Shown in pieces: positions 1 to 64,000 of a DNA stretch of 64,000 bases. The first letter of the stretch is position 1; every line of letters starts with the position of its first letter. The DNA is taken from contig BJHH01000001.1 in the NCBI GenBank assembly GCA_014192065.1, positions 434,001 to 498,000 on the forward strand. The letters are read 5' to 3'. The DNA is from Gemmatimonadota bacterium. Its GTDB lineage: Bacteria > Gemmatimonadota > Gemmatimonadetes > Gemmatimonadales > Gemmatimonadaceae. The position numbers were made by a program, and so were the translations under genes. Under the pieces are notes generated by a model that was given only the letters and a program-made list of their open reading frames with translations, was not told the DNA's origin and made no database searches.

Positions 1-966
1 AGCGACCTCACCGTGCCCGTGGCGGGTGGCCGGGCGGGGCACAGCATCGTGCCGATCGAGCGCGCCGGGTGCTATGCGCCGGCCGGCCGGTTCCCGCTCC
101 CGTCGTCATTGCTGATGACCGCGGTGACGGCGCGCGCCGCCGGCGTGAGCGATGTGGTGGTCGCCACGCCGAGCCCGGGGCCTTTGATGCTGGCGACCGC
201 CGCCATTGCCGACGCCGATCTGCTGTTGGGCATTGGCGGTGCACAGTCGATCGCGGCGTTGGCGTACGGCGTCGGCGTGCCGGCGTGCGATATCGTGGCC
301 GGCCCCGGCAATCGCTGGGTCACGGCCGCAAAGAAGGCCGTCGCCGGCAATGTCGCGATTGACATGATCGCAGGTCCGAGCGAACTGGTCGTGGTCGCGG
401 ATGCGAGCGCACGGGCGGCGACTGTCGCGGCGGACCTTCTGGCGCAGGCAGAGCACGACCCTGATGCCTTCGTGGCGCTGGTGACCACCGAACCGCGATT
501 GGTCGCCGAGGTGGAGCGCGAGCTCGAGCGCCAACTCTCGGCCCTTCCCACCGCCGCGATCGCGCGTGCGGCGCTCGCACACGGATGTGTCGTCGTCTGC
601 CGCGACCTCGACGACGTGGTGACCGTGTGCGACCGGCTTGCCCCGGAACACTTGCAACTGTCGGTGCGGAACCCCGACCTGCTCGCCGCGCGCGTCCGCA
701 ACGCAGGCGCCTGTTTCATCGGTGAGCACTCCGCGGAAGTGTTCGGCGATTATGGAATCGGCGGCAACCACGTTCTGCCGACGGGCCGGCGCGCGCGCTT
801 TAGCGGCGGCCTCTCAGCGCTGACCTTTCTTCGCGTGCGGAGTTGGCTTCGACTCGACGCGGCCGGATCGGTCGTCGCCGATGTCGCCGCGCTTGCACGT
901 ATCGAAGGGCTCGAAGCCCACGCGCGCGCGGCGGAATGTCGACAACGACCGGGCGTTCGGGACTAA
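1..966 (+). CDS. hisD: Histidinol dehydrogenase, 5' truncated by window edge
   Basis: Catalyses the last two oxidations of histidine biosynthesis (L-histidinol to L-histidine, NAD+ dependent) in the cytosol. The open frame enters from base 1, so the N-terminus lies outside the window; 321 residues are visible. Seen: the family signature AGPGNRWVTAAKK at about residues 99-111, the zinc-region stretch AQAEHDPDA, the catalytic Glu-His pair in APEHLQLS, and the late GGNHVLPTG segment with its conserved His. Length and order fit the C-terminal three quarters of the usual protein of about 430 residues. The stop codon overlaps the stop of the convergent barrel gene by a few bases. No other his gene is visible downstream. 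Confidence 0.95.
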   Translation, partial: SDLTVPVAGGRAGHSIVPIERAGCYAPAGRFPLPSSLLMTAVTARAAGVSDVVVATPSPGPLMLATAAIADADLLLGIGGAQSIAALAYGVGVPACDIVAGPGNRWVTAAKKAVAGNVAIDMIAGPSELVVVADASARAATVAADLLAQAEHDPDAFVALVTTEPRLVAEVERELERQLSALPTAAIARAALAHGCVVVCRDLDDVVTVCDRLAPEHLQLSVRNPDLLAARVRNAGACFIGEHSAEVFGDYGIGGNHVLPTGRRARFSGGLSALTFLRVRSWLRLDAAGSVVADVAALARIEGLEAHARAAECRQRPGVRD

Positions 967-1526
967 AACCGCAATCCGAACCGAATCGGGAACCAATTGC
1001 TGTTCTCGGCGCCCGTGAAGAGTGTCGTCGCGGCGAATTCGATGAACGTCCGGGTGCCGCTTTCCGAGCCGAAGTTCACGCCGATGCCGCCGTTGAGGCC
1101 GAAGTTCGATCCGTTCCGGCCGCCGGTGCCGCTGCTCGCGCCGCCCGTGTAGGTGTACGTCGCGCTGCTCAGGATGATGCCGCCGAACTGGTAGAAGCTC
1201 GAGGTGGACCGGTGCAGGAAATCGAAACCGCCGCCGATCAACTGGAGATTGTCGAGTGTGCCCTTACCGGGAAACCGGTCGAACGAGAAGCTGCTGCGCG
1301 GGGCCCACGTGGCCGAGTTAGTGATGCCACCGTTCTGGTAGACGAGCCCCATCCCCATCTTGACCTGGTCGCCAAAGGTTCCGTTGGGCGTGCTGGCGGC
1401 GAGCGCGATACCCATGCCCCGCATCGAGTCACCGCCGCCGAACTGCGCCGACGCAGCGGTTGACGTGGAGGCGACGAGCGCGGCGACGAGTGTGATGACG
1501 ACGGCGATGCGGATGGTGGCCGACAT
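963..1526 (-). CDS. Small predicted outer-membrane beta-barrel protein
   Basis: A 187-residue exported protein not assigned to a named family. It starts with a typical Sec signal peptide (MSATIRIAVVITLVAALVA, then a TAASAQ cleavage region). The rest alternates polar and aromatic residues with many Gly, Ser and Thr, and ends in Phe (IRFGLRF), the usual C-terminal signature of barrels inserted by the BAM machinery. The frame stays open upstream to 1643, but those residues do not look like a leader, so the Met just before the signal peptide is preferred. Convergent with hisD, the stop codons overlapping. Function unknown; a structural or porin-like role is inference. Confidence 0.7.
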   Translation of the reverse strand: MSATIRIAVVITLVAALVASTSTAASAQFGGGDSMRGMGIALAASTPNGTFGDQVKMGMGLVYQNGGITNSATWAPRSSFSFDRFPGKGTLDNLQLIGGGFDFLHRSTSSFYQFGGIILSSATYTYTGGASSGTGGRNGSNFGLNGGIGVNFGSESGTRTFIEFAATTLFTGAENSNWFPIRFGLRF

Positions 1527-1690
1527 GTGTGCGGATCCCGGAGTGGTAGGCGTCACGGACTGGCAGCTGCTGCCCAGTAGACACCAGTCCGGCGACGAGG
1601 TTCCGCGAATGTTACGGGAATCTCTGTTGGCGCGGAACGGCATGCGAAGCGACGATCACGCGTGCGCGGCGACGTTGTAACTCGTGGTGT

Positions 1691-1714
1691 GGAACCGCGG
1701 AGATTCGCGGTTCC
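1691..1714. other. Strong inverted repeat downstream of the gamma-glutamyltransferase gene
   Basis: A perfect 9-bp stem (GGAACCGCG / CGCGGTTCC) with a 6-nt loop, 22 bases beyond the stop of the minus-strand ggt gene. A partial copy of the right arm follows immediately. There is no clear T-run on either strand, so this may be a Rho-assisted or intrinsic-like terminator, or an RNA-stabilising hairpin, for ggt. Confidence 0.45.
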
Positions 1715-1735
1715 TCGCGGTTCCTCGCCTCTGCA

Positions 1736-3559
1736 CTAGTACCCGACAGCCGTCGTCCCGGTCGACCGTGGTTCGCCGACTCCATGCCATCCACCGCGGA
1801 CACGCAGAATTGAGTTCGCCGTCGCGAGGCTGGTCCGTGTGCCGACCGTGTGACCCATGGCCTTGAGCGAATCCACGACGGCGGCTGAGAGTCCCCGCTG
1901 CTCATAGTCCAGCTGGTCGGGCAGCGCCTGATGGTGGATGCGCGGCGCCTTCATGGCATCGGCAAGCGTCATCCCATGTTCCACCACGTTGAGGATGATC
2001 TCCATTGTCGCTGTGATGATCGTCGGGCCGCCTGCGGCGCCCGTCACCATCATCAGGTTGCCGTTCGGGTCGAGCACGATCGTCGGCGACATCGCCGACA
2101 GCATCCGCTTGCCCGGCTGGATCGCGTTCACTTCGCCCTGTACGAGGCCGAACATGTTGGGTTGCCCCGGCGCCGCAGCGAAGTCGTCCATCTCGTTGTT
2201 CATGAAGAAGCCGCCGCCGCGCACCCAGACGCCGGATCCGTACCCACCGTTCAGTGTCGTCGTTGTGGCGACGGCGTTACCGGTCGCATCCACCACGGAA
2301 TAGTGCGTCGTGTGCTCCGGCTCTGTGCCCGCCTTGAACGCGGGCGTTTTCGACGCCTTCGACTTGTCGATCTGTGCGGCCAGCGTCGTGGCGTATGCCT
2401 TGCTCGTGAGTTGCTCCACCGGAACTTTCACGAACGCTGGGTCGCCGAGTTTCGCATTGCGGTCCGTGAACGAACGGCGCAGCGCCTCACCGACCAGATG
2501 CGCGTAGCCCGCGCTTCCGGCCGGCGGCAGCGGCGCAAAGGTCTCGAGGATGTTCAGCGTTTCGAGCATCGTGATGCCGCCCGACGAAGCTGGCGGCATC
2601 GTGATGAGCGTGTGCCCGCGGTACGATCCGGTGATCGGCGTGCGCCAGATGGGCTTGTAGGCCTTGAGATCCGCCTTGGTGATGATGCCGCCACCACGCT
2701 GCATTTCGGCCACGAGCGAATCGGCGATGCTCCCTTCGTAGAACGCCTTCGGCCCCTGCGCTGCGATCAGCGAGAGCGTGCGTGCGAGGTCGGGCTGCTT
2801 GAACACGGTGCCGCCCTTGAGTGATTCGCCGCCGGGGCAGAAGAGGTCCTTGCCGCCGAACTGCGCGATGAGGCGACTGCACGGCGCCGCGGCGCGGGCG
2901 GTGTCGCGGTCGATCAGGTAGCCCTCGCTTGCGAGCCGAATCGCCGGCGCCATCACCTTGGCCAGCGGCATCGTGCCGTACTTGGCGAGCGCTTCGGCCA
3001 TGCCGGCCACCGAGCCCGGCACGCCCGACGCGAGATACCCCACCGTGCTCTTGTTCGTAAGCTTGCCGTCGGCGTCGAGGTACATGTTGCGCGTCGCAGC
3101 GGCCGGCGCGGTTTCGCGGTAATCGAGCGTCGCGATGCGGCCGTCCGCCATCCGGATCGTCATGAACCCGCCGCCGCCGATGTTGCCGTTGCTCGACGAC
3201 GTCACGGCGAGCGCGAAGCCGGTCGCGACGGCGGCGTCCACGGCATTGCCGCCGGCCTTCATGATTTCGACTCCCGCCTCGCTCGCATGTTTTTGCACGC
3301 TCACCACCATCGCGTGCTCGGCGAATGTGGCCTCCGTACCAGCCTCAAAGCGCCAGCCAGCGGGGAATGCCGCCTTGGCAGCGGCAACAGCACGCACGGG
3401 GTCGACCGGGCGCACGGCCGCGGCGTCGGGGCGGATGCCCGGGGCGGCGGCAGGAGCTGGCGCGCCGCCGGGCTGCGGGCCGCGCGAGCAGGCGGCGAAG
3501 AGCGATGCGGTGGCGAGAGCCGACAGGGTGTGGCGCGACATCGAATAGCGGACGGGCAC
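1736..3559 (-). CDS. ggt: Gamma-glutamyltransferase, predicted lipoprotein
   Basis: Hydrolyses or transfers the gamma-glutamyl group of glutathione and related peptides in the periplasm; family precursors self-cleave at a Thr to form the N-terminal nucleophile. Seen: the maturation/nucleophile motif TTHYSVVDATGNAV, followed by GSGVWVRGGGFFMNNEM and GKRMLSAMSPTIV, all diagnostic. The N-terminus carries a lipobox (SLFAAC), suggesting lipid anchoring. The GTG start at 3559 is chosen because a GGAGG ribosome-binding site sits 6 nt upstream; an internal ATG at 3541 is the alternative. The product is about 607 residues, slightly long for the family because of a Pro/Ala linker after the lipobox. Divergent from murQ with 80 bp between. 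Confidence 0.93.
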   Translation of the reverse strand: MPVRYSMSRHTLSALATASLFAACSRGPQPGGAPAPAAAPGIRPDAAAVRPVDPVRAVAAAKAAFPAGWRFEAGTEATFAEHAMVVSVQKHASEAGVEIMKAGGNAVDAAVATGFALAVTSSSNGNIGGGGFMTIRMADGRIATLDYRETAPAAATRNMYLDADGKLTNKSTVGYLASGVPGSVAGMAEALAKYGTMPLAKVMAPAIRLASEGYLIDRDTARAAAPCSRLIAQFGGKDLFCPGGESLKGGTVFKQPDLARTLSLIAAQGPKAFYEGSIADSLVAEMQRGGGIITKADLKAYKPIWRTPITGSYRGHTLITMPPASSGGITMLETLNILETFAPLPPAGSAGYAHLVGEALRRSFTDRNAKLGDPAFVKVPVEQLTSKAYATTLAAQIDKSKASKTPAFKAGTEPEHTTHYSVVDATGNAVATTTTLNGGYGSGVWVRGGGFFMNNEMDDFAAAPGQPNMFGLVQGEVNAIQPGKRMLSAMSPTIVLDPNGNLMMVTGAAGGPTIITATMEIILNVVEHGMTLADAMKAPRIHHQALPDQLDYEQRGLSAAVVDSLKAMGHTVGTRTSLATANSILRVRGGWHGVGEPRSTGTTAVGY

Positions 3560-3639
3560 GTGAATCCTCCCTCGGGGGTGGCACGGGGACGACCGCTCAG
3601 GCGTTGGCCCTCCCACGCACGTTCCATAACTTAGCTGTC

Positions 3640-4548
3640 GTGGACCCACGCGTCACGGAACAGCGGAACCCGCGAACAGCGGAGATCGATCTCGCATCCT
3701 CACTCGAGATCGTGGACCTCATTGGCGCCGAGGATCGTCTGGTCGCCGACGCGGTGGCCACGCAGCGCAAAAAAATCGCGCAGGCCATTGAATGGGCCGA
3801 AGCCACCTTTCGTGCGGGCGGACGCCTTTTCTATGTGGGCGCCGGGACCTCCGGCCGGCTCGGAGTCCTCGACGCCAGCGAGATTCCCCCAACGTTCGGC
3901 GCCGATCCGGCCATGGTGCAGGGCATCATCGCCGGTGGTCACGCCGCACTGACGCGGTCGCAGGAGGGCGCTGAAGACAGGCCAGAAGGCGCCCGCGCCG
4001 ACGTGGACGCGGCCGGCGTAACGCGGGGCGACTTCCTGGTCGGCATCGCCGCGAGCGGCACCACGCCCTATGTGCGCGTCGCGCTCGAGCGGGCGAGAGA
4101 ACTCGGCGCACGCACCGCCATCCTCGCCTGTTCGCCCCCGCCTCGCGAAATGCTCGCCGCGGCCGACCTCGCGATCGTCGTGGTGACTGGCCCTGAAGTG
4201 GTGACCGGCTCCACGCGCATGAAAGCGGGTACCGCCACCAAGCTTGTGCTCAACACGATCACGACGGGCGCGATGATTCGCCTGGGCAAGACCTACGGCA
4301 ATCTGATGGTGGACGTGCAGGCCACGAACGCCAAGCTCAAGGACCGCAGCGAACGCATCGTCGTTGAGGTGTGCGGATGCTCGCGCGAGGATGCCCGCGC
4401 ACAGTTGGCGGGCGCCGACGGATCGGTCAAGCTCGCGATCGTGATGCAGAAACTGGCGATCGACAAGTCCGCTGCTCAGCATCTGCTGGCCAACGCCGCC
4501 GGCCGCATTCGCGACGTCGTGCCCGGCCCGCCGCCGCCGGTGACATGA
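3640..4548 (+). CDS. murQ: N-acetylmuramic acid 6-phosphate etherase
   Basis: Cleaves the lactyl ether of MurNAc-6-phosphate to GlcNAc-6-phosphate and D-lactate during peptidoglycan recycling (cytosol). The 302 residues match the family length. Seen: the SIS-domain sugar-phosphate loop VGAGTSGRLGVLDASE, whose final Glu corresponds to a catalytic acid, the second acidic site EGAED, and GSTRMKAGTATKLVLN. The GTG at 3640 is preferred because it gives the standard length and lies just after the promoter-sized gap to the divergent ggt. The stop overlaps the anmK start as ATGA, indicating translational coupling and a shared pathway. Confidence 0.95.
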   Translation: MDPRVTEQRNPRTAEIDLASSLEIVDLIGAEDRLVADAVATQRKKIAQAIEWAEATFRAGGRLFYVGAGTSGRLGVLDASEIPPTFGADPAMVQGIIAGGHAALTRSQEGAEDRPEGARADVDAAGVTRGDFLVGIAASGTTPYVRVALERARELGARTAILACSPPPREMLAAADLAIVVVTGPEVVTGSTRMKAGTATKLVLNTITTGAMIRLGKTYGNLMVDVQATNAKLKDRSERIVVEVCGCSREDARAQLAGADGSVKLAIVMQKLAIDKSAAQHLLANAAGRIRDVVPGPPPPVT

Positions 4549-5747
4549 CCCGCGACGTCTGGCCCGGCACCGCGCGCCCTGAGTCGGATGTGCTTGTTGG
4601 TCTGATGTCGGGAACTTCGCTCGATGGCATCAGTGCGGCCGTCGTGCGATTTCGCGAAGACGCCCACGGCGCCATCACGCCGGAGTTACTGGCGTTCGTG
4701 CAGCATGCATACGATGCGCCGTTTCGCAGCCGCCTGGCCGCCGCGATGCGCGCCGCGTCGCCAGAGGAATACGCCCGACTCGATTTCGATCTGGGTGCGC
4801 GATTGTCGGACGCCGCCGTGGCCGCGATGGCCGAAGCGGGCGTGGCTCGCTCCGACATCGCGGCTATCGCATCGCACGGCCACACGGTCTGGCACGATCC
4901 GCCGCGCGCCACCTGGCAGTTTGGCCAACCCGCCGTCATTGCCGAGCGTACCGGGTTGCCCGTCGTCGCCGATTTTCGCGTGCGCGATCTGGCCGCCGGC
5001 GGACAGGGCGCGCCACTCGTGCCCATCGCCGACGCGCTCCTGTTTGCTGCGCCAGATCATTGGCGCGCGCTACAGAACCTCGGCGGCATCGGCAATGTCA
5101 CCATCGTGCCGCCAGCGAAACAGGGCGTGGTGCTCAACGCCGTCCACGCGTTTGACACGGGCCCCGGCGTCTGTGTGATCGACGGCGTGACGCGATTGCT
5201 CAGGCCGGAGCTGCTGTTCGATCGCGACGGTCTGCTCGCTCGCTCGGGCGAGGCGATGGGCGAGGTGGTGGATACGCTGCTGACGCACCCCTTCTTCGCG
5301 GACACGCCACCCAAGAGCACGGGGCGCGAGCTGTTCACCACGGAATACATCGCAGCGTTCGTCACCACCTGTCGCGCCGCGCGGAACGGGTGCAGCGACG
5401 CCGACATCATCGCGACCGCGGTCCTGCTCACGGCGCGTAGCATCGCGTTGGCCTTCGAGCGATTTGTCGCCGAGCCCGTGACCGAACTTTTGGTCTCGGG
5501 TGGCGGTGCGCGGAATCACGCGCTCTTCGACGCAATCGCGCGCGAGCTCGGCGTCGCGCGCGCGCGGGGCGGCTACAGCAGAATGATGATTCGCCGCTTC
5601 GACGACGTCTGCTTCAACGGCGACGCCAAGGAAGCGGTCGCGTTCGCCTTCCTCGGCTGGCTGCACCTCAAGGGGCGTCCCGGCAACGTTCGCTCGGCGA
5701 CCGGCGCGCGCGGCCCGCGCGTGCTCGGTAGCTACACGCCGGCGTGA
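4545..5747 (+). CDS. anmK: Anhydro-N-acetylmuramic acid kinase
   Basis: Opens and phosphorylates 1,6-anhydro-MurNAc, released from cell-wall turnover, to MurNAc-6-phosphate, the substrate of MurQ encoded just upstream. Seen: the N-terminal ATP-binding loop VGLMSGTSLDGIS, the SHGHTVWHDPP substrate-region motif, FDTGPGVCVIDG and the late LLVSGGGARNHALFD block. The length is 400 residues, slightly above the usual 370 or so. Its ATG overlaps the murQ stop by 4 nt. The last codons lie in a short tandem-repeat array that runs on to the next start. Confidence 0.95.
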   Translation: MTRDVWPGTARPESDVLVGLMSGTSLDGISAAVVRFREDAHGAITPELLAFVQHAYDAPFRSRLAAAMRAASPEEYARLDFDLGARLSDAAVAAMAEAGVARSDIAAIASHGHTVWHDPPRATWQFGQPAVIAERTGLPVVADFRVRDLAAGGQGAPLVPIADALLFAAPDHWRALQNLGGIGNVTIVPPAKQGVVLNAVHAFDTGPGVCVIDGVTRLLRPELLFDRDGLLARSGEAMGEVVDTLLTHPFFADTPPKSTGRELFTTEYIAAFVTTCRAARNGCSDADIIATAVLLTARSIALAFERFVAEPVTELLVSGGGARNHALFDAIARELGVARARGGYSRMMIRRFDDVCFNGDAKEAVAFAFLGWLHLKGRPGNVRSATGARGPRVLGSYTPA

Positions 5748-5781
5748 GCGCCGGCGTGAGCGTCGCGTGAGCGTCGCGTGA
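5736..5781. repeat. Tandem 12/11-bp duplication across the anmK-GH3 junction
   Basis: Four head-to-tail units: ACGCCGGCGTGA, GCGCCGGCGTGA, then GCGTCGCGTGA twice. All end in GCGTGA. The first unit contains the anmK stop codon, and the last contains the GTG proposed as start of the next gene. The array looks like recent slippage duplication that set the spacing between the two coding regions. Confidence 0.75.
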
Positions 5782-7244
5782 AGGAGATTGCCAGGCTCGT
5801 CGTTCCGGCGCTGCGATGGGACGACGCGCACGGGTTTCGCTACATCGAGGGACGCATCGACGACGCGCTCGAACTTGGCGTTGGCGGGTTTCTCGTGCAG
5901 GGAGGCCCGCGCGATGAAGTCGCCGCACTCATCGCGCGACTGCATGCGGAGTCGCGCGCACCGATTCTCGTGGCGGCGCACGCCGAGCGAGGGGCGGGGC
6001 AGGCCGTCGTCGGTCTCACCGAGTTGCCCTGCTTTGGCGCCCTAGGGTCGGTGGCGATGGTCGAGGGCGACGACGCGCTTCCGTCGCTCGATGTGGAGGT
6101 CGTCCGACGGGCGGCGCGGCTGACGGCACGCGAACTGCGCAGTGTGGGGATGAACTGGGCACTCGCGCCGGTCTGCGACCTCGATCTGGCGCGCGGGTCG
6201 GCGCGTGTCGGGATTCGCGGCGGCGGCAGCGACCCGGCCGTGGTGTCGGCCATCGTCGCCGAGTGGGTAGACGCCTGCCAGTCGGAGTCGGTGGTGGCGT
6301 GCGCGATGCACTTCCCGGGGATCGGGCGGATGCTGGAGGCCGGCGCGGTGAGGGATTCCGCGTCGATCCTTCGTCTTGCCGATCTCGCGCCATTCGTCGC
6401 GGCGATTGACGGTGGCGCGGCCTGTGTGATGGTCTCGCCAGCGAGCGTGCCCGCGCTCGGCGCGCCTGAGGGCGCCATGCGGTCGGCCGCGCTGGTCGAG
6501 AACCTGCTCCGCAACGAACTGCACTTCGATGGCATCGTGGTGACGGTGCCATTCGACCGCGAGCCCGGGTTCGACGCGGCGCACGAGCCCGCGCATGCGA
6601 TCGCCGCGGTGGCGGCGGGGTGCGACCTGATTCTGGCTCCTTCCGATCTCGCGGGCGTCGTCGACGCGCTGACGAAGGCTGCCATGAGCGGCGAGCTCGT
6701 GATCAGCCGCGTACGCGAGGCCATCGGTCGTGTGGATCGGTGGGCCGGGTGGGGACGGCCGAACGCCGACGCGCCTGCGCGCGAGGCCTCGCTCGACGAC
6801 CTGATGTGGAGCCGTCAGCTCGCCGACCAGTGTGTCCGGTTCGTGAGCGGTCAGCGTCCCAGAGTGGGTGCGACGATCGAAGTGGTAAACGTGATCCATG
6901 CCGGATCGCGGGCGCGCGTCACGGCCTTCGGTGACACGCTGCGCTCGCTGCATATCGAAGTCGCCGAGTCCGCGGCACCGGCCGCAGCGGAACGCGCACC
7001 GCTCGCGGTGCAGTTTGTGCCCGACGACACCGTCGGAGAGGCGGTCACACGGGACGAACTCGATCGTGCGCGCGCTGTGATTGCACCGGCAACGAAGGCC
7101 GGTCGTGACACCGTGATTATTGCGTACTGTCACCCGCGCGCGGCGGCAGCGCTGGGGCGTGACCTCTCGATTGTCTGTGCGTGGGAGCCGACGCGGACGA
7201 TGCAGCAGGCCGCGGCGCGGGCGCTGTTCACGGCTTCGCGATAG
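5778..7244 (+). CDS. GH3 (NagZ-like) protein with degenerate active-site motifs
   Basis: Glycoside hydrolase family 3 architecture: a TIM-barrel resembling beta-N-acetylhexosaminidase NagZ, about residues 1-340, plus a roughly 150-residue C-terminal domain that NagZ lacks. Seen: the conserved NWALAPVCDLDLARG segment (126-140). The family loop normally read as KHFPGHG...DSH appears as MHFPGIG (177-183) with RDSA (192-195). The strand that normally carries the Asp nucleophile (S/T-D-D-L) reads VVTVPFD (254-260). So the acid/base His and the nucleophile are probably absent. Position directly after murQ-anmK predicts a role with anhydromuropeptides, either as a divergent enzyme or a sugar-binding pseudoenzyme. 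The GTG start is inferred. The 3' end overlaps the convergent phosphatase gene by 17 bp. Confidence 0.75.
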   Translation: MKEIARLVVPALRWDDAHGFRYIEGRIDDALELGVGGFLVQGGPRDEVAALIARLHAESRAPILVAAHAERGAGQAVVGLTELPCFGALGSVAMVEGDDALPSLDVEVVRRAARLTARELRSVGMNWALAPVCDLDLARGSARVGIRGGGSDPAVVSAIVAEWVDACQSESVVACAMHFPGIGRMLEAGAVRDSASILRLADLAPFVAAIDGGAACVMVSPASVPALGAPEGAMRSAALVENLLRNELHFDGIVVTVPFDREPGFDAAHEPAHAIAAVAAGCDLILAPSDLAGVVDALTKAAMSGELVISRVREAIGRVDRWAGWGRPNADAPAREASLDDLMWSRQLADQCVRFVSGQRPRVGATIEVVNVIHAGSRARVTAFGDTLRSLHIEVAESAAPAAAERAPLAVQFVPDDTVGEAVTRDELDRARAVIAPATKAGRDTVIIAYCHPRAAAALGRDLSIVCAWEPTRTMQQAAARALFTASR

Positions 7245-8226
7245 CGGCCCACATCAGGTAAAGCGCGAGCAGCGCGGCGAGTGAGCCCAAGATGACGCGC
7301 AGCGCGCCAGTGGGCATTCGGCGGTCGGCGGCTGAACCGGGCTGGGCCATCGGCCTGGCGGGTTCCGGGGCCTCGGCGGCTTCCGGCGCCACGAGCCCGC
7401 TGCCTTCAAATCGCGCGGCGATCACCGTGATGTTGTCCGGGCCGCCATTCTCGTTGGCCAGCGCGATCAGATTGCGGCAGGTGGCGGCGAGGTCGGGGTT
7501 TTCGTCCACGATGCGCGCGATGTCCGTGGCCCGCATCTGGCCCGACATCCCGTCGCTGCAGAGCACGAGCGTGTCGCCGCGCCGCAGCTGCTGGCTCGTG
7601 CGGTCCACGTGCACCACCGGTTCCGGTCCGAGGGCCTGCAGGATGATGTTGCGGCGCTCGTAGACTTCGGCTTCTTCGGCCGTGAGCTCGCCGGCTTCGA
7701 CGAGCTGCTGGACCAGGGACTGGTCTTTCGTGATCTGGCGGGCCACGCCGCCGCGCACGAGGTAGGCGCGACTGTCACCGATCTGGCAGAGGTAGAGCGT
7801 GTCGCCAAGCAGGCCAGCGATCGTGGCGGTCGTGCCCATGCCACGGTGTTCGCGATGCTCGGTGGCGAATGTGTGAATGCGCGAGTTGGCGGCCTCAGTG
7901 GCCAGGCAGAGCGCACGGGCGAATGTCTCGGGATCGCTCTCCGCCGAGCGGCACCAGCTGCTGTCGAGGTCGGAGAGCACGACCTCGGTGGCCATCGCGC
8001 TGGCGATCTCGCCGGCGGCAGCGCCGCCCATCCCGTCGGCCACCATGAAGAGCGCACCGCGTGTGCCCAGGGCGTGCGAACGCAGGTCGGGCTGCACCGT
8101 AGCGTGCATCGTCGTCAGGTCGGCGACGAGGAATGCATCTTCGTTGTGCTTGCGGCTTCGGCCGATGTCAGTCTGTCCGTAGACGCTGACGATGACCTCG
8201 CGGCTGGGCGGTGGTGTTCCGGTCAC
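7228..8226 (-). CDS. PP2C-family Ser/Thr protein phosphatase with C-terminal membrane anchor
   Basis: Metal-dependent phosphatase of the PrpC/Stp type, removing phosphate from Ser/Thr on kinase targets. Seen: the metal-binding and catalytic motif series TDIGRSRKHNEDAF, VADGMGG, GMGTTATI, IGDSRAYLV, LCSDGMSG and GGPDNITVI in canonical order over about 250 residues. After a Pro/Ala linker comes a single hydrophobic segment (about residues 308-329), so the catalytic domain should face the cytosol while tethered to the inner membrane. No Hanks-type kinase gene is visible nearby, although they are often paired. Convergent with the GH3 gene and divergent from the amidase. Confidence 0.92.
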   Translation of the reverse strand: MTGTPPPSREVIVSVYGQTDIGRSRKHNEDAFLVADLTTMHATVQPDLRSHALGTRGALFMVADGMGGAAAGEIASAMATEVVLSDLDSSWCRSAESDPETFARALCLATEAANSRIHTFATEHREHRGMGTTATIAGLLGDTLYLCQIGDSRAYLVRGGVARQITKDQSLVQQLVEAGELTAEEAEVYERRNIILQALGPEPVVHVDRTSQQLRRGDTLVLCSDGMSGQMRATDIARIVDENPDLAATCRNLIALANENGGPDNITVIAARFEGSGLVAPEAAEAPEPARPMAQPGSAADRRMPTGALRVILGSLAALLALYLMWAAIAKP

Positions 8227-8373
8227 GACGAGGTCAGGAGGGGTCTGGTGCGGGGCAGGAAATGGAGACGATCACAAAATATGAAGGGAAGGCTCGGAGA
8301 CGGCGAGTCGCCGAGTCTAGAGAGGTGGGATCGGGTGGCGATCAGCCGGCCAACTCCCTATCCTTGGCGCACC

Positions 8374-10080
8374 ATGAGTGGTCCGCAACGGTTTCTGCAA
8401 TTGACGGTGACACTCGTGGCAATCGGCTGCGCGGGCGGTGCGTCGCCGGCCGCGGCGCCGCCTCCGGTGGTGCTGCCAGCCGGGGCACGAGTTCCTGCCA
8501 CGACCGGCGGCCTGCCAGCGTCTGGAATCGCTTTCGGTTCGCTCGCTGGCCAGCGGGTCGATCCCCCAAACGTGCGGCTCGCTGCCGACGGGCGCACGAT
8601 CGAGCCGGCGGTGCCAGGCACGCCATTCGCTTTTCCACAGGTTGACGGCCCGCTCGCGCCGCGCGTGATCTACCCGCGCGCCCGGCAGGTGATCGCGGTC
8701 CGTGATTCCAATTTTCTGTTGGGGTCAGTGGGGTCAGGCGATGCGCGGCTCACGATCAACGGTGCGTCGGTGACGGTGCATCCCAACGGCGCATTCCTTG
8801 CCTGGCTGCCGGTGCCACCGCGCGACAGGCCGCGGTACGAACTCGTGGTCACGAAGAACGGCGATACCGTGCGCGTGGTGCATGAGATCGCGTTTCCGAA
8901 CCCCACGACGGGCGCGCCGCCGCCGCCGGTAACGCTCACCGTGCCAGACGTTCCGACGTTCGTTGAGTTACAGAACTCCAACGAGGGGGCGAAGAGCGAC
9001 ACCGATATGGTGACGATCCTTCGGCCGACGCCAGCGGGGACATACAAATGGTTCGTGCACCCGCGCACGATCGTGGAACTGACCGGCGAGCGCGGCGACT
9101 GGGTGCGGGTACGTCTCGACGCGACGCTCGATGCCTGGCTCGAGCGCAAGTACGTGAAGCCCGATGCCCGCGCCGCGAACGTCCGTCGCACCGCGTCGAA
9201 CGCGCGGGTGACGGCCAATGAACGATGGACCGACGTGCGCATCCCGCTCACCGAACGCACGCCGTTCCTGATCGAGGAGCGCCGCGACGCGGTTGTGCTC
9301 ACGCTGTACAACACCGTGTCGAATATCGACGTCATCAACTTCTCCACCGACGACGCCGTGGTGCGCGACGTGACGTGGGAGCAGGCGTCCAGCGATCGTG
9401 TGCGCGTGACGGTGCACCTGCGTCAGGCGCCCTACGGCTACCTCAGCCTCTGGGACCGCGGCGCGTTCGTGCTGCGCATGCGCAGGCCGCCCGTCGTTGG
9501 CGACATCACGCGTCCATTGGCCGGTCGCGTCATTGCCGTCGATGCGGGCCATCCGCCCATCGGCTCCATCGGTCCCACTGGGCTGTATGAAGGCGATGCG
9601 ACGCTGGCCGTCGCGCGGGCACTCCAGCCGATGCTCGAGGCCGCCGGCGCCACCGTCGTGATGACGCGCACGGCGGCCGGGCCCGTCGCCCTCGGTGATC
9701 GCGCCATTATCGCGCGCCGCGGCGACGCCGAGGTGATGGTGAGCATTCATCTCAATGCACATCCCGACGGCGTGAATCCCAGTCGCACCAACGGCACCGG
9801 GACCTACTTCTTCCACCATCGCGCCGAACCTCTCGCGCGCGCCGTCCAGCGCGGCATGGTCCGTTGGATGGGGTTGCGGGACCTCGGCGTGAACTACGAC
9901 AACCTCGCGGTGGTCAGGCCCACCTGGTTTGCTGCGATTCTCTGTGAGGGTGCCTTTGTGATTCTTCCCGATCAGGAAGCGGCGCTCAGGACACCCGAGT
10001 TCCAATCCCGGTATGCGATTGGTATCCTGGAAGGTCTCGAGCAGTATTTCAGCGAGTTATCCATGCGCTCCAACCCGTAA
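8374..10080 (+). CDS. N-acetylmuramoyl-L-alanine amidase (Amidase_3), periplasmic
   Basis: Cuts the amide bond between MurNAc and the stem peptide; relatives act in daughter-cell separation and wall turnover. The 568 residues start with a lipoprotein-like leader (LTVTLVAIGC), then about 330 residues of beta-rich and SH3-like N-terminal region, then a C-terminal Amidase_3 domain. Zinc ligands seen: His in AVDAGHPP, Glu in YEGDATLA, His in VSIHLNAHPDG, with the catalytic Glu in CEGAFVILPD. The ATG is preceded by TATCCTT ending only 8 nt upstream, so the transcript may be nearly leaderless. It continues the peptidoglycan theme of the block. Confidence 0.9.
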   Translation: MSGPQRFLQLTVTLVAIGCAGGASPAAAPPPVVLPAGARVPATTGGLPASGIAFGSLAGQRVDPPNVRLAADGRTIEPAVPGTPFAFPQVDGPLAPRVIYPRARQVIAVRDSNFLLGSVGSGDARLTINGASVTVHPNGAFLAWLPVPPRDRPRYELVVTKNGDTVRVVHEIAFPNPTTGAPPPPVTLTVPDVPTFVELQNSNEGAKSDTDMVTILRPTPAGTYKWFVHPRTIVELTGERGDWVRVRLDATLDAWLERKYVKPDARAANVRRTASNARVTANERWTDVRIPLTERTPFLIEERRDAVVLTLYNTVSNIDVINFSTDDAVVRDVTWEQASSDRVRVTVHLRQAPYGYLSLWDRGAFVLRMRRPPVVGDITRPLAGRVIAVDAGHPPIGSIGPTGLYEGDATLAVARALQPMLEAAGATVVMTRTAAGPVALGDRAIIARRGDAEVMVSIHLNAHPDGVNPSRTNGTGTYFFHHRAEPLARAVQRGMVRWMGLRDLGVNYDNLAVVRPTWFAAILCEGAFVILPDQEAALRTPEFQSRYAIGILEGLEQYFSELSMRSNP

Positions 10081-10086
10081 TCGCCA

Positions 10087-13000
10087 ATGTCGTATCCGAA
10101 CAATCCGGGCGTCTGGGCCATGATCGCGCTGGCACTAGCGGTTGCGCCGGCCGCCGATGCCCAGCTCGCCCCAAACGCCCACTGGCGCACGATCACCACG
10201 GCGCATTTTCGGGTCAGTTTCTCGGACAGCCTCGAAGCCACGGCGCGCCGCGCAGCGGGTTCGGCGGAACGTGCGCACGCGAGCCTCTCGAAGGAACTTG
10301 CCGAACCACGCGGGATGATCGATCTCGTGGTCGCCGACAATCTCGACCTCTCGAATGGGTATGCGACGCCGTTCCCGTCGAACCGGATTGTGATCTATGC
10401 ACGTCCGACCATCGACGCGAACTCACTCAAGTTCCTCGATGACTGGATCGATCTCGTCGTCACGCACGAGCTCGCGCACATTTTTCATCTCGATCGCACG
10501 CGCGGGCTCTGGCGGCTTGGCCAGTGGGTGTTTGGGCGGAATCCGTTCCTGTTCCCGAACAGCTATTCGCCCAGCTGGCTGACCGAAGCGATCGCCGTGC
10601 ACTACGAATCGAAACTCACCGGTGCGGGCCGCGCGCTCGGCACCGACTTCGACGCCATCGTTCGCGCACACGAGCATGCCGGCACGGCGCCCCGCCTGTC
10701 TGCTCTCTCGGCCGCCACGCCGCTCTATCCGCTTGGCAGCCTCGCCTACACCTACGGCAGCCAACTGCTCGAGAAGGCCGCCTCGCGCGGCGGCCCAGGC
10801 GCGATGCGCGAGTTCGTGGACGTGAGTGCTGGCCGGATCATCCCGTTCATGATGAACACGAATGCGAAGCGCGCGTTCGGTATCACCTTCGATTCGGCGT
10901 TCGTCGAGTGGTCCGACTCGTCGCACCACGAGGCGCAGCGTGTGCTCCGGGGCAGCGTGCCACCGAAAACGTTGGTCGCCAACGGCTGGTTTTCGTCTCG
11001 CCCGCGTTGGGTGGACGAGCACACGTTGATCTACGCCGGTGCCGACCCGAAGTCCGTCCCCTCGCTGCGCGAGGTGGCGGTCCCAGCGGCCAGCGACACC
11101 GCACAGGCGGCGCAGGCGGCGGTTCGCGTGGTGGCCCCGCGCAACAGTAGCGACGCCACGACTCCGCTCCCCAACGGATGGCGCGTCTTCGCGCAGCAGG
11201 AATACACCAGCCCGTATGCGCAGCGTTCCGACCTCTGGGTGGAACACGACGGGGCGCCGCACCGCCTCACCACCGGCGCCCGGATTCTGCACCCCGATGC
11301 GACGGTGTGCACGGACGACGTCGTCGCGAATCAGCCATCACCGGATCGTCCAACGTTTTGCGTTGTGGCTGTGCAGCTGCTCCCCGGCATGGCGCGCCTC
11401 GTGCACGTACGCGCGTCGGCTGACGGTCAGGACGTGACCATCGAACCGCTCACGCCGGCGTCGGTGGACGATCTTTATAGTGAGCCGCGCTGGTCGCACG
11501 ACCGTACGCGGATCGTCGCCGCGCACTGGATGCGCGGTGGCACCACCGAGCTCACCATCTTTGCGCGTGACGGCAGGGTGATCCAGTCGCTCGGTCGTTC
11601 GCGGGCGGTGGTGGGTACGCCCGCGTGGGGCGTCGGCGACACGACCATCTTCTTTACGAGTGACCGGAGCGGACGCGCGGCGCTCTACCGCGCGGATCTG
11701 AACAGCGGTGCCGTCGCGCGGATCGCCGATTCGCCGACGGCGCTCTTCGACAACGAACCTTCCCCCGATGGCTTGCGGCTCGCGACCTTTGTGCTCGGCG
11801 CAAACGGGCTCGATCTCGCCGTCGTGCCAGCCCTCCCTGCGCGCGCGACGCCAGCGGATTCCACGAGCGTGTTGCCGCCTTCGCGCGGCACGCCAGTCGC
11901 GACGTCCGACGCACTCGCGGGCAGCTACTCTGCCTGGCGCACGGTGCTGCCGCGGTACTGGGAGCCCGTGGTCGAGCAGGGGTTTCGCGACGAGACCCGT
12001 TACGGACTTTCCCTCTCAGGCTCTGATGTTGTCGAGCGGCACCGCTGGGCACTCAATGCCACGCAGGGCTTCAAGAGCCACGAGGCCGAAGCCGACGCGG
12101 CGTACTCGTTCGCCGGACTCGGGCAGCCGGTCATCGGTGTTGGTCTGTCGCAGGCATGGGATCATCCTGGCGTGCCCGATTCGGCGCGCAAGGTCCTGCT
12201 CGCCGTCGCGCGGCAGCGGCGGTTCGCCAACCTGAGCACGTCGTTCGTGCGGCGGCGGGTCAGCTCGTCGCTCGCGCTCACGATCGGTGGATCGTACGAG
12301 TGGCGGGCCTTCCGTGCCCTGGACGAATACCCGTTTTCGCGATTCTCGCCCGCCGATCGGACCACGCTCGGCAAGCGGTACACCTATCCGTCGTTCGTCG
12401 TGGGGGCTGGGTATTCCAACGCGCGTCAACCGTATCTCGCGCTCGGTCCGGAGAATGGATTCACCGCCTCGGTCGCATTGCGGCAGCGTCGGCGCAGTGA
12501 TCTGCCGAGCGCCACGCGGGCCAATAGTATGGTCGGCACGGTCACCGGATATCGTGCGTTCGATTTCGGCGGCCGCATTCATCACCTCCTCGCTGCGCGA
12601 TTCGCGGTCGCGCGCGCGGACCTCGTGTCGGCAACCGACTTCACGGCGGGCGGCAACAGCGGAGGCACGATGCAACTCGTGCCGGGTGTGAGCATCGGCG
12701 ACGGGCGGCGCACCTTCTTTGTGCGCGGCTTTGAGGTCGACGCGCTCACGGGAAGCGACGCGATGGGAACGAATATCGAATACCGTCTCCCGATCGCATT
12801 GCCGGCGCGCGGGCTCTGGAACTTTCCGGTCTATTTCCAGCGCGTCTCCGCCGTGTTCTTCGCCGACGCGGCGACCGCCTATTGTCGCGCGGGCGCGGCG
12901 AACTCGCCCATCTGTTTCAAGCCCACGGTCCGAGAGTGGATCGGCAGCAGCGGCGCGGAGCTCCACTTCGACACCGCGCTCCAATACGACTCGCCATACC

Positions 13001-13095
13001 GATTCCGGCTCGGCGTGGCGGTGCCGACCCAGGGGCGGCGCTATTTCGGCGCGTCGGGTGTGGCGGCCTACTTTACGGTCGGCTTGCCCTTCTAG
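10087..13095 (+). CDS. Fusion: gluzincin-like metallopeptidase, TolB-like propeller and outer-membrane barrel
   Basis: A 1002-residue protein with a Sec signal (to about residue 25). Next is a peptidase-MA-like zinc protease domain with HELAH at 127-131 and the probable third ligand Glu in SWLTEAIAVHYE (Glu167). The middle (about 300-620) shows WD40/PD40-like strands such as YSEPRWSHDRTRIVAA and FFTSDRSGRAALYR, typical of TolB-type propellers. The C-terminal 350 residues have an Omp85/surface-antigen look and end in Phe (YFTVGLPF). Prediction: a protease carried on an outer-membrane barrel; which side it faces is unknown. It begins 6 nt after the amidase stop, so probably cotranscribed. Similar fusions are known only as predicted proteins as far as I recall. 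Confidence 0.75.
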   Translation: MSYPNNPGVWAMIALALAVAPAADAQLAPNAHWRTITTAHFRVSFSDSLEATARRAAGSAERAHASLSKELAEPRGMIDLVVADNLDLSNGYATPFPSNRIVIYARPTIDANSLKFLDDWIDLVVTHELAHIFHLDRTRGLWRLGQWVFGRNPFLFPNSYSPSWLTEAIAVHYESKLTGAGRALGTDFDAIVRAHEHAGTAPRLSALSAATPLYPLGSLAYTYGSQLLEKAASRGGPGAMREFVDVSAGRIIPFMMNTNAKRAFGITFDSAFVEWSDSSHHEAQRVLRGSVPPKTLVANGWFSSRPRWVDEHTLIYAGADPKSVPSLREVAVPAASDTAQAAQAAVRVVAPRNSSDATTPLPNGWRVFAQQEYTSPYAQRSDLWVEHDGAPHRLTTGARILHPDATVCTDDVVANQPSPDRPTFCVVAVQLLPGMARLVHVRASADGQDVTIEPLTPASVDDLYSEPRWSHDRTRIVAAHWMRGGTTELTIFARDGRVIQSLGRSRAVVGTPAWGVGDTTIFFTSDRSGRAALYRADLNSGAVARIADSPTALFDNEPSPDGLRLATFVLGANGLDLAVVPALPARATPADSTSVLPPSRGTPVATSDALAGSYSAWRTVLPRYWEPVVEQGFRDETRYGLSLSGSDVVERHRWALNATQGFKSHEAEADAAYSFAGLGQPVIGVGLSQAWDHPGVPDSARKVLLAVARQRRFANLSTSFVRRRVSSSLALTIGGSYEWRAFRALDEYPFSRFSPADRTTLGKRYTYPSFVVGAGYSNARQPYLALGPENGFTASVALRQRRRSDLPSATRANSMVGTVTGYRAFDFGGRIHHLLAARFAVARADLVSATDFTAGGNSGGTMQLVPGVSIGDGRRTFFVRGFEVDALTGSDAMGTNIEYRLPIALPARGLWNFPVYFQRVSAVFFADAATAYCRAGAANSPICFKPTVREWIGSSGAELHFDTALQYDSPYRFRLGVAVPTQGRRYFGASGVAAYFTVGLPF

Positions 13096-13135
13096 ACCGC
13101 TCCGCCACTCGGCGGCTCCACCGTCAATCCATCAG

Positions 13136-13630
13136 ATGATTCACGAAACTGCGTTTATTCACGCCTCCGCTACCGTGCTCGGCAACGTCTCGCTCGGCGC
13201 CTTGTCCAGCGTCTGGCCAGGCGCCGTGCTCCGCGGTGATACCGACCGTATCGAGGTCGGCGACGAGAGCAATGTGCAGGACGGCGCGGTGCTCCACTGC
13301 GACGAGAATATTCCGTGCATCATCGGCAAACGGGTCACGATCGGTCACGGGGCCGTCGTGCACGGCGCGATCGTCGAGGACGGCGCGCTGATCGGTATTG
13401 GCGCGGTGGTGCTCAATAACGCGCGTATCGGCGCCGGGTCGCTCGTTGCCGCTGGCGCGGTCGTCGCCGAGGGCGCGGTGATCCCGCCACACTCGCTCGT
13501 GCTCGGTGTGCCGGCGAGGGTGAAGGGTCCACTGAGCGATGCGCAGCGTGCGCGCGTGGCGCACGGCTACGAGGCGTATGTGCAGCTGGCGGCGACGCAT
13601 CGGGCCGGCCGCGTGCAGCAGCATCGGTAG
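13136..13630 (+). CDS. Gamma-carbonic-anhydrase-like (YrdA type) left-handed beta-helix protein
   Basis: A trimeric hexapeptide-repeat protein of 164 residues. Hexapeptide strands are visible throughout (GNVSLGALSSVWPGAVLRGD, then IGIGAVVLNNARIGAGS). The three zinc-ligand His positions of gamma-class carbonic anhydrases are present: AVLHCDE and the pair in IGHGAVVHG. Family members bind zinc, but many have no demonstrated CO2 hydratase activity, so the exact reaction is uncertain. Cytosolic (no leader). The stop is followed immediately by the GTG of the next gene, implying coupled translation. Confidence 0.88.
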   Translation: MIHETAFIHASATVLGNVSLGALSSVWPGAVLRGDTDRIEVGDESNVQDGAVLHCDENIPCIIGKRVTIGHGAVVHGAIVEDGALIGIGAVVLNNARIGAGSLVAAGAVVAEGAVIPPHSLVLGVPARVKGPLSDAQRARVAHGYEAYVQLAATHRAGRVQQHR

Positions 13631-14023
13631 GTGTCGCGCCCGCTCCGATTCCTTGCCCCAGCCGCGCTGGCGCTGATGCTCGCGTGCGGTAGATCGGCGA
13701 CGGACCCAGGCGGCATCGTCTGCACAACTGAGGCAAGGGCCGCGATCAACCTGGCCATCGTCGATTCCCTCACTGGCGCAGCGGCCGCGTTTACCGGGCT
13801 CTGGGGTCGCGCCGTTGATGGCGCGTATCGCGATTCCAGCGCGTTCGCCTTCGTCAATCCGCAGACTGGCGCCGTGACGCTCGGTCTCGCGTATGAGCAT
13901 GCCGGCACGCTCGCCGTGACGGTGCATGCGAACGGTTATCGCGATTGGCAGAAGAGTGTGGTCGTCACGAAGGACGTTTGTCACGTCATTGGCGTGCAGC
14001 TAACCGCGCGGTTGGCGAAGTGA
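13631..14023 (+). CDS. Small lipoprotein with carboxypeptidase-regulatory-like fold (hypothetical)
   Basis: 130 residues starting at a GTG directly abutting the previous stop. The leader ends in a lipobox (LALMLAC), giving a lipid-anchored mature protein. The body has the spacing of a CarboxypepD_reg-like Ig fold (AIVDSLTG, then AGTLAVTVHANGYRDW and VVVTKDVCHVIGVQL). Two Cys residues (VCTTE, DVCHV) could form a disulfide. Function unknown; it could be a small cell-surface accessory protein. Confidence 0.7.
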   Translation: MSRPLRFLAPAALALMLACGRSATDPGGIVCTTEARAAINLAIVDSLTGAAAAFTGLWGRAVDGAYRDSSAFAFVNPQTGAVTLGLAYEHAGTLAVTVHANGYRDWQKSVVVTKDVCHVIGVQLTARLAK

Positions 14024-14625
14024 GCGCGCGCGTCTGCCAGTTCCGCGCGCACGGCGGAGTTACCAATTCGTAAATCGAGCCGTCGAAATGGTGCTTGTTT
14101 GGTGCTTGTGTTTCTAGGCAAGGAGTAGCGGGGTGGAGCGTACGGTGGTTAGCATTGTCCCTACGCCTGCGGGCCGACGAAAAGCTCGGAACTCTCGGTC
14201 TGTCGTCGTCTCCGCTCGGCTAAAGTGTTGGAGTTGAATGAGTTAGCAAAGCGAAACCTGTGCGCGCGTTCTGGCTTCAGCCTAGGGCGACAGGGGTCGG
14301 TACCTGGTAAAAGGCTGCGTGTCTGTTCACAACGTCGCAGATTCGTATCTGTGACTTTATACTGGAAAGTCGTTGCGCCGCAACGAGTTAGAGACAGCTG
14401 GCGCGGAATCACAACTGCCAGTAGCATTACCGCCTCGACACACCGCTCGAATCGCGCCACAACGAACAGCACGGTATGTGCTCCAGTGCGCGATGACAAT
14501 TGAAAGACCGAATAAAGATCAGGCGGACTCGGCAACTGCGCACGACAGAAGCCATTGCAGGAATAGTGGGATGCACGAAACGCGATCACCGATATTTTTT
14601 CACGCACGCAAACAGAAGTCGAGAC
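14024..14625. other. 602-bp intergenic region, AT-richer than surroundings, content unexplained
   Basis: No credible coding frame is seen here on either strand; frames crossing it lack start signals and recognisable domains. By hand count the stretch 14221-14580 is a little over half G+C, clearly below the flanking genes. It holds a tight inverted repeat at 14371-14385 (CGTTGCG-C-CGCAACG) and a TATTTTTT run at 14593-14600 shortly before the ribonucleotide reductase start. I looked for cobalamin riboswitch elements because the downstream gene needs B12, and for tmRNA, RNase P and SRP signatures, and found none convincing. It may be a long 5' leader, a small RNA, or the scar of an insertion. 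Confidence 0.5.
14371..14385. repeat. Compact inverted repeat in the RNR leader region
   Basis: CGTTGCG and its exact reverse complement CGCAACG separated by one base. As RNA it would form a 5-6 bp hairpin with a small loop about 240 nt upstream of the ribonucleotide reductase start. It could equally be a dimeric DNA-binding-protein site. Confidence 0.35.
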
Positions 14626-17160
14626 ATGCCGCCGAAAACGCCCTCCGCTGTACCCACTTCGCCCGCGTCGCTCTCTGCGAACGCGCGAATCGTCCTCGAG
14701 AAGCGCTACCTCGTCCGTGACAAGACAGGGAAGCCCACCGAGACAGTTGAGGAGATGTTCTGGCGGGTGGCGACGACCGTCGCCGAGGCGGACAAGAAGT
14801 ACGGCAAGTCCGATGCGGAAGTGGACGCAACGGCGCGAGTCTTCTATGAGTTGATGACGCAGCGTCGGTTCGAGCCAAATTCGCCGACACTGATGAACGC
14901 CGGCCGGCCGCTCGGCCAGCTCTCCGCCTGCTTCGTGTTGCCGGTGGAAGACGCGCTCAGCAACGGGTCGGCAGGCATCTACGACACGCTGCGTTCGATG
15001 GCACTCATTCATCAGAGCGGTGGCGGCACGGGCTTCTCGTTCAGCCGGCTGCGCGCCCGCGGCTCGATGGTGCGCTCGACGACGGGTGTTGCCAGCGGCC
15101 CGATCAGCTTCATGAAGCTGTATGACGCGTCCACGGATGCGGTCAAGCAGGGTGGTACGCGTCGCGGCGCCAATATGGGCATCCTGCGCGTCGATCACCC
15201 CGACATCATGGAGTTCATCACCTGCAAGGAAGATCTCACGCAGATCGTGAACTTCAACATCTCGGTGGCCATCACCGCGAATTTCATGAAGGCGCTGGAG
15301 AACAAGGCCGATTACGATCTGGTGGATCCGATCAGCAATCAGGTGGTGGGTCAGGCGAACGCCTCGGCCATCTGGGACAAGATGATCGAGGGTGCATGGC
15401 GCACTGGCGAGCCGGGCGTGTTCTTCATTGATGAAGCAAACCGTTACAACCCGGTGCCTCACCTCGGACCGTACGAAGCAACGAATCCCTGCGGCGAGCA
15501 GCCGCTGCTCCCCTATGACGTCTGTAACCTCGGGTCGATCAACGTCGGCTACTACGTGGCGAACAGCGGAGGCGGCCCAGGGGCCGCCGGCTCTCCACGG
15601 ATGGATTGGGATGCCTTCGCCAAGGACATCCACCTTTCCACGAAGTTCCTCGACAACGTCATCGACGCCAACAAGTACCCGTTGCCGGAGATCGATTCGC
15701 TGTCGAAGCGTATCCGCCGCATCGGTCTTGGCGTGATGGGCTTTGCCGACGCGCTCGTGCGGCTCGGCATTGCGTACGACACGCCCGAAGGGGTTGAGTT
15801 CGGCCGCAAGGTGATGGAGTTCCTCGACGTCGAGGCCAAGAAGGAAAGCGAGCGGCTGGCGACGGAGCGCGGCGCCTTCCCGGAATGGGAGCAGAGCATC
15901 TGGGGTCCAGAGGCGACCGCCGGCAAGGATGCCGACGGCAAGCGCGTGCGCCGCGAGCAGAAGCTGCGCAACTGCAACGTGACGACCGTGGCACCGACGG
16001 GCACGATCTCGATTATTGCCGGCTGTTCGTCAGGCCTGGAGCCGCTGTTTGCCGTGGCGTTCATGCGGAATCAGGCCGGCGTGATGATGCCAGACGTGAA
16101 CGAGGATTTCGTCGCCATCGCCAAGGGTGAAGGCTGGTACACCGCCGAGCTGATGGAGCGCATCGCCAAGACCGGCCACGTGAACCACACGGAAGTGCCG
16201 GTCAAGTGGCAGAAGGTGTTCATCACCGCGAATCATATCGCGCCCGAGTGGCATATCTGGATGCAGGCCGCGTTCCAGGAGAACTGCGACTCCGCGATTT
16301 CCAAGACGACGAACTTCTCGCACACCGCGACGCGCGACGATGTGCGCCGTATCTATGATCTCGCGTACAAGACGCATTGCAAGGGTGTCACGGTGTACCG
16401 CGACGGGTCGCGCGACAATCAGGTGCTCTCGACCGGTGCGACGGCCGGCGCTGCGGAAGTGCGCAAGGCTGGCGAGTTGCGCGCGGAGACCGCGGACGCA
16501 CTCGAGGCCGTTGCGACGGTTACCGCAGAAAACGACAGACTGAAAAAACTGCTGTTCGACGCCGAAGCCGAGAACCTGCAGCGCCGGCAGAAGCGTTCGC
16601 GTCCCGAGATGCTGCGCTCGACCAGCATCAAGAAGGAAACGCCGCTCGGCGTGATGTTTGTGCACATCACCGAAGACGATAAGGGCCAGCCGTTCGAAGT
16701 CTTTATCAACCTTGGCAAGGCTGGCGGCAGCGCGATGGCGGACGCGGAGGCGCTCGGGCGGATGGTGTCGCTCGCGCTGCGCTCTGGGATTTCGCTCCAG
16801 CAGGTGCACCGGCAGCTGCGCGGGATTTCGTCGGACAAGGCCGTGGGCCTCGGGCCCAACAAGGTGATGAGCGTGCCGGACGCCATTGGGCTCGCGCTCG
16901 AAGAGTGGATGCGGCAGAAGGCAGGTGTGCAGCAGGAGCTGCTCAGCCAGCCGGCCGTTGGCGGCTCGGCGACGATGGATCAGCCGCTGGTGAGCGTTCC
17001 GGCCACGCTGACGATCGGTGCGGGCGGTGAAGCGGCGATGTTCGCGAACTTGTCTGGCGGCGAGGCCTTCATTGGCACCTGCCCGGACTGCGGATCGCAA
17101 CTCGAGTTCGCCGAAGGGTGCGTGAAGTGCCACGTCTGCGGATACAGCGAGTGCGGCTGA
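14626..17160 (+). CDS. nrdJ: Class II (adenosylcobalamin-dependent) ribonucleotide reductase
   Basis: Reduces ribonucleotides to deoxyribonucleotides with a radical generated from coenzyme B12, independent of oxygen. The 844 residues contain the redox Cys in [10 protein letters not shown] (Cys102), the NPCGEQPLL motif whose Cys (289) corresponds to the thiyl-radical residue, and the partner Cys in DVCNLGSIN (300). After the barrel come a TSCPD-type domain ([12 protein letters not shown]) and a C-terminal zinc-ribbon-like tail rich in CxxC pairs that in this family re-reduces the active site. No ATP-cone is apparent at the N-terminus. No nrdA/nrdB partner is visible, as expected for class II. 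The ATG has only a weak Shine-Dalgarno sequence. A terminator hairpin follows. Confidence 0.95.
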
Positions 17161-17196
17161 GTTGAGTTCGCTGGTCGAGTAAGCGCTGGATGCCCA

Positions 17197-17228
17197 CCGC
17201 CCCGGTCCTAAAGAGAGGGCCGGGGCGG
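17197..17228 (+). terminator. Rho-independent-type terminator after nrdJ
   Basis: CCGCCCCGG-T-CC, then an 8-nt loop, then GG-G-CCGGGGCGG and TTTCG: a 12-bp GC-rich stem broken by one mismatch with a short T tail, 37 bases after the nrdJ stop. It marks the end of the reductase transcript. Confidence 0.8.
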
Positions 17229-17233
17229 TTTCG

Positions 17234-17440
17234 CTATAGCAGCTGCGACAGCCAATCCGGCATGGGCTTCGCGAGAAAAGTTCGCGCCCCATTCTCGCAG
17301 GTTGCCTGGCGGCGATCCGGCGCGCACAGGTCGTCACTGTCGAACACGAGCACGATCGGAACATCGCGCATCGCGCGTTTGAGGTTGGCCAGTGAGCGCG
17401 CATAGCAGGCCGGGCTGGCGTACCTTCCACGCCAGTTCCT
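17234..17440 (-). pseudogene. Possible gene remnant resembling the C-terminal end of a receiver-like domain
   Basis: On the minus strand an open frame runs from a stop at 17441-17443 to a TAG at 17234 with no good start codon. Its translation has protein-like character: VPIVLVFDSDDL, then about 20 residues later NGARTFLAKPMPDW. The GA-x-x-F-L-x-K-P pattern resembles the last strand and helix of response-regulator receiver domains, but the upstream half is missing and the preceding strand is atypical. The rest of the 17161-17515 gap holds the nrdJ terminator and the M28 gene's upstream region. It may be a decayed gene or chance. Confidence 0.3.
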
Positions 17441-17515
17441 TCAGTCCGGTAGGTTCCGATTCACCGATCGCGCCGAGCCCGTCGTCGCGCCGCCCACCTT
17501 CAGACACTAGATCCG

Positions 17516-18892
17516 ATGAAGCGCCATTCGATTGCAGTCGCCGCACTGGTCCTGAGCGCCGCCAGCGCCGCCAGTGCCGCATCCGCGCAGTCCATCACCG
17601 ATCAGTACAAGGACGCCACGGCGCGCATCGCCAAGGCCGCGCTCTCCGACAGCGCTGCTTGGAACCGCATTGCCGATCTGACCGAGCGGTTCGGCCACCG
17701 CATCAGCGGTTCGCAAAGTCTCGAACAGGCGATCGACTGGATCATCGTCCAGATGACGAACGACGGCCTCGACAACGTGAAGGGCGAGCCGGTGATGGTG
17801 CCGCGATGGGTTCGCGGTGCGGAGTCGGCAGAGATGGTGGCGCCGCGTGTGCAGAGCCTGCCAATGCTCGGACTCGGCGGCAGTATCGCGACGCCGGCGG
17901 GCGGCATCACGGGCGAAGTACTCGTCGTGACTTCATATGATGACCTCACGGCCAAGGCCGTACAGGCCAAGGGCAAGATTGTGTTGTTCAATGTGCCGTT
18001 CACGAGTTACGGTGAGACAGTGCGCTATCGGTCGGGCGGGGCAGTGGCCGCGGCAAAGGTCGGCGCGGTGGCGTCAATCATTCGTTCGGTGACGCCGTAC
18101 TCGCAGCGCACACCGCACACGGGCGGCATGGCCTACGACTCGACGGTAACGAAGATTGCCCATGCGGCGATCACCCCCGAGGATGCCGATATGATTGCGC
18201 GGCTCATCGCGCGTGGCGAGACGGTGCGGGTGAAACTCACGATGTCGGCACAGTGGCTGCCCGATTCGCCGTCGCGCAACGTGATGGGCGAGATCAAGGG
18301 CCGCGAGTTGCCGAACGAAGTCATCGCCATGGGTGGCCACATCGATTCGTGGGACGTGGGGCGCGGCGCCATGGATGATGCCGGCGGCGTGGTGGTGGCG
18401 TGGGAAGCGTTGCGCATCCTCAAGCGCCTCAACCTCCAGCCGCGCCGCACCATTCGCGCGGTCGGGTGGACCAATGAGGAGAACGGCATGCGCGGCGGCA
18501 ATGGCTATCGCGATGCGCACCGGGCCGACGCGGCCAATCACATCCTGATGATCGAGTCCGACGGGGGCGTGTTCAAGCCGCAGGGATTCGGATTCACCGG
18601 CCCCGATGCCGCGATGGCGATGGTGCAGGAAATCGGCGGCCTCATTGAGCGGTCGATTCCCGGCGCTGGTGCCATCACCAAGGGCGGAGGCGGCGCGGAC
18701 ATCGGGCCGATCATGGCGCTCGGCGTTCCAGGCATGGGACTGAACGTGGACGGCACGCGCTACTTCTGGTATCACCACACCGACGCCGATACCGTGGACA
18801 AGCTCGACCCCAAGGAGGTCGCGCAGTGCGCCGCGGTCATGGCGATCATGGCGTACGTGGTGGCGGATATGCCGACGCGGTTGCCCAGGTAA
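17516..18892 (+). CDS. M28-family zinc peptidase (carboxypeptidase Q-like), exported
   Basis: A secreted two-zinc exopeptidase of 458 residues with a Sec leader (ends SAASAQ). A PA-like insert (about residues 120-240) precedes the catalytic core. Metal and catalytic residues seen: GGHIDSWDVG (His, Asp), AMDDAGG (bridging Asp), TNEENG (general-base Glu pair), IESDGG (Asp) and YHHTDADT (final His). The arrangement GHIDSWD ... MDDAGG is that of plasma glutamate carboxypeptidase-like proteins. It differs clearly from the two other M28 proteins at 20195 and 31451, so it belongs to a separate subfamily. Likely role: peptide scavenging in the periplasm or outside. Confidence 0.92.
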   Translation: MKRHSIAVAALVLSAASAASAASAQSITDQYKDATARIAKAALSDSAAWNRIADLTERFGHRISGSQSLEQAIDWIIVQMTNDGLDNVKGEPVMVPRWVRGAESAEMVAPRVQSLPMLGLGGSIATPAGGITGEVLVVTSYDDLTAKAVQAKGKIVLFNVPFTSYGETVRYRSGGAVAAAKVGAVASIIRSVTPYSQRTPHTGGMAYDSTVTKIAHAAITPEDADMIARLIARGETVRVKLTMSAQWLPDSPSRNVMGEIKGRELPNEVIAMGGHIDSWDVGRGAMDDAGGVVVAWEALRILKRLNLQPRRTIRAVGWTNEENGMRGGNGYRDAHRADAANHILMIESDGGVFKPQGFGFTGPDAAMAMVQEIGGLIERSIPGAGAITKGGGGADIGPIMALGVPGMGLNVDGTRYFWYHHTDADTVDKLDPKEVAQCAAVMAIMAYVVADMPTRLPR

Positions 18893-18903
18893 CCAGAAAA
18901 CAG

Positions 18904-20064
18904 GTGGCGAGCAGCACGACGAGGGCGCGTTCGGCGATCGCGGTGCCGCAACGTGCCCTCGTTGCGCTTGTGATCGTGGCGCTCGCCGCGCCGATGCCGG
19001 CGCGTGCACAGGCAAAGCCGCCGCTCGTGGTTCGCGCACCGGCGCTGCCAACGACGCCACCGGCGCCGAGCGATGCGCTGCCCGACAGCGCTTGGCTCGA
19101 GATTCACATCGTGGACGTTGGTCAGGGCGACGGCATCTGGATCAGGACGTGGAACGACGGGGATCCAACCAATGGACGCTTCGATGGCAGGAACATCGTC
19201 ATTGACGGCGGCCCCGATGCGAGCGACGCGAAGAACGCGTTCTATCAATACCTCGAGCAGCACGGGTACCACGCCGCCCGACTCGACGCGCTCATCGTCT
19301 CGCACCCGCATAACGATCACTATTCTGGCGCGCGCAGCCTCCTGAAGCACTTCGAGGTCTGTAGCTATTACGATCCCAACGCGGCGAACGGATCGGATTT
19401 TGCGAACTTCGTCGATGCCGTCCGGGTCGAAACCTGTGACGGCGCACCAGTCGCGATGCACCGCGGGTTTGCGAACCTCGGCGCGCCCGCGTGGGGCAGC
19501 GAACTGCAGGTCGACTGGCTCTGGGGCGGCTCGATCAATCCGGTCGCTATGGGCGGGAGTGCCAGCGCGCGCACGAACAACGCATCGCTCGTGATGAAGC
19601 TGACCTACGGTACGCAGAACGTCCTCTTTATGGGCGACGCCGAAGGGAAGGCGCGCAACGGCTCCCCGGATACCCCACGCTACGCCGAAAGGGCGATGCT
19701 CGACGACCCCGTGACTGCCGCGAAGCTCCGGGCCACCGTCCTCAAGATTGGGCACCACGGGAGCGAATCGTCGAGTACGAATCCGTTCATCGCCGCGGTC
19801 GACCCCGAGATCGTGGTCGTCAGTTCGGGGCGCAGGAACTTCAACGGTCCGTTCCTCCCTGACCGCACGACGCTGCAGCGGTTTTGCACGCACAAGCCCA
19901 CGACCCGTATCTATCGCACCGACCAAGGCGATGCGGCGGAAGGGCGGACCACGGCCAACGATGCCGACGGCGACCACATCGTGATCAGGACTAACGGGAA
20001 GACGACGATCGTGGAGGCGCGGCAGAACGGTCAGCCCTTCGCGGTGAGCTCGTGCACGCCATGA
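18904..20064 (+). CDS. Exported metallo-beta-lactamase-fold hydrolase, ComEC C-terminal-like
   Basis: A 386-residue protein with an N-terminal leader (VALVIVALAAPMPARA) and a single MBL domain. Seen: the opening VDVGQGDGIWI typical of ComEC/Rec2 C-terminal domains, the metal motif SHPHNDHYSG, NASLVMKL then VLFMGDAEG, and LKIGHHGSESSS. There is no ComEC channel region, so it is a stand-alone exported version. By analogy to ComEC-like relatives it may be a nuclease or phosphodiesterase, but the substrate is unknown. The GTG at 18904, 11 nt after the previous stop, is favoured; it gives a basic n-region before the hydrophobic stretch. Probably cotranscribed with the M28 gene. Confidence 0.8.
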   Translation: MASSTTRARSAIAVPQRALVALVIVALAAPMPARAQAKPPLVVRAPALPTTPPAPSDALPDSAWLEIHIVDVGQGDGIWIRTWNDGDPTNGRFDGRNIVIDGGPDASDAKNAFYQYLEQHGYHAARLDALIVSHPHNDHYSGARSLLKHFEVCSYYDPNAANGSDFANFVDAVRVETCDGAPVAMHRGFANLGAPAWGSELQVDWLWGGSINPVAMGGSASARTNNASLVMKLTYGTQNVLFMGDAEGKARNGSPDTPRYAERAMLDDPVTAAKLRATVLKIGHHGSESSSTNPFIAAVDPEIVVVSSGRRNFNGPFLPDRTTLQRFCTHKPTTRIYRTDQGDAAEGRTTANDADGDHIVIRTNGKTTIVEARQNGQPFAVSSCTP

Positions 20065-20194
20065 ACTGCCTCAGCGCGCTGCGGCCAAGTCGCTGCTGAA
20101 GTAGAATTCGTGGCACACACAGCCGGATCGGTGTCCAATCACAGACACCGTGCCGGCCGTTGCTACGTAAACGATTCTCATCAGGAGCCAGTCA

Positions 20195-21946
20195 GTGAAC
20201 CATTGCATCACCCGGACCGCAGCGGTCGTTCTGGGTCTCAGCGTCGCCAGCACCGTGCGCGCGCAGTCCGCCGTCGATTGGTCCGTGCTCGAGCGCGCCC
20301 GCACGATCGTGGCGAAGCCGACCTCCACCGCGATCTCGGCTGACGACCTGCGTAGCCGGCTGTACGCCTACGCCGCTGACTCCATGCGTGGCCGCGAACT
20401 GGGCGACATCGGCAATGTGAAGGCAACCGCGTATCTGGCCTCCGAACTGAAACGGATGGGGCTTGAGCCTGCGGGTGACAACGGCACCTACTTGCAGCTG
20501 GTGAAGATCGTGGAGCGCCCGTTCGACGAGACGTCGGTCGTGCGAGTCGGTGACCAAGCCTTCGAGGGCTGGAAAGACTACGTCTGGCGGTATGCCGGAG
20601 CGGGCCAACGCTCGATCGATGGCGCGCCCACGCTGTACGGCGGTGTTTGGGGCGACCCGGCCAAGATGATCTCGCGCGACGCCGTGGCTGGCAAAGTCGT
20701 GATCGTGACGGCGCGGCCGGACGAGATGGGATCGGGAATGGCGGGACTTCCGATGCGAGGCCAGGTGGCCGCGTACTTCCAGAAGGCGGCTGCCGTGATG
20801 GTGATCGGCCGGGAGAAAATTCCGGAAGCCAGCATCGCTGGCTACAAAGAGGAAATCCAGGGCGGTCTGATCGAGGAGCAGCCGGCGCCCACGGCAGGCT
20901 ACATCTATATCAATTCCGCGATGGCGCGCGCCGTGTTCGGAGCCGATCCGTCGACGCTCGCACCCGGTACGGCCGGCCGCAGCTTCACGGGAAATATCCG
21001 GTACACCGAGCGGTCGATCGCGCAGCCGGCATACAACGTGGTCGGCATCCTTCGTGGCTCGGACGCGACCCTCAGGAACGAATACGTCGCCATCGGCGCG
21101 CACAACGACCACGTCGGCATCGATCACGGCCCTCCGGTCGCGCACGACTCGACCTACGTGGTGAATCACCTGTTCCGCGAGCAGGGTGCCGACGCGCCCG
21201 AGCCGCAGATGACGCGCGCCGACGCCGAGCGTGTGAACCTGTTGCTCGCCGAGATTCGCAAAAAGACGAACGGCGCCTCGGCGCGCATCGACTCGGTGTA
21301 CAACGGCGCCGACGACGACGGTTCCGGCTCGATGTCGGTACTCGAAATGGCTGAGTATTTCGCCGGCCAGCGCACCAAGCCGAAGCGTTCGATGCTCTTC
21401 ATCTGGCACGTGGGCGAGGAGCAGGGGCTCTGGGGTTCCGAGTACTTCACGGATCACCCCACCGTCCCACGCGAGTCGATTGTTGCCGAACTCAACATGG
21501 ACATGGTCGGCCGCGGCGAGGCGAGCGACGTCACGGGTACGACCAAGGACGGGACATTGATTCGCGGCAACCCCGCCCACCTGCAACTCGTGGGCTCGCG
21601 CCGTCTCTCGACCGAACTGGGTGACTGGGCCGAGAAGGTCAACAAGGACAAGAAGCACAACCTGGCGTTCGACTATTCGCTCGACGCCGACGGGCATCCG
21701 CAGAACATCTACTGCCGCAGCGATCACTATTCGTATGCGCGGTACGGCATCCCGATCATCTTCTTTACGACGGGCGGCCACGCGGACTACCACCAGCTCA
21801 CGGACGAGCCGCAGTACATCCAGTACGACCACATGACGAAAGTCGCCAGTTACGTGCGGGACCTCGCCGTGGATGTGGCCAACGCGCCGTTCCGGCCCAA
21901 GCTGGACAAGCCGAAGCCCGATCCCAAGGGTGCTTGCCAGCAGTAG
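20195..21946 (+). CDS. M28-family peptidase with PA-domain insert, exported
   Basis: A 583-residue aminopeptidase-like zinc enzyme with a Sec leader (ends TVRAQ). Order: a helical N-terminal region containing SRLYAYAADSMRGRE, a PA domain (about 130-270), then the M28 core. Ligands seen: IGAHNDHVG (His303 and Asp), GADDDGSGS (Asp373), HVGEEQG (Glu pair), ELNMDMVGRG (Asp) and a late GGHADYHQLTDEP (His). An insert of about 60 residues separates the first His from the bridging Asp, longer than in simple M28 enzymes. It is a clear paralogue of the gene at 31451, sharing the N-terminal DSMxGR...GN block and the C-terminal block. The 3' end overlaps the next gene by 13 nt. Confidence 0.93.
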   Translation: MNHCITRTAAVVLGLSVASTVRAQSAVDWSVLERARTIVAKPTSTAISADDLRSRLYAYAADSMRGRELGDIGNVKATAYLASELKRMGLEPAGDNGTYLQLVKIVERPFDETSVVRVGDQAFEGWKDYVWRYAGAGQRSIDGAPTLYGGVWGDPAKMISRDAVAGKVVIVTARPDEMGSGMAGLPMRGQVAAYFQKAAAVMVIGREKIPEASIAGYKEEIQGGLIEEQPAPTAGYIYINSAMARAVFGADPSTLAPGTAGRSFTGNIRYTERSIAQPAYNVVGILRGSDATLRNEYVAIGAHNDHVGIDHGPPVAHDSTYVVNHLFREQGADAPEPQMTRADAERVNLLLAEIRKKTNGASARIDSVYNGADDDGSGSMSVLEMAEYFAGQRTKPKRSMLFIWHVGEEQGLWGSEYFTDHPTVPRESIVAELNMDMVGRGEASDVTGTTKDGTLIRGNPAHLQLVGSRRLSTELGDWAEKVNKDKKHNLAFDYSLDADGHPQNIYCRSDHYSYARYGIPIIFFTTGGHADYHQLTDEPQYIQYDHMTKVASYVRDLAVDVANAPFRPKLDKPKPDPKGACQQ

Positions 21947-22983
21947 CGCGCCTGCTGTCTGTGGCGGCGCCGCTGCTCATCGCAGCGGCGCTGCTTGGTG
22001 TCTCCGCGCGTGCGGCCGAGGCGCAGCGACCATCCGCGCTGCGCGTCGGCGCCGACAATGACGCGTTCAACTTCTGGATTCCGCCGTGGGACCGCACCGA
22101 CCACGAGTACACGAGCGGCGTGCGCGGATCGGTCGAGTACGACGGTCCGATCGCGTGGTCAGGGTGGCCACGGTTGCCACGGTGGCCACGGATGACACGA
22201 CGCGCCCCGTCCGACACGGCGCGCCGGGAGACGCGCACCGCATCGCGCCTGACCCACACGTTTTCGCTGGGCCAGATGATCTTCACGGGCAACGAGCTCA
22301 CGCAGAACTCGCTTGCTCTGGTTGCGCCAGGATACGGGCCGCGGGCCTCGCGGCCCAACGCGGCCTGGCTCTACCTCGAGGCCGCTGAACGCGATTCGTC
22401 CGACCTTGGGATGTCGGAGCTGTCGCTCGCGATCGGGATCGTCGGCTCGCCTGCGCTTGGCAGCCAGATGCAGAACCTGTTTCATTCGCTTGGGCAGGAA
22501 TACCAGCGGCCGAGTGACTGGAGCCGACAGCTGCCGTTCGAGCCGGGGTTTGTGGCGCGCTATGCGAGGGTGGTCCCGCTGCTGTCGTTCGGAGACGGCG
22601 AGCGGCGACGCAGCCAGCTCTCGGCGAACGGGGGCGGGGCCGTCGGCACGATTCAGACGTCGCTGTCGGTGGGCGCCGAGGCAACGACGGACATGGCACT
22701 CGGGTCCATTGACCAGAGCGCCATGACACCGCGAATCGCGTTCACGCTCGGCGGCGGCATGGACGTCGTGCTGCGCGACGAGTTTCTCGATGGCACGCTG
22801 TTTCGGGCGAGCGATCGCGTGTCAAAGAACGCGCTCGTTGGCCATGCGCACGCCGCCATCACCTTCCGCTGGCGCCAGATCGGCGTCACGTACCGTGCCA
22901 ACCGGGTCGGTCCGCAGTACGCGGGGCAGGCCAGGCCGGCCACTTGGGCGTCCATCGCAGCTGAGTGGCGGCTCAGTCGATAA
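21934..22983 (+). CDS. LpxR-family (DUF2219) outer-membrane lipid A 3'-O-deacylase-like protein
   Basis: Family members remove the 3'-acyloxyacyl chain of lipid A in the outer membrane. The 349 residues have a leader (LIAAALLGVSARAAEA), then the signature region VGADNDAF ... TDHEYTSGVRG, matching the LpxR active-site Asn/Asp and Y-T-x-G motifs, and barrel-like strands to the end. An odd W/P/R-rich insert encoded by short tandem repeats (22157-22193) sits between the first strands. The start is uncertain: TTG at 21934 overlaps the upstream stop and gives a basic n-region; GTG at 21961 is the alternative. Substrate specificity is inferred from the family only. Confidence 0.78.
   Translation: MPAVARLLSVAAPLLIAAALLGVSARAAEAQRPSALRVGADNDAFNFWIPPWDRTDHEYTSGVRGSVEYDGPIAWSGWPRLPRWPRMTRRAPSDTARRETRTASRLTHTFSLGQMIFTGNELTQNSLALVAPGYGPRASRPNAAWLYLEAAERDSSDLGMSELSLAIGIVGSPALGSQMQNLFHSLGQEYQRPSDWSRQLPFEPGFVARYARVVPLLSFGDGERRRSQLSANGGGAVGTIQTSLSVGAEATTDMALGSIDQSAMTPRIAFTLGGGMDVVLRDEFLDGTLFRASDRVSKNALVGHAHAAITFRWRQIGVTYRANRVGPQYAGQARPATWASIAAEWRLSR
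22157..22193 (+). repeat. Short GGTGGCCACGG-type tandem repeat inside the LpxR-like gene
   Basis: Imperfect copies of GGTGGCCACGG / GGTTGCCACGG follow each other in frame and encode Trp-Pro-Arg, Leu-Pro-Arg, Trp-Pro-Arg. They add a basic loop not expected in the family, most likely a slippage expansion in an extracellular or periplasmic loop. Confidence 0.5.
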
Positions 22984-23051
22984 CGCTACGCATCGGGGGT
23001 TAGTGGCAGGGAACCGCTGAGACGCGCCGAGTAACAGCACGGAGCAGGCGC

Positions 23052-23082
23052 GGTTCCAGTACGGTTCCAGTGTGGTTCCAGT
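23052..23082. repeat. Three direct repeats GGTTCCAGT at exact 11-bp spacing
   Basis: GGTTCCAGT occurs at 23052, 23063 and 23074, each separated by two variable bases. The 11-bp period places all copies on one face of the DNA helix. The array ends 61 bp before the DUF1028 start, just upstream of a TAAGAT -10-like element, so a regulator-binding array is plausible. Confidence 0.45.
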
Positions 23083-23096
23083 CTCACGGATGCCAG

Positions 23097-23125
23097 CCGG
23101 GCCGCGCCGCGCTAAGATTGGCACA
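23097..23125 (+). promoter_or_regulatory. Possible sigma-70-type promoter of the DUF1028 gene
   Basis: TAAGAT at 23113-23118 lies 26 nt before the ATG at 23144. A poor -35 candidate, ATGCCA, falls near 17 bp upstream inside GC-rich spacer. Weak evidence, supported mainly by position between the repeat array and the start codon. Confidence 0.25.
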
Positions 23126-23143
23126 CTCAACCGGAGCTCTCTC

Positions 23144-24199
23144 ATGCGGATTCGTTCACTGTTCGTTGCTGCCATCGTTATCGCCACGCCGATCGTCGCG
23201 CGTGCGCAGGAACCCTATGCGTGGCGCGACTCGCTCGTCTTTCACACCTTCTCGATCGCCGCAGTCGACCCGCGCACCAGCGAGGTCGGCGTTGCGGTGA
23301 CGACCCGCGTAGCCTGCGTCGGCAATGCCGTGCCGTGGGTGCGGAAGGGCGTCGGCGCGGTGGCCACACAGGCCAGCTCCCGCACCGAGTATGGCAACGA
23401 ACTCCTCGACGCGATTGCCAAGGGCGAAGCGCCTGACGCAGCGCTCAAGCGGCTGCTTGCCACCGACAGCGGATTCCAGCAGCGTCAGATCGGTGTGATC
23501 GCGCTGGACGGCCGCTCCGCGCAACACACCGGCACTGGAGCCAACGCCTGGGCGGGACACCGCGCCGGGAAGAATTTTGTCGCGCAGGGCAACATCCTTG
23601 TGGGTCCCGAAGTCATCGACGCCGTCGCGAAGAGCTTCGAGGCGAGCGAGGGCCAGCCGCAGCACCTCGCCGACCGCCTCATCGCCGCGATTCAGGCCGG
23701 TTTCGACCTCGGCGGTGACAAGCGTCACGGGCTGCGGACCTCGGCCGCGGTCCTTGTGGCGGACGCGCGCCTGGGCGCGTCGCGCCGCACTGATGGCCAG
23801 ACCGTCAACATCAACGTGTGCGAGCACGCCGACCCGGTGGGCGAGTTGCGCCGCATTCATGATGCGGTATCGCAGACTTTGGGATATCGCACGCTGGAAC
23901 AGTTCGCCGGCGGCGATGTCTACCAGCTCAAGGTGATGCTGAATGCGCTCGGCTTCTACAAGAAGGGCGAGACTGTGCAGGCGAGTGGTCCGGGCGCAAA
24001 TCTTTACACAGCTGAGACGGTTTTGGCGGTAGACGCGTTTCGCACGAGCGAGAAGATGGGTACACCGCAAGTCGGTGGTTCACCCGCCGGACTCGTGGAC
24101 GCCGAAACCGTGGAACGGCTCTGGGCAGCGCTCGATCGCGTGGGCAAGGCGACCGAGGTGAAGAAGTTCCTGCTCGCCACGACGCAGATCCGCCGCTAG
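23144..24199 (+). CDS. DUF1028 protein with C-terminal peptidoglycan-binding-like region, exported
   Basis: 351 residues: a Sec leader (ends IVARAQ), then a DUF1028 domain, a family with an Ntn-hydrolase-like fold often carrying FHTFSIAAVDP near its start, as here. Conserved stretches seen: VGVAVTTRVACVGNAVPW, ASSRTEYGNELLDAI, VAQGNILVG, and the NVCEHADPVGELRRI motif. The last 90 residues (YQLKVMLNALGFYKKGE ... GLVDAETVERLW) look like a peptidoglycan-binding-1 repeat, suggesting wall association. GGAG sits 9 nt before the ATG. The reaction is unknown for the family; peptidase or amidase activity is only a guess. Confidence 0.82.
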   Translation: MRIRSLFVAAIVIATPIVARAQEPYAWRDSLVFHTFSIAAVDPRTSEVGVAVTTRVACVGNAVPWVRKGVGAVATQASSRTEYGNELLDAIAKGEAPDAALKRLLATDSGFQQRQIGVIALDGRSAQHTGTGANAWAGHRAGKNFVAQGNILVGPEVIDAVAKSFEASEGQPQHLADRLIAAIQAGFDLGGDKRHGLRTSAAVLVADARLGASRRTDGQTVNINVCEHADPVGELRRIHDAVSQTLGYRTLEQFAGGDVYQLKVMLNALGFYKKGETVQASGPGANLYTAETVLAVDAFRTSEKMGTPQVGGSPAGLVDAETVERLWAALDRVGKATEVKKFLLATTQIRR

Positions 24200-24256
24200 C
24201 ACGCACGCCACGCCACCGCTGTTCCTGCGCCACCACACCGGTCCCGATGACGACCT

Positions 24257-25798
24257 ATGCAACGACGTGACTTTCTTGCCGACGTAGCCGCGTACTCGGT
24301 GCTCTGTGCCGGCATGCCGAACAGTTGGCGGGTGACCACGGCGCCGCGGCTTGCCGACGATCCGTTCACGCTCGGCGTGGCGTCTGGTGACCCCACGTCG
24401 AACGGCGCAGTGCTCTGGACGCGGCTCGCGCCGAAGATCTATGAGCCGGACGGCGGGATGGAAGGGCAGAAGGTCACGATGACCTGGGAAGTCGCTGAGG
24501 ACGAGAAGTTTGCAATCATCGCGCAGAGCGGCCGCGTGACCGTGGTGCCCGAGCTTGGGTACTCGGCGCACGTCGACGTGTCAGGCCTCGCGCCCGACCG
24601 CTGGTACTTCTACCGATTCACGCTCGCCAACGGGCCGAGTCCGGTGGGCCGGCTACGCACCACGCCAGCCGCCGGCTCGCCGTCGCCGCTCAACTTTGCG
24701 TTTGTCAGCTGCCAGCACTTCGAGACTGGCTACTACACGGCGTTCGATCACCTCTCACGCGAAGGCGCGCTCGATCTTGTCGCGCACCTCGGCGACTACA
24801 TCTATGAGTATGGGCCGACCGACGGGCGCCCACGGCGCTACGCCACCACCGAGTGCCGCACGCTCGACCAGTACCGCGCCCGGTATGGCCAAACCAAGAG
24901 CGATCGGCTCCTCCAAGCAGCGCACCACGCGGCGCCGTGGGTGGTGACCTGGGACGACCACGAGGTGGACAATAACTACGCCACGCTCGTCGGCGAGAAT
25001 GAGATGGAGTCAGAAGAGCAGATGCACCTGAGGCGGGCCGCGGCGTATCAGGCATGGTGGGAGCACCAGCCTGTGCGCGTGCCGCGCGCGAAGAGCTGGG
25101 CCGACCTCAACATCACGCGCTCCATGCAGTGGGGCGCGCTCGCGAAGTTCCATGTGCTCGACACACGGCAGTACCGCAGTGACCAGGCCTGTGGTGACGC
25201 AACGAAGGAAGTGCCGTGCGGCGACCGGGAGAACACCGCGCGCACGATGATGGGCCCGGCACAGGAGCAGTGGCTGAATGAAGGACTGGCCACGTCGACC
25301 GCCCGTTGGCAGGTGATGGCCAACCAGACGCGCGTTGCGCCTTTCGACACCACGCCCGGGCCGGGCCAGGCCTTTCATATGGATAGCTGGGGTGGCTACC
25401 CGGCCGCCCTCGCACGCCTGATGAAGAATGTTGGAGAGCGGTCGGCGAATCGTACGGTGATCCTGACCGGCGACCTCCACGCGAGTTGGGTAAGCGAGCT
25501 CCGTACCGACTTCAACCGGGCTGACGCGAAACCGATTGGTGTCGAACTCGTGGGGCCGAGTATCAGTTCGGACGGCGACGGGCTTGACCAGTACCCACAG
25601 TGGGAACGGCAGCGCGCCGACAACCCGCACTGCGTCTGGCACAATGCGCGCCGCGGCTATGTAATGAACGCCGTCACACCGGCCGATTGGCGCGCGAGCT
25701 ATCGCGTCGTGCCGTTCGTGTCGAAGCCCGACGCGCCGATCCAGACTGCCGCGGAGTTTATGATGCGTAACGGGCAGCCCGGGATCGAGAAGGTCTGA
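24257..25798 (+). CDS. PhoD-like alkaline phosphatase / phosphodiesterase, Tat-type leader
   Basis: A secreted metallophosphoesterase of 513 residues. The start MQRRDFLADVAAYS has the twin-Arg pattern of Tat substrates, fitting PhoD enzymes, which fold with metals in the cytosol. After a PhoD N-terminal beta domain (LGVASGDPTSNGAVLWTRL) come the metal-site motifs FVSCQHF, HLGDYIYEYG, TWDDHEVDNNY and LTGDLHASW. The Cys in the first motif corresponds to the calcium/iron ligand region in the family. Probable role: phosphate acquisition from phosphomono- or diesters. No Pho-box was recognised upstream. Confidence 0.93.
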   Translation: MQRRDFLADVAAYSVLCAGMPNSWRVTTAPRLADDPFTLGVASGDPTSNGAVLWTRLAPKIYEPDGGMEGQKVTMTWEVAEDEKFAIIAQSGRVTVVPELGYSAHVDVSGLAPDRWYFYRFTLANGPSPVGRLRTTPAAGSPSPLNFAFVSCQHFETGYYTAFDHLSREGALDLVAHLGDYIYEYGPTDGRPRRYATTECRTLDQYRARYGQTKSDRLLQAAHHAAPWVVTWDDHEVDNNYATLVGENEMESEEQMHLRRAAAYQAWWEHQPVRVPRAKSWADLNITRSMQWGALAKFHVLDTRQYRSDQACGDATKEVPCGDRENTARTMMGPAQEQWLNEGLATSTARWQVMANQTRVAPFDTTPGPGQAFHMDSWGGYPAALARLMKNVGERSANRTVILTGDLHASWVSELRTDFNRADAKPIGVELVGPSISSDGDGLDQYPQWERQRADNPHCVWHNARRGYVMNAVTPADWRASYRVVPFVSKPDAPIQTAAEFMMRNGQPGIEKV

Positions 25799-25891
25799 GG
25801 TGGCGCTGGACGGAGGCCATTCGTCGCTCAGCGGATGCCGCGTCGAAGCCGTATCTTCTTCGAGCTCAATCCCTCTCCCATACTCCGCATT

Positions 25892-28800
25892 ATGACACGC
25901 ACTATTCAACGCCTGCTTGCCGGGGTCGTCGTGCTCGTCGCGGTTGCATCGACCGCGACTGGCCAGACCCTCGACTCCGCCTCGATCGCCGGCCTGCGCT
26001 GGCGCAACGTCGGGAACGCGAACTTCATGGGTCGCCTGTCGGATGTGGTCGGCATCCCTGGTCCATCCAAGACCCTGTTTGTCGCGGCCGCGGGCGGCGG
26101 AATCTGGAAGAGCCAGAACAACGGCCTCACCTGGCGCCCGGTGTTTGACGACAAACGTATCATCTCGATGGGTATGCTCGCGATCGCGCCGAGCGACACG
26201 ATGCAGATCTGGGCCGGCACGGGCGAGCCGAACTCACGCAACTCGATCGAGCCGGGCGGCGGCATTTTCAAGTCCACCGACGGCGGGATTACCTGGCAGT
26301 TGATGGGCCTCGAGAAGACCCAGCATATCGGTGGGATCGTCGTCCATCCCACGAACCCCAACATCGTGTATGTCGCGGCGCTTGGCGCCACCTGGTCGAG
26401 CAACCCAGAACGTGGAGTCTACAAGACCACGGATGGCGGTACGACCTGGCAGTTGGTGAAGTTCATCAGCGACAAGGCGGGTTTCGTAGACGTGAAGCTC
26501 GATCCACGTAACCCGAACACCGTCTGGGCGGCGGCGTGGGAGCGGGTGCGTACGCCGTACTCGCTCAAGTCTGGTGGACTGGGCTCGGGGCTGTGGAAGT
26601 CCACCGACGCCGGCGGCACCTGGACGGAAGTGAAGGGGAACGGATTCCCCGAGGGGCTGAAGGGGCGCATTCGCATCGCGATCGCGCCGTCGAACCCGGA
26701 GGTCATGTACACGATGGTCGAAGCGCAGCGCCCGGCGTTGAGCACGACCGTGGTGATTCCGGAGCGCAATCCGCCGCTCAACGGCCTGTATCGTTCCGCT
26801 GACGGCGGCCGTACCTGGACGCAGCAGAACAACATCAACGTGCGGCCGTTCTACTACTCAAACGTCGCCGTGGATCCGAAGAACCCGGACCGCGTCTACT
26901 TCTCGAGCACGCAGCTGCAGGTGTCGGACGACGGTGGCAAGACATCGCGCGGCGCGAAGCAGAACGCCCACATCGACGACCACGCCATCTGGATCGACCC
27001 GAACGACCCTGAGCGCTTTGCCGTCGCGAATGACGGTGGCATCACGATCACGTTCGACAAGGGCGGCAACTGGCTGCAGGGCCAGAACCTGCCGATCGCG
27101 CAGTACTACGAAGTCAGCTACGACATGCAGGTGCCGTATTACATCTGTGGCGGCGCGCAGGACAACGGCGCCTGGTGCGGTCCGAGCAAGCGCAAGAGCG
27201 GCGTGACGAATGCCTACTGGTACACGATCTCCGGTGGCGACGGCTTCTATACGGCGCAGGATCCGACCGACCCGGCCATCGTGTATGCCGAGTCGCAGGG
27301 TGGCAGCGCTTCGCGGCTCAACGTGAAGACGGGCGAGCGTCGCTCCTTTGCGAAGCCGCAGTGGCAGCCGACCTACCGGATCTGGGAAGACTCGATCGCG
27401 GTCGTCCGCGGTGATCCACTCAAGGCGCCCACCAAGGAGCTGGCCACGACCCTGGCGGCGCTGCGCGCGCAGCAGGTGAAGGACTCGGTTGACCTCAATA
27501 TGCGGTACAACTGGAACGCGCCCTTCTTTCTTTCTGCGCATAACAACAAGGTCATCTACTTCGCCGGTAATCGGGTGCTGAAGAGCAGCGACCAGGCGGA
27601 GAGCTTCCATCTGATTTCGCCGGATCTCAGCAAGAAGCTGACGGCCAAGCTGGATACGTCGCTCACTTGGACCGGCGGGATCACGCTCGACGCCACTGGC
27701 GCCGAGACCTATGGCACGATCGTGGCGCTGGCCGAGTCGTACGTGAAGCCGGGAATCCTCTACGCCGGTTCCGACGACGGCAATGTCTGGAAATCGCACA
27801 CCGACGGCGGCACGTGGGAAAATCTCTCCGGGCGTTTCCCGGGTGCACCGGCCGAGCCGTACGTGACGCGCATTGAGCCCTCACACTTCGACACGCTCAC
27901 GTTCTACGTCGCGCTCGAAGGGCACCGCTCTGGCGATTTTACGCCCTATCTGTACGCGACGAACGACGGTGGCAAGACGTTCAAGTCGATCGCGGCAGGT
28001 CTGCCGAACACGAGCCCAGCCGACTATTTGCACGTGGTCCGCGAGGACGTGAAGAACCGCGATCTCCTTTTCGCGGGGAGTTCGCTCAGCGTGTACGCCT
28101 CGCTCGATCGCGGGAAAACATGGAACAAGTTTGCGGCCAATCTGCCGTCGGTGCCGGTGTACGACCTCAAGGTCCATCCGCGTGATGGCGAACTGATCGC
28201 GGCGACGCACGGGCGCGGTTTCTGGATCGTGGACGTGACGCCGCTGCAGCAGATCACCTCGGCGACGATCGCGCAGGGTGCTCAGCTGTTCGCGCCAAAG
28301 ACGGGTTTCCAGTGGGGCGAAGGTCCGACGCTGGCCGCGAGCGGCAACGGGAACGCGCAGTTGTTCTTCGCGACGCCGAGCCCGCAGTACGGCGCGGCGA
28401 TCTCGTACCGCGTGACGTCAGGAACGGGGTCGGCACGCATCCTGATCTCAGATGCCGCGGGCGACACGATTGCCACACTGACCGGTCCGGCGACCCCGGG
28501 ACTTCACACGGTGACGTGGGGGTACAACGGTTCGCGTCGTGTGGCGGCCGCGCCGGTAGTGGTTTCGCCGGCTGACCGCCGTGACAGCGTGTTGCGCGCG
28601 TCGCGGATGCCGCACGTACTCGACTCATTGCAAAAGGCCAAGTACGACAGCGCTTCATTGGCCCGTGTCCGTGAACTCCTGCCGCCCCCAGCAGCAGCTG
28701 TTGCGGGCGGGTTCGGTGGTCGGGGCGCTGGCGGTGCTGCAGCTGCAGCTGCAGGCGGTGGTGGCGGCGGTGGTGGTGGTGGCGGCGGCGGCGGTGGACG

Positions 28801-29206
28801 TGGCGGGCAGAACTGCCACATGCCGCTCACGCAGTGGGAGCCGTTCTGTGCGCGTCCTGGCGAAGCGCCGGCTGCTGGTGCCGGCGGCGGCGGTGGTGGT
28901 GGTCGCGGAGCAGGTGGTCCGATTGGCCCTGAAAGCGACCGTGTGAAGAAGGTGTTCGACCTGATCGGGCTCAAGCCGCCGGCAGGCGGCGGTCGTGGGG
29001 GCGGTGGCGGTGGCGGTGGTGGCCGTGGTGGAGCGGGCGGTGGCGCCAACTTCACCGTGACGACAGGCGACTACCTCGTGACCCTTGTGATCGGCAACCA
29101 GACGTACAAGCAGAAAATGCGCGTTGAGCGCATCAGTGGCGGCGACGAGCCGGGGAACCCGTTTGGTGAGGAGAACACGCCTCCCTTACGGACGCCGCGC
29201 CACTAG
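25892..29206 (+). CDS. Large exported Asp-box (sortilin/VPS10-like) propeller protein with polyglycine tracts
   Basis: 1104 residues with a Sec leader (ends TATGQ). At least eight BNR/Asp-box repeats (S-x-D-x-G-x-T-W pattern) are seen, for example SQNNGLTW, STDGGITW, TTDGGTTW, STDAGGTW, SADGGRTW, TNDGGKTF and SLDRGKTW. These predict one or two large propellers like VPS10/sortilin domains or exo-xyloglucanases. The C-terminal third holds three Gly-rich tracts: 15 consecutive Gly at about residues 955-969, and others near 1000 and 1040, flanked by Ala runs. No catalytic dyad was recognised, so binding or glycan-hydrolase function is open. Stand-alone transcription is likely. Confidence 0.8.
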   Translation: MTRTIQRLLAGVVVLVAVASTATGQTLDSASIAGLRWRNVGNANFMGRLSDVVGIPGPSKTLFVAAAGGGIWKSQNNGLTWRPVFDDKRIISMGMLAIAPSDTMQIWAGTGEPNSRNSIEPGGGIFKSTDGGITWQLMGLEKTQHIGGIVVHPTNPNIVYVAALGATWSSNPERGVYKTTDGGTTWQLVKFISDKAGFVDVKLDPRNPNTVWAAAWERVRTPYSLKSGGLGSGLWKSTDAGGTWTEVKGNGFPEGLKGRIRIAIAPSNPEVMYTMVEAQRPALSTTVVIPERNPPLNGLYRSADGGRTWTQQNNINVRPFYYSNVAVDPKNPDRVYFSSTQLQVSDDGGKTSRGAKQNAHIDDHAIWIDPNDPERFAVANDGGITITFDKGGNWLQGQNLPIAQYYEVSYDMQVPYYICGGAQDNGAWCGPSKRKSGVTNAYWYTISGGDGFYTAQDPTDPAIVYAESQGGSASRLNVKTGERRSFAKPQWQPTYRIWEDSIAVVRGDPLKAPTKELATTLAALRAQQVKDSVDLNMRYNWNAPFFLSAHNNKVIYFAGNRVLKSSDQAESFHLISPDLSKKLTAKLDTSLTWTGGITLDATGAETYGTIVALAESYVKPGILYAGSDDGNVWKSHTDGGTWENLSGRFPGAPAEPYVTRIEPSHFDTLTFYVALEGHRSGDFTPYLYATNDGGKTFKSIAAGLPNTSPADYLHVVREDVKNRDLLFAGSSLSVYASLDRGKTWNKFAANLPSVPVYDLKVHPRDGELIAATHGRGFWIVDVTPLQQITSATIAQGAQLFAPKTGFQWGEGPTLAASGNGNAQLFFATPSPQYGAAISYRVTSGTGSARILISDAAGDTIATLTGPATPGLHTVTWGYNGSRRVAAAPVVVSPADRRDSVLRASRMPHVLDSLQKAKYDSASLARVRELLPPPAAAVAGGFGGRGAGGAAAAAAGGGGGGGGGGGGGGGRGGQNCHMPLTQWEPFCARPGEAPAAGAGGGGGGGRGAGGPIGPESDRVKKVFDLIGLKPPAGGGRGGGGGGGGGRGGAGGGANFTVTTGDYLVTLVIGNQTYKQKMRVERISGGDEPGNPFGEENTPPLRTPRH
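28754..28798 (+). repeat. In-frame 15-codon polyglycine tract
   Basis: A run of GGC/GGT/GGA codons with no interruption encodes 15 Gly, directly preceded by six Ala from GCTGCA-type repeats. Codons are mixed, so it is older or more mutated than the pure tract at 60320. Two shorter Gly runs follow in the same gene. Confidence 0.85.
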
Positions 29207-29392
29207 GGCATTCGGTTGGCGGTTCCGGAGTACGAGCGTTGCGTAGGGTTTCGGGCGGGGCGCGGACTGGTAGGTTCAGGTCCACGCCCCGTACGACTTC
29301 TGGAATGCCTGTCCGCTTCGCATCTTTTGTCATTGTCGTGCGGACGGATTGGGCCGCACACGAATCGCACAGCCACGTCAACTCTGGATCTC

Positions 29393-29926
29393 ATGCATTT
29401 GCACACTCGTTCCGCATTCGTCGCTGGCCTCATCGGCATTACCGGCCTCACCATGTCGGTCACCTCAGCATCGGCACAGGGTGGCGATCCACCGGTACCG
29501 GCGGTGGCGGTGTCGTCGGGATCCACGCTCTTAGGTGTCTACACCGACCTGCAGGCCACGCGAGGCGAGGCCGTTTTCCAGAAGTCGTGCCTCGAGTGCC
29601 ACGTGCCGAGCGATTATCAGGGGGATGCGTTCAATTCGAAGTTCGTGGGTGGGACCGCGTTCGACATGTTCGAGTCGATTCGAATCGCGATGCCGCAGTC
29701 CGATCCCGGCAGCCTTCCGCGTCAACAGTATGCCGATCTGCTCGCCTACTTCTTCAAGATCAACGCACTGCCCGCGGGGACGAGTGAGATCGGCATCGAG
29801 CCCGACGCGCTCAAGTCGATCAAGGTCGAGGCGAAGGACACGCTGGCTGTTCGGGCCGGCCGGATGGGCAGACCAGCCAAGACACCCCGAAATGGAATTC
29901 ATCATGGATCGCCGCACATTCGTTAA
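29393..29926 (+). CDS. Exported c-type cytochrome paired with a flavoprotein
   Basis: A 177-residue periplasmic electron carrier. Sec leader (ends SASAQ), one heme-binding CLECH motif, and a probable axial Met in AMPQSDPGSLPRQQYADLL. It is closely similar in layout to the cytochrome at 62388, including the MPQ-x-x-P-x-SL and ALPAG/AMPAG segments. The final residues overlap the start of the flavoprotein gene by 23 nt, so the two are translationally linked and the cytochrome likely accepts its electrons. The C-terminal 25 residues are basic and look poorly conserved. Confidence 0.88.
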   Translation: MHLHTRSAFVAGLIGITGLTMSVTSASAQGGDPPVPAVAVSSGSTLLGVYTDLQATRGEAVFQKSCLECHVPSDYQGDAFNSKFVGGTAFDMFESIRIAMPQSDPGSLPRQQYADLLAYFFKINALPAGTSEIGIEPDALKSIKVEAKDTLAVRAGRMGRPAKTPRNGIHHGSPHIR

Positions 29927-31382
29927 GGTCGCGGGCGCCGGTGCCAGCGTTGGCACTGGGCTTGCCGCGACCGCCAAGCCCACGCGCGCGGTCGAGCCGG
30001 TAGTCCACGGCATGCCCGACGCGCCAGGCCAGGCGCCAGCGCAGTCGCGCCGCCTCCCAGACGTTGTCGTCATCGGCGCTGGCTCGTTCGGCGGCTGGAC
30101 GGCGCTGAATCTGCAGCAGCAGGGCCAGCGCGTCCGGCTGATCGACGCGTGGGGTCCCGGCAACTCGCGTTCCACGTCGGGCGACGAAACGCGGGGTGTG
30201 CGCTCGAGCTACGGTGACCGGCAGGGCGACCAGGCGGCGCAGTGGGGCGGATGGGCGAAACGTTCGATGGGAAAGTGGCGCGATTGGGACGCGACGTGGG
30301 GCAAGGAGATGAAGATCCAGCTCTTCTTCACCGCGGGTGACCTGATCGCCCGGGCCACGCCGACCGATGCGTTCATCCGCAACAACAAGGCGATGTGGGA
30401 CAAGATCGGTGCCAAGTACGACGTGCTCACTAAGGATGAGGTGCGCTACCGATATCCGCAGTTCCAGCTCGAAGACATGGAGGCGTTCCTGTATGAGCCC
30501 GAGGCCGGGTTCGTGCGCGCGCGCCGCTCGTGCGAGGCCGTGGCGGGCGTCTTCCAGCAGTTCGGTGGCGAACTCCAGATCACGCGCGCCTGGCCCACGA
30601 CGCAGATGGGCGGCAAAATGGCGGCGCTGCAGACATCAAGCGGCGACCTCGTGAGCGCCGGCCAGTACGTGTTTGCCTGCGGACCGTGGCTGCGGAAAGT
30701 GTTCCCGGTTCTCCTCGGCAATCGCATGCGCACGCCGATGGGGAGCGTCTACTACTTCGGGGCGCCGGCCGGTGAATATCGGATGCAGTATCCCAACGTT
30801 CCAACCTTTAACTTTCCCGGAGCGACTGGCTGGCCGTCGGCGCCGGCCGACAACCTCGGCTTTCGCGTCCGCGGCGGCGGCGGCGCACAGGGCACCGACC
30901 CCGACACCTCCGATCGTGTGTTCGACAAGGCGGCGATGCAGCGCACCGTGGATTTCACGAATCTGCGATTCCCGCTGCTCAAGGGTGCGCCGGTTCTTAA
31001 GGCGCACTCGTGCCACTACGAAAGCGCGTCGGGCGGCAACTTCATCGTCGATAAGCACCCGGACATGAGCAACGTCTGGATCATTGGATCGGGGATGTCG
31101 GAGGGTTTCAAGTTCGGCCCGACGATCGGTGAGTACGCGGCCAACCGGATTCTCTGCCAGGACAAAGAGCCGCACCTCGCGGATTCGTTCCGCGTTCCGC
31201 TCGCGGAATACGCCGTCACCGATACGAGCGGTTTCGGCGGGCCAGGCGGCGGTGGGCGTGCTAACGCACCGGCTCGTGGACAGGGCGGACGCGGTGCCGC
31301 GGCTCCGGTCGATCCCAATGCGCCGCGACCGCCGTATTCGTCGCGTGCCGTGTCGGGAACGTTTGGCTCCAAGTCGTGCTAG
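29904..31382 (+). CDS. Tat-exported FAD-dependent oxidoreductase (DAO / sarcosine oxidase-like)
   Basis: 492 residues. The start MDRRTFVKVAGAGASVG is a Tat leader; an in-frame ATG four codons earlier (29892) is the alternative. The dinucleotide fold VVIGAGSFGGWTALNL follows at about residue 50, with acidic strand end LIDAW. The C-terminal flavin region reads IGSGMSEGFKFGPTIGEY, close to the GHGFKF-type motif of monomeric sarcosine and N-methyltryptophan oxidases. It should oxidise a small amine or amino-acid-like substrate in the periplasm. Coupling to the overlapping upstream cytochrome c suggests dehydrogenase rather than oxidase chemistry. A Gly/Ala/Pro-rich tail of about 45 residues is unusual. 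Confidence 0.85.
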   Translation: MDRRTFVKVAGAGASVGTGLAATAKPTRAVEPVVHGMPDAPGQAPAQSRRLPDVVVIGAGSFGGWTALNLQQQGQRVRLIDAWGPGNSRSTSGDETRGVRSSYGDRQGDQAAQWGGWAKRSMGKWRDWDATWGKEMKIQLFFTAGDLIARATPTDAFIRNNKAMWDKIGAKYDVLTKDEVRYRYPQFQLEDMEAFLYEPEAGFVRARRSCEAVAGVFQQFGGELQITRAWPTTQMGGKMAALQTSSGDLVSAGQYVFACGPWLRKVFPVLLGNRMRTPMGSVYYFGAPAGEYRMQYPNVPTFNFPGATGWPSAPADNLGFRVRGGGGAQGTDPDTSDRVFDKAAMQRTVDFTNLRFPLLKGAPVLKAHSCHYESASGGNFIVDKHPDMSNVWIIGSGMSEGFKFGPTIGEYAANRILCQDKEPHLADSFRVPLAEYAVTDTSGFGGPGGGGRANAPARGQGGRGAAAPVDPNAPRPPYSSRAVSGTFGSKSC

Positions 31383-31450
31383 TGGTTGCTCTCGTCGCGT
31401 AACACGCTGTTCACCCCAGACAGATCACGCTGTTTTCAGGGAGTGCTGTG

Positions 31451-33265
31451 ATGAATGCCATGCGTCTGGCCGCGTCAGCGGCCCTGCTGTTTACCGCCGG
31501 CGCCTGCGCCTCGGTGCCCGTCACGGTCAGCCTCAATGAATTCGGCTTGCCGGCCAAGCACGTGCCGGTGCCGACGGCGGCGGCTATCAACGACGCCGAC
31601 CTGAAGACGCGACTCTACATCTTTGCCGATGACTCCATGCAGGGTCGGCAGTACGGCCGCGTCGGCAATATGAAGGGCACAGATTATATCGCAGGCGAAC
31701 TCAAGCGACTCGGGGTCGAGCCAGCGGGCGAGAACGGCACCTACTTCCAGTCGATGCCAGTTGTGCAACGGAAGTTTGCCCGTACGTCAACGCTGTCGGT
31801 CAGCGGTCGTGCGCTCAAGTGGGTGGACGAGTGGATCGCCACGCCGGGTATCACGGCGCCCAAGCCGTTCGACGGCGTGCAGGTGATTTTTGGCGGTGTG
31901 CAAGGTGACGCGGCCAACCAGCTCACCGCTGCGCAGGCCAATGGCAAGCTGGTCGTCATGCTGCCAGCAGCCGGTGGTCGTGGTGGTGCGGGCGGCGCAG
32001 GCGCTGGTGGCGCTGGTGGCGCTGGTGGTCGTGGTGGTGCGGGTGGCCGCGGCGGTGCAGCGCCGGTGAATCCGCTCGCCGGCGCCGCGGCGATCGCGAT
32101 CACCGACCTCGACGCCGTGAACTTGGGTCAGCGCGCGTTTATCAACGACGAGCCGCAGGGTCGAATCAACGCGCCTCCGGGCGCGCTTGCTCCGCCGAAC
32201 CCGAACGCGCCGGCTCAGGCCGCTGCCCCCGCTGCCCCTGCTGCCCCTGCTGCCCCTGCAGGCCCGCCAACCGCACAGCTGCGCATTACACGGGCTGCGG
32301 CCGCGATCCTGATTGGCGCACCACTCGAAGGCGCGCGCGCTGGCACGGAAGGCGGTACGGTCAGCGCGAAGCTCGATTTCGTCGAGACGCCTGTGCCGCA
32401 GTACGCGCGCAACGTCATCGGCATTATCCGCGGCAGCGACCCCACGCTCAAGCACTCCTTCGTCGCGCTCGGTGCGCATCCGGACCACGTAGGGCTCGAC
32501 CGCAATCCCATCGACCACGACTCGCTGCAGATGTACAATGCGGCCCGGCAGGCCCTGATGAACAAGGGCGGCGAGCTCCACGCGGCCACTCCGCAGGAAC
32601 TGAGCACCATCAAGCTGAACCTCGACAGCGTGCGCAAGATTCGGCCGGCTCGACTCGACTCGATCAGAAATGGCGCCGACGACGATGGCTCGGGCTCGAT
32701 GGCCCTGCTCGAAATCGCCGAGGCGGTGCAGGCGATGCCGGTGAAGCCGAAACGGTCGCTGCTCTTCGTCTGGAACAACGGTGAAGAGGCCGGACTCACG
32801 GGCTCCGCCTGGTTCACCATGCATCCGACGGTGCCGCGCGACTCGATCGTGGCACAGATCAACCTCGACATGATCGGACGCGGACGTGCGAAGGATCTGC
32901 CTGGCGGCGGCGACGACTACCTCGCGGTAGTTGGCTCTCAGCGGCTGTCGAACGATCTGGGGCAAGCGGTGGTCGCGAATAATCTCAAGCAGCCCTCACC
33001 GTTCCGTCTCGATTATCGGTTTGACTCCACCACGACCTGGCCGGGGTACAACAACATCTATGGCCGCAGTGACCACGCGAATTATGCGCGGTTCAACATT
33101 CCGATCGCATTTTTCTTTACCGGTCTGCACGCCGATTACCACCAGCTGACCGATGAGCCGCAGTACATCGACTATCCGCATTACGCCCGCATCACGAAAT
33201 ACATCAATGACCTCGTCATCGACGTCGCGAACCGCGACAAGCGGCCGATGCTCATCAAGCCGTAG
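31451..33265 (+). CDS. M28-family peptidase with Gly/Ala/Pro-rich insert, predicted lipoprotein
   Basis: 604 residues; paralogue of the gene at 20195. The leader ends in a lipobox-like FTAGAC. N-terminal block TRLYIFADDSMQGRQYG mirrors the paralogue. Zinc-site motifs: LGAHPDHVGLD, GADDDGSGS, NNGEEAG, QINLDMIGRG and a late GLHADYHQLTDEP. Inside the PA-like region are two low-complexity inserts: a Gly/Ala/Arg run (about residues 175-206) and an Ala-Pro repeat (about 255-270), absent from the paralogue. The ATG at 31451 is preferred because GGGAG lies 7 nt upstream. The stop is 16 nt before the next gene, so likely cotranscribed. Confidence 0.92.
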   Translation: MNAMRLAASAALLFTAGACASVPVTVSLNEFGLPAKHVPVPTAAAINDADLKTRLYIFADDSMQGRQYGRVGNMKGTDYIAGELKRLGVEPAGENGTYFQSMPVVQRKFARTSTLSVSGRALKWVDEWIATPGITAPKPFDGVQVIFGGVQGDAANQLTAAQANGKLVVMLPAAGGRGGAGGAGAGGAGGAGGRGGAGGRGGAAPVNPLAGAAAIAITDLDAVNLGQRAFINDEPQGRINAPPGALAPPNPNAPAQAAAPAAPAAPAAPAGPPTAQLRITRAAAAILIGAPLEGARAGTEGGTVSAKLDFVETPVPQYARNVIGIIRGSDPTLKHSFVALGAHPDHVGLDRNPIDHDSLQMYNAARQALMNKGGELHAATPQELSTIKLNLDSVRKIRPARLDSIRNGADDDGSGSMALLEIAEAVQAMPVKPKRSLLFVWNNGEEAGLTGSAWFTMHPTVPRDSIVAQINLDMIGRGRAKDLPGGGDDYLAVVGSQRLSNDLGQAVVANNLKQPSPFRLDYRFDSTTTWPGYNNIYGRSDHANYARFNIPIAFFFTGLHADYHQLTDEPQYIDYPHYARITKYINDLVIDVANRDKRPMLIKP

Positions 33266-33281
33266 CGATATCAAGATCGTG

Positions 33282-34730
33282 ATGCAGCGGAGCATGGGAT
33301 GGTCGGCGCTGCAGTCGCCCGCGCGCTGGTTCGCGGTGGGCGCGGTCGCGTGCGCGTGCGCGTGCGCGCTGGCTGGCGCACCCGCTAGCGCCGGCGCGCA
33401 ACGCGTTGACCTGCGGTCCAAGCCAGCGCCGGGTTTTGCGGCGATTGTCGGCGTGGTGGACGATTCCCTGCGCGGCGGCCCGCTCGTGGGCGCGACGGTT
33501 GCGGTGATCGGCACGAGTGTGCGCACGACAACCGATCAGGACGGGTTGTTTCGGATTGACAGCCTTCCGCCTGGTGAAGTCCAGCTCGCGGTGCTCCATC
33601 CGCTCCTCGACACGCTCTACATCGTGGTCACGACCCAAAAGTTCACGCTGGTGGACGGACGTCTCGAAGAGATGGGGATCGCGACGCCGCCCCTCGAGCG
33701 CATCCGGCTACGCAGCTGCCCGCGTGCCGGCGTCGTGCTGGGCGACGGGATACTGATTGGGCGGGTCGACGATCCGGACACCGACCGGCCGGTGCCGGGC
33801 GCGCTCGTCTCCCTGGTCTATTCGGATCCGCGGTCGGGTACACCGATCCAGCGTGTTCGGAGTGCGAGGTCGCGCGACGACGGGCTCTATGCGATCTGTG
33901 GGTTGCCGGAAACACTGACGGGAACGGTCCAAGCGGCGGTTGGCGCGGCGGCGAGCTCTGAGATACCAGTGACGATGAAGGCGCAGTTTCTCGCCACCGC
34001 GAGTTTCCTCCTCAGCACGGCGCCGAAGGACAGCGCGGCACGCGGCACGGCGGCCCTCACCGGCCGCGTGACGGACGTGACGGGCGCGCCGATCGCGAGT
34101 GCCCAGATAGCGGTCGAGGGAGGGAACGCCATCGCCGTGACCGGTCCGGACGGCACGTTCGCGCTCACCGGATTGCCGTCGGGGACGACGAGCGCCGTGA
34201 TTCGGAAGATTGGCTACGCACCAGCGCTGAGGACGGTGCACCTGAGAAAGGCAGCACCGCAGCGCGTGGCGGTCACGCTCAGTGAGGGCGTGCGGACACT
34301 CGCTGCCGTCGTGGTGACGGGCGGGATGGAGCCCGCGCTCAAAAAGGTGGGCTTCACCGAACGCCGCAACATGGGAATGCGGTCGCAGTTCCTGCTGCCC
34401 GCCGACATTGAAAAGCGGAATCCTTCGGCCTTCACCGACCTCTTTCGCCAGATGTCCGGCTTCCGAGTAACCTCGGCCGGAATGGGCCAGAGCATCGAGG
34501 GGACGCGCTCGTCGGGCGGCGCGATGTCGGGCTGCGTGAACGTCTACGTGGACCGCGTTGCGTTCGAACAGATGTCGCCGGGCGACCTCGACTCGGCATT
34601 CCCAATCGGAATGATCGGGGCGGTGGAGACCTACGCGTCAGCGAGTGAGACGCCGGCGGAGTTCCAGATGCCCGGTCGGTCGTGCGCAACCATCGTGGCG
34701 TGGACGAAGATGAAACTCGCCAAGCCCTGA
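33282..34730 (+). CDS. Carboxypeptidase-regulatory-domain protein with TonB-receptor plug-like end, no barrel
   Basis: 482 residues, Sec leader (ends ASAGAQ). At least two Ig-like CarboxypepD_reg repeats are visible (FAAIVGVVDDSLRGGPLVGA and LTGRVTDVTGAPIASAQI, each with a following DG-x-F/Y turn). A C-terminal segment then resembles a TonB-dependent receptor plug (VVVTGG, later ADIEKRNPSAFTDLFRQMSG, VNVYVDRVAF, IGAVETYASASETPAEF). The 22-strand barrel that normally follows is absent and the stop is clean, so this is probably a natural plug-only form. Its task may be surface-complex assembly or sensing. Follows the M28 lipoprotein gene by 16 nt. Confidence 0.75.
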   Translation: MQRSMGWSALQSPARWFAVGAVACACACALAGAPASAGAQRVDLRSKPAPGFAAIVGVVDDSLRGGPLVGATVAVIGTSVRTTTDQDGLFRIDSLPPGEVQLAVLHPLLDTLYIVVTTQKFTLVDGRLEEMGIATPPLERIRLRSCPRAGVVLGDGILIGRVDDPDTDRPVPGALVSLVYSDPRSGTPIQRVRSARSRDDGLYAICGLPETLTGTVQAAVGAAASSEIPVTMKAQFLATASFLLSTAPKDSAARGTAALTGRVTDVTGAPIASAQIAVEGGNAIAVTGPDGTFALTGLPSGTTSAVIRKIGYAPALRTVHLRKAAPQRVAVTLSEGVRTLAAVVVTGGMEPALKKVGFTERRNMGMRSQFLLPADIEKRNPSAFTDLFRQMSGFRVTSAGMGQSIEGTRSSGGAMSGCVNVYVDRVAFEQMSPGDLDSAFPIGMIGAVETYASASETPAEFQMPGRSCATIVAWTKMKLAKP

Positions 34731-34811
34731 TCGGCTCGCACCAGGATCTGGTTCCGGCCTAGCCAGCTGTTCAACAAACGCTCCCAGTACGGGGTAGTCT
34801 ATAGTGGCCAT

Positions 34812-34829
34812 CCGGTCCGGAAGGACCGG
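34812..34829. other. Hairpin with GGAA tetraloop upstream of the MoxR/VWA cluster
   Basis: CCGGTCC-GGAA-GGACCGG: a perfect 7-bp stem with a GNRA-type tetraloop, 82 bp after the previous stop and 60 bp before the next start. No T-run follows. It could end the upstream transcript or be a leader structure of the cluster. Confidence 0.45.
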
Positions 34830-34888
34830 TCCGCTCACTTCCCGCCGAACCCGTCGTTTTCACCGTCAACGGTCTCGCGATCTCCACT

Positions 34889-37219
34889 GTGTTCGGCGCG
34901 CTCTTCGAGTGGCTCTTCAAGTACCGCCCAGCGGTCTTCGAACAGGGAGACTTCGCGCTCGGCGCGCCGCTGTCGGTCGTCGTCATCGTGCTCGTCGCGG
35001 CGGCCATTTCGGTGCCGGCGGTCCTCTCCTATCTGCAGGTGAAGGGCAAGAGCACGGCCCGCGACCGGACCGTGTTGACAGCGTTGCGGGTCGGCGCGCT
35101 GCTGGTCCTGATCGCCTGCCTCTTCCGGCCGATGCTGCTCCTCTCGGAGGCGGTACCGCGGCGCAACTTCATCGGCGTGCTGCTCGACGATTCGCGCAGT
35201 ATGCGCATCGCCGATCGCGGCACGGGTACGGGCGCCCGCACACGCGCAGACTTTGTGCGTGACACGCTTGGCGAACGCTCCGAGTTGCTGCGGCGCCTGC
35301 GCGAAAAATTTCAGGTGCGACTCTTCCGGTTCGGCGGGTCCTCCACCCGTGCCGACAGCGCCGGAGCGATGACCTTCGACCAGCGGGAGACGCGACTCGT
35401 CGACGCCGTCGAGGCGGCCCGTCAGGATCTCGAGGCGGTTCCGCTCTCCGGTCTAGTGGTCGTCACGGACGGCGCGGACAATGCGGCCACGGAAGTGAAC
35501 GACGCGCTGCTTGGGTTGCGCGCGCGTTCGGTGCCGGTGTTCACGGTTGGGCTCGGCACAGAACGGTTTACGCGCGACATCGAAGTGCAGCGGGTCGAGG
35601 CGCCCCGACGCGTGCTCAAGGGCGGGACAGTCGTGGCCGATGTCCTGATCCGCCAGCGCGGGTTCGACAACCAAACAGTGCGGCTCATCGTCGAGGACGA
35701 AGGTCGGATCGTCGCGCAGGTCGATGTATTGATGCCGGCCGGCTCCGACGCGTCGCCGGTGCGGGTGACGGCGACGCTCGGCGACCCGGGCCCACGCGTA
35801 CTCACCTTTCGCATTCCGGTGCAGGACCGCGAGCAGGTCACCGAGAATAACGCGCAGCGGGCCCTCGTGCAGGTGCGCGACGCGCGTGAGAAGGTGCTCT
35901 ACGTCGAGGGCGAGCCGCGGTACGAAGTGCGCTTCATTCGCGAAGCCGTCGAGGCGGACTCCAACGTCCAGCTGGTCGTGCTGCAGCGCACCGCTGACGG
36001 GAAGTTTCTGCGCCTCAACGTTGACTCGGGCGACGAACTCGTTGCCGGATTCCCGAAGACCCGCGCGGAACTCTATGCCTACACGGCGATCGTGCTCGGC
36101 AGCATTGAGGCGAGTTTCTTCACGCACGACCAGCTCACGATGCTCGCCGATTTTGTCAGCGTGCGCGGCGGCGGGTTGCTGCAGCTCGGCGGCCGACGGG
36201 CCTTTTCGGAGGGTGGCTATGCCGGCACCCCGCTCGCCGACGCGATGCCGGTTGTGGTCGAGGGGCCGGCGGTCGCCGACAGCCTGACCTTCTTTGCGGA
36301 TCTCACCGCCACGCTCACGCCGGCCGGCATGGGCCATGCGGTAACGCAGATCGGCACGGCGCGAGTCTCAGCGGCCGACAAGTGGAAAACATTGCCAGCC
36401 GTGACATCGGTGAATCGGATCAAAAAGGTCAAACCGGGCGCGGTAGTGCTGGTCTCTGGCACAGTCCCGACGGGCGGGCGCGCGGGAATGCCGGGCGAGG
36501 TGACATTCACGTACGAGCAGCCGATCGTGGTGTACCAGCGATTCGGTCGCGGGCTTTCGGTGGCGATGCCGGTGCAGGACGACTGGCAGTGGAGGATGGG
36601 CGCTGAGGTCGCAATTGACGACCAGTCGTTCAAGACCTTTTGGCGCCAGATGCTGCGCTGGATCACGAGTGACACGCCTGGGCGGGTTGAGGCTCACGCG
36701 ACCCCGGATCAGGTGAATCCGGGATCCACAGTGCAGTTACGCGCGGTCGTGGTCGACAGTGCGTTCGAGCGACTGAATGACGCGAAGGTCGCGGCGACAG
36801 TGTTCGCCCCGTCTGGCGCGCGGCACGACCTCGCGCTCGACTGGGCGGTGGAGCGGGACGGCGAGTACCGCGGGACGTTCGCGCCGACGGAGGAAGGGAT
36901 CCATCTCGTGCGGATGACAGCGGCGACGACCTCCGGCACGGTGACCGACACGACGGTGATCCGTGCGGCGCCGCTCGACGCCGAATACACCATGGCGGAA
37001 ATGCGGCGTCCACTGCTCCAACGTATCGCGGACGAGACTGGCGGGCGCTTCTACACCGCTGAGACGCTCGGCACGCTGCCCGAAGACATCGCGATGACCA
37101 AGCGCGGCGTGACGGTGGTGAATCAGATGGATCTCTGGGACATGCCGATCATCTTTCTACTCTTGGTCGGGTTGGTGTCGGCGGAGTGGGGATACAGAAA
37201 GCTGAGAGGCCTCGCATGA
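34889..37219 (+). CDS. Membrane VWA protein with glutamine-amidotransferase-like domain (MoxR cluster)
   Basis: 776 residues starting at a GTG. Two N-terminal membrane segments (about 25-48 and 65-85), then a VWA domain with a MIDAS-type DDSRS (GVLLDDSRSM) and a following VVVTDGADN. Next is an Ig-like region and a class-I glutamine-amidotransferase-like fold (VLYVEGEPRYEVRFIREA ... FVSVRGGGLLQLGGRRAF). A last hydrophobic segment (IIFLLLVGLVSAEWGY) anchors the C-terminus. This layout is known from membrane proteins in MoxR/Bat-type gene neighbourhoods; biochemical function is not established. First gene of the cluster. Its stop overlaps the next start as ATGA. Confidence 0.82.
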   Translation: MFGALFEWLFKYRPAVFEQGDFALGAPLSVVVIVLVAAAISVPAVLSYLQVKGKSTARDRTVLTALRVGALLVLIACLFRPMLLLSEAVPRRNFIGVLLDDSRSMRIADRGTGTGARTRADFVRDTLGERSELLRRLREKFQVRLFRFGGSSTRADSAGAMTFDQRETRLVDAVEAARQDLEAVPLSGLVVVTDGADNAATEVNDALLGLRARSVPVFTVGLGTERFTRDIEVQRVEAPRRVLKGGTVVADVLIRQRGFDNQTVRLIVEDEGRIVAQVDVLMPAGSDASPVRVTATLGDPGPRVLTFRIPVQDREQVTENNAQRALVQVRDAREKVLYVEGEPRYEVRFIREAVEADSNVQLVVLQRTADGKFLRLNVDSGDELVAGFPKTRAELYAYTAIVLGSIEASFFTHDQLTMLADFVSVRGGGLLQLGGRRAFSEGGYAGTPLADAMPVVVEGPAVADSLTFFADLTATLTPAGMGHAVTQIGTARVSAADKWKTLPAVTSVNRIKKVKPGAVVLVSGTVPTGGRAGMPGEVTFTYEQPIVVYQRFGRGLSVAMPVQDDWQWRMGAEVAIDDQSFKTFWRQMLRWITSDTPGRVEAHATPDQVNPGSTVQLRAVVVDSAFERLNDAKVAATVFAPSGARHDLALDWAVERDGEYRGTFAPTEEGIHLVRMTAATTSGTVTDTTVIRAAPLDAEYTMAEMRRPLLQRIADETGGRFYTAETLGTLPEDIAMTKRGVTVVNQMDLWDMPIIFLLLVGLVSAEWGYRKLRGLA

Positions 37220-38241
37220 GTGACCGTGGCGCGGGCCGTCGTCTCCTCTCATCGGTGTTCGCGGCTCTGGTTGCCGCGGCTTGTTTCACGGCATCGGCCC
37301 AGGCCCAGACGCACGTCCTGATCGCTAGCGGACTTGGCGGCGAGCCGCGATTCAGCCAACGGTTTCGCGCACTCGGCGCCGACCTGGCTTCGGCGCTGCA
37401 GCGCAAATACCGGATCGCGGCACCCAATATCGGCTGGTTCGGCGAGGATTCGACCTTTGCCGACTCACACTATCGCGGCCGCTCCACGCGCGATGCGCTC
37501 GAGAAGGAGATCGCGGCGATGCGCGCACGCGCCAAGGCGGGCGAGCAGATCGTCGTGATTTTCATCGGGCACGGTGCCGGGCAGGAGGGCGAGTCGCGGG
37601 TGAGCCTTCCCGGGCCCGACGTGACGGTCGGTGACGTGCAGCGGTGGATGGCAGGCTTCACGGAGCAGCGTGTCGCTGTCGTCAATCTGACGAGTGGCAG
37701 CGGCGACTTCCTGCCGATTCTTGCCGCGCCGGGGCGCGTCGTGATCACGGCGACGAAAACAGCGTTCGAACGAAACGAATCGCGGTTCGCGGAATTCTTC
37801 GTCAAGGCGTATACCGCCGACGTCGCGGACGTGGACAAGGACGGCCGCGTCTCACTGCTGGAAGCGTTCCGCTACGCGGCCCGCGAAACCAAGCGCGTCT
37901 ACGACGACGCCACGAAGCTGCAGACAGAACATGCCCAGCTCGACGACAATGGGACCAAGCAGAACACCGCTGAGCCGACGGGCCGCGACGGGCAGGGGTT
38001 GCTCGCGCGCCGATTTTTCTTCGAGGCGCCAGGCGCGCCAGGCGCACCGATCGCGGCCGGCGGCGACCAGGGCATCGCGGCGCTCTATCACGAGCGATTC
38101 GCACTCGAGGGCAGGATAGACTCGTTGCGCGCACTGAAGCCGAAGCTCACGCCAGCGCTCTACGACGCCGAGCTCGAGATCGTGCTCGTGTCACTGGCCA
38201 GGAAGTCGCGCGAAATCCGCAAGGCGGAGGGGCGGCCGTGA
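37216..38241 (+). CDS. Exported caspase/legumain-like protein lacking the expected catalytic Cys
   Basis: 341 residues with a Sec leader (ends ASAQAQ). The fold signs of clan CD peptidases are present: IVVIFIGHGAG with the catalytic-type His, then about 45 residues later AVVNLTSGSGDFLPIL, where the family usually has a Cys (often TSCSG or similar). Here the position appears to be Gly or Ser. After VVITATK comes DVDKDGRVSLLEAFRYA, which satisfies an EF-hand-like calcium loop (Asp-x-Asp-x-Asp-Gly ... Glu). A helical C-terminus follows. Likely a pseudo-protease or binding protein of the periplasm. Overlaps both neighbours by 4 nt. Assignment rests on motif pattern only. Confidence 0.65.
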   Translation: MSDRGAGRRLLSSVFAALVAAACFTASAQAQTHVLIASGLGGEPRFSQRFRALGADLASALQRKYRIAAPNIGWFGEDSTFADSHYRGRSTRDALEKEIAAMRARAKAGEQIVVIFIGHGAGQEGESRVSLPGPDVTVGDVQRWMAGFTEQRVAVVNLTSGSGDFLPILAAPGRVVITATKTAFERNESRFAEFFVKAYTADVADVDKDGRVSLLEAFRYAARETKRVYDDATKLQTEHAQLDDNGTKQNTAEPTGRDGQGLLARRFFFEAPGAPGAPIAAGGDQGIAALYHERFALEGRIDSLRALKPKLTPALYDAELEIVLVSLARKSREIRKAEGRP

Positions 38242-40895
38242 GGCAGAGTCTGCGCTTCCCCACGGTCGTCCTGCTCGTGACCGGCGCCCTGTTACCGTCG
38301 CGGCTGCTCTCGCAGCAGCGCCAGGCGATCGAGTCATTCAGCGAGGCTCGTATCGCGATCGCTATGGGCAAATACGCCGAGGCGACGGCCTACCTCGAAC
38401 GCCTGCCCAGGACCGATTCGACCTGGATGGACGCGCAGGTCGAGCTCGTGCGCGCGTTCGCGCTCATCAGCAAGTACGACGACGCCGAGCGGGTCGCGCG
38501 GCAGGCCGTCGCGGCGCCGAACGGAAAGGAGGCGCTCACGGCGCTTGGCGAACTGATGCGCACGCGCGGCCGGCTCGCCGCGGCCGATTCCGCGTTTGCG
38601 CGCGCGGTGGCAGAGCATGCCTCCGACAGTCTGATGGCGTCACTCAACCTCGCGTTGCTTGCCAAGGCGCGCGGGGACAAAGCGGTTCCCGCACGCGGCT
38701 TGGATCACTTTATCGACGTCTACAATTCCGCCGCCGGAAGCCTCACCAGTCGCGAGATGATGGCGGTGGCGATTGCCTGCCGGGAGCTCGGCGAGACGAA
38801 CGCCGAGCTCTTCAAGGACGCGCTCAAGGCGTTCGACCGTGCCATCACGCTCGACCCGGCGAACATCGACGCACGTGTCGCCCTCGGCGAGCTCTTCCTC
38901 GAGAAGTACAACGGTGCCGAAGCGCAGCGGACGCTGGACGAGGTGCTGCAGATCAATGCGTCGCACCCCGGAGCGTTGGTGGCCGCCGCACGCCGCCTCG
39001 TGTTCGACGGCCAACCGGGAGCCGATTCGCTGTTGGCGACGGCGCTCGCCGTGAGCCCCGAGTTTGTTCCCGCGCGCCTGATGATGGCGCGCGGCTCGAT
39101 GGATCTGGAGCGATACGCCGACGCGGCGCGCGATGCGGAACGCGCGCTGAAGGCGAATCCATCCGATGCCGGCGCGCTCGCGACGTTGGCCGCCGCGAGG
39201 TTCGTGGGCGGAGATCAGCGCGCCTACGCCGACGCGCGGGCCCGGGCGCTTGCGCTGAACGCGCACGACGCCGGCTTTTTCGTTACGCTCGCCGAAGCGG
39301 CGGGCCGGGTGCGCCGCTATGCGATCGCGGCGGATTTCGCCCGGCAGGCCATCGCGGCCGATTCAGCCAACTGGAAAGCGCATTCGGTCCTCGGCATGAA
39401 CCTGCTTCGGCTCGGCAAGATCGCCGACGGACGGCAGAGTCTCGAAGTCGCGTTCAAGGGCGATCCGTTCGACGTCTGGGTAAAGAACACGCTCGACCTG
39501 CTCGACACGTTCAAGAACTATGACGAGTCGACGAGTGAGCACGCGGTCTTCATGATCGAGAAGCAGGAGTCGGCGCTGCTCACGATCTACCTCAAGGATC
39601 TCGCGGAAAAGGCATACGCGAAGTTCCAACAGCGGTACCAGTACGCCGCGCCGCCACCGGTCAGGATCGAGGTGTATCGCAGCCACGCCGATTTTTCGGT
39701 GCGCACGGTCGGACTGTCTGGGCTCGGCGCGCTTGGTGTGAGCTTTGGCACGACGCTGGCGTTTGACTCGCCGGCGGCAAAGGACGCCGGCCCATTCAAC
39801 TGGGCGTCGACGGTGTGGCACGAGCTTGCGCACACCTTTACGCTCGGCTCGACCGATCACCGGATCCCGCGTTGGCTGTCCGAAGGGCTTTCCGTCTGGG
39901 AGGAACATCAGGCGCGCGCTGGATGGGGCGCGAGTGTGTCGCCCGGCTTCCTCGAGGCCTATCGCGCCGGAAAGCTCGTCCCGATCAGCCGGATGAACGA
40001 CGGTTTTATGCGCCCAACGTACCCCGAACAGATTGGTTACTCGTACTACCAGGGTTCGCTCGTGTGCGACCTCATCGTGAAGGATTGGGGCGAGAAGGCG
40101 ATCACGGGGCTGCTCGCCGAGTACCGCGGGGGGCGCACCACCGACGAGGCGTTTCAGAAGGTGACCGGGATGGACATGAAGGCATTCGATCGCCGGTTTG
40201 ATGCGTATATGAAGGAGCGGTTTGGGCCGGTGCTTGAGGCGCTCGCGCTGCCAGGGCCGGAATATCCGGCTGGAATGGGGGCGGCGCAGTTTCTGGCGCG
40301 TGCGGATTCATTTCCCGCGAGCTATCGAGCGCAGGTGATGGCCGCCACGCCGCTGGTGCGGGCGCGGATGCACGATGAGGCAGTCCGAGTACTCGAGCGC
40401 GCCCATGCGCTCTTCCCGGCGTTCGGGGGCGACGACTCACCGGCCAGCAACCTCGCGGTGCTGTACCGCGCGAAGGGCGACACGGCGAAAGAAATCGCGA
40501 TGCTCAAGGTCCTCACGTTGTCGGATGAGTCGAACTACGCGGCGAACATGCACCTCGCCTCCCTGCTGATCGTGCGCGGCGACACCGCCGGCGCGCTGGA
40601 AGCAAGCGAACGCGCGCTCTTCATCAATCCATTCGCGCCCGAACTCCACGTCGTGCTCGCGCGACTGTACGAGGCGCGCGGCGACCAGGCGATGCGCGTG
40701 CGCGAGCGCGAGGCGCTCGTGGCGCTCGACCCCGTGGACAAGTCGGAAGCGCTCTACGAGCTGGCCGTGGCGTATCGCGCCGCCGGCGACCTCGTGAAAG
40801 CCAAGCGCGCGGTATTACGCGCGCTGGAGGATGCCCCCAATTTCGAGCGGGCCCAGGACCTATTGCTCGCCATCGTCGACGGGAGGAAGCCGTGA
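38238..40895 (+). CDS. TPR protein with C-terminal peptidase-MA-like zinc metalloprotease domain
   Basis: 885 residues, GTG start overlapping the previous stop. After a leader (VVLLVTGALLPSRLLSQ) come many TPR-type helical repeats (for example ALKAFDRAITLDPANIDARVA) to about residue 420. Then comes a metalloprotease domain with HELAHTF and a downstream third-ligand candidate in RWLSEGLSVWEEH, followed by more TPRs. Another HELAH protein with the same domain type lies at 10087. The combination suggests a periplasmic protease recruited by TPR contacts to the membrane complex encoded around it. Ends with a 4-nt overlap with the DUF4159 gene. Confidence 0.82.
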   Translation: MRQSLRFPTVVLLVTGALLPSRLLSQQRQAIESFSEARIAIAMGKYAEATAYLERLPRTDSTWMDAQVELVRAFALISKYDDAERVARQAVAAPNGKEALTALGELMRTRGRLAAADSAFARAVAEHASDSLMASLNLALLAKARGDKAVPARGLDHFIDVYNSAAGSLTSREMMAVAIACRELGETNAELFKDALKAFDRAITLDPANIDARVALGELFLEKYNGAEAQRTLDEVLQINASHPGALVAAARRLVFDGQPGADSLLATALAVSPEFVPARLMMARGSMDLERYADAARDAERALKANPSDAGALATLAAARFVGGDQRAYADARARALALNAHDAGFFVTLAEAAGRVRRYAIAADFARQAIAADSANWKAHSVLGMNLLRLGKIADGRQSLEVAFKGDPFDVWVKNTLDLLDTFKNYDESTSEHAVFMIEKQESALLTIYLKDLAEKAYAKFQQRYQYAAPPPVRIEVYRSHADFSVRTVGLSGLGALGVSFGTTLAFDSPAAKDAGPFNWASTVWHELAHTFTLGSTDHRIPRWLSEGLSVWEEHQARAGWGASVSPGFLEAYRAGKLVPISRMNDGFMRPTYPEQIGYSYYQGSLVCDLIVKDWGEKAITGLLAEYRGGRTTDEAFQKVTGMDMKAFDRRFDAYMKERFGPVLEALALPGPEYPAGMGAAQFLARADSFPASYRAQVMAATPLVRARMHDEAVRVLERAHALFPAFGGDDSPASNLAVLYRAKGDTAKEIAMLKVLTLSDESNYAANMHLASLLIVRGDTAGALEASERALFINPFAPELHVVLARLYEARGDQAMRVREREALVALDPVDKSEALYELAVAYRAAGDLVKAKRAVLRALEDAPNFERAQDLLLAIVDGRKP

Positions 40896-41740
40896 GCAGT
40901 CGTACGATCATTCGGTGTCTCGCGCTGGCCGCGTGCGCCACGCTGTCCGTAGTGCAGGACGCCGGTGCGCAGCGTGGCGGACGACCGCAGCGTGGCCGCG
41001 GCTTCGACATGGGTGCGCTCGGCGATCCGAACGGGTTCTACGTGCCGCCGGACTTCATGGGCAATCCGCCGTACGACGGGCGATTCACCTTCGCGCGCAT
41101 CAAATACCGCGGCTACGGTCGCTGGTCTGGGCGGGAAGGACCGGGGTGGTCGCACGACTACCCGGACGCCGATGTGCACTTCGTGAAAATCGTCCGCGAG
41201 ATCACATCGATGCGGCCGTTTACCGATGCCGGTAAAGTCCTCGGCGGTGCGATCGTCGCGCTCGACGAACCATTGCTCTTCAAGTATCCGGTCGCATACC
41301 TGTCGGAGCCGGGCGGCTGGTTTCCGAACGCCGCCGAGGCGATGGGAATGCGGAGCTACCTGAGCAAGGGCGGTTTCGTCATCGTCGACGACTTCAACTA
41401 CCAGGACTGGTCCACCTTTGAAGCGGCGATGACCAAGGCCATGCCGGAGCTGAAACCGATCAAGCTCACCGGCAAGGAGCAGATCTTCGACTCGTTCTTC
41501 AAGGTGGACATGGCCAAGCTCCGCCGCGGCTACAGCGGCGGCGGGTCCGGCGGTGGCGCGGAGTTCTACGGCTACTTCGACAAGAACGATCCCAAGCGAC
41601 GCCTCATGATGCTGGTCTGCTACGGCCAGGACATCGGCGAGTCGTGGCAATGGTCGGGCCAGGGCTTTATGCCAGTGGATGTGTCCAATGAGGCATTCAA
41701 GCTCGGTGTGAACTTCGTCATCTACGCGCTTACGCACTGA
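40892..41740 (+). CDS. DUF4159 protein (MoxR-cluster component), exported
   Basis: 282 residues, GTG start overlapping the previous stop by 4 nt, leader ending QDAGAQ and a short Arg/Gly-rich stretch. The DUF4159 domain is recognisable by FTFARIKYRGYGRW at its start, then DYPDADVHFVKIVRE, a LSEPGGWFPNAAEA-like core, GGFVIVDDFNY and GVNFVIYALTH at the end. DUF4159 proteins occur repeatedly next to MoxR, DUF58 and VWA genes and have a glutamine-amidotransferase-like fold; their task is unknown. 61 nt separate it from the MoxR gene, so an extra promoter there is possible. Confidence 0.88.
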   Translation: MSSRTIIRCLALAACATLSVVQDAGAQRGGRPQRGRGFDMGALGDPNGFYVPPDFMGNPPYDGRFTFARIKYRGYGRWSGREGPGWSHDYPDADVHFVKIVREITSMRPFTDAGKVLGGAIVALDEPLLFKYPVAYLSEPGGWFPNAAEAMGMRSYLSKGGFVIVDDFNYQDWSTFEAAMTKAMPELKPIKLTGKEQIFDSFFKVDMAKLRRGYSGGGSGGGAEFYGYFDKNDPKRRLMMLVCYGQDIGESWQWSGQGFMPVDVSNEAFKLGVNFVIYALTH

Positions 41741-41801
41741 GCGTCACGTGTCACCCCTCACGCATTCGTCCGCCTCGCTCGCCTTCCTACCACACTGATC
41801 C

Positions 41802-42830
41802 GTGCCATCCAACGACTCCGCCTCTCTCGAATCCGCCGCCGACATCGCCCTCGCCGATCGCCTGAAGGTCGGTATCGGTACTGTCACAGCCGAGCTGCAC
41901 AAACTCATCGTCGGACAGGAGCAGGTCATTGACCAGGTGTTGCTCTCGCTGCTCGCGGGCGGCAACAGCCTGATCATCGGCGTGCCCGGTCTCGCCAAGA
42001 CCCTGCTGATTCACACGATCTCACAGGTGCTCGACCTCAAGTTCAATCGTATCCAGTTCACTCCCGATCTGATGCCGAGCGACATCACCGGCACGGACAT
42101 CATTCAGGAAGACGAACATGGGCGCCGCACGCTCGTCTTCACCCCCGGGCCAATCTTCGCGAACATCGTGCTCGCCGACGAAATCAACAGAACGCCACCG
42201 AAGACACAGGCTGCGTTGCTGGAAGCGATGCAGGAGCACCGCGTGACGGTGCAGGGCAAGACCTACCCGCTCGTTGAGCCGTTCCATGTATTCGCGACAC
42301 AAAACCCGATTGAACTCGAGGGCACCTACCCGCTGCCCGAGGCGCAGCTCGACCGCTTCATGTTCAACATCGTGATGGACTATCTCAACGAGGACGACGA
42401 GGTGCTCGTCGTGACCCGCACGACGGCGACGATGAAGCAACAGTTCCAGCACGCGATGACCGGCGACGACGTGCGCGCCTTTCAGGCGCTTGTGCGCCGC
42501 GTACCCGTGGCCGACGCTGTCGCGCGGTACGCCGTCAAACTGGCCCGCGCGAGCCGACCGGGACCCGGCGCAGCCAAGTTCATCAATGAGTGGGTGTCGT
42601 ATGGCGCCTCGACCAGAGCACCACAGCAGTTGATCCTTGGCGGCAAGGCACGCGCACTGATGCAGGGCCGCTACCATGTGAGCTTCGACGACGTGCGCGC
42701 CCTCGCGGGTCCCGTAATGCGCCACCGCGTGCTGATGAACTTCCACGCGGAGAGCGAAAAGGTGACTAGCGATCAGATCATCGCTCAGCTCCTCGAGGCC
42801 GTTCCGGTGCCCGGCTCGGGGATGCGGTAG
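41802..42830 (+). CDS. MoxR-family AAA+ ATPase
   Basis: A cytosolic AAA+ chaperone-like ATPase of 342 residues, GTG start. Seen: HKLIVGQEQVIDQVLLSLL, Walker A in GVPGLAKTLL, Walker B in IVLADEINRTPPKTQ, the sensor-1 stretch FATQNPIELEGTYPLPEAQ, and LDRFMF. Relatives work with VWA-domain proteins to mature or assemble envelope or metal-containing targets. Here it sits directly upstream of DUF58 and a BatA-type VWA gene, the classic arrangement. Confidence 0.95.
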   Translation: MPSNDSASLESAADIALADRLKVGIGTVTAELHKLIVGQEQVIDQVLLSLLAGGNSLIIGVPGLAKTLLIHTISQVLDLKFNRIQFTPDLMPSDITGTDIIQEDEHGRRTLVFTPGPIFANIVLADEINRTPPKTQAALLEAMQEHRVTVQGKTYPLVEPFHVFATQNPIELEGTYPLPEAQLDRFMFNIVMDYLNEDDEVLVVTRTTATMKQQFQHAMTGDDVRAFQALVRRVPVADAVARYAVKLARASRPGPGAAKFINEWVSYGASTRAPQQLILGGKARALMQGRYHVSFDDVRALAGPVMRHRVLMNFHAESEKVTSDQIIAQLLEAVPVPGSGMR

Positions 42831-42837
42831 TCGTCAG

Positions 42838-43854
42838 ATGACCGCTTCGCCCCGCCCGACCGGCACCGAATTCCTCGACCCCGCAATCCTCTCGCGGATC
42901 GGGAACCTCGAGTTCGTCGCCAAGGCCGTGGTCGAGGGGTTCATCAACGGGCTTCATCGGTCACCGAACCTCGGGTCGTCCACCGATTTCGCCCAGCACC
43001 GGCAGTACGAGCCCGGCGACGACATTCGACGTGTGGACTGGCGGCTCTTCGCACGCACCGACCGCTTCTATGTGAAGCAGTTTGAGGCCGACACCAACAC
43101 GAACTTTCTCGCGGTTCTCGATGTGTCGCCGTCAATGCGGTACCAGGGGGCGTCGGGCGCTGGCGTGAGTAAACTCGAATACGCCTGCTTCCTCACGGCC
43201 GCGTTGGCCTACTTCTCGAGCGGACAGCGTGACCGGGTGGGCCTCGCCACGTTCGACCATGGCATCGTCGATTACGTGCCGCCCTCGGCGCGGCATCTCC
43301 AGCAGGTGCTCTACGCCCTCGACCGCGCGAACAGGGCGGGTAGGGTGCGTGGGCCGGGTGAGTTCGCGTCACTCGAGCGCTCCGCTGGCTCCGACGCGGT
43401 TGCCTCGCGCGCCGTAGCCGGCGAGAAGCCCACTGGCCGTGCCTCACTCCTCGCGCCGATGAAGAAGCTCGCCGAGTCGGTACGGCGTCGCAGTATCGTG
43501 CTCCTGATCTCGGACCTCTACGAAGATCCCCAGCAGGTGTTCGATGCGGTCGATCACCTGCGCGGACGCGGCAACGACCTGATTGTATTCCATCTGCTCG
43601 ACAAGGACGAGATCAGCTTTCCGTTCACCGACGCAAGCAACTTCGTCGACGTGGAGACGGGCGAGAAGCTGCCGCTCGTGCCCGACTACCTGCGCAAGGA
43701 ATACCAGCGCATCGTCAAGGCGCACACCGACAAGCTGGACACCCTCGCGCGCGAACGGCGGATCGACTACACGCTGTTCGACACCTCGCGCCCCATCGCC
43801 GACGCGCTCTACGCCTACCTCGGCGCGCGCGAACGCTTCAACCGAGTGCGCTAG
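42838..43854 (+). CDS. DUF58 domain protein (VWA-like partner of MoxR)
   Basis: 338 residues, 7 nt after moxR. The DUF58 signature is complete: YEPGDDIRRVDWRLFAR, then FYVKQFEADTNTNFLAVLDVSPSMRY, whose D-x-S-x-S forms a MIDAS-like metal site. No leader or membrane span is seen, so it is cytosolic. In MoxR operons DUF58 proteins are proposed adaptors between the ATPase and membrane VWA proteins. Confidence 0.93.
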   Translation: MTASPRPTGTEFLDPAILSRIGNLEFVAKAVVEGFINGLHRSPNLGSSTDFAQHRQYEPGDDIRRVDWRLFARTDRFYVKQFEADTNTNFLAVLDVSPSMRYQGASGAGVSKLEYACFLTAALAYFSSGQRDRVGLATFDHGIVDYVPPSARHLQQVLYALDRANRAGRVRGPGEFASLERSAGSDAVASRAVAGEKPTGRASLLAPMKKLAESVRRRSIVLLISDLYEDPQQVFDAVDHLRGRGNDLIVFHLLDKDEISFPFTDASNFVDVETGEKLPLVPDYLRKEYQRIVKAHTDKLDTLARERRIDYTLFDTSRPIADALYAYLGARERFNRVR

Positions 43855-43860
43855 AGCCCG

Positions 43861-45942
43861 ATGTCCCTACTCGCGCCCTGGTTTCTCGCCGGACTCGTCG
43901 CCATCGGCGTGCCGATTGCGATCCACCTGATCAATCGTGAGCGGAAGGCGGTCGTGCCCTTTCCGTCGCTGATGTTTCTGCAGCGCGTGCCGTACCGCTC
44001 AGTGCGGCGCCAGAAACTGCGGCACCTGCTGCTGTTCGCGCTGCGTTGCCTGGCGCTCTTTCTGTTCGTGGCTGCGTTCGCGCGCCCCTTCTTCGCCAAG
44101 CCGATCACGGCCGCGGCATCCGGTGGCGCAAAAGAACGGGTGATTCTGCTCGATCGCTCGTACTCGATGGGTTACGGCTCCCGTTGGAAGGCAGCGCAGG
44201 ACTCGGCGCGCGCGGCCGTGGCCAACATCGGCGCACAGGATCGCGCGACGCTGGTGAGCTTTGCCAACGAGGCGTCCGCGCTCACGGAGCCGACGGCCGA
44301 TCGGACAAACTTCGAACGCGCGATTGCCCGCGCGACGCCGAGTGCGGAGGGTACGCGCTACGGCCCGGCGCTCAAGCTCGCCGGCGATATCCTCGGCGCG
44401 TCCAACATGCCCAACCGCGAGGTCGTGCTCATCAGCGACTTCCAGCGGCGCGGCTGGTCGACGCAGGCTGAGATCCGGCTGCCCGCCGGTGTGACGTTTA
44501 CGACGATGGATGTCTCGGGCCAGGACGTGGCCGATGTCGCGGTGACGGCGGTGTCGACCGATCGTGCCAGCGATGAAGACGGCGCGCCAGTGACGGTGAC
44601 CGCGCGGCTGTCGAATACCGGTACCGTGGCGCGCACACTCGACGCTACGCTCGAGCTGGCCGGGCGTGTGGTGGGATCGTCACGCGTGACCGTGCCGGCG
44701 GCTGGCTCGGCGCAGGCCCAGTTTGCCCCGACGACGGTGCCAGGCGGCGTGACACGCGGACTGGTGCGGGTTCCCGGCGATGCGCTCGCCGCCAATGATC
44801 AGTTCTTCTTTACACTTGCGCCCGACGAAGCGGTCAGCGTGCTCATTGTCGAGCCGATACAGGCCAGGGTGAACCAGGCCCTCTATCTGCGTCGCGCGCT
44901 CGAGATTGGCAATCACCCGCGCTTTCGCGTGGACGTCAAACGTGTGGACTCGATCACGCCGCGCGACTTCGCGGCGCGGGGGCTCGTGGTGCTCGACGAA
45001 GTCGCTCCGCCTGGTGGGGAGCTCGGCGTCGCGCTGCGTGCAGAGTTGCGCGCGGGAGTCGGCCTTTTGGTGGTGCCGGGCGATCTGGCCGCCGATCGTA
45101 CGCCCAAGGAATGGGCGGACGTGCTGCGCTTCACCGTCGGTGATATAGTGAACCGCGCAGGAGCAGGCGGCGCGCGGCTTGCGCGCTTGTCGTATGCCAG
45201 CCCCGTGTTTGAGGCGTTCGCCGCTTCAGGCACGGGCGATTTCGCCTCGGCGCACATCTTTCAGCACCGCATGCTCCGCGTGGTCGGCGATAGCGGAATC
45301 CTGGCGTGGTACGACGACGGTACGCCAGCGCTCGTCGAACGGTCGGTGGGGCAAGGGCGCGTGCTGATCTGGTCGTCGTCGATTGACGACTACTGGACCG
45401 ACTTGCCGATGCAGCCGGTCTTTCTTCCATTGATGCGCCAGATCGCGCGCCATACGGGCCGCTTCAGCGATTCGAAGCCGTGGTTCACGGCGGGCGACGT
45501 GCTCGACCTCTCGCGGCACGGCGAACTCACGACCAGGCTTGTCGTCAAGGCGGCGCCGGGCGCGGAAGCGCCGGTGCTTTCGATCGTGTCGCCGACCGGC
45601 AAGCGCGTACGGTTCAGCGACAGTGTGCATACGGCGACGCTGACGGAACGTGGCTTCTATGAGCTACGCACGAATGCCACGGCCGAAGGCAGCGGCCGAC
45701 CCGTGGCGGTGAACGTGGATCCAGCGGAGTCGGATCTCGCGCATGTTGAGCCGCGCGAACTGGTCGCCGCGGCGTTGGCGACCGCAGGGCCAGCGTCGAG
45801 CGCCTCAGGTGCAGATGCCGGCACGGCCGCCGAGCGCGAACGCGGGCAACGGGTGTGGTGGTATCTTCTGGTTGCGGCCTTCCTGGTGCTGGCGGCGGAG
45901 ACGATGCTCTCCAACCGCTTGTCCGGAGCGGTTGCTCAATGA
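43861..45942 (+). CDS. BatA-type membrane VWA protein
   Basis: 693 residues. The N-terminus (FLAGLVAIGVPIAIHLINRE and a second helix LLFALRCLALFLFVAAF) is the typical BatA/aerotolerance-family double anchor. Then comes a VWA domain with LLDRSYSMGYG (MIDAS). The middle has Ig-like strands and an amidotransferase-like segment, and the C-terminus ends in a third helix (WWYLLVAAFLVLAAETML). It starts 6 nt after the DUF58 gene. It resembles, and may be paralogous to, the first gene of the cluster at 34889. Confidence 0.9.
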   Translation: MSLLAPWFLAGLVAIGVPIAIHLINRERKAVVPFPSLMFLQRVPYRSVRRQKLRHLLLFALRCLALFLFVAAFARPFFAKPITAAASGGAKERVILLDRSYSMGYGSRWKAAQDSARAAVANIGAQDRATLVSFANEASALTEPTADRTNFERAIARATPSAEGTRYGPALKLAGDILGASNMPNREVVLISDFQRRGWSTQAEIRLPAGVTFTTMDVSGQDVADVAVTAVSTDRASDEDGAPVTVTARLSNTGTVARTLDATLELAGRVVGSSRVTVPAAGSAQAQFAPTTVPGGVTRGLVRVPGDALAANDQFFFTLAPDEAVSVLIVEPIQARVNQALYLRRALEIGNHPRFRVDVKRVDSITPRDFAARGLVVLDEVAPPGGELGVALRAELRAGVGLLVVPGDLAADRTPKEWADVLRFTVGDIVNRAGAGGARLARLSYASPVFEAFAASGTGDFASAHIFQHRMLRVVGDSGILAWYDDGTPALVERSVGQGRVLIWSSSIDDYWTDLPMQPVFLPLMRQIARHTGRFSDSKPWFTAGDVLDLSRHGELTTRLVVKAAPGAEAPVLSIVSPTGKRVRFSDSVHTATLTERGFYELRTNATAEGSGRPVAVNVDPAESDLAHVEPRELVAAALATAGPASSASGADAGTAAERERGQRVWWYLLVAAFLVLAAETMLSNRLSGAVAQ

Positions 45943-45958
45943 GCGGGGAGGCGTGCGA

Positions 45959-48900
45959 ATGAAGGGAGTGCACGGGGGCCTAGCCGGTGGGAGTCTCAAC
46001 GGTGACCTGCTTGGCAAAGCGGTGCGAGACGTGCGCCGGCGTTGGCGCCTCAAGCATGCGCTGCGCGGCGCCGCGATTGCCCTGACCGCGATCGCTGCGC
46101 TCTTCATCCTCCTCTCGATCGCGATGCGTGGCGCACACTACGGTGCCGGCGTCGTCCTGCTTGCGCGGGCGGCCGCCGTTGTCGGTTCACTCGCCGCGCT
46201 GTGGTATCTCGTGGTGCGCCCATTGCGTGCATCGCCCGACGATTCCCATGTCGCGCTCTACGTCGAAGAACATGAGCGCGCCCTCGGTGGCGCATTCATG
46301 ACGGCGGTCGAAGTGAACACACGCGCGGCCGACCGTGTCGCGGCCGGGGGTATCGCGGCGAGGCTCATTCGCTCCGCGCTCGACGGGCTGCGCGGGGCTG
46401 ACTCCGGCAAGCGGGTGGATTCCGGCGACCTAAAGAAAGCGTTGGCGATGTTCGCGTTCGCACTCGTCGGGGTCGCCCTGATCTTCGTAAGTGGGCCAAC
46501 GACGTTGCGTACCGGCGCCCAGCTGCTGTTGACGCCGTGGGCCGGTTCGGACGCCAGTCGCGCCTTTGCCATTCAGGTGACGCCGGGCGATGTCACGATG
46601 GCCAAGGGTGGCGACCAGCTGGTGTCCGCGACGCTCAATGGCTTCACCGCAGCGCGCACGGAGTTGTTGGTGAAGGGTGAAGGCGCTGCCGGATGGACGC
46701 GGCTGGATATGGCGGCCGATTCGACCGGACGCTGGGCGTTCCGATTGTTCGACGTATCGGTGCCAACGGAATATGCCGTCGAGGCCGCGGGGATCCGTTC
46801 GCCGACCTACAGGCTCGTGGTCGCACCGATTCCGTACGTCGCATCGATGGACCTCGAGTACCGGTATCCCGCCTATACGCAGCTCGCGAACCGGCAGGTC
46901 GACAGCACCGGCGATATCGCGGCGCTGGTCGGCACGATGGTGCGCGTACGTGTGACGTCGACGGTGCCCGCCAAGGGTGGCCAGTTGATCGTGGACGGCG
47001 GCGACACGCTGCGCCTCGTTCCCACCGCCGACGGGTCGCTCGTCGGGATGCTGCGCGTCACGAAGAGCGGGTTCTATAAGGTTGCTCTCGAGGGCAACGA
47101 CGGCCGCTCGGTGAGCGCGTCGCTCGACTACACCATCGACGCACTCCCCGATCGCCAGCCGTCGGTCGCCATCGGGCGTCCCGGCCGCGACCTGAAGGTG
47201 CTCTCCGTCGACGAAGTATTCTCGGATACGAAATCCGAGGACGACTACGGCGTGTCCCGCCTCGAACTCACCTATTCGGTGAACGGGGGTGCGGAGCGCA
47301 CGGTCGGACTCTTCTCCGCTACGGCGCGTGCGCTGCGCGAGGTGGCCGCCGGGCACACTTTCATGCTCGAAGATCTGAAGTTGGAGCCGGGCGATCAGGT
47401 AGCGTACTACGCCAAGTCCACCGACAACAACGTCGTGAGCGGGCCAGGTTCGGCCACGACCGATATGTACTTCCTGACGGTACGTCCGTACGACATGGAC
47501 TATCGGCAGGGTCAGGGTGGTGGCGGTGGTGGCGGCGGCGGTGGAGGTGGAGGTGGGCGCGCCGGTCAGCAAGACAATCCAAGCCGCCTCTCCGAACAGC
47601 AACGCCAGGTGATTTCCGCGACCTTCAACCTCGCGCGCGACTCCGCGACACTCGACGCCAAGACGCTCGCAGAAAATGTGGCAACGGTGCGCCTCGCGCA
47701 GCAGAAGCTCAAAGAACAGACGGCCGTGCTCGCCGAACGACTCGTGACGCGCGGTATCACGGCGCAGGATTCCGGTTTCCGGAAAATCGCGCAGATTTTG
47801 CCGCGCGCCATTGCGCAGATGGATTCGGCGGAACGAAAACTTGTACCGCCATCGCAGCGGTCAGCGTTGCCCAGTGAGCAGAAGGCGCTCACCGAACTCG
47901 GACGCGCCGAGGCGGTGTTCCGCGAGATACAGATTCAGCAACAGCAGCAGGGCGGTGGCGGTGGAGGCGGTGGTGGCGGTGGCGCCAATGCTGAGGATCT
48001 CGCCGACATCTTTGAGTTGCAGCAGGACCGGTTGCGCAATCAGTACGAGGCCGTGCAGCGTGGCGAGACCGCCGAGCAGCGCCAACAGGATTCCACAGCG
48101 TCTACGCTCGACGAAACCGCTGAGAAACTGCGGCAGCTCGCGGCGCGCCAGATGCAGCAGGACATGCGGGCGCAGCGCAAAGCCGACAGCCTCGGTCAGA
48201 TGGGCCAGAGCGGCGCTTCCAGCGGCGACAATGGGCGGCAACTGGCGCAGGAAGCGGAACAGGCGGCGCGACAACTCGAACGGCTCGCGCGTGAACGGCA
48301 GTCGCAGCCACTCGCCGATGCGGCCCGCCGGCTCCAAGACGCGGCCGACCAGATGCGGCAGTCGGCGGCCAACGGACGGCAGGGCGCGTCCAACGCGCGG
48401 AGCGCGGTAGACCGGCTCAACGAAGCGCGGCGCCTGCTCGAGCAGGAGCGGAGCGGCGAGTCGGGGCGCGACATCGAAGCGGCGCAGCAGCAACAGCGTC
48501 GGCTTGCCGAAGCGGAGCAGCAGGTGCAGGACGGGATTAGCAAGCTCGAAGACCCCAAGGCGCGCCGTGATTCGGTGCAGCGTGCGATTCAGGCACAGAA
48601 GAATCAGATGGCTGGTGAGGTGCGTGCGCTGACGGCGCAACTCGACCGCCTCGCGACGGAGCATGCGCGTGAACAGCCGAACGTGTCGCGCGCGCTGCGT
48701 GGTGCGGCCGATACGCTGCGCAATAATCGACTCGCCGAACGCATGCAGATGTCGGGTCAGGCTGTGGCCACGGCACCGCAGCAGTGGCTCAATGAAATCG
48801 AAAAACAAATTGGCTCGGAGATCGGCGAACTCGGCCGACGGTTACAGCAGGCGGCGGGCGCGGCCGAACAGGGACAGCAGGCGCAGGCTGGGGCGCAGGC

Positions 48901-49579
48901 GGCTGATCGGATGCGCGATCTGGTGCGCGGGCTCGAGTCAGTGCAGGAGCGGATGCGACAGGAGCAGGAGCGCCGGTTGGGCCAGGGGCAACAGCAGCAG
49001 GCGCAGGGACAACAGCAGGGACGCCAAGGTCAGGGCCAAGGGCAGGGACAAGGACAGGGCCAAGGGCAGGGACAAGGACAGGGTGACGGCCGTGGGCAGG
49101 GTCAGCAGGGCCAGGGCCAGGGCCAGGGTCAGATGGGCAACGGCGGTGGCAACGGCGGTGGCAACGGCGGTAGCGGAAATCGCCAGTTCAATAACGGAGG
49201 CGGCCAGCCGGGCGCCAACACCGACCGGTTCAACCCGCAGCAGGCGGCGCGTGAACTGCAGCAACGCATCGCCGACGCCGAGGCCATCGCGCGCGACCTG
49301 CGCCGCCAGGGCCAAGACGTCGCGCCGCTCGACCGCGCGATCGAAGGGATGAAGATGGCGTCTACCTTCACCTCGCTCGAGGACAAGCGCGCCGAAGCGA
49401 TGTTGCGCACGCAGGTGGTCGAGGGGCTCAAGGCCTACGAGTTCGCGCTCCGCCGCGCCAATGGCGACGACGCGGGCAATCGCGTGCTCCTCGAGCGATC
49501 GGGTGGAGTGCCACCGGCGTTCAAGGCGATGGTCGAGGAGTACTACCGCGCGCTCTCGAGGACGCCGAAAAAGCCGTAG
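45959..49579 (+). CDS. Giant three-TM coiled-coil protein (DUF4175-like) with Gln/Gly repeats
   Basis: 1206 residues; the start is chosen for GGGGAGG about 8 nt upstream. Three membrane helices (about residues 38-58, 64-86, 150-170), Ig-like extracytoplasmic domains, then from about residue 510 long Gln/Arg/Ala-rich coiled-coil-like helices interrupted by polyglycine (about 520-535 and 665-680). Next is a Gly-Gln repeat block (about 1005-1065) with Asn/Gly runs, and a conserved-looking C-terminus (ADAEAIARDLRRQGQDV ...). Similar large proteins end MoxR/VWA operons in several phyla. Probably a scaffold spanning the envelope. Last gene of the cluster; msrB follows after 61 nt. Confidence 0.8.
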   Translation: MKGVHGGLAGGSLNGDLLGKAVRDVRRRWRLKHALRGAAIALTAIAALFILLSIAMRGAHYGAGVVLLARAAAVVGSLAALWYLVVRPLRASPDDSHVALYVEEHERALGGAFMTAVEVNTRAADRVAAGGIAARLIRSALDGLRGADSGKRVDSGDLKKALAMFAFALVGVALIFVSGPTTLRTGAQLLLTPWAGSDASRAFAIQVTPGDVTMAKGGDQLVSATLNGFTAARTELLVKGEGAAGWTRLDMAADSTGRWAFRLFDVSVPTEYAVEAAGIRSPTYRLVVAPIPYVASMDLEYRYPAYTQLANRQVDSTGDIAALVGTMVRVRVTSTVPAKGGQLIVDGGDTLRLVPTADGSLVGMLRVTKSGFYKVALEGNDGRSVSASLDYTIDALPDRQPSVAIGRPGRDLKVLSVDEVFSDTKSEDDYGVSRLELTYSVNGGAERTVGLFSATARALREVAAGHTFMLEDLKLEPGDQVAYYAKSTDNNVVSGPGSATTDMYFLTVRPYDMDYRQGQGGGGGGGGGGGGGGRAGQQDNPSRLSEQQRQVISATFNLARDSATLDAKTLAENVATVRLAQQKLKEQTAVLAERLVTRGITAQDSGFRKIAQILPRAIAQMDSAERKLVPPSQRSALPSEQKALTELGRAEAVFREIQIQQQQQGGGGGGGGGGGANAEDLADIFELQQDRLRNQYEAVQRGETAEQRQQDSTASTLDETAEKLRQLAARQMQQDMRAQRKADSLGQMGQSGASSGDNGRQLAQEAEQAARQLERLARERQSQPLADAARRLQDAADQMRQSAANGRQGASNARSAVDRLNEARRLLEQERSGESGRDIEAAQQQQRRLAEAEQQVQDGISKLEDPKARRDSVQRAIQAQKNQMAGEVRALTAQLDRLATEHAREQPNVSRALRGAADTLRNNRLAERMQMSGQAVATAPQQWLNEIEKQIGSEIGELGRRLQQAAGAAEQGQQAQAGAQAADRMRDLVRGLESVQERMRQEQERRLGQGQQQQAQGQQQGRQGQGQGQGQGQGQGQGQGQGDGRGQGQQGQGQGQGQMGNGGGNGGGNGGSGNRQFNNGGGQPGANTDRFNPQQAARELQQRIADAEAIARDLRRQGQDVAPLDRAIEGMKMASTFTSLEDKRAEAMLRTQVVEGLKAYEFALRRANGDDAGNRVLLERSGGVPPAFKAMVEEYYRALSRTPKKP
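49033..49080 (+). repeat. Perfect 24-bp tandem duplication in the Gln/Gly block
   Basis: Two identical 24-bp units (starting GGGCCAAGGGCAGGG) lie head to tail, inside a longer degenerate CAGGG-type array from about 49000 to 49135 that encodes Gly-Gln repeats. Identity of the units points to recent duplication and possible length variation between strains. Confidence 0.8.
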
Positions 49580-49588
49580 GGGGTGTCG

Positions 49589-49616
49589 TTGCGGAACTTC
49601 ACGAGCCCGGTAGGTA
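49589..49616 (+). promoter_or_regulatory. Possible promoter of msrB-msrA
   Basis: TTGCGG (-35-like), 16 bp spacer, then TAGGTA (-10-like), ending 24 nt before the msrB ATG and just upstream of a strong AGGAGGA ribosome-binding site at 49627-49633. Pattern-based only. Confidence 0.3.
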
Positions 49617-49640
49617 TTGTTGTGTCAGGAGGATCTTTCG

Positions 49641-50090
49641 ATGAACAGGGTCAAGCCGGAAAATCTGGAACTCAAGCGCACACTCACGGCAGAGCAGTAT
49701 CAGGTCACGCAGTGCAGCGCGACGGAGCCGCCGTTCCGGAATGCGTTCTGGGACCACAAGGAACCGGGCATCTACGTGGACATTGTGTCCGGTGAGGCGC
49801 TCTTCTCGAGTATCGACAAGTTCGACTCCGGCACAGGCTGGCCGAGCTTCATCCGACCTATCGAGCCCGCACATGTCACCGAGCACACCGACAGCGCGTA
49901 CGGCATGCGCCGCGTCGAAGTCCGGTCCAAGGATGGCGACTCGCACCTGGGCCATGTCTTTCCCGACGGTCCCGGCCCATCGGGGCTCCGCTACTGCATC
50001 AACTCCGCGTCGCTGCGCTTCATCGCGAAGGCCATGATGAAAGCCGAGGGCTACGCGCAGTACCTCTCGATCTTTGAGTCGTCGACGTGA
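49641..50090 (+). CDS. msrB: Peptide-methionine (R)-S-oxide reductase
   Basis: Reduces the R-epimer of methionine sulfoxide in proteins. 149 residues, cytosolic. Seen: [32 protein letters not shown], and the catalytic Cys in [13 protein letters not shown]. The two CxxC zinc pairs of many MsrB proteins are missing, so this is the zinc-free type; a Cys near the start ([11 protein letters not shown]) may serve in regeneration. A very good AGGAGGA site lies 7 nt before the ATG. The stop overlaps the msrA start. Confidence 0.95.
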
Positions 50091-50674
50091 GCGCGATGTC
50101 GAACGATGCAGCGGGTGATGCGACGGGCAGCGACGCCACGGCATTGACCACCGCCACGCTAGCCGGCGGCTGTTTTTGGTGTCTTGAGGCCGTATTCCTT
50201 CAGCTCAAGGGTGTGAGCGGGGCGCAGAGTGGCTATGCCGGTGGCAGGCGTCCAAGCCCGACGTACGAACAGGTGTGCGCCGGTTCGACCGGACATGCCG
50301 AAGTCGTCCGCGTCAGTTACGACCCGTCGGTGATTGCGTTCGCTGACCTGCTCGACCTGTTCTTCACGATCCACGACCCGACGACGCTCAACCGTCAGGG
50401 CGCCGACAGCGGCACTCAATACCGCTCGGCGGTGTTCTTCGAGACGGCGGAGCAGGAAGGTGAAACGCGCGCGAAGATCGCCGCGCTCACATTCGAGCAG
50501 GTGTGGGGTGACCCGATCGTAACCGAAGTCGTACCGTTGACCCAATTCTGGCCGGCGGAGAAGTACCACGACGACTATTTCGCGCGGAACCCGCAGAATC
50601 CGTACTGCGCGGCGGTCATCGCGCCCAAAGTGGCTAAGGCGCGGAAGCAGTTCTTCGAGAAGCTGGCGAAGTAG
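50087..50674 (+). CDS. msrA: Peptide-methionine (S)-S-oxide reductase
   Basis: Complements MsrB by reducing the S-epimer. 195 residues with the catalytic motif [11 protein letters not shown] near residue 28, then [36 protein letters not shown] and EKYHDDYF, all standard. The GTG at 50087 overlaps the msrB stop by 4 nt; an ATG at 50096 is the alternative start. The first 20 residues are a loose Ala/Asp-rich extension without leader character. Confidence 0.95.
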
Positions 50675-50749
50675 GGTCGCCTGTTCCAGGGTGGTCGCCC
50701 TGCTCCTGCTCCTGCTCCTCCTGCTCCTCGTGACGGACGCGCTTGAGCG

Positions 50750-51811
50750 CTACGCCCTCGATGCCTGCCGGAGCGAGAGCGTCAGCGCCGTCAGCACCAG
50801 CAGCGCGCCGGCCTGGTGTGCAACCCCGACGAGTACCGGTACGCCGAGCAGCAGCACCGTGATGCCGAGCGCAACCTGACCGAGGACGGCGACGAACACG
50901 AGGTCGAGCCGCGTTCGCAGTGCAGCGCTCGCCGCCGCGCGCGACCGGAACCAGAAAATGCCGATCGCCAGCAGCGTCGTGATCGCGAGCAGCCGGTGGT
51001 TGAACTGCACCGCTGCTGGATTCTCGAAGAGATTTTTCCACCATGGCGCCATTGACGAGTACTCAACGGGTACGAGGCCCGCGCCCATCATCGGGAACTC
51101 ATTGTAGATCGCGCCCGCGCGGAGTCCCGCAACGAATGCCCCGCTCACCAGCGTGAGAAATGCGAGTCCGAGCAGGCCACGGAGTGCCTTCCGGTGGGTG
51201 CGGTCATCGGCCGTCAGCCGCTTGCCGCCAGCCGAAGGTTCGCCGTCGCCGTTGAGCAGCGAATCCGCCGTCCACACACTGATCAGGAAGATCACCACCG
51301 CAAGCGAAAGGTGCGCCGCCAGCCGGTATTGGCTCACGTTGACGCGCTGGCTCAGGCCGCTCACCACCATGAACCAGCCGAGCGCGGCCTGCGCGACGGT
51401 GAGTGTCCCGATCGTCACGAGGCGCGGCATGAGCCCATGCGGCACCCGCTTAGTAAACGCAAAAAAGAAGAACGGAATCGCGAACACAAGGCCGCCCACG
51501 CGCGCCAGCAGCCGGTGCATGTACTCCCAAAGGTAGATGCCCTTGAATTGCGCGAGGGTCATACTGGCATTCATCTGCACGTATTGCGGGATCTGCTGAT
51601 ATTTCTCAAACTCGGCGACCCAACGCTCGTGACCGATGGGTGGGATCACGCCGCTGAGTGGCTGCCATTCCGTGATCGAAAGGCCGCTCTCGGTGAGGCG
51701 CGTGCCGCCGCCGACGAGGACGATAGCGAAGACCACCGCCGACCAGATGGCGAGCCACTGGCCGATACGGCGGGAGTGGTCTGTCGGTGCGATGAACGGA
51801 GCAGTGGGCAC
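50750..51811 (-). CDS. ctaA: Heme A synthase (CtaA/Cox15 family)
   Basis: Oxidises the C8 methyl of heme O to give heme A for cytochrome c oxidase; inner membrane. 353 residues with eight hydrophobic segments. Conserved heme-ligand His regions are seen: WEYMHRLLAR, RLAAHLSLAV, QFNHRLLAI and GVAHQAGALL. The loop TEWQPLSGVIPPIG after helix 1 is characteristic of the alphaproteobacterial/mitochondrial-type subfamily. No cox genes lie nearby. Convergent with msrA; the 75-bp gap contains CTCCTG-type repeats but no evident terminator. Confidence 0.93.
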   Translation of the reverse strand: MPTAPFIAPTDHSRRIGQWLAIWSAVVFAIVLVGGGTRLTESGLSITEWQPLSGVIPPIGHERWVAEFEKYQQIPQYVQMNASMTLAQFKGIYLWEYMHRLLARVGGLVFAIPFFFFAFTKRVPHGLMPRLVTIGTLTVAQAALGWFMVVSGLSQRVNVSQYRLAAHLSLAVVIFLISVWTADSLLNGDGEPSAGGKRLTADDRTHRKALRGLLGLAFLTLVSGAFVAGLRAGAIYNEFPMMGAGLVPVEYSSMAPWWKNLFENPAAVQFNHRLLAITTLLAIGIFWFRSRAAASAALRTRLDLVFVAVLGQVALGITVLLLGVPVLVGVAHQAGALLVLTALTLSLRQASRA

Positions 51812-51829
51812 GGAGAAATCAGCGGGTGG

Positions 51830-52232
51830 TTATGGCGAACCCGTTCTGACGATGCGTCGCCACAGCAGGGGGCTGTTGGTCACGGGTATCGCGGCAGGAG
51901 AAGCCTGTGGCGCTTGGCCTGACGCTTCGCGAAATAGCGTGGAGAGCACAATCATTAGCGACTCGTCGCGACCGGCCGGTTGCCAACTGATCGACTCTGT
52001 CAGAATCTGGGGTCGCTCGTCGTCCGGCAGCCCTCGCTCGATGAGCCGTGCGTCCGGATCGACAATCCAGTACGCATCGGCGGCGCGTCGGTAGCGCCGT
52101 CGCTTGATCACGCGATCCGCGCGTTGCGAGCTCCCCGTCCACGCACTCGTAGCGCTCGCCTGGAACGTCCGAAAGCGCCCGGGCTTCTCCCACGGTCCAT
52201 CTGTGCTCGGGGTCGTACACGATGGCAGGCAT
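51830..52232 (-). pseudogene. Uma2-family (DUF820) endonuclease-like gene, broken by internal deletion and frameshift
   Basis: The 5' part in one frame reads MPAIVYDPEHRWTVGEARAL ... ERYECVDGEL, the usual Uma2 N-terminus. The next bases switch frame to RADRVIKRRRYRRAADAYW, VDPDARLIERGLPDDERPQI and LTESISWQP, the usual Uma2 C-terminus. The central 60-80 residues that hold the PD-(D/E)XK-type core are missing, and the join (around 52115-52122) is out of frame. So the gene is dead unless heavily recoded. Uma2 proteins are often linked to mobile or multicopy gene families. It lies between ctaA and the PQQ gene, both intact. Confidence 0.8.
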
Positions 52233-52439
52233 GCCTGTAGTATGCCTGGCTTGGCCGCGGAAACGGTAGGGCGCACGCAACAGCTTCGCAGTCGGCTCGC
52301 AGCTGACCGTCACCAAACGATTCCCGTGGGTGCCGAAACGCGGAAATCCCGCTCGGCGTTGCGTCGGACAGGCCTTGACCCGTGCCCTCGAAATCGGTGC
52401 GGTCTTGCCCCAAGCTTCGGCTGACGGCAAGATGCGGTC

Positions 52440-54482
52440 ATGCGTATTCAGCCCATCGCCATTGCCATCGCCGTCGCGACCCTTTCCGTCACGGCCAACG
52501 CCCAAGTTAAGCCTGACGCACCCCCAGCTCCCAAACAGGTCAAACCCGCCGTGTCGGCGGGCGTCAACTGGACCGCTTGGGGCGGCGATGGTGGCGCGCA
52601 GAAGTATTCGCCGCTCGCCGATATCAATCGCGCGAACGTGCAGAACCTCAAAGTCGCGTGGACCTGGGACGCGAACGAGCAGAACATCCCGGCGAGCGAA
52701 GGCCAGAAAGCCGCGCGCCCGGGGCAGTTCCAGGCGACGGCGCTCGCGATTGGCGACACCTTGATCTTCTCGACCCCGTACAACCGCGTGATCGCGATGG
52801 AAGCGATGACGGGCAAGCCGTACTGGGAGTTCGACCCGCAGCCGTGGAAAACGATCGGCCAGCCGTCCAACGGCACCGGCCTCGTGCACCGCGGTGTCGC
52901 TACGTGGACCAACGGGCGTGAACGGCGCGTGTTCATCAATTCGCGATGGCGGCTGTTCGCCCTCGACGCCAGGGACGGCAAGCCGATCACGTCGTTCGGC
53001 ACCGACGGCCAGATCGACCTCACGGCAAACCTCTCGCGCTCCATCAGAAAGGAGCACTACACCAACACCTCGCCGCCGCTGGTCTGGGGCAACTTGGTGA
53101 TACTCGGCAATGGCGTGGGCGATCGCCTGCAGTACCGCGGCGATCCGCCGGGTGACATCCAGGCCTTCGATGTACGGACGGGCAAGCGGGTGTGGCGCTT
53201 CAAGACGGTGCCCGAAGCGGGCGAGTTCGGTAATGACAGTTGGAAGGACGACTCGTGGAAGTCCGTTGGGCATACGAACGCATGGGCGCCGCTCTCGGTG
53301 GACGACGCGCGCGGCATCGTCTACGTCCCGGTCGGCACGCCGAGTAACGACTACTGGGGCGGCGAGCGCAAAGGGAATGGATTGTTCGGAGAGGCGCTCG
53401 TCGCGCTCGACGCCAAGACGGGCAAGCGACTCTGGCACTTTCAGATCGCGCACCACGGTCTCTGGGACTACGACCCGCCGACCGCGCCGGTGCTGCTCAC
53501 GGTGACGCAGGATGGCAGAAAGCGTGACATCGTCGCCCAAGCCACGAAGCAGGGGTTTCTCTTCGTGTTCGACCGCGTGACGGGCAAGCCCGTCTGGCCG
53601 ATCGAAGAACGGGCCGTGCCGCAGAGCGACGTGCCCGGCGAGGAGAGTTCACCGACGCAGCCGTTTCCGACCAAGCCGGCGCCGTTCTCACTACAGGGCT
53701 TCACGGCCGACGACGTTGCCGATTTCACGCCCGAGATCAAAGCGGCCGCGCTCGCCGCGATTGCGCCATTCAGACTCGGGCCGCTCTACACACCGCCGTC
53801 CATGCAAGGCACGCTCGTGCGCCCCGGTGTGATCGGCGGCGCAGGCTGGGGTGGCGTGGCGATCGACCGCGAAACGGGCTGGGCGTACATCAAGGCTTCG
53901 CACGACCCGGCCGTGATGGCGATCGCCAAACGCGAGGCGGCGAGCGACACGATCGACACGCCGTATGCAATCGATAACGCGCGCCGGTCGCCATCGATCC
54001 GGCTTCCTGGAGCTGGAGCCGCAGCTGGAGCCGCAGCCGGAGCTGCAGCCGGAGCTGCCGCCAGTGGTGGCATGGGCGGTGGTGGACGCGGTAGTTCGCT
54101 GCCTATCGCGAAACCGCCTTATGGCACGCTCACGGCCATCGATCTCAATAGCGGCGACACCAAGTGGACGATCCCTCTTGGTGACAATCCCGACGTCCGC
54201 AACAACCCCGCGCTGACCGGCGTGAAGCTCCCCGAGAAACTCGGCGTCGTGGGCTCGCCTGGCGCGATGGTCACGAAGGGTGGGCTCGTGTTCCTCACGG
54301 GCGGCGGTCACGTGCTCTACGCCATCGATTCGAAAACTGGAGAGTACAAATGGGAACACGACCTCGGACAGGTGGCGTACTCCAATCCGATGACATTCCG
54401 CAGCAAGGCGGGGAAGCAGTACATCGTGATCGCGACGGGCGCGGGCACCACGAGTCGGCTCGTCGGCTTCGCGATTCCCTAG
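52440..54482 (+). CDS. PQQ-dependent dehydrogenase (membrane glucose dehydrogenase-like propeller), exported
   Basis: 680 residues, Sec leader (ends VTANAQ). The eight-bladed quinoprotein propeller is evident from repeated W-docking strands (DARDGKPITSFGTDG, FDVRTGKRVWRFKT, LDAKTGKRLWHFQ) and the HHGLWDYDPPTAP motif near the active site. Then come PTQPFPTKPAPFS and the closing GGHVLYAIDSKTGEYKWEHDL. No heme domain or transmembrane anchor is present, so electrons must leave via a separate carrier. A Gly/Ala-rich insert (about residues 522-548) interrupts a late blade. It is a paralogue of the minus-strand gene at 60088. PQQ use is inferred from the fold. Confidence 0.88.
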   Translation: MRIQPIAIAIAVATLSVTANAQVKPDAPPAPKQVKPAVSAGVNWTAWGGDGGAQKYSPLADINRANVQNLKVAWTWDANEQNIPASEGQKAARPGQFQATALAIGDTLIFSTPYNRVIAMEAMTGKPYWEFDPQPWKTIGQPSNGTGLVHRGVATWTNGRERRVFINSRWRLFALDARDGKPITSFGTDGQIDLTANLSRSIRKEHYTNTSPPLVWGNLVILGNGVGDRLQYRGDPPGDIQAFDVRTGKRVWRFKTVPEAGEFGNDSWKDDSWKSVGHTNAWAPLSVDDARGIVYVPVGTPSNDYWGGERKGNGLFGEALVALDAKTGKRLWHFQIAHHGLWDYDPPTAPVLLTVTQDGRKRDIVAQATKQGFLFVFDRVTGKPVWPIEERAVPQSDVPGEESSPTQPFPTKPAPFSLQGFTADDVADFTPEIKAAALAAIAPFRLGPLYTPPSMQGTLVRPGVIGGAGWGGVAIDRETGWAYIKASHDPAVMAIAKREAASDTIDTPYAIDNARRSPSIRLPGAGAAAGAAAGAAAGAAASGGMGGGGRGSSLPIAKPPYGTLTAIDLNSGDTKWTIPLGDNPDVRNNPALTGVKLPEKLGVVGSPGAMVTKGGLVFLTGGGHVLYAIDSKTGEYKWEHDLGQVAYSNPMTFRSKAGKQYIVIATGAGTTSRLVGFAIP

Positions 54483-54558
54483 TCGGTTGGCGGCGGACGG
54501 CTCGCGTGATCTGTGGCTCAGTCCGCCGCTTCTCACCAGTTCCAGCCCCCGCCTTGTT

Positions 54559-54583
54559 CCGCTGGCGGTCTTGGAGCTATTCT
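54559..54583 (+). promoter_or_regulatory. Possible promoter of the NHL-propeller gene giving a leaderless transcript
   Basis: TTGTTC (54554-54559 region), about 18 bp, then TATTCT at 54578-54583, only 6 nt before the ATG at 54590. No Shine-Dalgarno sequence is present, so transcription may begin at or next to the start codon. Confidence 0.3.
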
Positions 54584-54589
54584 CTATAG

Positions 54590-55738
54590 ATGCGCTCCCC
54601 CTTCCTCGCAGCAGCACTCGCGGTCAGCGCACTGAGCGCGCCCGCCCAGCAGGCGCCCACGAATGGCGCGCCGAATCCCTACAAGACCATCGAAGGCTGG
54701 GCGAAGCTGCCCGGTGGACGTGTCTGGGGATCCACCAGCGCCGTCGGCATCGATAAGGATGGCGTCAGCATCTGGGTCGCCGAACGATGCGGCACCAACG
54801 CCTGCGCCGGATCGCAACTCGATCCTATCCTCAAGTTCGACAAGGATGGCAACCTCCTGCGGAGTTTCGGCGCGCGGATGGTCCTGTCGCCACACGGCAT
54901 TCACATTGATCGGGCCGGCAATGTCTGGGTCGTCGATTGTGCCTGTACCATGGGCGGCGTTGGACGAGGCGGTCGCGGTGCAGCAGCCGGCGCAGCAGCT
55001 GGTGCAGCAGCTGGTGCAGCAGCTGGTGGTCATCAGGTCTACAAATTCTCGCCGACCGGCGAGTTGCTGATGACACTCGGTACGTCGGGCGGTGCGCGCG
55101 ATCCCGGCTACTTCACCCAGCCGAATGCCGTGCTGACCGCGCCCAATGGCGATATCTACGTGGCCGAGGGGCACTCGTCGCAGCAGGGCCAGTCCACGGC
55201 GGGGATCGTCAAGTTCGACAAGACGGGCAAGTTCATCGGCAGCTACGGCACGGTGTACGACTCCGCGAAGAAATCCGATCCATACGCCTTCAACCAACCG
55301 CACTCGCTCGCGATGGATTCCAAAGGCCGGCTCTTCGTCGCCGACCGTGGCTACGATCGGATCAAGATTTTCGATCAGCAGATGAAGCTGCTCGATACCT
55401 GGTACCAGTACAGTCGCATCAGCGGACTCTGGATTGACGCCCAAGACAACATCTATGCGGCCGACTCGGAGTCCGAGACCGTGTCGCGCAATGCCGACGG
55501 CACGCCGTCGCGCACGGACTGGAAGCGTGGCATTCGCATTGGAAAGGTCAGCGACGGCAAGGTCACGGCGTTCATTCCCGACCCATGGTTGCGCTGCCAG
55601 CAGGGGCAGCAGTCATCGGCAGCGTCGCCCTGCTCGCCGAGCACGAGCGCGGCCGAAGGCGTGGCGGTGGACGCGAACGGCGTGATCTATGGAGCGGAAG
55701 TGGGGCCAAGGGCACTCAAACGGTACGTCAAGCCGTAG
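54590..55738 (+). CDS. Exported NHL-repeat (six-bladed propeller) protein
   Basis: 382 residues, Sec leader (ends LSAPAQ). NHL strands repeat through the protein: FDKDGNLLRSFGARMVLSPH, IDRAGNVWVVDC, FTQPNAVLTAPNGDIYVAEG, FNQPHSLAMDSKGRLFVADR and IKIFDQQMKLLDTW. The fold is that of peptidyl-alpha-hydroxyglycine lyase-like propellers, but binding-only roles are equally likely. A Gly/Arg/Ala insert with three Ala-Ala-Ala-Gly repeats (about residues 125-145) sits after the second blade and resembles the insert in the upstream PQQ protein. About 107 bp after the PQQ gene, same strand. Confidence 0.82.
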   Translation: MRSPFLAAALAVSALSAPAQQAPTNGAPNPYKTIEGWAKLPGGRVWGSTSAVGIDKDGVSIWVAERCGTNACAGSQLDPILKFDKDGNLLRSFGARMVLSPHGIHIDRAGNVWVVDCACTMGGVGRGGRGAAAGAAAGAAAGAAAGGHQVYKFSPTGELLMTLGTSGGARDPGYFTQPNAVLTAPNGDIYVAEGHSSQQGQSTAGIVKFDKTGKFIGSYGTVYDSAKKSDPYAFNQPHSLAMDSKGRLFVADRGYDRIKIFDQQMKLLDTWYQYSRISGLWIDAQDNIYAADSESETVSRNADGTPSRTDWKRGIRIGKVSDGKVTAFIPDPWLRCQQGQQSSAASPCSPSTSAAEGVAVDANGVIYGAEVGPRALKRYVKP

Positions 55739-55836
55739 ACGGCAGGACGGAACGGCGTACACACGTAGGGCGTACAGAGTAGACAGTTCACGGTAGCCGT
55801 AGAACTCACCGCGCAACCCAGCGTTACGGAGCGAAC

Positions 55837-56403
55837 ATGGCAGTCACTTTTAAACTCAATGGAAAGACCACCACGGTCGACGTCGCGGCGGACACGCCGC
55901 TCCTCTGGGTCCTGCGTGATACGCTGGACTACAAGGGCACGAAGTTCGGCTGCGGCGTGGGTCAGTGCGGCGCCTGCACCGTGCACCGCGGCGGCGTGCC
56001 TGTCCGTTCCTGCCAGCTCAAGATCTCGACGCTCGCGGGCGCCGACATCAAGACGATCGAGGGGCTCTCACCCGACGGCTCGCACGCCGTGCAGAAGGCG
56101 TGGGAAGAACTCGACGTGCCGCAGTGCGGCTACTGCCAGGCTGGCCAGATCATGTCTGCGTCGGCGCTCATTGAAAAGAATCCAAACCCCACTGACGCCG
56201 ATATCGACGCCGCGATGAACGGCAACATCTGCCGGTGTGCAACGTACATCCGCATTCGCGCCGCCATTAAGCGCGCCGGCGAGATCAAGCGCGCGGCTGG
56301 TGCGGTGCCGGCTTCCGGCGCCAAGCCGGGCAGTAATCCCGGCGATGGTGCGTTCGATGGAACTGCGGGCCGCCCGCGCAGTCTCTTCGACGCCGCACGG
56401 TAA
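55837..56403 (+). CDS. (2Fe-2S) small subunit of a molybdenum hydroxylase (IorA-like)
   Basis: 188 residues. The first half is a plant-type ferredoxin domain ([15 protein letters not shown] plus a later Cys in RSCQL). The second half is the four-helix domain with the second cluster ([11 protein letters not shown] and [10 protein letters not shown]). This is the electron-transfer subunit of isoquinoline 1-oxidoreductase / aldehyde oxidoreductase-type enzymes. No leader is visible, so it must be exported by piggy-back on its Tat partner encoded 12 nt downstream. The C-terminal 40 residues are a variable extension. Confidence 0.95.
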
Positions 56404-56415
56404 GGAGATCATCCC

Positions 56416-58740
56416 ATGACTACCTCAATTCGTCCGACCTCAAAGAAAGTTCTCGACCGTCGGAGCTTCCTCCACGTGTCGGCGATCGCCGGCGGCGGCC
56501 TCCTCATCGCGGCGTACGCGCCCGAACTCGAGGCCAAGGCCGCGCTGCTCACGGGCCGGACGCGTCGTGCCGACTACGTGCCGAACGTCTTCATCAAGAT
56601 CACGCCAGACGGACTGGTCACGATCACGTCGAAGAATCCCGAAATCGGGCAGGGCGTCAAAACGCACCTGCCGATGATCGTGGCCGACGAGCTCGATGTG
56701 GACTGGAAGGACGTTCGCATCGTGCAGGGTGACCACAACACCGCGCTCTACGGTGGGCAAGGCGCTGGCGGCTCGACCGCGACGCCACAGAACTGGACGC
56801 CGATGCGCCAGGCCGGCGCGTATGGTCGGTCGCTGCTCGTTGCCGCGGCCGCGCAGACGTGGAGCGTGCCGGAAGCCGAACTCACGACCGAGCACGGGAC
56901 GGTGTTCCACCGCGCCAGCAATCGCTCCCTCAAGTACGGTCAGCTCGTCGACAAGGCCGCGACGCTCGTGCCGGCTACGCCGCTCACACCGCAACAGCTT
57001 GCCGCGATTCCGCTCAAGGATCCCAAGGACTATCGCATCATCGGCACCAAGGTGCCGGGTTACGACACGCACAAGGTGGTGACGGGCCAGCCGCTCTACG
57101 GGATCGACTTTACGATGCCGGGCATGCTCTGCGCCGTCTTCGAGAAGTGCGCAGTGTTCAGTGGCAAGGTCAAGAGCGCCAATCTCGACGACATCAAGAA
57201 AGAGCCGGGCGTGCGTCACGTCTTCATCATCGACCAGGGCGCGCCCGCGCGCGACGGCCTGATGTCGGGCGTCGCCATTCTCGCCGATAGCTGGTGGCAG
57301 GCCAACTCGGCGCGCAAGAAGCTCAAGGTTGAGTGGGACGAGGGGCCGATGGCAACGCAGTCGAGCGCGGGCTACATGGCGAAGGCCGCCGAACTCGCGA
57401 AGCAGCCGCCCGTGCGCAACCTTCGTAAGGACGGCGACTTTGAGGCCGCCTACGCCGGTGCCGCCAAAAAGGTCGAGGCGTCGTACTACATCCCCCTGAT
57501 CTCGCACGCGCCGCTCGAGCCACAGAACACCACGGCGCTGTTCAAGGACGGTAAGCTCGAACTCTGGTCCGCGACGCAGCAGCCCTCCGGTGGCCGCTCA
57601 CTCGTCGTGAACACGCTCGGCATCAAGACCGAAGACATCACACTGCACATCATGCGTTCTGGCGGCGGTTTCGGCCGCCGGCTCACGAACGACTACATGG
57701 TCGAGGCGGCGGCAATTGCGAAGCAGGTGCCCGGTACGCCGGTCAAGCTGCTCTGGACGCGGGAGGACGACATCCAGCACGACTTTTACCGCCCCGCGCA
57801 GTGGCACAATTTCTCGGGCGGAGTGGACGCGGCTGGCAAGGTCGTCGCATGGCGCAACCACTACGTCGGGTTCGGCGATGGAACGAACTTCGCCAACAGC
57901 TCCGGTATTGGCGCCACGGAGTTCCCGGCGCGTTGCGTCCGCAACTACTCGCTCGACGTGTCGATGGTGCCGACCGGGCTTCAGCTCGGCGCGCTGCGTG
58001 CGCCCGGGTCGAACGGTATCGCCGTGGCCATTCAGTGCTTCATTGATGAACTCGCCGGCGCGGCGGGGAAGGATCCCGTCGAGTTCCGTCGTGACCTGCT
58101 TTCACAGTGGCAGGCCGATCCGCCGCCGCCTGTCGATCCGAACGCCGCCGCCGGTGGTGGTCGTGGTGGTGGACGCGGCGGCGCCGGTGGTGGACAGCCG
58201 CAGTTCGATGCCGGCCGTATGCGCGGTGTCCTCGACCTCGCTGCCGAAAAGAGCGGATGGGGCAAGACCACATTGCCGAAGGGCACGGGGATGGGTGTCG
58301 CGTTCCACTACAGCCACCTCGGCTACTTCGCCGAAGTCGTGCAGGCCACGGTGAGCAAGGCCGGCGCAATCAAGGTTGATAAAGTCTGGTGCGCCGGCGA
58401 CGTCGGTAGCCAGATCATCAACACGCTGCACGCCGAAAACCAGACGCAGGGCGGCGTGCTTGACGGCCTCGCCGAGGTGTTGTCGCAGGAGATTACGATC
58501 GAGAAGGGCAAGGTGGTGCAGACGAACTTTGGCGCGACGGACACGACCTTTTCGCTGATGCGGATTCGTCAGGCCTGCCCGGTGGAGGTGCACTTCCTCA
58601 AGACCAACAATCCGCCCTCAGGGCTCGGCGAGCCGATGCTGCCGCCCGCGGCGGCCGCGCTGGTCAATGCGGTATATGCGGCGACAGGGAAGCGGGTGAG
58701 GCAGATGCCGCTGAGCAAGACAGATTTGAAGTGGGCGTAG
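56416..58740 (+). CDS. Molybdopterin-binding large subunit (IorB-like), Tat-exported
   Basis: 774 residues, xanthine dehydrogenase family. Tat leader LDRRSFLHVSAIAGGG; strong AAGGAGAT site before the ATG. Core motifs: NPEIGQGVKTHLPMIVADEL near the start, LEPQNTTALF, the molybdopterin-loop region MRSGGGFGRRLTNDY, RAPGSNGIAVAIQCFIDELA, and the C-terminal GLGEPMLPPAAAALVNA whose Glu is the catalytic base in this family. A Gly/Arg-rich insert (about residues 576-595) falls between domains. Likely hydroxylates an N-heterocycle or oxidises an aldehyde in the periplasm; the substrate is unknown. No third (cytochrome) subunit is adjacent. Confidence 0.93.
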   Translation: MTTSIRPTSKKVLDRRSFLHVSAIAGGGLLIAAYAPELEAKAALLTGRTRRADYVPNVFIKITPDGLVTITSKNPEIGQGVKTHLPMIVADELDVDWKDVRIVQGDHNTALYGGQGAGGSTATPQNWTPMRQAGAYGRSLLVAAAAQTWSVPEAELTTEHGTVFHRASNRSLKYGQLVDKAATLVPATPLTPQQLAAIPLKDPKDYRIIGTKVPGYDTHKVVTGQPLYGIDFTMPGMLCAVFEKCAVFSGKVKSANLDDIKKEPGVRHVFIIDQGAPARDGLMSGVAILADSWWQANSARKKLKVEWDEGPMATQSSAGYMAKAAELAKQPPVRNLRKDGDFEAAYAGAAKKVEASYYIPLISHAPLEPQNTTALFKDGKLELWSATQQPSGGRSLVVNTLGIKTEDITLHIMRSGGGFGRRLTNDYMVEAAAIAKQVPGTPVKLLWTREDDIQHDFYRPAQWHNFSGGVDAAGKVVAWRNHYVGFGDGTNFANSSGIGATEFPARCVRNYSLDVSMVPTGLQLGALRAPGSNGIAVAIQCFIDELAGAAGKDPVEFRRDLLSQWQADPPPPVDPNAAAGGGRGGGRGGAGGGQPQFDAGRMRGVLDLAAEKSGWGKTTLPKGTGMGVAFHYSHLGYFAEVVQATVSKAGAIKVDKVWCAGDVGSQIINTLHAENQTQGGVLDGLAEVLSQEITIEKGKVVQTNFGATDTTFSLMRIRQACPVEVHFLKTNNPPSGLGEPMLPPAAAALVNAVYAATGKRVRQMPLSKTDLKWA

Positions 58741-58778
58741 CTGACCGTCCTATCCTTCCCAGTTCCGGAGGTAGTTCC

Positions 58779-59981
58779 ATGGATCTTCCGAGCCAGGTTT
58801 CTCGCCGCCGCTTTATTGGTGGCGCTGCTGCCACCGCAGGTGTTCTCACGCTCACGCCAAGCGACCTCGCGCTTTGGGCGCAGGGCGTGCCGCCGGTGTC
58901 ACCCGCTCAACAGGGTGTCCGCCGCACAGTGTCCGAAGCTGAGTGGGACAGCTTCGCCAAGCTCAGCAGCAACGAGAACTGCTACGGGCCGCCGGATTCG
59001 GTCATCCAGGCGATGACCAAGGCCATGAAATACGCCAACCGCTATGGCTACCCGGATGGCGACATCACGCAGGAAATCGCCGATCATCACGGCGTGAAGC
59101 CCGAGAACGTGCTGCTCGGCGCCGGCTCCGGTGAACTCCTCGATGTGGTTGGCCTCACCTTTCTTGATGCCAACAAGAAGGTGGTCGGTTCGGATCCGTC
59201 GTACGGCTCGGTGTATCAACAGGCCACGACGATCAAGACCGAAGCCATCAAGGTTCCGCTGCTCGACGATTTCCGGCAGGACATTCCCGGACTCATCGCG
59301 GCCACCAAGAAGCACTACCGCGAGGTGGGGTTCGTCTACCTCTGCAATCCGAACAATCCCACAGGGCGCATCGTCACGAAGCGAGAAATGAAGCGCCTGC
59401 TCGATGAACTCCCCGAAGACATGCCGGTGCTCATTGACGAGGCGTACCACCACTTCGTGGATGACGATGATTATGCGACGTCGATTCCGTACGCGCTCGA
59501 AGGCCGTCCGGTGATTATCGCGCGCACTTTCAGCAAGATCGCGGCGCTGGCGGGCATGCGACTGGGTTACGTGGTCGCGTCGCGCGAGTTGGTCGTGAAG
59601 ATGCGTGCGCACCAGACGGGCACAGTCAACGCGCTGGTGAAGTGGGGCGGCGTGGCCGCGCTCAAGGACACGGCGAGCCAGGCTCAGGTCAAGCAGGTTA
59701 CCATCGACCTTCGCCAGAAGGCCGTGCGTGACCTCAAGTCGCTCGGCTACGAGAGCATCCCGTCGGAGGGCAACTTCTTCATGGTGCATATCAAGCGGCC
59801 GGTGCAGCCTGTGATCGAAGAGTTTCGCAAACGGACTGTGCTGGTCGGGCGTCCGTTCCCGCCGATGCTCGAACACTTGCGCGTTTCGATCGGTACCGAA
59901 TCGGAGATGGCTCGGTTCGCCACGGCGTTTCGGGAGATCTTTACGGGCGCGGCCGCTGCTGGGGCGAAGAGCGGGCGGTAA
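58779..59981 (+). CDS. HisC-like PLP aminotransferase with Tat leader
   Basis: 400 residues. GGAGG lies 7 nt before the ATG. The N-terminus has a twin-Arg signal (VSRRRFIGGAAATAGVLTL) and Ala-rich h-region. The rest is a fold-type I aminotransferase close to histidinol-phosphate aminotransferase: KLSSNENCYGPP, YPDGDITQEIA, GAGSGELLDVV, YLCNPNNPTGRIV, IDEAYHHFV, the PLP Lys in RTFSKIAALAGMRLGY, and LRVSIGTE. A periplasmic PLP enzyme is unusual; it may work on exported amino-acid-like compounds, perhaps with the Mo hydroxylase encoded upstream. The substrate is unknown, so the gene symbol hisC is withheld. Confidence 0.88.
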   Translation: MDLPSQVSRRRFIGGAAATAGVLTLTPSDLALWAQGVPPVSPAQQGVRRTVSEAEWDSFAKLSSNENCYGPPDSVIQAMTKAMKYANRYGYPDGDITQEIADHHGVKPENVLLGAGSGELLDVVGLTFLDANKKVVGSDPSYGSVYQQATTIKTEAIKVPLLDDFRQDIPGLIAATKKHYREVGFVYLCNPNNPTGRIVTKREMKRLLDELPEDMPVLIDEAYHHFVDDDDYATSIPYALEGRPVIIARTFSKIAALAGMRLGYVVASRELVVKMRAHQTGTVNALVKWGGVAALKDTASQAQVKQVTIDLRQKAVRDLKSLGYESIPSEGNFFMVHIKRPVQPVIEEFRKRTVLVGRPFPPMLEHLRVSIGTESEMARFATAFREIFTGAAAAGAKSGR

Positions 59982-59997
59982 CCCATGCAACGCACCC

Positions 59998-60017
59998 GCG
60001 GAATGACTATTCCGCGA
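59998..60017 (+). terminator. Hairpin after the aminotransferase gene
   Basis: CGCGGAAT-GACT-ATTCCGCG: a perfect 8-bp stem and 4-nt loop, 16 bases past the stop. The following bases are AGCGCAGAAAAG, so there is no T-run on the plus strand. Probably ends the plus-strand transcript in this convergent gap. Confidence 0.55.
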
Positions 60018-60024
60018 GCGCAGA

Positions 60025-60070
60025 AAAGACGACGCCCGCCCTGGGATCAGTTCCGGGGCGGGCGCCGTCA
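60025..60070 (-). terminator. Intrinsic terminator of the PQQ-cytochrome-HupE operon
   Basis: Read on the minus strand: GACGGCGCCCGCCC, a 13-14 nt loop, GGGCGGGCGTCGTC, then TTTTC. The stem is 14 bp with a single G-U wobble, starting 18 nt after the PQQ gene stop. On the plus strand the same position would be an A-C mismatch and lacks T residues, so the signal is oriented for the minus-strand genes. Confidence 0.85.
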
Positions 60071-60087
60071 CGTTGGAGGGCCGCGGT

Positions 60088-62391
60088 TTACGGCAGCTTC
60101 AGCGCGTTGAGCTTCGTGGTCGAGCCCGCACCTGAGGCGAAGACGATGTACTGCTTGCCCTGGTGCAGAAAAGTCATCGGCACGGCCGTGGTCGGCGCCG
60201 GAATGTTCACGGAGCCGACGAGTTGGCCCGTGGTCTTGTCGAACGCGTAGAGCGCCGGACTCACCGGAGCGCCCGCGCGTCCGCCTGCACCAGCACCAGC
60301 AGCAGCGCCGCCGCGCGCGCCACCACCACCACCACCACCACCACCACCACCACCACCACCACCACGCCCTGTCCCGTTGATAAGCAGGGTCTTGGTCGTG
60401 ATCAGCTGCGGCTGGCTCGTATTGTTCGGAATCTTCGGAATCGTGACGCCGGCCCAGAGCGCGCTCGTCTGCTGCGGCGGGTTGCGGAAAATGCCGCCGT
60501 TCGGCTGCCACCACTTTTTGTCGCCCGTCTTCAGGTCGTAGGCCGTGATGCCGCCAAGCTGCTTCGGTTTCACGATCGAGATGCCGTCGATGTTGGAGAC
60601 GGCCGCCACTCGACCAAAGCCGCCACGTCCCGCGCCCGGATCAGCCGTCACGCCCACTGGTGTCGGTAGTGCGCCCAGCAGTCCGCAGCTGTTGTGTGGC
60701 GAGGTGTACGGATATTCGGAGCACGGATCCTTCGTCACAGAGATGGTGCTGAGGCCAGTCTGCGATCCGACGTACATCATGCCGGTCTCAGGGTCCACGG
60801 TGCTGCCACCATCGATGTTCACGCCGCCGCTCGCGCCGGGCGCGTACCACGAGCACTTGTACTCGGTCGGGCCATTCTTTCCCTTGCCGTCGAGTGGCTG
60901 GGCCGGAACGTACCAGGGTCCCATCCGGCACTGCTTGGCGAGTTTGAGTGCCGAGTCCTTGATGGCCGGCGTGTAGTCGATCAGGTCAGCCTCGGTGAGC
61001 ACCATGTGCGAATACGGCGCGGGCTTCGTGGGGATGGGCTGCGTTGGCGAGGCTTCCTCACCCGGCACTTCCGACGCCGCCACCGGCGTCTCGATAATTG
61101 GCCAGATCGGTTCGCCCGTGATGCGGTCGAGCACATACACCCAACCCTGCTTGCCAGCAGTCGCCACGATCTTGCGCGCCCTGCCATCGATCGTCACGTC
61201 GAGAATATTCGGCGCCATCGACATGTCGTAATCCCAGATGTCGTGATGCGTGAACTGGTAGTGCCAGCGCCGGAGTCCCGTCTTCACGTCGAGCGCGACG
61301 ACGCTCGTTGAGAAGAGGTTGTTTCCAGGACGGTGACCGCCGTATTCGTCGGCCGGCGGCATGCCCACAGGGATATAGACGAGCCCAAGTTCCGGGTCCG
61401 CCGAGTAGGTGGCCCAGGGATCGACCTTGCCGACGCCTGGGTCGCCGATTTTCGAGCCATTCTTCCACGTTTCGGCGCCGAACTCACCCGGTCGCGGAAC
61501 GAGGTTGAACTTCCACAACTGCTTGCCCGTCTTCACGTCGAAGCCGCGGATGTGGCCCGGGATGTTGTGCAGGCGGAGCGGATAGTAGCCGTGCATCGAC
61601 GAGTTGCCGACGATGATCGTGTTGCCCACGATGATCGGTGGCGAGCTAATGCCGATCTGGCCCTCTTTCGGGTCGATCCCTATCTGGCCGTCGGCGCCCG
61701 TCTTGGTGACCGGATTCCACGTTTCGCCGGGCTTGGCTCTGCGGAGCGGGGCAGCCTCGGAGATGATGAGCGGGCCGGAGTCGTCGACGGCGAGCGGAAC
61801 GAGCGGGTATCCGAGTCCGTCCTGCAGATCGACGATGCCGTTCTTGCCAAACTTCGGGTCGGGTTTACCCGTCTTGGCGTCGAGCGAGACGAGGTGGTAG
61901 CCCGGTGTCGCGAGAATCGCACGTTCGTTCGGGCCGTCGGTCCAGTAGGCGAGTCCGCGGCCAGCGTACTGACGCGGGGCTTTTTGGTAGCGCACGCCTT
62001 CATTGAAGGTGTTCCACTCCCAGATCGCCTTGCCAGTCGACGGATCGATCGCGTAGGCGTAGCGGTGCGTGGTCGCGACCGTCAGCAGGCGGCCATTCAC
62101 GTAGAGCGGCGTGGTCCGGTAATACTCGTCCTCGCCATCCTTCGCTGCGTCCCACTGCCAGGCGAGCTGGAGCGTACTGAAGTTGGCCGCGTTGATCTGG
62201 TCAAGAGGAGAGTAGCGTGTGCTCCACGCATCGGCCCCCCAAAAGCGCCATTCACCGGGCTTGTTGCCGCGTACGAGCCCGCTGCCCTGGCGGGCACCGG
62301 ACTGCGTCGTCACGAGCGCTGTCGCTACCATCGCGACGGCAGTCAGCGTCAGGAGAAAAACCGAGCGCTGGCGGGGAGAGCGTTGCGTCAT
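60088..62391 (-). CDS. PQQ-dependent dehydrogenase-like propeller protein with polyglycine insert, exported
   Basis: 767 residues with a leader (FLLTLTAVAMVATALV). Propeller strands and the active-site type motif HHDIWDYDMSMAPN match membrane glucose dehydrogenase-like quinoproteins. PTQPIPTKPAPYS and the final blade match the paralogue at 52440. Extra Cys residues (KQCRMG, YKCSW, DPCSEY, NSCGLL) appear in an insert lacking in the paralogue. A run of 15 Gly encoded by a pure trinucleotide repeat precedes the last blade. It overlaps the upstream cytochrome c gene as ATGA, so the cytochrome is the likely electron acceptor. AGGAAA lies before the start. Confidence 0.88.
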   Translation of the reverse strand: MTQRSPRQRSVFLLTLTAVAMVATALVTTQSGARQGSGLVRGNKPGEWRFWGADAWSTRYSPLDQINAANFSTLQLAWQWDAAKDGEDEYYRTTPLYVNGRLLTVATTHRYAYAIDPSTGKAIWEWNTFNEGVRYQKAPRQYAGRGLAYWTDGPNERAILATPGYHLVSLDAKTGKPDPKFGKNGIVDLQDGLGYPLVPLAVDDSGPLIISEAAPLRRAKPGETWNPVTKTGADGQIGIDPKEGQIGISSPPIIVGNTIIVGNSSMHGYYPLRLHNIPGHIRGFDVKTGKQLWKFNLVPRPGEFGAETWKNGSKIGDPGVGKVDPWATYSADPELGLVYIPVGMPPADEYGGHRPGNNLFSTSVVALDVKTGLRRWHYQFTHHDIWDYDMSMAPNILDVTIDGRARKIVATAGKQGWVYVLDRITGEPIWPIIETPVAASEVPGEEASPTQPIPTKPAPYSHMVLTEADLIDYTPAIKDSALKLAKQCRMGPWYVPAQPLDGKGKNGPTEYKCSWYAPGASGGVNIDGGSTVDPETGMMYVGSQTGLSTISVTKDPCSEYPYTSPHNSCGLLGALPTPVGVTADPGAGRGGFGRVAAVSNIDGISIVKPKQLGGITAYDLKTGDKKWWQPNGGIFRNPPQQTSALWAGVTIPKIPNNTSQPQLITTKTLLINGTGRGGGGGGGGGGGGGGGARGGAAAGAGAGGRAGAPVSPALYAFDKTTGQLVGSVNIPAPTTAVPMTFLHQGKQYIVFASGAGSTTKLNALKLP
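60320..60364 (-). repeat. Pure trinucleotide microsatellite, 15 units of CCA (GGT on the coding strand)
   Basis: An uninterrupted 45-bp (CCA)15 tract within the PQQ gene, read as Gly codons GGT on the minus strand. All codons are identical, unlike the mixed Gly codons at 28754, so it is probably recent and prone to slippage. In-frame length changes would keep the protein intact. Confidence 0.92.
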
Positions 62392-62852
62392 TTTCCTGGT
62401 CCTTTCCTGGTGGTGTCCGGCGGTACGACGCGAATTGTCGCGAGTTTCACCGTATCGCTGGGAAGCAGGCGCTCTCCAGCGGGCATTGCATTCAACTGCA
62501 GAATGTACGCCGTCACGTTGGCGTAGTCATCGTCACTGAGGCTGGCCGGGTTGTCCTGCGGCATGCTGCTGCGCAGGTAGGCGAAGAAATCGGCCACGGT
62601 CTTGCCGACGAGCCCTGACCAAAATCTTTCGCCGGCCAGCTCGACCGGTTTGTGACACCCGACGCAACTGGCCATGTACGATTCGCGTCCCTTCGCGGCC
62701 TGCTCAGCCGTGTAGACCTTCGCGAGCGTGGTCAGCGACTCTGCCGTGGCGGCCTCGGTGGTCTGCGCCGATGCGCGTGCCGGTGATCCGGCGCATGCGG
62801 CGGCGGCGAGGACGATCGTCCAGGCGCCGTGCTTTGAAAGGAGGGAAGTCAT
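62388..62852 (-). CDS. Exported c-type cytochrome (partner of PQQ protein)
   Basis: 154 residues, Sec leader (ends ARASAQ), single heme motif CVGCH, probable axial Met in SMPQDNPASLSDDDYANV. Same family as the cytochrome at 29393. The ATGA overlap with the PQQ gene and the 17-bp gap from the HupE-like gene show an operon. It should carry electrons from the quinoprotein to the respiratory chain. No strong Shine-Dalgarno sequence precedes the chosen start. Confidence 0.9.
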   Translation of the reverse strand: MTSLLSKHGAWTIVLAAAACAGSPARASAQTTEAATAESLTTLAKVYTAEQAAKGRESYMASCVGCHKPVELAGERFWSGLVGKTVADFFAYLRSSMPQDNPASLSDDDYANVTAYILQLNAMPAGERLLPSDTVKLATIRVVPPDTTRKGPGK

Positions 62853-62869
62853 AGCACAAAATGTACGAA

Positions 62870-64000
62870 TCAGGGCGCTCCGGCGCTGCCAGGAGGACTC
62901 CCCATTGGGGTTTCGGCAGGCTTCAATAGGCGGGCGACGAGTGGCCGGCCAGCCCAGAGGACGGCGGCGGCGACCAGGGCGAGTGTGGCGAAGCGGAGCA
63001 AGCCGGCGCCGGTCGCGGCGTTCAGTTCCAACACTGCAAAGTTGTACTCGCGCAGCGCCGCACCTCGGTCCAACATCCAATGCCAGGCCGTATGCGTCAC
63101 GAAGGCCGAGAGGATGATCGTGCCCATCCGTTCGGTTACCACCCTGGCGAAGAGCCAGTTGACCAACGGAACGCAGACCAGCAGGACGGCGATCTGGCCC
63201 AGTTCTACGCCGACGTTGAACGTGGCCAGCGACGTGGCGAGATGCCGGCCCGCGAACTGCAGCGACTCGCGGAGCGCGAACGAGAACCCGAATCCGTGGA
63301 TCAGCCCGAAGCCGAACGCGATCATCCACCGCCGTTCCAGTTTGGCGCCAACAATGTTCTCGATCGCTGTGTACACGATCGAGAGCGCGATCAGTACCTC
63401 GACGAGCGGTGGAAACCAGAGCGCCGTGGGCGCAAAGCCGAGTCCCGACGCGACCATGGTGATCGAATGGGCCACAGTGAACGCCGTGACGACCACCAGC
63501 AGGGGGCGCAGTCGGCGGAACGGAATCACGAGGCAGATGATGAAGAGCAGGTGGTCGATGCCGTCCAGGATGTGTCGGAATCCTTGCGAGATGAACTGAC
63601 GCGCGGCCTGAAAGACGTCGGGGTCGAGATGCACCAATCCCGGATCACCGAGGTAGGTGAAAGCGCGTTCGTCGCCGGTCGGCGGAATGAACCGCAACAC
63701 GGTGGTGGTGCGCACGCCGAGGCGGGCGAGCGCGGGGTCGATCGAGAAGCGCGCTGATGGCGACCTGATCGGATATTCGAGTATGAGGTCGACCATTGCC
63801 TGCTGCCAGGCGAGGTCGGTCGAAGCGGGAATCGGCGCGTCAGCGAAGTGCTGCATGGCTCCTTGATAAGAAGCGAACGACCGGTCGCTTGGCAGTGAAA
63901 CGCGCGCGCCCGTGATCGCCGGCGCGGCGAGTGGTGACCCGTCCTCGTACAGCCGGAGGTTGTCGGCCATCCAGATTTTCGTGCCGTCGTGGAGCAGGGA
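62870..64000 (-). CDS. HupE/UreJ-like membrane protein, 5' truncated by window edge
   Basis: 376 residues visible; the frame is open to the window edge, so the N-terminus is missing. The first 130 residues are a soluble, probably periplasmic domain. Then come about six or seven hydrophobic segments with the family's His-rich motifs: GFRHILDGIDHLLFI, VAHSITMV, GLIHGFGFSF and VTHTAWHWML. HupE/UreJ relatives are proposed nickel or cobalt permeases, but this longer variant (HupE_2 type) occurs widely without hydrogenase or urease genes, and its substrate is unknown. First visible gene of the minus-strand operon with cytochrome c and PQQ dehydrogenase. Confidence 0.82.
   Translation of the reverse strand, partial: SLLHDGTKIWMADNLRLYEDGSPLAAPAITGARVSLPSDRSFASYQGAMQHFADAPIPASTDLAWQQAMVDLILEYPIRSPSARFSIDPALARLGVRTTTVLRFIPPTGDERAFTYLGDPGLVHLDPDVFQAARQFISQGFRHILDGIDHLLFIICLVIPFRRLRPLLVVVTAFTVAHSITMVASGLGFAPTALWFPPLVEVLIALSIVYTAIENIVGAKLERRWMIAFGFGLIHGFGFSFALRESLQFAGRHLATSLATFNVGVELGQIAVLLVCVPLVNWLFARVVTERMGTIILSAFVTHTAWHWMLDRGAALREYNFAVLELNAATGAGLLRFATLALVAAAVLWAGRPLVARLLKPAETPMGSPPGSAGAP

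Follow-up and report, generated by a model that had tools for sequence, protein, structure and literature searches.

The window, a stretch of 64,000 nucleotides from a Gemmatimonadota bacterium, contains a run of three genes on the forward strand, murQ, anmK and a glycoside hydrolase family 3 gene that we refer to as gh3, facing a phosphatase gene on the reverse strand:

3649 to 4548, forward strand: murQ, MurNAc-6-phosphate etherase (NCBIfam PRK05441, 1.8e-116; TIGR00274, 2.5e-110)
4545 to 5747, forward strand: anmK, anhydro-MurNAc kinase (Pfam AnmK, 2.3e-89)
5778 to 7244, forward strand: gh3, a GH3/NagZ-descended putative pseudoenzyme of 488 amino acids with a GTG start (Pfam PF00933, 2e-36)
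6792 to 7241, forward strand: alpha/beta C-terminal domain of the gh3 protein, residues 339-488 (AlphaFold and structure match; as in two-domain NagZ)
7228 to 8226, reverse strand: PP2C-type phosphatase (NCBIfam Stp1, 5.4e-68), convergent with gh3

The true start of murQ lies inside a longer open reading frame that begins at 3325; homology sets in near 3649. The murQ stop and the anmK start share an ATGA overlap and only 30 bases separate the anmK stop from the gh3 start, an arrangement that suggests a single operon. Besides the window, 26 of 27 named Gemmatimonadetes loci have the same order, which places the genome among bacteria of the Gemmatimonadaceae type; the contig of the 27th begins at gh3. 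We note that relatives carry a gene for an FHA and trypsin-like protease protein between gh3 and the PP2C gene. In the window it is absent from this place (7228-7244), and gh3 and the phosphatase gene therefore overlap by 17 bases. In one relative, G008, the FHA part alone is left of it (L050:9513-9848).

An earlier note on this DNA had described the 5778-7244 frame as a GH3/NagZ homologue following murQ and anmK, and we confirmed both the family and the gene order. The frame scores 126 bits against PF00933 (Glyco_hydro_3; cut-off 27), which places it in the GH3 family, and this N-terminal domain is the sole Pfam match in the 488 residues. Against the NCBIfam NagZ-type model it reaches 87 bits, below that model's own cut-off of 207. 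AlphaFold predicts the fold confidently (pLDDT 91.2, pTM 0.91; 94.2 for an intact orthologue). The best structural match of the predicted fold is 3sql (Z 45.7, 3.0 A, 469 residues), and both this match and that to B. subtilis NagZ (Z 44) extend over both domains. The C-terminal domain had been taken for an unusual addition to the barrel; the structure match led us to reject that idea, as the domain is the standard second domain of two-domain GH3 NagZ. Within it, the conserved residues D373 and R381 are lost.

Active NagZ has an Asp nucleophile, and its acid/base is an Asp-His dyad carried on a flexible barrel loop, the hallmark of NagZ (PMC5104943). In GH3 enzymes the Asp nucleophile forms a covalent intermediate, and the -1 subsite holds an Asp, an Arg and a Lys-His pair (PMC4772129). 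We assigned the corresponding residues by aligning the window protein with 3sql and with intact orthologues:

5979 to 5981, forward strand: residue 68, the -1 subsite Asp, replaced by His (orthologue alignment)
6306 to 6326, forward strand: residues 177-183, MHFPGIG where intact copies have KHFPGHG; K177 replaced by Met and His182 of PGHG by Ile
6333 to 6341, forward strand: near residues 186-188, the point where the loop bearing the D-S-H dyad has been deleted (alignment with 3sql and orthologues)
6354 to 6362, forward strand: residues 193-195, DSA, which align with a different, downstream segment and not with the dyad
6543 to 6557, forward strand: residues 256-260, TVPFD; nucleophile Asp257 replaced by Val (orthologue alignment)

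The alignment with NagZ structures that the earlier note had proposed thus matches both domains, with the nucleophile and the dyad missing. Two of its motif readings, MHFPGIG for KHFPGHG and TVPFD for the nucleophile strand, were borne out. The third, in which DSA was an altered D-S-H dyad, was rejected, because the alignment puts the deleted loop elsewhere. Its general statement, that all the usual catalytic positions are replaced, is correct for K177, His182, Asp257 and the dyad, and applies also to Asp68, but R147 and H178 of the -1 subsite are retained. The window protein consequently has no strand-7 Asp nucleophile, no Asp-His dyad loop and an incomplete -1 subsite.

Orthologues of gh3 were found across the family and the order. 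All 32 intact copies have Asp at position 68, Lys at 177, His at 182 and Asp at 257, and each of these four residues is replaced in five species (G000, G008, G004, G003 and G001) belonging to the genus from which the window comes. These five are monophyletic and nested within the genus (bootstrap/SH-aLRT 100/100), and they share the new residues M177, I182 and G228. Among 288 genomes, no further member of the degenerate clade was found elsewhere in the order, profile scores falling from 747 to 467 bits. A few orthologues from other genera have lost part of the catalytic residues, namely those at L018, L069 (the same gene as L021) and L030 (G033, G025 and G035); the nucleophile Asp is missing in G033 and G025 and kept in G035.

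Of the positions that intact copies hold invariant, the degenerate clade has 18-30 of 80 broken in the gh3 protein; for MurQ the count is 0-2 of 107, for AnmK 0-2 of 95 and for the neighbouring PP2C phosphatase at most 6 of 109. Judged from these counts, the residue loss is specific to the gh3 gene within its locus, and the pattern in the window is not a matter of chance, being common to five species whose MurQ and AnmK are almost unbroken. We infer that the operon gh3 protein very probably does not carry out NagZ-type hydrolysis. The opposite reading, a hexosaminidase of the NagZ type that is still active and takes its dyad from another loop, would accord with the retained GH3 fold and operon position. 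However, the nucleophile, Asp in every intact orthologue, is Val, Ile, Ala or Pro in the clade, which makes the covalent intermediate impossible (mechanism in PMC4772129), and we regard continued activity as exceedingly improbable.

Loss of the catalytic residues could also mean that gh3 is a vestigial gene in decay, persisting only as the end of an operon while a second, intact GH3 protein (a fusion, see below) does the work. Three observations point that way: (i) the residue at the nucleophile position differs by species (V, I, V, A and P), as expected once an active site is free to drift; (ii) the stem branch of the clade is long, at 0.63 changes per column; and (iii) selection on the G001 gene is looser. 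Pairwise dN/dS over the whole gene is 0.16-0.27 among G000, G008, G004 and G003, compared to 0.09-0.30 among intact members of the genus, and 0.35-0.46 for G001, all of these values being approximate since dS is near saturation. The G001 values are as expected if constraint is weakening in that species. In contrast, the low ratios of the other four argue against decay, as do the frames, which are full-length, uninterrupted and of similar length in every one of the five species even where identity falls to 46%, the shared new residues and the confidently predicted fold. We therefore hold decay to be unlikely. Clade-wide loss of the catalytic motifs with the fold kept, and purifying selection in four species, are the marks of a pseudoenzyme, and to this extent the "muropeptide-binding pseudoenzyme" of the earlier note stands. 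Its muropeptide-binding half is disfavoured, K177 and Asp68 being gone.

The altered pocket offers some candidates for a new function. Residue 68, His in the window protein, is R, R, K and L in its four degenerate relatives, and hence basic in four of five species. Beside the position of the former nucleophile, all five have Asp260 and all four core members have Glu262-Pro263. New or relocated chemistry, with Asp260, Glu262, His178 or the basic residue 68 acting on a different and perhaps phosphorylated sugar, could build on these residues, and there are pseudoenzymes in which catalytic residues have moved to new places (PMC10211241). Against it, no conserved proton donor stands in place of the dyad, and the conservation of Asp260 is not specific, since the orthologue alignment has an acidic residue at 260 in some intact enzymes as well. 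New chemistry, which had been put forward earlier as the alternative to a pseudoenzyme, has the clade-wide Asp260 in its favour but no strong support, and we consider it decidedly improbable.

Conservation of the catalytic-face loops in the degenerate clade is 0.65, versus 0.62 for the rest of the barrel, and the same difference is seen in active enzymes. This would agree with a function kept by that face, but does not prove one. The comparison bears on a further possibility, that the protein acts purely by scaffolding or stabilising MurQ or AnmK and makes no use of its pocket. Such a scaffold would be in keeping with the unvarying tandem arrangement of the three genes; the catalytic-face loops, no less conserved than the remainder, speak against it in a test that is blind to the difference between a partner surface and a pocket. 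We consider a pure scaffold improbable.

A conventional nagZ elsewhere in the genome, which the earlier note had suggested looking for, does exist in the form of a NagZ-beta-lactamase fusion. This 1028-amino-acid protein (L033:1079-4165) is the one other GH3 protein in the genome and has all the catalytic motifs. Its N-terminus, read by eye, is lipoprotein-like, and it looks secreted. Every clade member, and also G010, a sixth, incomplete genome outside the five-species gh3 set, has a fusion in which KHFPGHGDTxTDSH is preserved; a motif search matched the TDA-type nucleophile strand in the fusions of G000, G003 and G010.

Divergent from the fusion gene in the window's genome (contig C4) is a putatively secreted NamZ paralogue (L033:3944-5245, forward strand); another contig carries a complete NamZ. 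The paralogue scores 67-98 bits in G000, G008, G004, G010 and G001, compared to 195-230 in active genus-mates with the same layout, and none was found at the fusion locus of G003. The degenerate copies have lost SPEHG, the PSPN segment and the GRGT motif, which we take to be the catalytic motifs of NamZ. Their omega is 0.25-0.53, versus 0.05-0.26 in active copies, and decay is therefore a stronger possibility here than for gh3. The operon NagZ and this paralogue might both have become non-catalytic and been retained in the clade as a split pair, one protein inside and the other outside the membrane, serving to sense cell-wall fragments or in a regulatory role tied to them. We considered a strict coupling between NagZ death and NamZ2 death and rejected it as not general across the family: in G033, G025 and G035 the NagZ copy is damaged and the NamZ genes still score well. 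G029 has a degenerate NamZ2 (L104) and an intact operon NagZ, apparently a separate loss. Since the two losses occur separately elsewhere in the family, functional coupling is unproven. The split pair seems a doubtful proposition.

Based on these results, we favour, with moderate confidence, the view that the operon gh3 is a selected pseudoenzyme, retained for some specific task at the AnmK/MurQ step, be it in sensing, in regulation or as a scaffold. By computation, the gene is a vertical descendant of a two-domain NagZ, presumably cytosolic, that stands third in a murQ-anmK-nagZ operon throughout the family. Hydrolase activity would have been lost in the ancestor of one clade, a loss made tolerable by the secreted-looking, motif-complete NagZ-beta-lactamase fusion that remains. 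Thereafter the protein would have been kept, folded and under purifying selection, in a non-hydrolytic form, most likely sensing a ligand, or serving as scaffold or regulator, at the AnmK/MurQ step through its remodelled barrel face. Ordinary muropeptide binding is disfavoured, since K177 and Asp68, which hold the sugar in active GH3 enzymes, have been lost; with residue 68 basic in four of the five species as well, the protein is unlikely to bind an uncharged GlcNAc in the manner of NagZ. The same basic residue and the adjacency to AnmK and MurQ point, by inference, to anionic sugars as possible ligands, MurNAc-6-phosphate being one example.

Many bacteria detect damage to their cell wall through fragments that NagZ produces. 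If selection preserves a naturally inactive NagZ beside AnmK and MurQ, that protein would lend itself to testing whether sensing or regulation by recycling proteins can do without cleavage. The case is also a warning for annotation, as gene order and a strong Pfam match alone would lead pipelines to call an active hexosaminidase. A literature search that fell short of most subscription papers turned up no account of a pseudoenzyme derived from NagZ and none linking an inactive GH3 protein, or muropeptide, with a pseudoenzyme.

The window protein shares its two-domain fold with B. subtilis NagZ/YbbD (3bmx) and a Synechococcus GH3 protein (3sql/3sqm), at Z 44-45.7 and rmsd 2.8-3.0 A over 464-469 residues, and it resembles them in the barrel framework, H178 and R147. 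Unlike them, it has no nucleophile Asp, Asp-His loop, Lys of the KH pair or -1 Asp. With the cytosolic NagZ of Gram-negative bacteria it shares the murQ/anmK operon context, and it is orthologous to intact copies in its genus, but it lacks the catalytic set and has a second domain that is absent from classical single-domain NagZ. The fusion in the same genome has the same GH3 N-terminal domain, at about 31% identity; in contrast to the window protein, it keeps the catalytic motifs, carries a beta-lactamase-type domain and looks secreted. A looser parallel, in how the proteins work, is offered by the degenerate LytM activators EnvC and NlpD. These are envelope proteins of an unrelated fold with a known partner, and like the role we favour for gh3, theirs is that of non-catalytic descendants of peptidoglycan hydrolases kept as regulators.

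Follow-up and report, generated by a model that had tools for sequence, protein, structure and literature searches.

The window, i.e. the whole stretch of 64,000 nucleotides analysed here, carries a gene for a legumain-like protein in which the catalytic cysteine of clan CD peptidases is replaced by serine (Table 1). The loss of this cysteine across the aligned family gives good support to its assignment as a putative pseudo-protease. It probably acts as a periplasmic, peptide-binding, legumain-fold adaptor of a Bat-type MoxR-VWA complex. Given the absence of the cutting cysteine and the place of the gene in a conserved cell-envelope cluster, the protein probably binds partner proteins and does not cut them. 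Pseudo-proteases with a caspase fold are known. The present family is legumain-like, stands alone, carries a signal peptide and is tied to a VWA gene; it offers an evolutionary handle on the functionally unsettled Bat-type MoxR-VWA clusters and adds a defined cluster component whose ligand can be sought directly.

Table 1. Features of the pseudo-protease gene and its neighbours (window coordinates)
Feature	Position	Strand	Basis or remark
VWA + GATase1-like protein gene	34889..37219	+	Upstream; overlaps the pseudo-protease start (ATGA)
Legumain-like pseudo-protease gene	37216..38241	+	341 aa; ORF, predicted clan CD fold, 153 distinct homologues
N-terminal signal peptide, residues 1-30 (AQA/QT)	37216..37305	+	Judged by eye
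His119, GHG motif, clan CD catalytic His position	37570..37572	+	Invariant (153/153); directly after strand 111-117
Ser160, at the catalytic Cys position	37693..37695	+	Column aligned to the Cys of legumain and of metacaspase
EF-hand-like loop DVDKDGRVSLLE, residues 205-216	37828..37863	+	Between helices 190-200 and 214-231 (model)
Second acidic loop EHAQLDDNGTKQN, residues 238-250	37927..37965	+	Degenerate in the window copy
C-terminal helical hairpin, residues 285-337	38068..38226	+	Beyond the legumain-like domain; modelled as helices 285-310 and 313-337
TPR protein gene with Peptidase_MA_2 metallopeptidase domain (TPR-MA), HELAH	38238..40895	+	Downstream; Pfam
DUF4159 gene	40892..41740	+	PF13709, 1.9e-36
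MoxR-type AAA+ ATPase gene	41802..42830	+	AAA_3, 3.2e-61
DUF58 gene	42838..43854	+	PF01882, 1.2e-42
BatA-type VWA protein gene	43861..45942	+	PF07584, 1.4e-19; VWA_2, 8.8e-16

Fold and Distribution of the Family

The reading frame is open from its ATG at 37216 to a stop codon at 38239-38241. The signal peptide was called by eye from the sequence, with no predictor behind the call, and residues 1-28 have a pLDDT below 50 in the AlphaFold model (overall pLDDT 78.9, pTM 0.71). An earlier note on this DNA had described a caspase/legumain-like protein, which the model bears out. Its best match in VIA-align is legumain 4nol (Z 20.7, rmsd 2.8, 208 residues aligned), with metacaspase 4 at Z 19.1 (rmsd 3.4, 215 aligned), and Foldseek matches it to legumain 4n6o at 1.6e-7. 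The predicted structure has the alpha/beta caspase-hemoglobinase fold of clan CD, and legumain is its closest match in structure comparison. Within the C-terminal hairpin, Y316 and E321 are conserved at fractions of 0.980 and 0.993 among the 153 homologues.

The window protein has no meaningful match in Pfam or NCBIfam, and phmmer with the single protein against the PDB returned two chance-level matches (E 1.1 and 1.6). A first profile searched against solved structures matched metacaspase 4 at 0.002 and legumain at 0.082. With a deeper profile of 57 rows, metacaspase 4 was the best match among solved structures at 7.9e-5, aligned only up to the His loop; at E<=1 metacaspases were the sole clan representatives and legumain was absent. 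In the search with peptidase C13 and C14 models proposed in the earlier note, the window protein itself has no match and some relatives do: of 57 family members, 23 match Peptidase_C13 (PF01650) at E<=0.1 and one matches Peptidase_C14 (best 0.013); ten match NF047832 (EACC1-associated caspase; best 6.6e-5). When ten members were scanned singly against the PF01650 cut-off, only L181 passed (36.8 bits vs 22.8), L193 fell below it, and eight had no match at E<=0.001. In the bacterium's own genome, Peptidase_C13 was not found at E<=1 (the C13 model misses the window's gene too) and Peptidase_C14 was not found at E<=1e-10, so no active paralogue can be proposed as a partner.

Of 346 sampled Gemmatimonadota genomes, at least 170 hold a member of the family. 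Matches occur in 173, three of which (G096, G116 and G206) were excluded because what matches there, and only weakly, are caspase-like proteins of another kind (L054, L055 and L053), and the count is a lower bound because at most six candidates were scored per genome. For the alignment, 178 loci yielded 171 rows at E<=1e-30; after merging identical rows and dropping three short ones (L017 and two of L052), 153 distinct homologues from Gemmatimonadota remained, with the L051 row being one piece of a gene split over two frames. A separate scan of genome contigs found one locus, encoding the same protein as at G008:C22, and a plasmid search at E<=1 found one record, from Gemmatirosa kalamazoonensis. 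The gene lies in two frames in this plasmid copy (G103); the split copy in G284 reflects an assembly gap (a run of N), not a frame break.

Residues at the Catalytic Positions

The earlier note took FIGHGAG to supply the clan CD His and saw VNLTSGSGD where a Cys is expected. Both motifs are read in the translated ORF, at H119 and S160. The assignment of the His is upheld by its invariance, and with G120 at a fraction of 1.000 the HG motif of clan CD peptidases is present in all homologues. At the second position, hmmsearch aligns the SaSG motif opposite EACESG (legumain) and DSCHSG (Arabidopsis metacaspase 4); L053, L058 and L060, Cys-bearing caspase-like proteins from Gemmatimonadota, place their Cys in column 160. 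This column holds Ser in 134 homologues, Thr in 16, Pro in two, Asp in one and the Cys characteristic of clan CD in none. The residue is therefore not merely missing, as the note had put it: in 150 of 153 homologues a residue with a hydroxyl group stands in its place. Nor has the Cys moved, because the aligned mature region of 150 homologues has no Cys at all; the remaining ones have a single Cys, at columns 54, 106 and 192. A relocated Cys was rejected on this basis, in agreement with the loss claimed in the note. Both refuting conditions named in the note, a model with another fold and orthologues with a Cys elsewhere in the same pocket, were thus checked, and neither overturned it.

S160 falls within the 40 most conserved columns when these are ranked by Jensen-Shannon score, although it comes only 62nd by plain identity. 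The neighbouring S162 is invariant. Mean Jensen-Shannon conservation is 0.62 for the cleft loops, as picked by the analyst from topology, vs 0.44 for the rest of residues 32-280. Column 160 has changed state at least eight times on the tree, and its range of Ser, Thr, Pro and Asp is more in keeping with a non-catalytic position than with a nucleophile. Against the pseudo-protease reading, the retention of His in every homologue and of Ser or Thr in nearly all is more than a dead site strictly needs.

Acidic Loops

Judged by its ligand pattern, the loop at residues 205-216 is a candidate EF-hand or dockerin-type calcium loop. The relaxed pattern (positions 1, 3, 5, 9 and 12 of a 12-residue loop) is found in all 153 homologues, and 74 of them fit the canonical pattern, which has Gly at position 6. 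Neither D205 nor E216 varies, while D207 and D209 are D in 145 homologues and N in eight. When the mature sequence was shuffled 100,000 times, the pattern D.[DN].DG.[VIL][ST]..E appeared in 0 cases. A further D.[DN].DG motif follows the first loop in 92 homologues and is absent from the window copy.

The intact EF-hand-like loop of the earlier note was thus confirmed; its labels “calcium-dependent” and “sensor” were not. A like loop is found in Cys-bearing caspase-like proteins of the phylum, at seven of 22 loci chosen by the analyst's pattern (15 lack it; L124/L142, L126/L143 and L134/L148 are overlapping pairs), and the loop is therefore no evidence for a calcium sensor. It lies 60-67 residues after the Cys motif in the Cys-bearing loci vs 41 after the corresponding motif in the window protein. 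The periplasm is normally calcium-replete, and the pseudo-protease would meet this environment if the signal peptide is correctly called. Gingipains are described as having stabilising Ca2+ sites (PMC4357240), which favours a structural ion in the loop of the pseudo-protease.

Gene Neighbourhood

Gene order was examined in 40 loci. The VWA/GATase-like gene is directly upstream in 39 of them (estimated gaps of -36 to 120 bases); in the window, the VWA and GATase1_like Pfam matches of its product are weak and below cut-off, and the model of this protein has a pLDDT of 59.9 and a pTM of 0.40. The TPR-MA gene is downstream in 37 of the 40 loci and HExxH is kept in all 36 in which that stretch was aligned. 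Other genes take its place in L076 and L089, and in L080 it is about 1.4 kb from the pseudo-protease gene. Because the VWA neighbour stays where the TPR-MA gene is replaced or separated, the VWA protein would be the closer partner. Among 41 genomes (the bacterium's own and 40 relatives), 17 have the pseudo-protease gene and all 17 have the VWA gene; in G010, the only other genome that holds the VWA gene, it is cut off at a contig end. The new element here is the VWA/GATase-like gene upstream, within a TPR-metallopeptidase/DUF4159/MoxR/DUF58/BatA cluster.

An anti-phage system was considered and rejected, as PADLOC at E<=0.01 has no match for the pseudo-protease, its VWA neighbour or its TPR-MA neighbour; the MoxR protein has two weak PADLOC matches (2.4e-4 and 0.0012). 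Pfam, NCBIfam and PADLOC scans that covered part of the cluster name no VMAP, iSTAND, FtsH or beta-propeller protein, the third core component of MoxR-vWA conflict systems. A Leptospira biflexa mutant that lacks every bat gene is reported to be unchanged in growth, shape and oxidative-stress tolerance (PMC3557215). In the open-licence literature searched, DUF4159 was not found mentioned, and gemmatimonads and legumain were not found together.

Proposed Role and Alternatives

As a periplasmic adaptor, the pseudo-protease would be exported, catalytically dead and located in the periplasm, where its retained cleft would hold a peptide segment of a partner. The likeliest partner is the product of the adjoining upstream VWA/GATase-like gene, or a client of this product, and the C-terminal hairpin may give a second contact. 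The pseudo-protease would in this way link the VWA protein and the TPR-metallopeptidase, whose HExxH is kept, with the intracellular MoxR ATPase machinery. A structural Ca2+ most likely sits in the EF-hand-like loop and braces the C-terminal half of the fold. The scaffold of the earlier note's “scaffold or sensor” is plausible, and the operon speaks for it.

An unlikely alternative is a competitive decoy, whose cleft would bind substrates or propeptides of another protease, e.g. the neighbouring TPR-metallopeptidase, and shield or present them. In its favour, the gene adjoins one that bears HExxH in every aligned locus and in the window shares a four-base start/stop overlap with it, but the loss or displacement of that neighbour in L076, L089 and L080, with the VWA gene staying, argues against it. 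An active hydrolase, in which Ser (or Thr) has taken the place of the Cys nucleophile to form a His-Ser dyad in the caspase fold, is improbable. The invariant His, the hydroxyl residue in 150 of 153 homologues, the Jensen-Shannon rank of S160, the conserved cleft loops and the invariant S162 are in its favour; the three homologues with Pro or Asp, the 16 with Thr, the repeated changes on the tree and the lower rank by identity are not, and SERA5 has Ser at the Cys position without detected proteolytic activity (PMC4671257). Slightly further down the scale of probability is a Ser/Thr-type hydrolase or transferase whose invariant His, paired with Ser160 (or Thr), would act on a single, dedicated substrate of the MoxR-VWA machine in the periplasm. 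If true, clan CD would thereby gain what is, to our knowledge, its first catalytic centre not built on cysteine.

A calcium sensor, with reversible Ca2+ binding at the loop acting as a switch of the pseudo-protease, is about as doubtful as the active hydrolase. The retained ligand residues, the second loop in 92 homologues and the calcium requirement of metacaspases, described as widespread but not universal (PMC4357240), are consistent with it. However, the like loop in Cys-bearing proteins shows no tie to Cys loss, export would place the protein where calcium is ample, the tree requires at least 17 changes of state for the second loop, whose window copy is degenerate, and the gingipain sites point to a structural ion. 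A decaying gene or a chance motif without function can be given almost no weight: the two-frame plasmid copy of G. kalamazoonensis speaks for decay, but the spread of the family over at least 170 of the genomes sampled and its strong conservation over 153 distinct sequences led to the rejection of a pseudogene.

Comparison with Known Systems

The window family resembles legumain (C13) in its fold, its GHG loop, its PNED loop (PGPD in the window protein) and the C-x-S-G frame at the active-site loop. It differs in lacking the catalytic Cys, in being bacterial and in carrying a signal peptide as well as a helical hairpin at the C terminus. The residues that we take to form the specificity pocket of legumain do not appear at the aligned positions, as judged by eye. 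Metacaspases (C14) share the fold and include the best profile match among solved structures, and the model of EACC1-associated caspases (NF047832) is matched by some members; the window family differs in having no Cys, and a single member matches Peptidase_C14.

Pseudo-orthocaspases have a substituted dyad, often with Ser for Cys, and are presumed proteolytically inactive, with the fold and pocket modelled as kept (PMC6426788). According to this source, Tyr-Ser is their most prevalent dyad, 90% are from Alphaproteobacteria or Cyanobacteria, and they are said to be absent from photosystem-bearing Gemmatimonadetes (PMC6426788). In contrast to them, the window family has an invariant His and a gene within a MoxR-VWA cluster. 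A 2012 survey of prokaryotic metacaspases counted one putative metacaspase in Gemmatimonadetes, with a Cys-His dyad that is not intact (PMC3501461); it may be a member of the window family. The section that gives this single count describes no such family, operon or fold. SERA5 of Plasmodium is reported to bind peptides and to have no essential enzymatic role (PMC4671257). It shares Ser for Cys with the window protein but is papain-like, i.e. of another fold, and comes from an unrelated organism and context. In MoxR-vWA ternary conflict systems, approximately 70% of the caspase domains in effector position are described as inactive and are proposed to be dominant-negative or peptide-binding (PMC7159879). 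Those caspases are effector domains of VMAP systems, whereas the window protein stands alone, has a signal peptide and belongs to a Bat-type cluster.

Predicted fold and nearest families

The pseudo-protease gene of this Gemmatimonadota genome is part of a run of overlapping genes (see the table), and its product opens with a signal peptide, identified by eye, that ends at AQA|QT. An AlphaFold model built from an alignment of 17 rows (mean pLDDT 78.9, pTM 0.71) gave legumain 4n6o as its top Foldseek match (E 1.6e-7), and VIA-align returned Z 20.7 against legumain 4nol (rmsd 2.8 over 208 residues) and Z 19.1 against metacaspase 4, which supports the caspase/legumain-like fold that had been proposed. 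These structural matches cover residues 28-275; beyond them the model places a helical hairpin at residues 285-337.

No family was matched by a Pfam scan of the single sequence. Among 57 family members, Peptidase_C13 matches 23 and Peptidase_C14 one at E<=0.1, and the NCBIfam model of EACC1-associated caspases matches 10 (best 6.6e-5). L181 is the sole member of 10 scanned singly that exceeds the Peptidase_C13 cut-off (36.8 vs 22.8 bits). Searched against solved structures, the profile matches metacaspase 4 best, at 0.002 with 17 rows and 7.9e-5 with 57. The name "legumain-like" follows the modelled fold, and the sequence points to both C13 and metacaspase/caspase models.

Loss of the catalytic cysteine

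In profile alignments with solved structures, the nltSaSG motif aligns with legumain EACESG and metacaspase 4 DSCHSG, and three Cys-bearing caspase-like proteins from the phylum, weak matches to the profile (L053, L058, L060), have their Cys in the same column; Ser160 therefore stands at the place of the nucleophile. Across 153 distinct homologues this column holds Ser (134), Thr (16), Pro (2) or Asp (1) and never Cys, whereas His119 is present in all 153, and the missing catalytic Cys reported in the earlier note is upheld. The aligned mature region lacks any Cys in 150 of the 153, so the residue is lost, and not relocated, in every homologue examined. Column 160 changes at least eight times on a tree from whose building it was left out, and S160 ranks 62nd in conservation by identity but falls among the top 40 columns when scored by Jensen-Shannon. 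Hints of residual chemistry come from the conserved His and from the hydroxyl bias at this column.

Acidic loops

By pattern, DVDKDGRVSLLE is consistent with an EF-hand-type loop, and its pattern occurred 0 times in 100,000 shuffles. Under a relaxed pattern the ligand positions are kept in 153/153 homologues; the canonical pattern is found in 74/153, the Gly at position 6 being kept only in part. A like loop is present in seven and missing from 15 of 22 Cys-bearing caspase-like loci from the phylum, some of which overlap. In those seven it sits 60 to 67 residues past the Cys motif, behind a helix that looks similar by eye; the window protein has it 41 residues after the Cys-position motif. The EF-hand-like loop claimed earlier is therefore a real pattern with conserved ligands, but it does not by itself mark a calcium-dependent pseudo-enzyme, because seven of the Cys-bearing loci have this kind of loop too. 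Past the first loop, 92/153 homologues carry another D.[DN].DG loop; it is degenerate in the window copy and labile, with at least 17 state changes on the tree.

Gene order and distribution

The comparison of gene order drew on 39 fetched regions plus L018, making 40 loci with flanking sequence. In 39 of these the gene immediately upstream is the VWA gene, with estimated gaps of -36 to 120 bases; the fortieth, L086, is cut by a contig end. The TPR-MA gene is present in 37/40 loci; of the remaining three, L096 stops at a contig end, and L076 and L089 have other ORFs in its place. Its metallopeptidase HExxH is kept in all 36 loci where the motif aligned. DUF4159 was found in 34/40 loci and MoxR in 31/40, counts that are bounded by flank length. 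For 12 of the 34 loci with DUF4159, its longest match (26-35% identity) falls on the upstream side of the VWA gene, not after TPR-MA, which suggests that this member changes place or has a paralogue there while the VWA/pseudo-protease pair stays.

Features with coordinates (window positions unless a locus is named)
Feature	Position	Strand	Remarks
VWA gene	34889-37219	+	776 aa; weak VWA and GATase1-like matches
Pseudo-protease gene	37216-38241	+	intact ORF; 341 residues
Upstream stop/pseudo-protease start	37216-37219		shared ATGA
Second acidic loop	37927-37965		degenerate copy
TPR-MA gene	38238-40895	+	TPR protein with Peptidase_MA_2 domain
Pseudo-protease stop/next start	38238-38241		overlap
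Third junction	40892-40895		same overlapping type
DUF4159, MoxR, DUF58, BatA			downstream, with TPR-MA
1278-aa ORF	45743-49579		overlaps BatA end; DUF4175 match weak, under cut-off; may be next gene of cluster
OLD-type ATPase/nuclease-like ORF	L076:2690-4495	-	overlapping start; replaces TPR-MA (translation reading)
Exonuclease-like ORF	L089:3300-4481	-	with other ORFs in TPR-MA place (translation reading)
Coiled-coil ORF and Vsr-like endonuclease ORF	L080:5569-6795	+	between pseudo-protease gene and TPR-MA (translation reading)
Upstream DUF4159 matches			L076, L079, L080, L083, L085, L088, L089, L095, L096, L099, L100, L101

The pseudo-protease gene was found in 17/41 genomes, all 17 with the VWA gene; the one further VWA genome is G010, where that gene runs off a contig end. 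Matches occur in 173/346 phylum genomes, or at least 170 once three with only other caspase-like matches are omitted. A copy on the 1.1-Mb plasmid of Gemmatirosa kalamazoonensis (NZ_CP007129.1) lies in two frames (L051 and L057). The split in another copy (L052, genome G284) adjoins a run of N, which marks it as an assembly gap.

Proposed role

Cleft loops were picked by the analyst from topology (those after strands 1, 3 and 4, the PGPD loop and R174-N187), and their mean Jensen-Shannon conservation is 0.62 vs 0.44 for the rest of the domain. With the cleft conserved and the nucleophile gone, binding would best explain the pattern. The VWA gene is the constant neighbour, remaining in loci that lack the metallopeptidase gene or have it further away, and for this reason the pseudo-protease is taken as a putative adaptor for the VWA protein or its client. 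Built on the predicted fold and the observed Cys loss, conservation and gene order, the proposal is that the protein would be exported to the periplasm and act there as an adaptor, its cleft holding a peptide from the VWA protein or from that protein's client, with a probably structural Ca2+ in the acidic loop. The structure model of the VWA neighbour is poor. Its GATase1-like region reads LGGRR, by eye, at the place of the class I amidotransferase Cys elbow, and may also be a dead hydrolase fold.

Comparison with known systems

The family resembles other pseudo-proteases in kind and is not classed as a clan CD peptidase, because the defining Cys was tested for and is absent. SERA5 offers a precedent: it has Ser at the catalytic Cys position and is reported to bind peptide and to have no essential enzymatic role (PMC4671257). 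Most pseudo-orthocaspases (PMC6426788) are unlike the window family, which is set apart by its invariant His and its operon. A 2012 survey counted one dyad-less Gemmatimonadetes homologue, which may belong to this family (PMC3501461). The inactive caspase domains of MoxR-vWA conflict systems (PMC7159879) are parallel to the window family and not identical with it.
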